From assembly GCA_022360105.1 (NCBI GenBank), contig JAKSDL010000314.1, positions 1 through 9,732 of the forward strand: a stretch of 9,732 bases of DNA, given 5' to 3'. Of the stretch, positions 1 through 9,732 are shown in pieces. The position numbers and the translations under genes were made by a program. Below the pieces are notes generated by a model. It ran no database searches and was not told where the DNA came from. It saw only the letters and a list, made by a program, of their open reading frames with translations. Position 1 is the stretch's first letter. Each line of letters starts with the position of its first letter. The stretch comes from Pseudomonadota bacterium (GTDB lineage Bacteria; SAR324; XYD2-FULL-50-16; JAHJRI01).

Positions 1-129
1 AATCCAGAACACCACAATGATTGCCACTTTATCGGACATGTCTTCCAATCCCAGGCATTGCAGGTAATAGATCAGGGAATAAACCCAAATCGCACCAACA
101 AAAATCAGTCTCCCAGTTGATTTATCCAT
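1..129 (-). CDS. tctB: Small membrane subunit of a tripartite tricarboxylate transporter (TctB-like), N-terminal part only
   Basis: The first 43 codons of a gene that continues beyond the left edge of the window. The ATG at 129 is preceded by AAGG five bases upstream, a good ribosome binding site. The visible peptide starts MDKSTGRLIFVGAIWVYSLI and carries one hydrophobic stretch at about residues 8-23 and the start of a second at about 35-43. The identification rests mainly on context: it follows a TctC-type solute-binding protein gene 75 bp upstream on the same strand. In the TTT family a small four-helix TctB subunit and a large TctA permease accompany TctC. The visible residues alone would not identify the family. 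Confidence 0.6.
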   Translation of the reverse strand, partial: MDKSTGRLIFVGAIWVYSLIYYLQCLGLEDMSDKVAIIVVFWI

Positions 130-157
130 GTTAGCCTTGTTGTTTTTTGTATTAAAA

Positions 158-192
158 CCGGATGTCCGGACTGTTATGTACCGGGCATCCGG
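158..192 (-). terminator. Intercistronic hairpin with T-run between tctC and tctB (attenuator or partial terminator)
   Basis: CCGGATG (158-164) pairs perfectly with CATCCGG (186-192). An inner CCGG/CCGG pair (166-169 with 181-184) adds four base pairs after one mismatch, leaving an 11-base loop. Read on the minus strand, the stem is followed directly by TTTTAATAC. It lies 13 bp after the tctC stop and about 28 bp before the tctB start. The structure suits partial termination or protection of the upstream mRNA 3' end. Either would make the binding protein more abundant than the membrane subunits. Confidence 0.55.
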
Positions 193-204
193 CCCCTGAA
201 TGTC

Positions 205-1185
205 TTATCGTTTCCAGTACTCGGAGTAGGTTTGTAAAACAGCGTCTGTGGTCTCAATCAAGTTTTTGGTTTGGGCAGCATTCATCCAGGAAATCTTAAT
301 GTTCTGTTTTGACATCTGTGCTTTGTAATCCTGGTTTTGAATGGCTTTGGCAATGGCATCCGCCATCATTTTCCAACGGTCGGGATACTTCTGCCTGAAC
401 GATTTTTTGACCATCAGGAAGCGAAAATTGTAAAGCGGGTCTATCGGTTTCAGGTTCATCTGCTGGAGAACTTCATTGATCGTCGGCACCTCGGGAAAGT
501 CGGACAGTCGACTTTCGGCAAAAACTCCCAGGCATTTCAGGTCTTCGCCTGCAGCGGCAGCGGTGCCGTAAAATTCACTAACGGCAAAATCCGTTTCCTG
601 TTTGATCATAGCCATTCTCTGTACCGCACCACCTCCCTGATAGGGAATCTGTTTTGCCTTTGATTTGAGTCGATCGTTGATGATTGCCACCGCAGCACGA
701 GACCATCCTCCCGGAATAACGGCTGTGGTGACCCTTTTACCGTTTTTCAGGGTATTGAACAGATCGTTCGCGGTTTGGAATTTTGATTTTTTATTGACCC
801 ATAATCCTTGAGGAGAGCGATTTGTCATTCCGAAATATTCAAAATCATCAATCTCAAATGCGTTGTTTACAACGGCTGCACTCAAATAGGGTTCCAGGCT
901 GTACACCAGATATGACCCGTCATCGGGGTCGTTTTTGAGATGGGCTTTTGTTCCGACAATTCCCCCGCCGCCTTTGCGGTTTACAATAATCACCGGTACC
1001 TGCAACTCTTTCTCCAGGAACAGAGCCAATGCCCGTGCCACCCTGTCAGTGGTGCCACCCGGTGAAAACGGAACCACAATGGAGACCTGTTTGGTTGGCC
1101 ATTTGTCCATAGCCATCACCTGTAACGACGTTAACCCAAGGCAAACCAAAAATACCATGCTGAACAAGAATTTGAACCTTTTCAT
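205..1185 (-). CDS. tctC: Tripartite tricarboxylate transporter solute-binding protein (TctC/Bug family)
   Basis: A 326-residue secreted receptor that would capture a carboxylate in the periplasm and deliver it to TctA/TctB. Residues 1-25 form a signal peptide: MKRFK, a hydrophobic core, then VMA, with likely cleavage before MDKWP. The family's first ligand-loop signature is seen at about 36-54 (IVVPFSPGGTTDRVARALA), and the second, NRKGGGGIVGT, at about 69-79. The length is the usual 320-330 residues and the frame is intact. The start has an excellent ribosome binding site (AGGAG about ten bases upstream). It begins 18 bp after the leuC remnant on the same strand and is followed by a hairpin and tctB. 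The ligand cannot be read from the sequence; the adjacent LeuC/LeuD-type hydratase genes hint at a branched or unsaturated di- or tricarboxylate. Family assignment is firm, substrate unknown. Confidence 0.92.
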   Translation of the reverse strand: MKRFKFLFSMVFLVCLGLTSLQVMAMDKWPTKQVSIVVPFSPGGTTDRVARALALFLEKELQVPVIIVNRKGGGGIVGTKAHLKNDPDDGSYLVYSLEPYLSAAVVNNAFEIDDFEYFGMTNRSPQGLWVNKKSKFQTANDLFNTLKNGKRVTTAVIPGGWSRAAVAIINDRLKSKAKQIPYQGGGAVQRMAMIKQETDFAVSEFYGTAAAAGEDLKCLGVFAESRLSDFPEVPTINEVLQQMNLKPIDPLYNFRFLMVKKSFRQKYPDRWKMMADAIAKAIQNQDYKAQMSKQNIKISWMNAAQTKNLIETTDAVLQTYSEYWKR

Positions 1186-1203
1186 CCTTCTTCTCCTTTT
1201 GTT

Positions 1204-1359
1204 TTATTGATTTTTAGATATACGTTCGAGGATCTCGGATTTCTCCAAAAAGAGCACACACGGCAGCTGTTGCTGAAGAAGCGAGATAAACTTCCGGGCA
1301 GATACTGCTTCCAGACCGGATTTGCGAGCCAGCAGCTTTTCAGCAAACGTTTTACCCAC
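1204..1359 (-). pseudogene. leuC: Remnant of a LeuC/aconitase-type dehydratase large subunit, frameshifted and truncated
   Basis: Starting from a GTG at 1359 the frame reads VGKTFAEKLLARKSGLEAV, the typical N-terminus of 3-isopropylmalate dehydratase large subunits and relatives. After about residue 21 this frame drifts into unrelated sequence and stops at 1204. The shifted frame instead gives EVYLASSATAAVCALFGEI followed by RDPRTYI and a stop at 1214-1216. That matches the expected continuation of the family (the S/A-x-TAAV region and the DPR segment). One base appears lost near 1298. The remaining roughly 370 codons, including all Fe-S cysteines, are absent, and tctC begins 18 bp beyond. 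The GTG has a good site (GGGGAGG) and overlaps the leuD stop as GTGGGTAA. This shows the original gene was translationally coupled to leuD. Confidence 0.8.
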
Positions 1360-1879
1360 TTGACCTCCCCAATCCCATAGATACCAAACGTTGGCGTGTG
1401 TAAGGCTTTAAACCTCCCACTCGCAGGATATCCATTAAAAAATCAGGTTGGGGGTCAAAAGAGAATTCCATCTTACCCCCACTGACTTGGGACGTTTCAA
1501 AATCAATTTCAATCTCGTCACCTGGAATTCGGGCGGCCTCAGGACACACCACAACCGGCAATCCCTGGTTGATGCAGTTTCGAAAAAATATCCGTGCCAA
1601 AGAACCCGCAACAATAGCTCCGATACCGGCTGCTTTCAGGCAGGATACTGCTTGTGACCTGGAACTTCCGCAGCCGAAGTTTTTTCCGGCTACAATGATA
1701 TTGTTCTGTTGAATTCCGGCAGGAAATCCCGGGTCAATGCCCTCCAGTGCATGGGCTGCCCATTGATCCGGGTCGACAAGCGGAACGTATTTTCCGGGGT
1801 ATATCAAATCGGTGTCAACATCGTCGCCTAACCTTATGATTCGCCCTGATACAGTACTTAACGACTGCTGCGCCCTCAT
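1352..1879 (-). CDS. leuD: LeuD-type small subunit of a hydro-lyase (isopropylmalate dehydratase family)
   Basis: A 175-residue protein of the aconitase swivel-domain family, which with a LeuC-type partner hydrates or isomerises small carboxylic acids. Conserved blocks are GDDVDTDLIYPGKY (about 18-31), NFGCGSSR (67-74) and LARIFFRNCINQGLPV (94-109). The ATG at 1879 is preferred because it forms an ATGA overlap with the gntR stop and has GGAG upstream; a TTG at 1891 would add four residues and is less likely. True leucine biosynthesis is doubtful, since the gene sits between a GntR regulator and a TTT transporter. Related pairs in such settings act on maleate, citraconate or dimethylmaleate (family knowledge). 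Its large-subunit gene next door is broken, so the protein may be orphaned unless a partner is supplied from elsewhere. Confidence 0.88.
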   Translation of the reverse strand: MRAQQSLSTVSGRIIRLGDDVDTDLIYPGKYVPLVDPDQWAAHALEGIDPGFPAGIQQNNIIVAGKNFGCGSSRSQAVSCLKAAGIGAIVAGSLARIFFRNCINQGLPVVVCPEAARIPGDEIEIDFETSQVSGGKMEFSFDPQPDFLMDILRVGGLKPYTRQRLVSMGLGRSSG

Positions 1880-2655
1880 TCTACGCTCCAACTCTTTCCC
1901 TCGTTTTGCGAGGTATGACTTCTTTTCAGCCTGACTTTAAAGCTATAGTTATCCGACCTGATCAGCACCACGGCATGGTTAACGGGTCTCCCATCCTTGT
2001 CAAACGTCGTCCGAATCAAACGAAGCAAGGGGTCGCCAATGTTGATATCGAGTATTTCCGCCAGTTTTGTGTCGGCAATGGTGGCGTCAATGTATTGTTC
2101 AGCAACTGCCAGGTCAAAACCTAAACGCGTTTCAAGCGTATTGAGGATGGGGCGCGTTTCAATGTCCTCAGTGCTTATTTGTTGACCGATGTCCATGGGC
2201 AAAAAGTTGGTGAAGTACCCCATTGGGCTTCCATCTCCCAATCGAATCCGGACAATTTCCCAGACTTTTTCATCCATCCCCAGTTGCAGGGCATCTGAAA
2301 CCGATTCCACCGCATCCGTTGGTGCGGAACTGATTAATCGGGCTTCATAGTTTGGACCAAACCCCCTGAAGATAGCGTCTTCGATAGATCCGTCAAACTT
2401 GTGTATCGTGGTGCCGGGATCTTTTTTAGCCACAAACGTCCCTTTACCCGGCATCCGGCGGATGATTTCATCGTCTTTCAATTTGGCCAAAGCCTGCCTG
2501 ACGGTTATCCGACTAACTTGATACTCCTTGCCAAGAACCTCCTCACTGGGAAGAGGATCACCAACCTTGAATTCGGATGAATTAATCCGGTGGCGGAGGT
2601 TCATTTCCAGCTGATGGTATAAAGGTATGGGCTGCTTCTTTGATAACGATGACAC
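1876..2655 (-). CDS. GntR-family transcriptional regulator, HutC subfamily (winged HTH plus UTRA)
   Basis: A 259-residue repressor-type regulator. The N-terminal GntR winged helix spans about residues 10-76, with PLYHQLEMNLRHRI opening it, a recognition region SRITVRQALAKL at 48-59, and the wing PGKGTFVA at 69-76. A UTRA effector-binding domain follows at about 95-240, including the ERY-like core AEQYIDATIAD. UTRA domains bind small metabolites, and the ligand is probably the carboxylate handled by this operon (inference). The GTG at 2655 is chosen because GGGAG lies six bases upstream. The gene heads the operon, and its stop overlaps the leuD start as ATGA, so the regulator is co-expressed with its presumed targets and likely autoregulated. 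The frame is intact and of normal family length. Confidence 0.92.
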   Translation of the reverse strand: MSSLSKKQPIPLYHQLEMNLRHRINSSEFKVGDPLPSEEVLGKEYQVSRITVRQALAKLKDDEIIRRMPGKGTFVAKKDPGTTIHKFDGSIEDAIFRGFGPNYEARLISSAPTDAVESVSDALQLGMDEKVWEIVRIRLGDGSPMGYFTNFLPMDIGQQISTEDIETRPILNTLETRLGFDLAVAEQYIDATIADTKLAEILDINIGDPLLRLIRTTFDKDGRPVNHAVVLIRSDNYSFKVRLKRSHTSQNEGKSWSVE

Positions 2656-2669
2656 GGAAATCTCCCTTG

Positions 2670-2709
2670 AAATGTATGCTTGTTATAATGTTATGCTTTT
2701 AATACATTT
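2670..2709. promoter_or_regulatory. Inverted repeat overlapping the gntR promoter, candidate operator
   Basis: AAATGTAT (2670-2677) is repeated in inverted orientation as ATACATTT (2702-2709), 24 bases apart, with the second arm covering the -10 hexamer. Between them TGTTAT occurs twice in direct orientation (2680-2685 and 2688-2693). A GntR/HutC dimer usually binds a short palindrome near its own promoter. The position suits autorepression, but the wide spacing is atypical. Which of these repeats is the real site is uncertain. Confidence 0.35.
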
Positions 2710-2728
2710 GATGTTAAAAAAATGTCAA
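2699..2728 (-). promoter_or_regulatory. Candidate sigma-70 promoter for the gntR-leuD-tct operon
   Basis: On the minus strand a perfect -35 hexamer TTGACA (2723-2728) is followed, after an 18-base AT-rich spacer, by TATTAA (2699-2704) as -10. Transcription would begin near 2692 and give a leader of about 37 bases before the GTG start of gntR. No other -35 of this quality is seen in the 230-base gap upstream of gntR. Confidence 0.55.
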
Positions 2729-2737
2729 GGAAAATTT

Positions 2738-2755
2738 AATCGTTGAAAAACGATT
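2738..2755. repeat. Perfect short palindrome AATCGTT-GAAA-AACGATT upstream of the gntR promoter
   Basis: Seven-base perfect arms with a four-base spacer, starting 10 bp upstream of the proposed -35 of the gntR promoter. The position suits an upstream regulator site for the gntR operon. On the plus strand it is followed by only a short TTTT, which is too weak for a convincing terminator. It lies between the end of the dehalogenase operon and the start of the gntR operon. Confidence 0.4.
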
Positions 2756-2884
2756 TTGATTAACTCCTTACTATTATTGAATAAATGGAGAAGCGGAAGG
2801 ACGTTTTCGAGACTGGGGGGCACTAAAATTGACCAACCCTCTTGCTAGCGGCAACTGATGCAGGGGCATTTGCTTTCAAAACGT

Positions 2885-3145
2885 CTACAGACTGCCCGCA
2901 TCGCCGCTCATGGTTTCCTCAATCAGTCTGTCGAGTTCTTCGGTGGTCAGTTCTTCTTCCGGCTCCTTAGATGCGGGAACCTGGCCAGTCGGAAAGGAGG
3001 TGACCACCACGGAACCGGATTCTGTCAGGGTTCTGTCTTCAACACGAGTGATGGCATCCGCCACAATCAGGGAGAAGCAGAACAGGGAAAAAAGCAGAAG
3101 AAGCAGGCTGTTCCTGTCTTTCAGGAGGTTTTTCTTTGACGCCAT
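2885..3145 (-). CDS. Small single-helix membrane protein of the rdh operon, unknown function
   Basis: An 86-residue protein I do not recognise. A basic N-terminus (MASKKNLLKDR) precedes one hydrophobic helix at about residues 13-31. The tail of about 55 residues is strongly acidic near its end (EPEEELTTEELDRLIEE). The predicted topology is N-terminus inside, with the acidic tail in the periplasm, like an uncleaved signal anchor. The ATG overlaps the end of rdhC by 25 bp in a different frame, and AAGGA lies only about three bases upstream, so its translation probably depends on ribosomes finishing rdhC. The overlap and shared strand make it the fifth gene of the dehalogenase operon. A role as a small partner of the RdhC/RdhB membrane complex is a guess from context. 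No clear terminator follows. Confidence 0.75.
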   Translation of the reverse strand: MASKKNLLKDRNSLLLLLFSLFCFSLIVADAITRVEDRTLTESGSVVVTSFPTGQVPASKEPEEELTTEELDRLIEETMSGDAGSL

Positions 3146-4317
3146 AATTCCTTAATCCAGTTTTTCATCATTCGTAAATAAGCATCCACCGGGTGTATGG
3201 GGCAGATATAGTTGCACCAGGGGCGCAAGACATATGTTGACATGAGGAACACCAGGGCGATGATCAGAAACTGAAAGCTCGATCCCCACATCTGAAAGAA
3301 GGTGCCGAAAACCTCATAACTCGTGAGGCCAGGATCACGCAGCAGCAGCGCCACCAGAATAGCCGTCAGAGCCAGACCGCGGTGCAGCCACTTTAAAAAT
3401 TCCCGTAAATGACGCGGATGCCTCGGTTTGGCTTTCATCAGTTTACCCAGACATTCCTGAGCCGCACCAAAAGGGCAAATCCAGGTACAATAGGGACTTC
3501 TTCCCTCCAGCAGAAAATGCAGGAGAATTCCTGCCACCAGCAGGTAGGTAAAAAGGTTGGAATGCCAATCCGGCCAGAAACCTAAAAGCAACTGATTGAT
3601 TATCGAAATGGTCAGTGGATTGTTGTATATGAAACCAAAACAGATCAGTCCGGTTAAAAGGCTTACCCAGCGCAGAGTTTTAGTATGCGGGAAGAGTTTG
3701 CGGCGGGCCAGGATTCCCAGGGCAAAAAGCAGAATCAAAATTATCTCCGCAGGTCCGAAACGAACTTTCCGGGAGGTCGTATCAGGCAAGTCCAGATCAA
3801 GCTGTTGCCTGGCAATCTCTTTAACGGCCTGCCGCACTGAGGTAACTACAGCAAGACCGGAAAGCGTGGCACCGGAGACTCCGTCCACATCCTGATTGAG
3901 TAAAAACGAATCCCTGTAACTTTTGCCCATCAACTGACCAAGCAGTCCGCTTTCAACGATCTGGTTGAAATAACTGGGCGTGTCTTTATGATCCACCACA
4001 CCTAGCCCAATGACTGTACCCTTGCTATCCACGGCGACAGCCATGGTCACGGGACCTCCATACCCTTTGGCACGGATGATACAAAGGTATGCCAGAAGAG
4101 ATGTACCGTTTTGATCGCTCCAGGCGGCGTAGGTCCCTCCCTTTAAATGTTGAAAATGGTGTGCTGTGGGCAATAGTTGTCTGAAATAGGGCAGGTGGTC
4201 AGCTTGAGTGTTCAGTCCGCCGACGAACCAGGCAACGACGATCAGGAACAAAGCCACCAGGCCCAGGTATCTATCCAGGTATTTTGAACCGGTTGAACGG
4301 CGACGATGATTTGACAT
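3121..4317 (-). CDS. rdhC: RdhC-type membrane flavoprotein (NosR/VprC-like) of the reductive dehalogenase operon
   Basis: A 398-residue integral membrane protein. After a first helix (about 18-34) comes a periplasmic FMN-binding domain (about 60-175). This carries DGVSGAT at 145-151, in which the last Thr is the usual covalent FMN attachment site. About five further helices follow (roughly 190-204, 217-232, 253-270, 312-328 and 347-366). Two polyferredoxin-like motifs, CTWICP (277-282) and CNYICP (368-373), face the cytoplasm; each is a CxxxCP, as in RdhC and NosR. The family is proposed to pass electrons from the quinone pool through bound flavin toward the exported reductase. Earlier work also suggested a regulatory or maturation role. 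The gene starts 5 bp after the TPR gene and overlaps the next small gene. NosR itself is unlikely because no nitrous oxide reductase gene is near. Confidence 0.88.
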   Translation of the reverse strand: MSNHRRRSTGSKYLDRYLGLVALFLIVVAWFVGGLNTQADHLPYFRQLLPTAHHFQHLKGGTYAAWSDQNGTSLLAYLCIIRAKGYGGPVTMAVAVDSKGTVIGLGVVDHKDTPSYFNQIVESGLLGQLMGKSYRDSFLLNQDVDGVSGATLSGLAVVTSVRQAVKEIARQQLDLDLPDTTSRKVRFGPAEIILILLFALGILARRKLFPHTKTLRWVSLLTGLICFGFIYNNPLTISIINQLLLGFWPDWHSNLFTYLLVAGILLHFLLEGRSPYCTWICPFGAAQECLGKLMKAKPRHPRHLREFLKWLHRGLALTAILVALLLRDPGLTSYEVFGTFFQMWGSSFQFLIIALVFLMSTYVLRPWCNYICPIHPVDAYLRMMKNWIKELWRQRKTS

Positions 4318-4322
4318 GACAA

Positions 4323-5663
4323 CTACCCCGCGGCTTCCAATTCCTGGTTCAGCAACCGAGCTTTATCCTCGAACACCGTCAATCCCACCTCTTGAAAAGA
4401 GGCGATTGCCTGTCGACATAAGTCCCTGGCTTTTTCCAGATGGTTAAGGTCTCTATAGGCCATGGACAGGGAGATCTGCTGTTCGCCGACAATCCTGCGA
4501 TCTTCAATTTTGCTGGCAATTTCCAGGGATTCCTCCGACAGGGCGATCGACTTTGCGATATCGCCGGATTCGGCTGCAATCATGCTCAAGTATCCCAGCA
4601 ACCGCGCCTGATGATGATGTTCCTCCAGTGCCACTGCCAGTTCTAAAGCGCGGTTCCAAACCTGACTGGCTTCCTCAATACTGTTGCGATCAACATAAAC
4701 GCTGCCTTGGTTAATCAGCAGTTCCATCTCTCTAAGCTGATCGGAAGCGGCTTGAGCTGTGGCAATGGATTGCTGCATTTGTTCGTGGGCTTCCTCAGTT
4801 TTGTTTAAGTTAAACAATTGGGCAACGAGCACGTTGTCATAGGAACTGTCCGCGGGTGAATTATCGCGGGCAATTTTTTGGGCGATTCGAGTGTATGCCA
4901 GGGCCTTTTCCGGATGGTCCAGTGCAGTGGCTGCTTTAATCAGTTGATTCAAGGCATTCATCTCTCCGGCTGTATCTCCGGTTCGATGCGTCAATTCCCG
5001 CACCTGTTCAAAGATATCGAGAATTTTTTTCTGGTCGTCCAGGCGAACGGCTAACACACCAATATTGGTCAAATAGCCGGCTTCAGAACGCGGATCATTC
5101 AGATCATGGGCCAACTCCCTGGCCTGTTCGAAACAGATCAGGGCATTTTCAATATCGGCGGCTAACAGATGCGCATGCCCCATGTTGCCGACGTGGACCA
5201 TTTCACGTCGCTGATCTTCCAGATCAACGGCAATGTCCAAAGCCTCCTGCAAGCTACTGAAAGCCAGGCCCATATCACCGGTTTCAACAAATACCATCCC
5301 CAAATTACCCAGGGCGTCGGATCTCAATCCTCGGTCATTCAGCTCAGCAGCAATGTCGATTACCTGCTGAAAACATTGGGCAGCGGTTTCAAAGGCTTTG
5401 GCATCAGCCAGAGCCAATCCTTTGGTTCCAATTTGACGGGCTTCCAGCCCTCTGTCCTCACTTTTTTGAGCCAGAGCAATGGCCAGATCGAGCTGTTCCG
5501 CTCCTTTTTCAAACTCATTCACTTGAAAAAGCGCCAGACCCAATTCGGAGAGCGCCTCGCTGACCCCGACCGGATTTCCACGTTGGCGAGCCTTGCTCAA
5601 CGCTTCCCGATAGGGAGTAAGATAGGTTGCACTATCCGACAGACAATGATTGTCATTCCTCAT
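4323..5663 (-). CDS. TPR-repeat protein encoded inside the rdh operon
   Basis: A 446-residue soluble protein made almost entirely of degenerate tetratricopeptide repeats of about 40 residues, similar in style to GPSM/kinesin-light-chain repeats. Recurrent elements are LGxLGMVFVETGDMGLAF-like helix pairs, and ALDIA or ALELA followed by an LxD/E turn (for example AIALAQKSEDRGLEA and ALDIAVDLEDQRRE). There is no signal peptide or membrane helix, so it should be cytoplasmic. The ATG at 5663 is preferred: AAGGA lies about ten bases upstream, while the GTG at 5702 would place the start inside a stable hairpin. It lies between rdhB and rdhC. TPR solenoids hold partner proteins, so a chaperone role for RdhA before Tat export, or for cofactor loading, is a reasonable guess from position. 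The sequence itself shows no catalytic motif. Confidence 0.85.
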   Translation of the reverse strand: MRNDNHCLSDSATYLTPYREALSKARQRGNPVGVSEALSELGLALFQVNEFEKGAEQLDLAIALAQKSEDRGLEARQIGTKGLALADAKAFETAAQCFQQVIDIAAELNDRGLRSDALGNLGMVFVETGDMGLAFSSLQEALDIAVDLEDQRREMVHVGNMGHAHLLAADIENALICFEQARELAHDLNDPRSEAGYLTNIGVLAVRLDDQKKILDIFEQVRELTHRTGDTAGEMNALNQLIKAATALDHPEKALAYTRIAQKIARDNSPADSSYDNVLVAQLFNLNKTEEAHEQMQQSIATAQAASDQLREMELLINQGSVYVDRNSIEEASQVWNRALELAVALEEHHHQARLLGYLSMIAAESGDIAKSIALSEESLEIASKIEDRRIVGEQQISLSMAYRDLNHLEKARDLCRQAIASFQEVGLTVFEDKARLLNQELEAAG

Positions 5664-5685
5664 TCGCAACAATTCCTTACAAGAG

Positions 5686-5716
5686 GGAAGGTGCCTGCGC
5701 ACCTTCCGATTTTTTT
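5686..5716. terminator. Strong hairpin between rdhB and the TPR gene, with T-run on the plus strand
   Basis: GGAAGGTGC (5686-5694) pairs perfectly with GCACCTTCC (5699-5707) around a four-base loop. On the plus strand the stem is followed by GA and seven T (5710-5716), the form of an intrinsic terminator for transcription running rightward, against the operon. In the rdh mRNA (minus strand) the same stem is preceded by seven A and not followed by T. There it would act as an intercistronic stem, perhaps protecting the rdhAB segment from 3' decay. It sits in the 78-bp gap after the rdhB stop. Confidence 0.6.
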
Positions 5717-5741
5717 GTTGGTTAACGGAAAATGGTTTGGA

Positions 5742-6029
5742 TCATGTTTCAGATCCCAGCGTGATGATGCGCCAGACACCTACTCCCAAAATAGCAGCAG
5801 GCACCACCGAGAACAATATCATCCAGGCTCCGGCGGCAGGCTCCCCTTCACCGATAAAGGTGAAGGGGACGGCAACGGCAAGCAAAAATCCAATCCACCA
5901 GCCACCGGACAGCACCCATTTCCACCAGGTCATGCGGATTCCCTTTTCCTTAGCCAGTTGCTTGAAACCAATTGCCATCACCAGTGACACCAGGCCCATT
6001 GCAAACCAAAATATACTCCATCCATACAT
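5742..6029 (-). CDS. rdhB: Reductive dehalogenase membrane anchor RdhB
   Basis: A 95-residue protein with three predicted membrane helices at about residues 3-22, 36-58 and 67-89, including the tryptophan-rich segment WWKWVLSGGWW (35-45). The loop between helices two and three contains EGE (61-63). This matches the conserved glutamate pair (EXE) described for PceB-type anchors, thought to contact the catalytic subunit outside the membrane. Size, helix number and position directly after rdhA are those of RdhB. The start codon shares a base with the rdhA stop (TAATG), and GGAG lies about eight bases upstream, so translation is coupled and the two products are probably made in equal amounts. The protein would hold RdhA on the periplasmic face near RdhC. 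Confidence 0.9.
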   Translation of the reverse strand: MYGWSIFWFAMGLVSLVMAIGFKQLAKEKGIRMTWWKWVLSGGWWIGFLLAVAVPFTFIGEGEPAAGAWMILFSVVPAAILGVGVWRIITLGSET

Positions 6030-7555
6030 TATGCGTCTCCTTTTTTAGGTTTTCTGATCGGTACGTCAAACCATTCTTCCGTTTTCAACCAGGCCGGAGC
6101 CTCGCGATAACTGGCAAACCGGCCATCTGGAGGCGGCAAATATTCCTGAGCACCCGGTGCTTTAAACATCAGTTTCTGCATCCAGGTCAGTGCGCTGGCA
6201 GCCAAGCCCGTGGGATCGTTGCGATCGACAATCTGGGAAAGCTTGTGAGCGTAGTTGCCTTTCCGACTATAGGGGCAACAAGCCAGACACAACCGGCAAC
6301 CTAACGGCCCCATGGCTTTGAACCAGTAATTGATACAGGAGCTGGTGTCTATAAACCAATGTTCATATCCCCTGAGCACCATTCCCTTTTCGGAATCAGC
6401 CATGCTAATCGAGCCCGATGGACACAGCTCTGCGCAAATCTTACAGGTCCTGCAGAAATGCTTGACACCGAACTCAATGGGTTTGTCAACCGTCATGGGC
6501 AGATTGGTGGTGACGCAAGCCGTTCTGATGTTGGCACCGGTCTCGGGTGTGATCACAAAACCGTGACGCCCTAACTCACCAACGCCTGCGTCCACGGTTA
6601 CCGGGGGTAGAATCAAATCATACATTGCCGGGGGATGGTGGCTACGTGCCGGGTACCCCAGCCCCTTGATAAAAGCGGTCAACCTTCCCGAACAATTGCG
6701 TGCTCTGTTGTAACCATCGTAACTGGTACCATGGGCAGGGTTGGAAAGCACCTGGTCCCATTCATGGGGAACCCCCACCACAATGGCATATTCCCAATGT
6801 TTAGGAACCTGAAACGGTCCCGGTTTTCCGCCCCGCACATCACGATCCCAAACCCAGTCGGGATTGAGCTTTGCGATACCCACAACGGTAGCCCCGTACA
6901 GGTGCGCAATTTTTTTTATCAGTTTGGAGGCATGATCCTTACTTTTAAAGGGCATGGGTTCCCCAATTTTCTTGACCACATTGGGCCTTCCCGTACCGCC
7001 GTATTTGACCATTTCATAGTCGGATTCCTCCGGTGGTTTGTCGGGTTCAGGGGGATAGGAGGTGAAGATGTCTCCCCAACCTGCGGAATAAGCGTTGGCC
7101 AGGGCAAAATAGTTTTTGTATTTTTTCGTATCCCGGGCGCGTTTGGGAAAGATCTTGAAATAGCGTTCAATATCGTTTTTCAGGTCGTCAGGGTGACGTT
7201 TGTAAAAGCTGGCCAAAGGCTCTCCCAGTTTTTCCACTCCCTGATCCGGTTTCCAACCGTCTTTTAGCGCCTTGCCAAACAGCATGTTGCGCTTAAAGAT
7301 ATACTCGGTGTCCTTGTTGGGACGCCTGGTTGCACCTACTTTTCTGTGAGGCGGTTTGTCTATTTCCCAGGCCTTGCGGTCTGTCTGTTTAGCACCCGAG
7401 AAATCTCTCCATGCCGTGTAGCTCTCCGTGGTTTTGCCGGCAACATAACCGGCACCCGCGATACCAGCGACTTGCAAACCGGCTCCCGCAACGGCACCAA
7501 TCTTAAAGAAATCCCGGCGGGAAACCTTGCCTCCCGGTTTTTCGGACGTCGTCAT
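6029..7555 (-). CDS. rdhA: Reductive dehalogenase catalytic subunit RdhA (corrinoid/Fe-S, Tat-exported)
   Basis: A 508-residue respiratory reductive dehalogenase, which removes halogen from an organic substrate with cob(I)alamin as reductant. The Tat signal has SRRDFFK at 12-18, then a hydrophobic stretch rich in Ala and Gly to about 40. The first Fe-S motif is C368-x2-C371-x2-C374-x3-C378-P. The second is C407-x12-C420-x2-C423-x3-C427-P, with an additional Cys at 426. Both have the layout typical of RdhA. The core VDAGVGELGRHGFVITPETG (321-340) is shared by RdhA and its relative QueG. By alignment from memory with PceA, Tyr282 and Arg344 correspond to catalytic Tyr246 and Arg305, while the Asn272 position is not Asn. 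ATG 7555 is chosen for its GGGAG site and the immediate Tat motif; an in-frame upstream ATG would add 27 residues unlike a signal peptide. The halogenated substrate cannot be read from the sequence. Confidence 0.93.
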   Translation of the reverse strand: MTTSEKPGGKVSRRDFFKIGAVAGAGLQVAGIAGAGYVAGKTTESYTAWRDFSGAKQTDRKAWEIDKPPHRKVGATRRPNKDTEYIFKRNMLFGKALKDGWKPDQGVEKLGEPLASFYKRHPDDLKNDIERYFKIFPKRARDTKKYKNYFALANAYSAGWGDIFTSYPPEPDKPPEESDYEMVKYGGTGRPNVVKKIGEPMPFKSKDHASKLIKKIAHLYGATVVGIAKLNPDWVWDRDVRGGKPGPFQVPKHWEYAIVVGVPHEWDQVLSNPAHGTSYDGYNRARNCSGRLTAFIKGLGYPARSHHPPAMYDLILPPVTVDAGVGELGRHGFVITPETGANIRTACVTTNLPMTVDKPIEFGVKHFCRTCKICAELCPSGSISMADSEKGMVLRGYEHWFIDTSSCINYWFKAMGPLGCRLCLACCPYSRKGNYAHKLSQIVDRNDPTGLAASALTWMQKLMFKAPGAQEYLPPPDGRFASYREAPAWLKTEEWFDVPIRKPKKGDA

Positions 7556-7627
7556 AAAAATTCTCCCATAAAATGAGGTTCCATGGCACTGCAGCTTTTT
7601 ATAACCTACCATTGCCATCATTGTGCC

Positions 7628-7673
7628 TGCCAGCACACACAGGCCTGCATTATTTGGGACTGTGCGTCTGGCA
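7628..7673 (-). other. 5'-terminal stem-loop of the rdh transcript
   Basis: On the minus strand TGCCAG-A-CGCACA (7673 down to 7661) pairs with TGTGTG-CTGGCA (7639 down to 7628). This gives 12 pairs including one G-U, with a single bulged A, and the 21-base loop itself contains the palindrome CAGGCCTG. Position 7673 is exactly the +1 predicted from the sigma-54 promoter at 7684-7700, so the mRNA would begin with this stem. It lies about 70 bases before the rdhA ribosome binding site. A role in mRNA stability is the simplest reading. A protein-binding DNA site is the alternative. Confidence 0.55.
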
Positions 7674-7683
7674 GTCTACCTTC

Positions 7684-7700
7684 AGCAAAAATGTTGCCAA
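7684..7700 (-). promoter_or_regulatory. Sigma-54 (-24/-12) promoter of the rdh operon
   Basis: Minus-strand TTGGCAACATTTTTGCT matches the RpoN consensus YTGGCACGRNNNTTGCW at 11 of the 14 defined positions, or 13 if the two substitutions in the CG pair are ignored. The invariant GG (7698-7697) and GC (7686-7685) are separated by exactly 10 bases. The predicted +1 is near 7673, giving a leader of about 118 bases before rdhA. The divergent neighbour encodes a GAFTGA-type sigma-54 activator, which independently supports this promoter class. Confidence 0.8.
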
Positions 7701-7766
7701 AATCGTCAAACATCGATAATCACAATCAGAAGGCACATGGACAGCTGAAGGAAGCATGATGTTTAG

Positions 7767-7793
7767 TTGACTATTGTACAATAATTGTAAAAT
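7767..7793 (+). promoter_or_regulatory. Possible sigma-70 promoter of the sigma-54 activator gene
   Basis: TTGACT (7767-7772) could serve as -35 and TAAAAT (7788-7793) as -10, but the 15-base spacer is short. The region down to 7815 is very AT-rich, so other choices exist (for example TATATC at 7810-7815). The proposed elements flank the palindrome at 7772-7789. This is a weak assignment, listed because the gene needs a promoter in this gap. Confidence 0.3.
7772..7789. promoter_or_regulatory. Palindromic candidate activator site (UAS) in the rdhA-regulator gap
   Basis: TATTGTACAATA (7772-7783) is a perfect 12-bp palindrome. It overlaps a second, odd palindrome TACAAT-A-ATTGTA (7777-7789), so ATTGTA occurs twice in direct orientation 11 bp apart, about one helical turn. 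The first centre is about 104 bp upstream of the predicted rdhA start, a usual distance for enhancer sites of sigma-54 activators. It also lies within a possible promoter for the regulator gene, so binding could repress the regulator itself. Binding by the neighbouring protein is an inference. Confidence 0.5.
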
Positions 7794-7848
7794 AGGCTAT
7801 TTTTATTACTATATCACAATAAAACCATTCGCAACGAGCAAAAAGTTT

Positions 7849-9501
7849 ATGCCGGATTCAACCATCCCAAATCATCAGTTTTTTCGTGACGCAGTATTGG
7901 CGGTTTCTTCCAGCCTTGATTTGTCCCACGCCTTGAGAGCCCTGTTCGATTTTGCCAGCCGGCACTTTCCCCTGGAAGGATTGACTCTCCACAAATACGA
8001 GCACCAAATGAAATCCCTGCGCCTGCTCTTTTTGGTCACCGGAGACAACTATATTTTTCTTGATGAACTGATTCCGTTGAGTTCCGAGGGCGAGAAGGAT
8101 GTCATAGCAACCGAAGAGGCAAAGGGCGTCATCAATGCCTCCACGGTGATAGGTCGTCCTATTGCGGGGGAGCACAACAAAGCACTGGCAAAATACCTGC
8201 CGTTCAAGGATCGGGCGTATCTTGTCATTATTCTATCAGCCAAACAAAAAGTTATCGGCCATCTCTGTCTAATGGGCCGGAAAACCCATTGTTTTAACAA
8301 AGAACACGAGAAAAAACTGGAACTGCTTGGTCCCCCGGTAAGTCTGGCTATGATGAACCTGCTTCAGTATCATCGCACGCTTGAACTGCAAAAAACATTG
8401 GACGCCCAACGCCAGCAATTGTTGGGAGAAGTTTCGCTGCTAAAAGATTCCTCGGCTATTGTCGGACAACAAGGATTGAGCAAAACCATAAAGATGATCC
8501 GTCAACTGTCCGGGCAGGATATTCCGGTTTTGATCCACGGTGAAACCGGTACGGGAAAAGAGCTGATAGCAGACGCTATTCAGCGGGTATCGCGTCGTGC
8601 GTCAGGGCCTTACATCAAAGTCAATTGCGGAGCGATACCGGAAACCTTGGTGGACAGCGAATTTTTCGGATATCGGAAAGGTGCTTTTACCGGGGCTAAC
8701 GAGGATCGAGCCGGGAGGTTCGAACAGGCCAACGGAGGAACCCTTTTCCTGGATGAAATCGGCGATTTACCGCTCCAGCTTCAAGTCAGGCTTTTAAGAG
8801 TGCTGCAAAACGGAGTCGTTGAAAGGTTAGGCAGTAGCAACCCGATTCCGGTTGATGTCAGAATCATCGCTGCCACGCACAAACCCCTTAAAACCATGCT
8901 GCAAAAGGGAACATTCAGAGAGGATCTTTACTACCGCCTCAGCGCATTCCCCATGACAATCCCTCCGCTGCGGGAAAGAACCGAAGATTTGCCGGTCTTG
9001 ATCGACCACTTTCTGAAAAAACTAGCCAAAGAACTAAGCCTCTCCCAGACACCCCGACTTTCCCGGAATACGATGGAAAAGTTGAAAGCTTACACCTGGC
9101 CGGGGAATGTCAGAGAATTGCAAAACCTGCTTGAGCGGGCGGTAATTCTTTCTCCGGAAGGGTCGTTAAATTTAGAGAAATACCTGCCACAAGACCCAAG
9201 TTGGTACCTCAATACGGATAACGGGTCAGGTTACCTTGAACGTCTTGTTGAAAAACAGGTGAAGGAAGTGTTGCAGAAGCATTTGCAAACTCAAACCGTC
9301 AAGACGGAAGAGTTTGTTGATGACACTACGCCATTGCAGCCCTTAGACGAGGCCATGGCGGCACACATCAAAAAAGCACTGTCCCTGAGCCGGGGTAAAA
9401 TACACGGTCCCGGCGGTGCAGCTGAACTGTTGAAGATCCATCCCAGCACCTTGCGTAAACGCATGGATAAGTTAAGCATTGCCTATGGTTACAAGCGTTG
9501 A
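7849..9501 (+). CDS. Sigma-54-dependent activator with GAF sensor, AAA+ and Fis-type HTH domains
   Basis: A 550-residue enhancer-binding protein. Residues about 8-175 form a GAF-like sensor, followed by a helical linker (about 175-200) and the AAA+ core (about 202-425). The core has Walker A GETGTGKE (231-238), the sigma-54-contacting loop GAFTGA (278-283), Walker B GTLFLDE (297-303), REDLYYRL (357-364, Arg-finger region) and WPGNVREL (417-424). The C-terminus carries a Fis-type helix-turn-helix (about 500-545; [18 protein letters not shown]). There is no receiver domain, PAS domain or membrane segment, so the GAF domain probably senses a cytoplasmic ligand directly, as in FhlA or NorR. It is divergent from rdhA, which has a -24/-12 promoter, so rdhA activation is the obvious role; the inducer is perhaps the organohalide (inference). 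ATG 7849 is chosen as the first Met matching the start of the GAF domain, although its ribosome binding site is weak. A TTG at 7774 would add 25 unlikely residues. Confidence 0.92.
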
Positions 9502-9732
9502 GCAATAAAAACGTACCGGTCCGCTTAAAAAAAGACTTAACCTCCTTTTTCCGTTTGGGTTCAGCGATCAGATTTCAAACGGGAGTAGTGGGCCCCGGAT
9601 TCGATCATAGGTTAAAAAAAGCAAAAACAACCACTTGAAAATACAAAAGTCTCGATGCTCAAAGGGTATTCTGAAAACTCTCTCCAAAAAAACTTTTACA
9701 AAAGTATAAAAACACCTTACTATCCCCATAAC
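9502..9732. other. Non-coding tail with nested inverted repeats
   Basis: No gene is seen. CCGTTTG (9551-9557) is inverted at CAAACGG (9576-9582), and this pair lies inside a wider pair TTAACCT (9537-9543) and AGGTTAA (9609-9615). TTAAAAAAAG occurs directly at 9526-9535 and 9613-9621 (less its first T in the second copy). ACTTTT-AC-AAAAGT (9692-9705) is a short palindrome, and TACAAAAGT recurs at 9642-9650 and 9697-9705. None of these has the stem plus T-run of a convincing terminator for the activator gene. Confidence 0.35.

Follow-up and report, generated by a model that had tools for sequence, protein, structure and literature searches.

Does the predicted reductive dehalogenase operon in this 9,732-nucleotide stretch of DNA (hereafter the window) carry its own sigma-54-dependent switch, and what would such a switch sense? 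On the minus strand, rdhA, rdhB, a TPR protein gene, rdhC and a small last gene follow one another from 7552 to 2885, back to back with a plus-strand gene for a sigma-54 activator (bEBP; hereafter EBP, 7849‒9501). Neighbouring operon genes either overlap or are separated by 5 to 39 bp; reading the TPR gene from the ATG at 5663 rather than the GTG at 5702 would widen the largest distance to 78 bp. This order and short spacing bear out the single tight operon described in an earlier note on this DNA. rdhA (6029‒7552) encodes the catalytic subunit, a predicted Tat-exported corrinoid/Fe-S reductive dehalogenase. rdhB (5742‒6029) encodes a putative membrane anchor whose three TM-like stretches are accompanied by an EGE motif that matches the EXE feature of RdhB (PMC6797604), and its homologues follow rdhA in most related loci. 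The TPR protein gene (4323‒5702; Pfam TPR_12, 1.2e-26) has the same place in Chloroflexota loci, and its product may act as a scaffold or in maturation. The product of rdhC (3121‒4317) is an FMN-binding membrane protein with Pfam matches to FMN_bind (4e-15) and Fer4_5 (3.5e-13), a DGVSGAT motif and two CX3CP motifs, an assignment that also draws on the RdhC tree. The small last gene (2885‒3145) encodes 86 residues with one hydrophobic TM-like stretch; its product had no match in Pfam or NCBIfam and no phmmer match in the related loci found by RdhA or by EBP.

The EBP contains a Sigma54_activat domain (PF00158, 4.5e-69) with the GAFTGA motif at residues 278‒283, and Pfam detected neither a receiver domain nor a GAF match in it. 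The model of the N-terminal domain has pLDDT values of 79‒93 in blocks of ten over residues 11‒170 and matches GAF domains; as modelled, the N-terminus is a GAF fold. The C-terminal HTH scored 17.5 bits against HTH_8 of Pfam (the Fis HTH), below the cut-off of 22, and the precomputed PF02954 is present in two of nine other EBP relatives (P0122 and P0124). Thus, of the GAF/GAFTGA/Fis activator facing away from rdhA that had been proposed, the GAFTGA motif and the divergence hold and the GAF domain holds by fold, while the Fis HTH stays sub-threshold. The best NCBIfam models for the EBP are NorR, NtrC, PrdR and NifA, the top one, NorR, giving 332 bits, far below its cut-off of 476. NorR has the same GAF-AAA+-HTH layout and senses NO via iron in its GAF domain, and its neighbour genes differ from those of the window. 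A plasmid search by EBP returned 2466 records, all below 60% identity, and the best ten of these resemble generic EBPs. One EBP relative, P0123, is a Desulfobacula sp. by its database name.

The start codons of rdhA and the EBP gene are separated by 296 bp. In this gap, TGGCAACATTTTTGCT (7684‒7699, minus strand) is the sole match to TGGCA-N6-TTGCW in the window, where 0.06 is expected and 12 of 200 shuffles contain one. Since a fuller -24/-12 consensus with two mismatches allowed occurs at chance level in the window (7 found versus 5.5 expected), the weight of this element rests on its place and on its conservation in relatives. The window gap and those of nine related loci each contain a -24/-12-like element: the pattern TGGCA-N6-TTG[CTA][AT], relaxed after the gaps had been viewed, matches eight of the ten gaps and 4 of 1800 random pieces, and the variants TGGCATGGATATCGCT and TGGCACAAATACTGTA in the two gaps without a match (L109 and L068) were chosen by eye. 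The near-consensus promoter that the earlier note placed before rdhA is thus confirmed as a sequence element, and the sigma-54 DNA-binding domain is present in all nine EBP genomes.

Upstream of this element, two candidate activator sites, TTGTACAATAGTCA (7768‒7781) and TTGTGATATAGTAA (7806‒7819), lie on the minus strand. Their pattern, TTGTNNNATAGTNA, occurs twice in the window (0.01 expected) and once in the gap of locus L102, from whose sequence and that of the window it was read post hoc, so that these counts do not test it independently. The upstream gaps of the window and L102 align locally with a score of 53 (best of 500 shuffles, 39), the part of the aligned stretch that is densest by eye being 7763‒7823. 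A palindrome, TATTGTACAATA (7772‒7783), was rejected as an operator because it is not palindromic in L102, and is kept merely within the candidate site. The clade-5-like gaps discussed below share an operator-like palindrome, which is ruled out in the window gap, where 284 of 500 shuffles were equally good; it also failed the leave-one-out test for L109 (D. kysingii), with 60 of 500 shuffles equal. The motif runs used 30 seeds for the shuffled set versus 150 for the real set, as well as mononucleotide shuffles, and are biased toward the real set for these reasons; the leave-one-out test is free of the seed imbalance, its shuffles being mononucleotide as well. Being a near copy of L106, L107 was used neither for motif training nor in the EBP tree or the residue comparison. 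The gap of 296 bp agrees with the 290 bp noted earlier, but the claim that it holds all sites of the activator exceeds what can be read from it.

The neighbourhood search for GAF-type EBPs beside rdhA, proposed earlier as a check, gave a regular pairing. Strong sensor-domain matches were found in nine genomes, and the EBP is divergent from an rdhA operon in eight of them; in the ninth, it faces an rdh-type TPR gene at the contig end. When the three genomes reached via RdhA loci are excluded, all six strong matches in taxonomy-drawn genomes face rdhA. Among weak sensor-domain relatives, 0 of 14 lie near rdhA within the flanks covered, several of these control contigs being short and one, L120, being scored as having no rdhA although an ORF at its contig end gives a 14-bit match to D. 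kysingii RdhA. These neighbourhoods place the EBP in a subfamily dedicated to rdh genes. Conversely, when loci were collected by RdhA, an EBP of this subfamily lay within the flanks covered in only 2 of 80, so the RdhA enzyme family has no need of it. In the residue comparison, H109, H138 and C140 mark the GAF domain of the subfamily, the contrast at H109 being weak because most control EBPs (10 of 14) are gapped at that position.

The pairing of a sigma-54 activator with rdh genes is a published class to which the window adds a member; the earlier remark that the class may not be wholly new was right and should have been more cautious. PMC6299228 (2018) reports 22 bEBP genes among 31 deltaproteobacterial RDase clusters, with sigma-54 sites and TPR genes, and an induction of rdhA by 2,6-dibromophenol (2,6-DBP) of up to 400-fold. 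Such induction is seen for rdhA genes near bEBPs in D. kysingii and further species, yet D. kysingii RDase A5, with a sigma-54 regulator nearby, is uninduced. Desulfoluna rdh genes with sigma-54 regulators appear in PMC7031245, and HyfR-like activators stand beside both RDases in a bin of a Desulforhopalus-dominated consortium (PMC12908670). The window has two features of the class in PMC6299228, a bEBP near rdhA and a -24/-12 site before the operon. A third, a deltaproteobacterial host (Desulfobacterota), is probable: among the 120 matches to LeuD listed out of 7390, the first with an organism in its name is a Desulfobacterales MAG at 59%.

The window shares these two features, together with TPR and rdhB genes, with the bEBP-associated RDase clusters of Deltaproteobacteria (Desulfuromusa kysingii, Halodesulfovibrio marinisediminis, Desulfovibrio bizertensis and Desulfoluna spongiiphila; PMC6299228), those of clade 5 above all. 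The activator sensor domains of clade-5-like loci are homologous to that of the window EBP (33‒40% identity). However, clade 5 members share more than 68% RdhA identity according to PMC6299228, whereas the window RdhA shares 35% identity with L074 of D. kysingii, a locus whose clade 5 membership we infer from that paper, and stands apart in the RdhA tree. At L074 (NZ_FNQN01000010), the D. kysingii rdhA beside the EBP relative probably corresponds, judging from its number, to the published RDase A10 gene, for which 2,6-DBP induction of up to 400-fold is reported. Furthermore, the TPR gene precedes rdhA in clade 5 and follows rdhB in the window, and the clade 5 operator palindrome lacks a counterpart there. 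The rdhA-rdhB-TPR-rdhC order recurs instead in Chloroflexota loci (L002, L018, L045, L065 and L077, with an extra ORF after rdhB in L065); in the RdhC tree, their proteins lie closest to that of the window (support 91, not starred). These loci have TetR or MalT/LuxR-type regulator genes nearby, where the window has the EBP, and ApbE after rdhC (Pfam run on L018 only), and a sigma-54 domain is present in two of six Chloroflexota genomes, that of L011 included. Locus L102 of genome G357 has an EBP 71% identical to that of the window, a conserved gap and a -24/-12 element, but its RdhA is distant in the tree, lacks the Tat motif that the window RdhA has, and starts with hydrophobic membrane-like stretches, resembling the hybrid RDases of PMC6797604. 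Related EBPs thus face unrelated RdhA types, and the point added here, as far as these loci show, is that one activator family precedes very different dehalogenase genes. Control by CprK (CRP/FNR) and MarR-type proteins is likewise cytoplasmic and one-component; these belong to protein families unrelated to the EBP, and the window has a sigma-54-type promoter.

The locus is best read as an rdh operon divergently paired with a sigma-54 activator, a reading supported by features legible in the DNA: the genes, the promoter element, the activator architecture and the regular pairing of the subfamily with rdh operons. We consider it very probable that the operon serves organohalide respiration with its own cis-encoded sigma-54 switch. 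The one-component activator would bind enhancer-like sites close to the start of its own gene; upon receiving a signal in the GAF domain, its AAA+ domain would remodel sigma-54 RNA polymerase at the -24/-12 site, directly switching on rdhA-rdhB-TPR-rdhC and the small gene. RdhA would then be exported by the Tat pathway and anchored by RdhB, with electrons supplied via RdhC.

Transcription of rdhA mainly from a sigma-70 promoter, with the divergent activator acting elsewhere or on its own gene only, seems improbable. Two sigma-70-like matches (9 of 12) lie on the rdhA strand in 7700‒7649, where 0.7 is expected, but both are weak and overlap the -24/-12 element, and the recurrence of that element in related gaps argues against them. 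There is similarly little chance that the enzyme is another corrinoid/Fe-S reductase with rdh-like genes and no dehalogenase. Its score on TIGR02486 of NCBIfam (159.6 bits) is slightly below the cut-off of 160.35, it has no dehalogenase match in Pfam, a W occupies the place of NpRdhA R552, and its close relatives, among the matches listed, include MAG-derived proteins. On the other hand, RdhA has the Tat motif RRDFFK and both Fe-S motifs, is homologous to NpRdhA (2.1e-36) and PceA (4.3e-27), carries Y at one active-site position of NpRdhA and R in place of K at another, is accompanied by RdhB and RdhC, and reaches only 41 bits on QueG versus 160 on the RDH model. Relatives P0003 and L074 also fall below the TIGR02486 cut-off, and L002 and L102 exceed it; L074 is the RdhA of D. 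kysingii (153.8), yet this species was shown to debrominate (PMC6299228). A plasmid search by RdhA gave 12 records, none reaching 80% coverage.

The nature of the signal is more evenly balanced. The chances are roughly equal that the GAF domain does or does not respond to an organohalide or a phenolic product thereof. It is quite conceivable, if somewhat short of an even chance, that the activator works via sigma-54 and senses redox, a corrinoid, a metal, a formate-like metabolite or a phenol product. H109, H138 and C140 are possible ligands of a metal or cofactor, the best NCBIfam models include NorR, an iron-based NO sensor, beside NtrC, PrdR and NifA, and the occurrence of one EBP subfamily before very different RdhAs could mean a signal common to many substrates. 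Against this, the induction by 2,6-DBP near bEBPs (PMC6299228) is most simply explained by an organohalide or halophenol effector.

Taken jointly, and only tentatively, the rdh-dedicated GAF-bEBP, the intergenic enhancer and the -24/-12 element may form a portable control block placed before at least three RdhA types (Chloroflexota-like in the window, clade 5, and the membrane-hybrid type of L102), in which the operator has changed together with the recognition helix and the H109/H138/C140 GAF pocket represents a new class of organohalide/halophenol sensor. In the window, this block would stand where Chloroflexota with the same rdhABTC order show TetR or MalT-type control. PMC6299228 left unsettled whether sigma-54 drives rdh genes and whether the bEBPs respond to organohalides. 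With the aligned sensors and promoters of the window and related loci, and with one well-supported operator motif, reporter strains could now be used to test this. Should the sensor prove to bind halophenols, it would constitute a new organohalide sensor family beside the CprK and MarR types and a possible biosensor part.

The sensor domain of the window activator (EBP), residues 1-195, was used as the query in genome sets that overlap. Matches were found at 1e-15 in 12/389 genomes of the class of G007 and in 2/395 genomes of a phylum draw, at 1e-25 in 1/395 genomes of a second phylum search and in 5/340 genomes of an order draw, all five already found in other sets, and at 1e-3 in four of the seven genomes reached through loci. 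By phmmer, the matches split into nine genomes with at least 123 bits and 14 other EBPs with at most 62 bits. In eight of the nine strong-match genomes, the EBP is divergent from an rdhA operon, with rdhA directly next to it in L102 (the locus of genome G357) and a TPR gene standing in between in the other seven; in the ninth, it faces the same type of TPR gene at a contig end. Three of the nine (G002, G003, and G007) were reached through RdhA loci, and the divergent pairing holds in 6/6 without them. None of the 14 weak-match EBPs had rdhA nearby, within flanks of up to ~8 kb that were shorter at contig ends. In the EBP tree, a branch with support of 100 separates these 14 from 17 EBPs, namely those of the window, of eight strong-match genomes (L107, a near copy of L106, was left out), and of the protein-search matches P0122 and P0124-P0130. 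The neighbourhood search for GAF-type EBPs beside rdhA genes that the earlier note proposed gives a one-sided association: eight of the nine strong sensor matches face rdhA operons, but among the best 80 of 107 RdhA-found loci, many of them with short flanks and from other phyla, the subfamily EBP occurs within the available flanks just at L068 and L074. A different sigma-54 activator is divergent from rdhA in a Phycisphaerales genome (L061, 7628-9001), with 230 bits to the whole EBP and no sensor-domain match.

The note's statement that sigma-54 regulators have been noted near rdh genes in marine Desulfoluna-like bacteria, so that the class may not be wholly new, agrees with passages of PMC6299228, PMC7031245, and PMC12908670. 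The first, which PMC6797604 cites under the names Liu and Haggblom, describes bEBP genes (n = 22) across 31 clusters, sigma-54 sites, and clade 5 clusters with TPR genes. There, 2,6-dibromophenol induces rdhA in both D. kysingii and H. marinisediminis by 400-fold and one D. bizertensis gene by >600-fold, and sigma-54 use and the effector are left undecided; "GAF" and "upstream activat" do not occur in its main text. For Desulfoluna, PMC7031245 describes sigma-54 regulators in the clusters of rdhA1 and rdhA3, and HyfR-like regulators adjoin both RDases of bin.3 in PMC12908670; passages of PMC12090745 list regulators of CRP/FNR, two-component, and further types close to RDases from Aarhus Bay. 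It is well supported that the window locus belongs to an already published kind of rdh-bEBP cluster. The passages of these papers do not describe the EBP subfamily, its operator, or the shuffling of regulators and enzymes, which the present analysis adds.

A -24/-12-like element is present in the gaps between the divergent genes of the window and nine relatives, with two of the elements picked by eye. A regex that was relaxed once the gaps had been viewed matched 8/10 gaps versus 4/1800 random pieces. Seven clade-5-like gaps yield an upstream 16-bp palindrome, TTGTCTTATAAGACAA, with a log-likelihood of 43.2 versus 22.5 for the best of 25 shuffled sets, which were run with fewer seeds than the real set. 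It is located in the EBP-TPR gaps of L103, L104, L105, L106, L108, and L068, in up to three copies per gap. Leave-one-out recovered 6/7 gaps, with at most 15/500 shuffles as good, and failed for the D. kysingii gap of L109 (60/500). The palindrome is at most weak in the L102 gap (47/500) and was not found in the window gap (284/500). Judging from sequence, TTGTCTTATAAGACAA is likely the activator site of clade-5-like rdh operons. The window gap aligns with the L102 gap (score 53 versus 39 for the best of 500 shuffles), and TTGTNNNATAGTNA, a pattern derived from these same sequences, has two copies in the whole window and one in L102, all of them within the gap. This operator difference parallels that of the recognition helix, for which the window and L102 share STLRKRM, while L103, L104, L106, L107, L108, and L068 have STLRNKM, L105 has STLRHKM, and L109 has NTLRKRM.

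In the sensor domain, Leu59, Phe61, Leu62, His109, His138, and Gly143 are conserved in 17/17 subfamily EBPs and Cys140 in 16/17, versus 0 to 2 of the 14 other EBPs, 10 of which have a gap in the His109 column. These residues map to two predicted strands (56-64 and 134-143) and a predicted helix (104-115), elements that flank the ligand pocket of GAF domains, and are at most a lead for ligand tests.

By sequence, the window RdhA matches NpRdhA (2.1e-36), 8q4h (1.8e-29), and PceA (4.3e-27), and QueG far more weakly (2e-06). Its predicted model, poor in the C-terminal part, gave 36 matches below 0.001, all to PceA, 8q4h, and NpRdhA, with low TM-scores. RRDFFK and both Fe-S motifs are present, and the TIGR02486 score is 159.6 versus a cut-off of 160.35. 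Tyr281, Arg343, and Trp410 align with Tyr426, Lys488, and Arg552 of NpRdhA, the first two of which are active-site positions. In RdhB, an EGE motif accompanies three TM-like stretches. RdhC carries DGVSGAT and two CX3CP motifs, matching the FMN threonine and two CX3CP motifs described for RdhC in a passage of PMC7031245. Downstream on the same strand, window 205-2655 encodes a GntR/UTRA regulator, a LeuD/DmdB-family small subunit, and a TctC solute-binding protein, a catabolic-looking gene group.

Five loci from Chloroflexota (L002, L018, L045, L065, and L077) also have the window gene order, L065 with one ORF more, and the Chloroflexota locus L011 has the order rdhA-rdhB-TPR. TetR genes lie nearby in L018, L045, L065, and L011, and MalT/LuxR-type genes in L002, L065, and L077; the nearby regulator gene adjoins a second rdhA in L018 and L011. 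A sigma-54 domain was found in 9/9 EBP genomes versus 2/6 genomes of these Chloroflexota loci, which may be incomplete. The RdhCs nearest to that of the window are those of these Chloroflexota loci (tree support 91, not starred). RdhA is split into two ORFs in L045 (9998-11520) and L071 (9947-11463), by real breaks or assembly errors. The tree places a second RdhA of Desulfosediminicola flagellatus (L064, 4329-7489) close to the Chloroflexi RdhA of L077 (4436-5998), on branches of 0.14 and 0.32 with a support of 100, and the RdhC of this L064 locus groups among Chloroflexota RdhCs, a likeness that may reflect a recent transfer.

In L102 (2238-5583), the closest of the retrieved EBPs to that of the window (71% identity) stands before an RdhA with hydrophobic N-terminal stretches and no Tat motif, which resembles the hybrid RDases described in passages of PMC6797604. 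This RdhA lies on a long branch far from that of the window. The D. kysingii EBP falls outside the clade of the remaining clade-5-like EBPs, yet its RdhA is inside their RdhA group. From these placements and the Chloroflexota likeness in gene order and RdhC, the regulator and enzyme trees disagree. Seen in quick trees with long branches and few loci, this disagreement would fit control blocks or enzyme genes having been exchanged.
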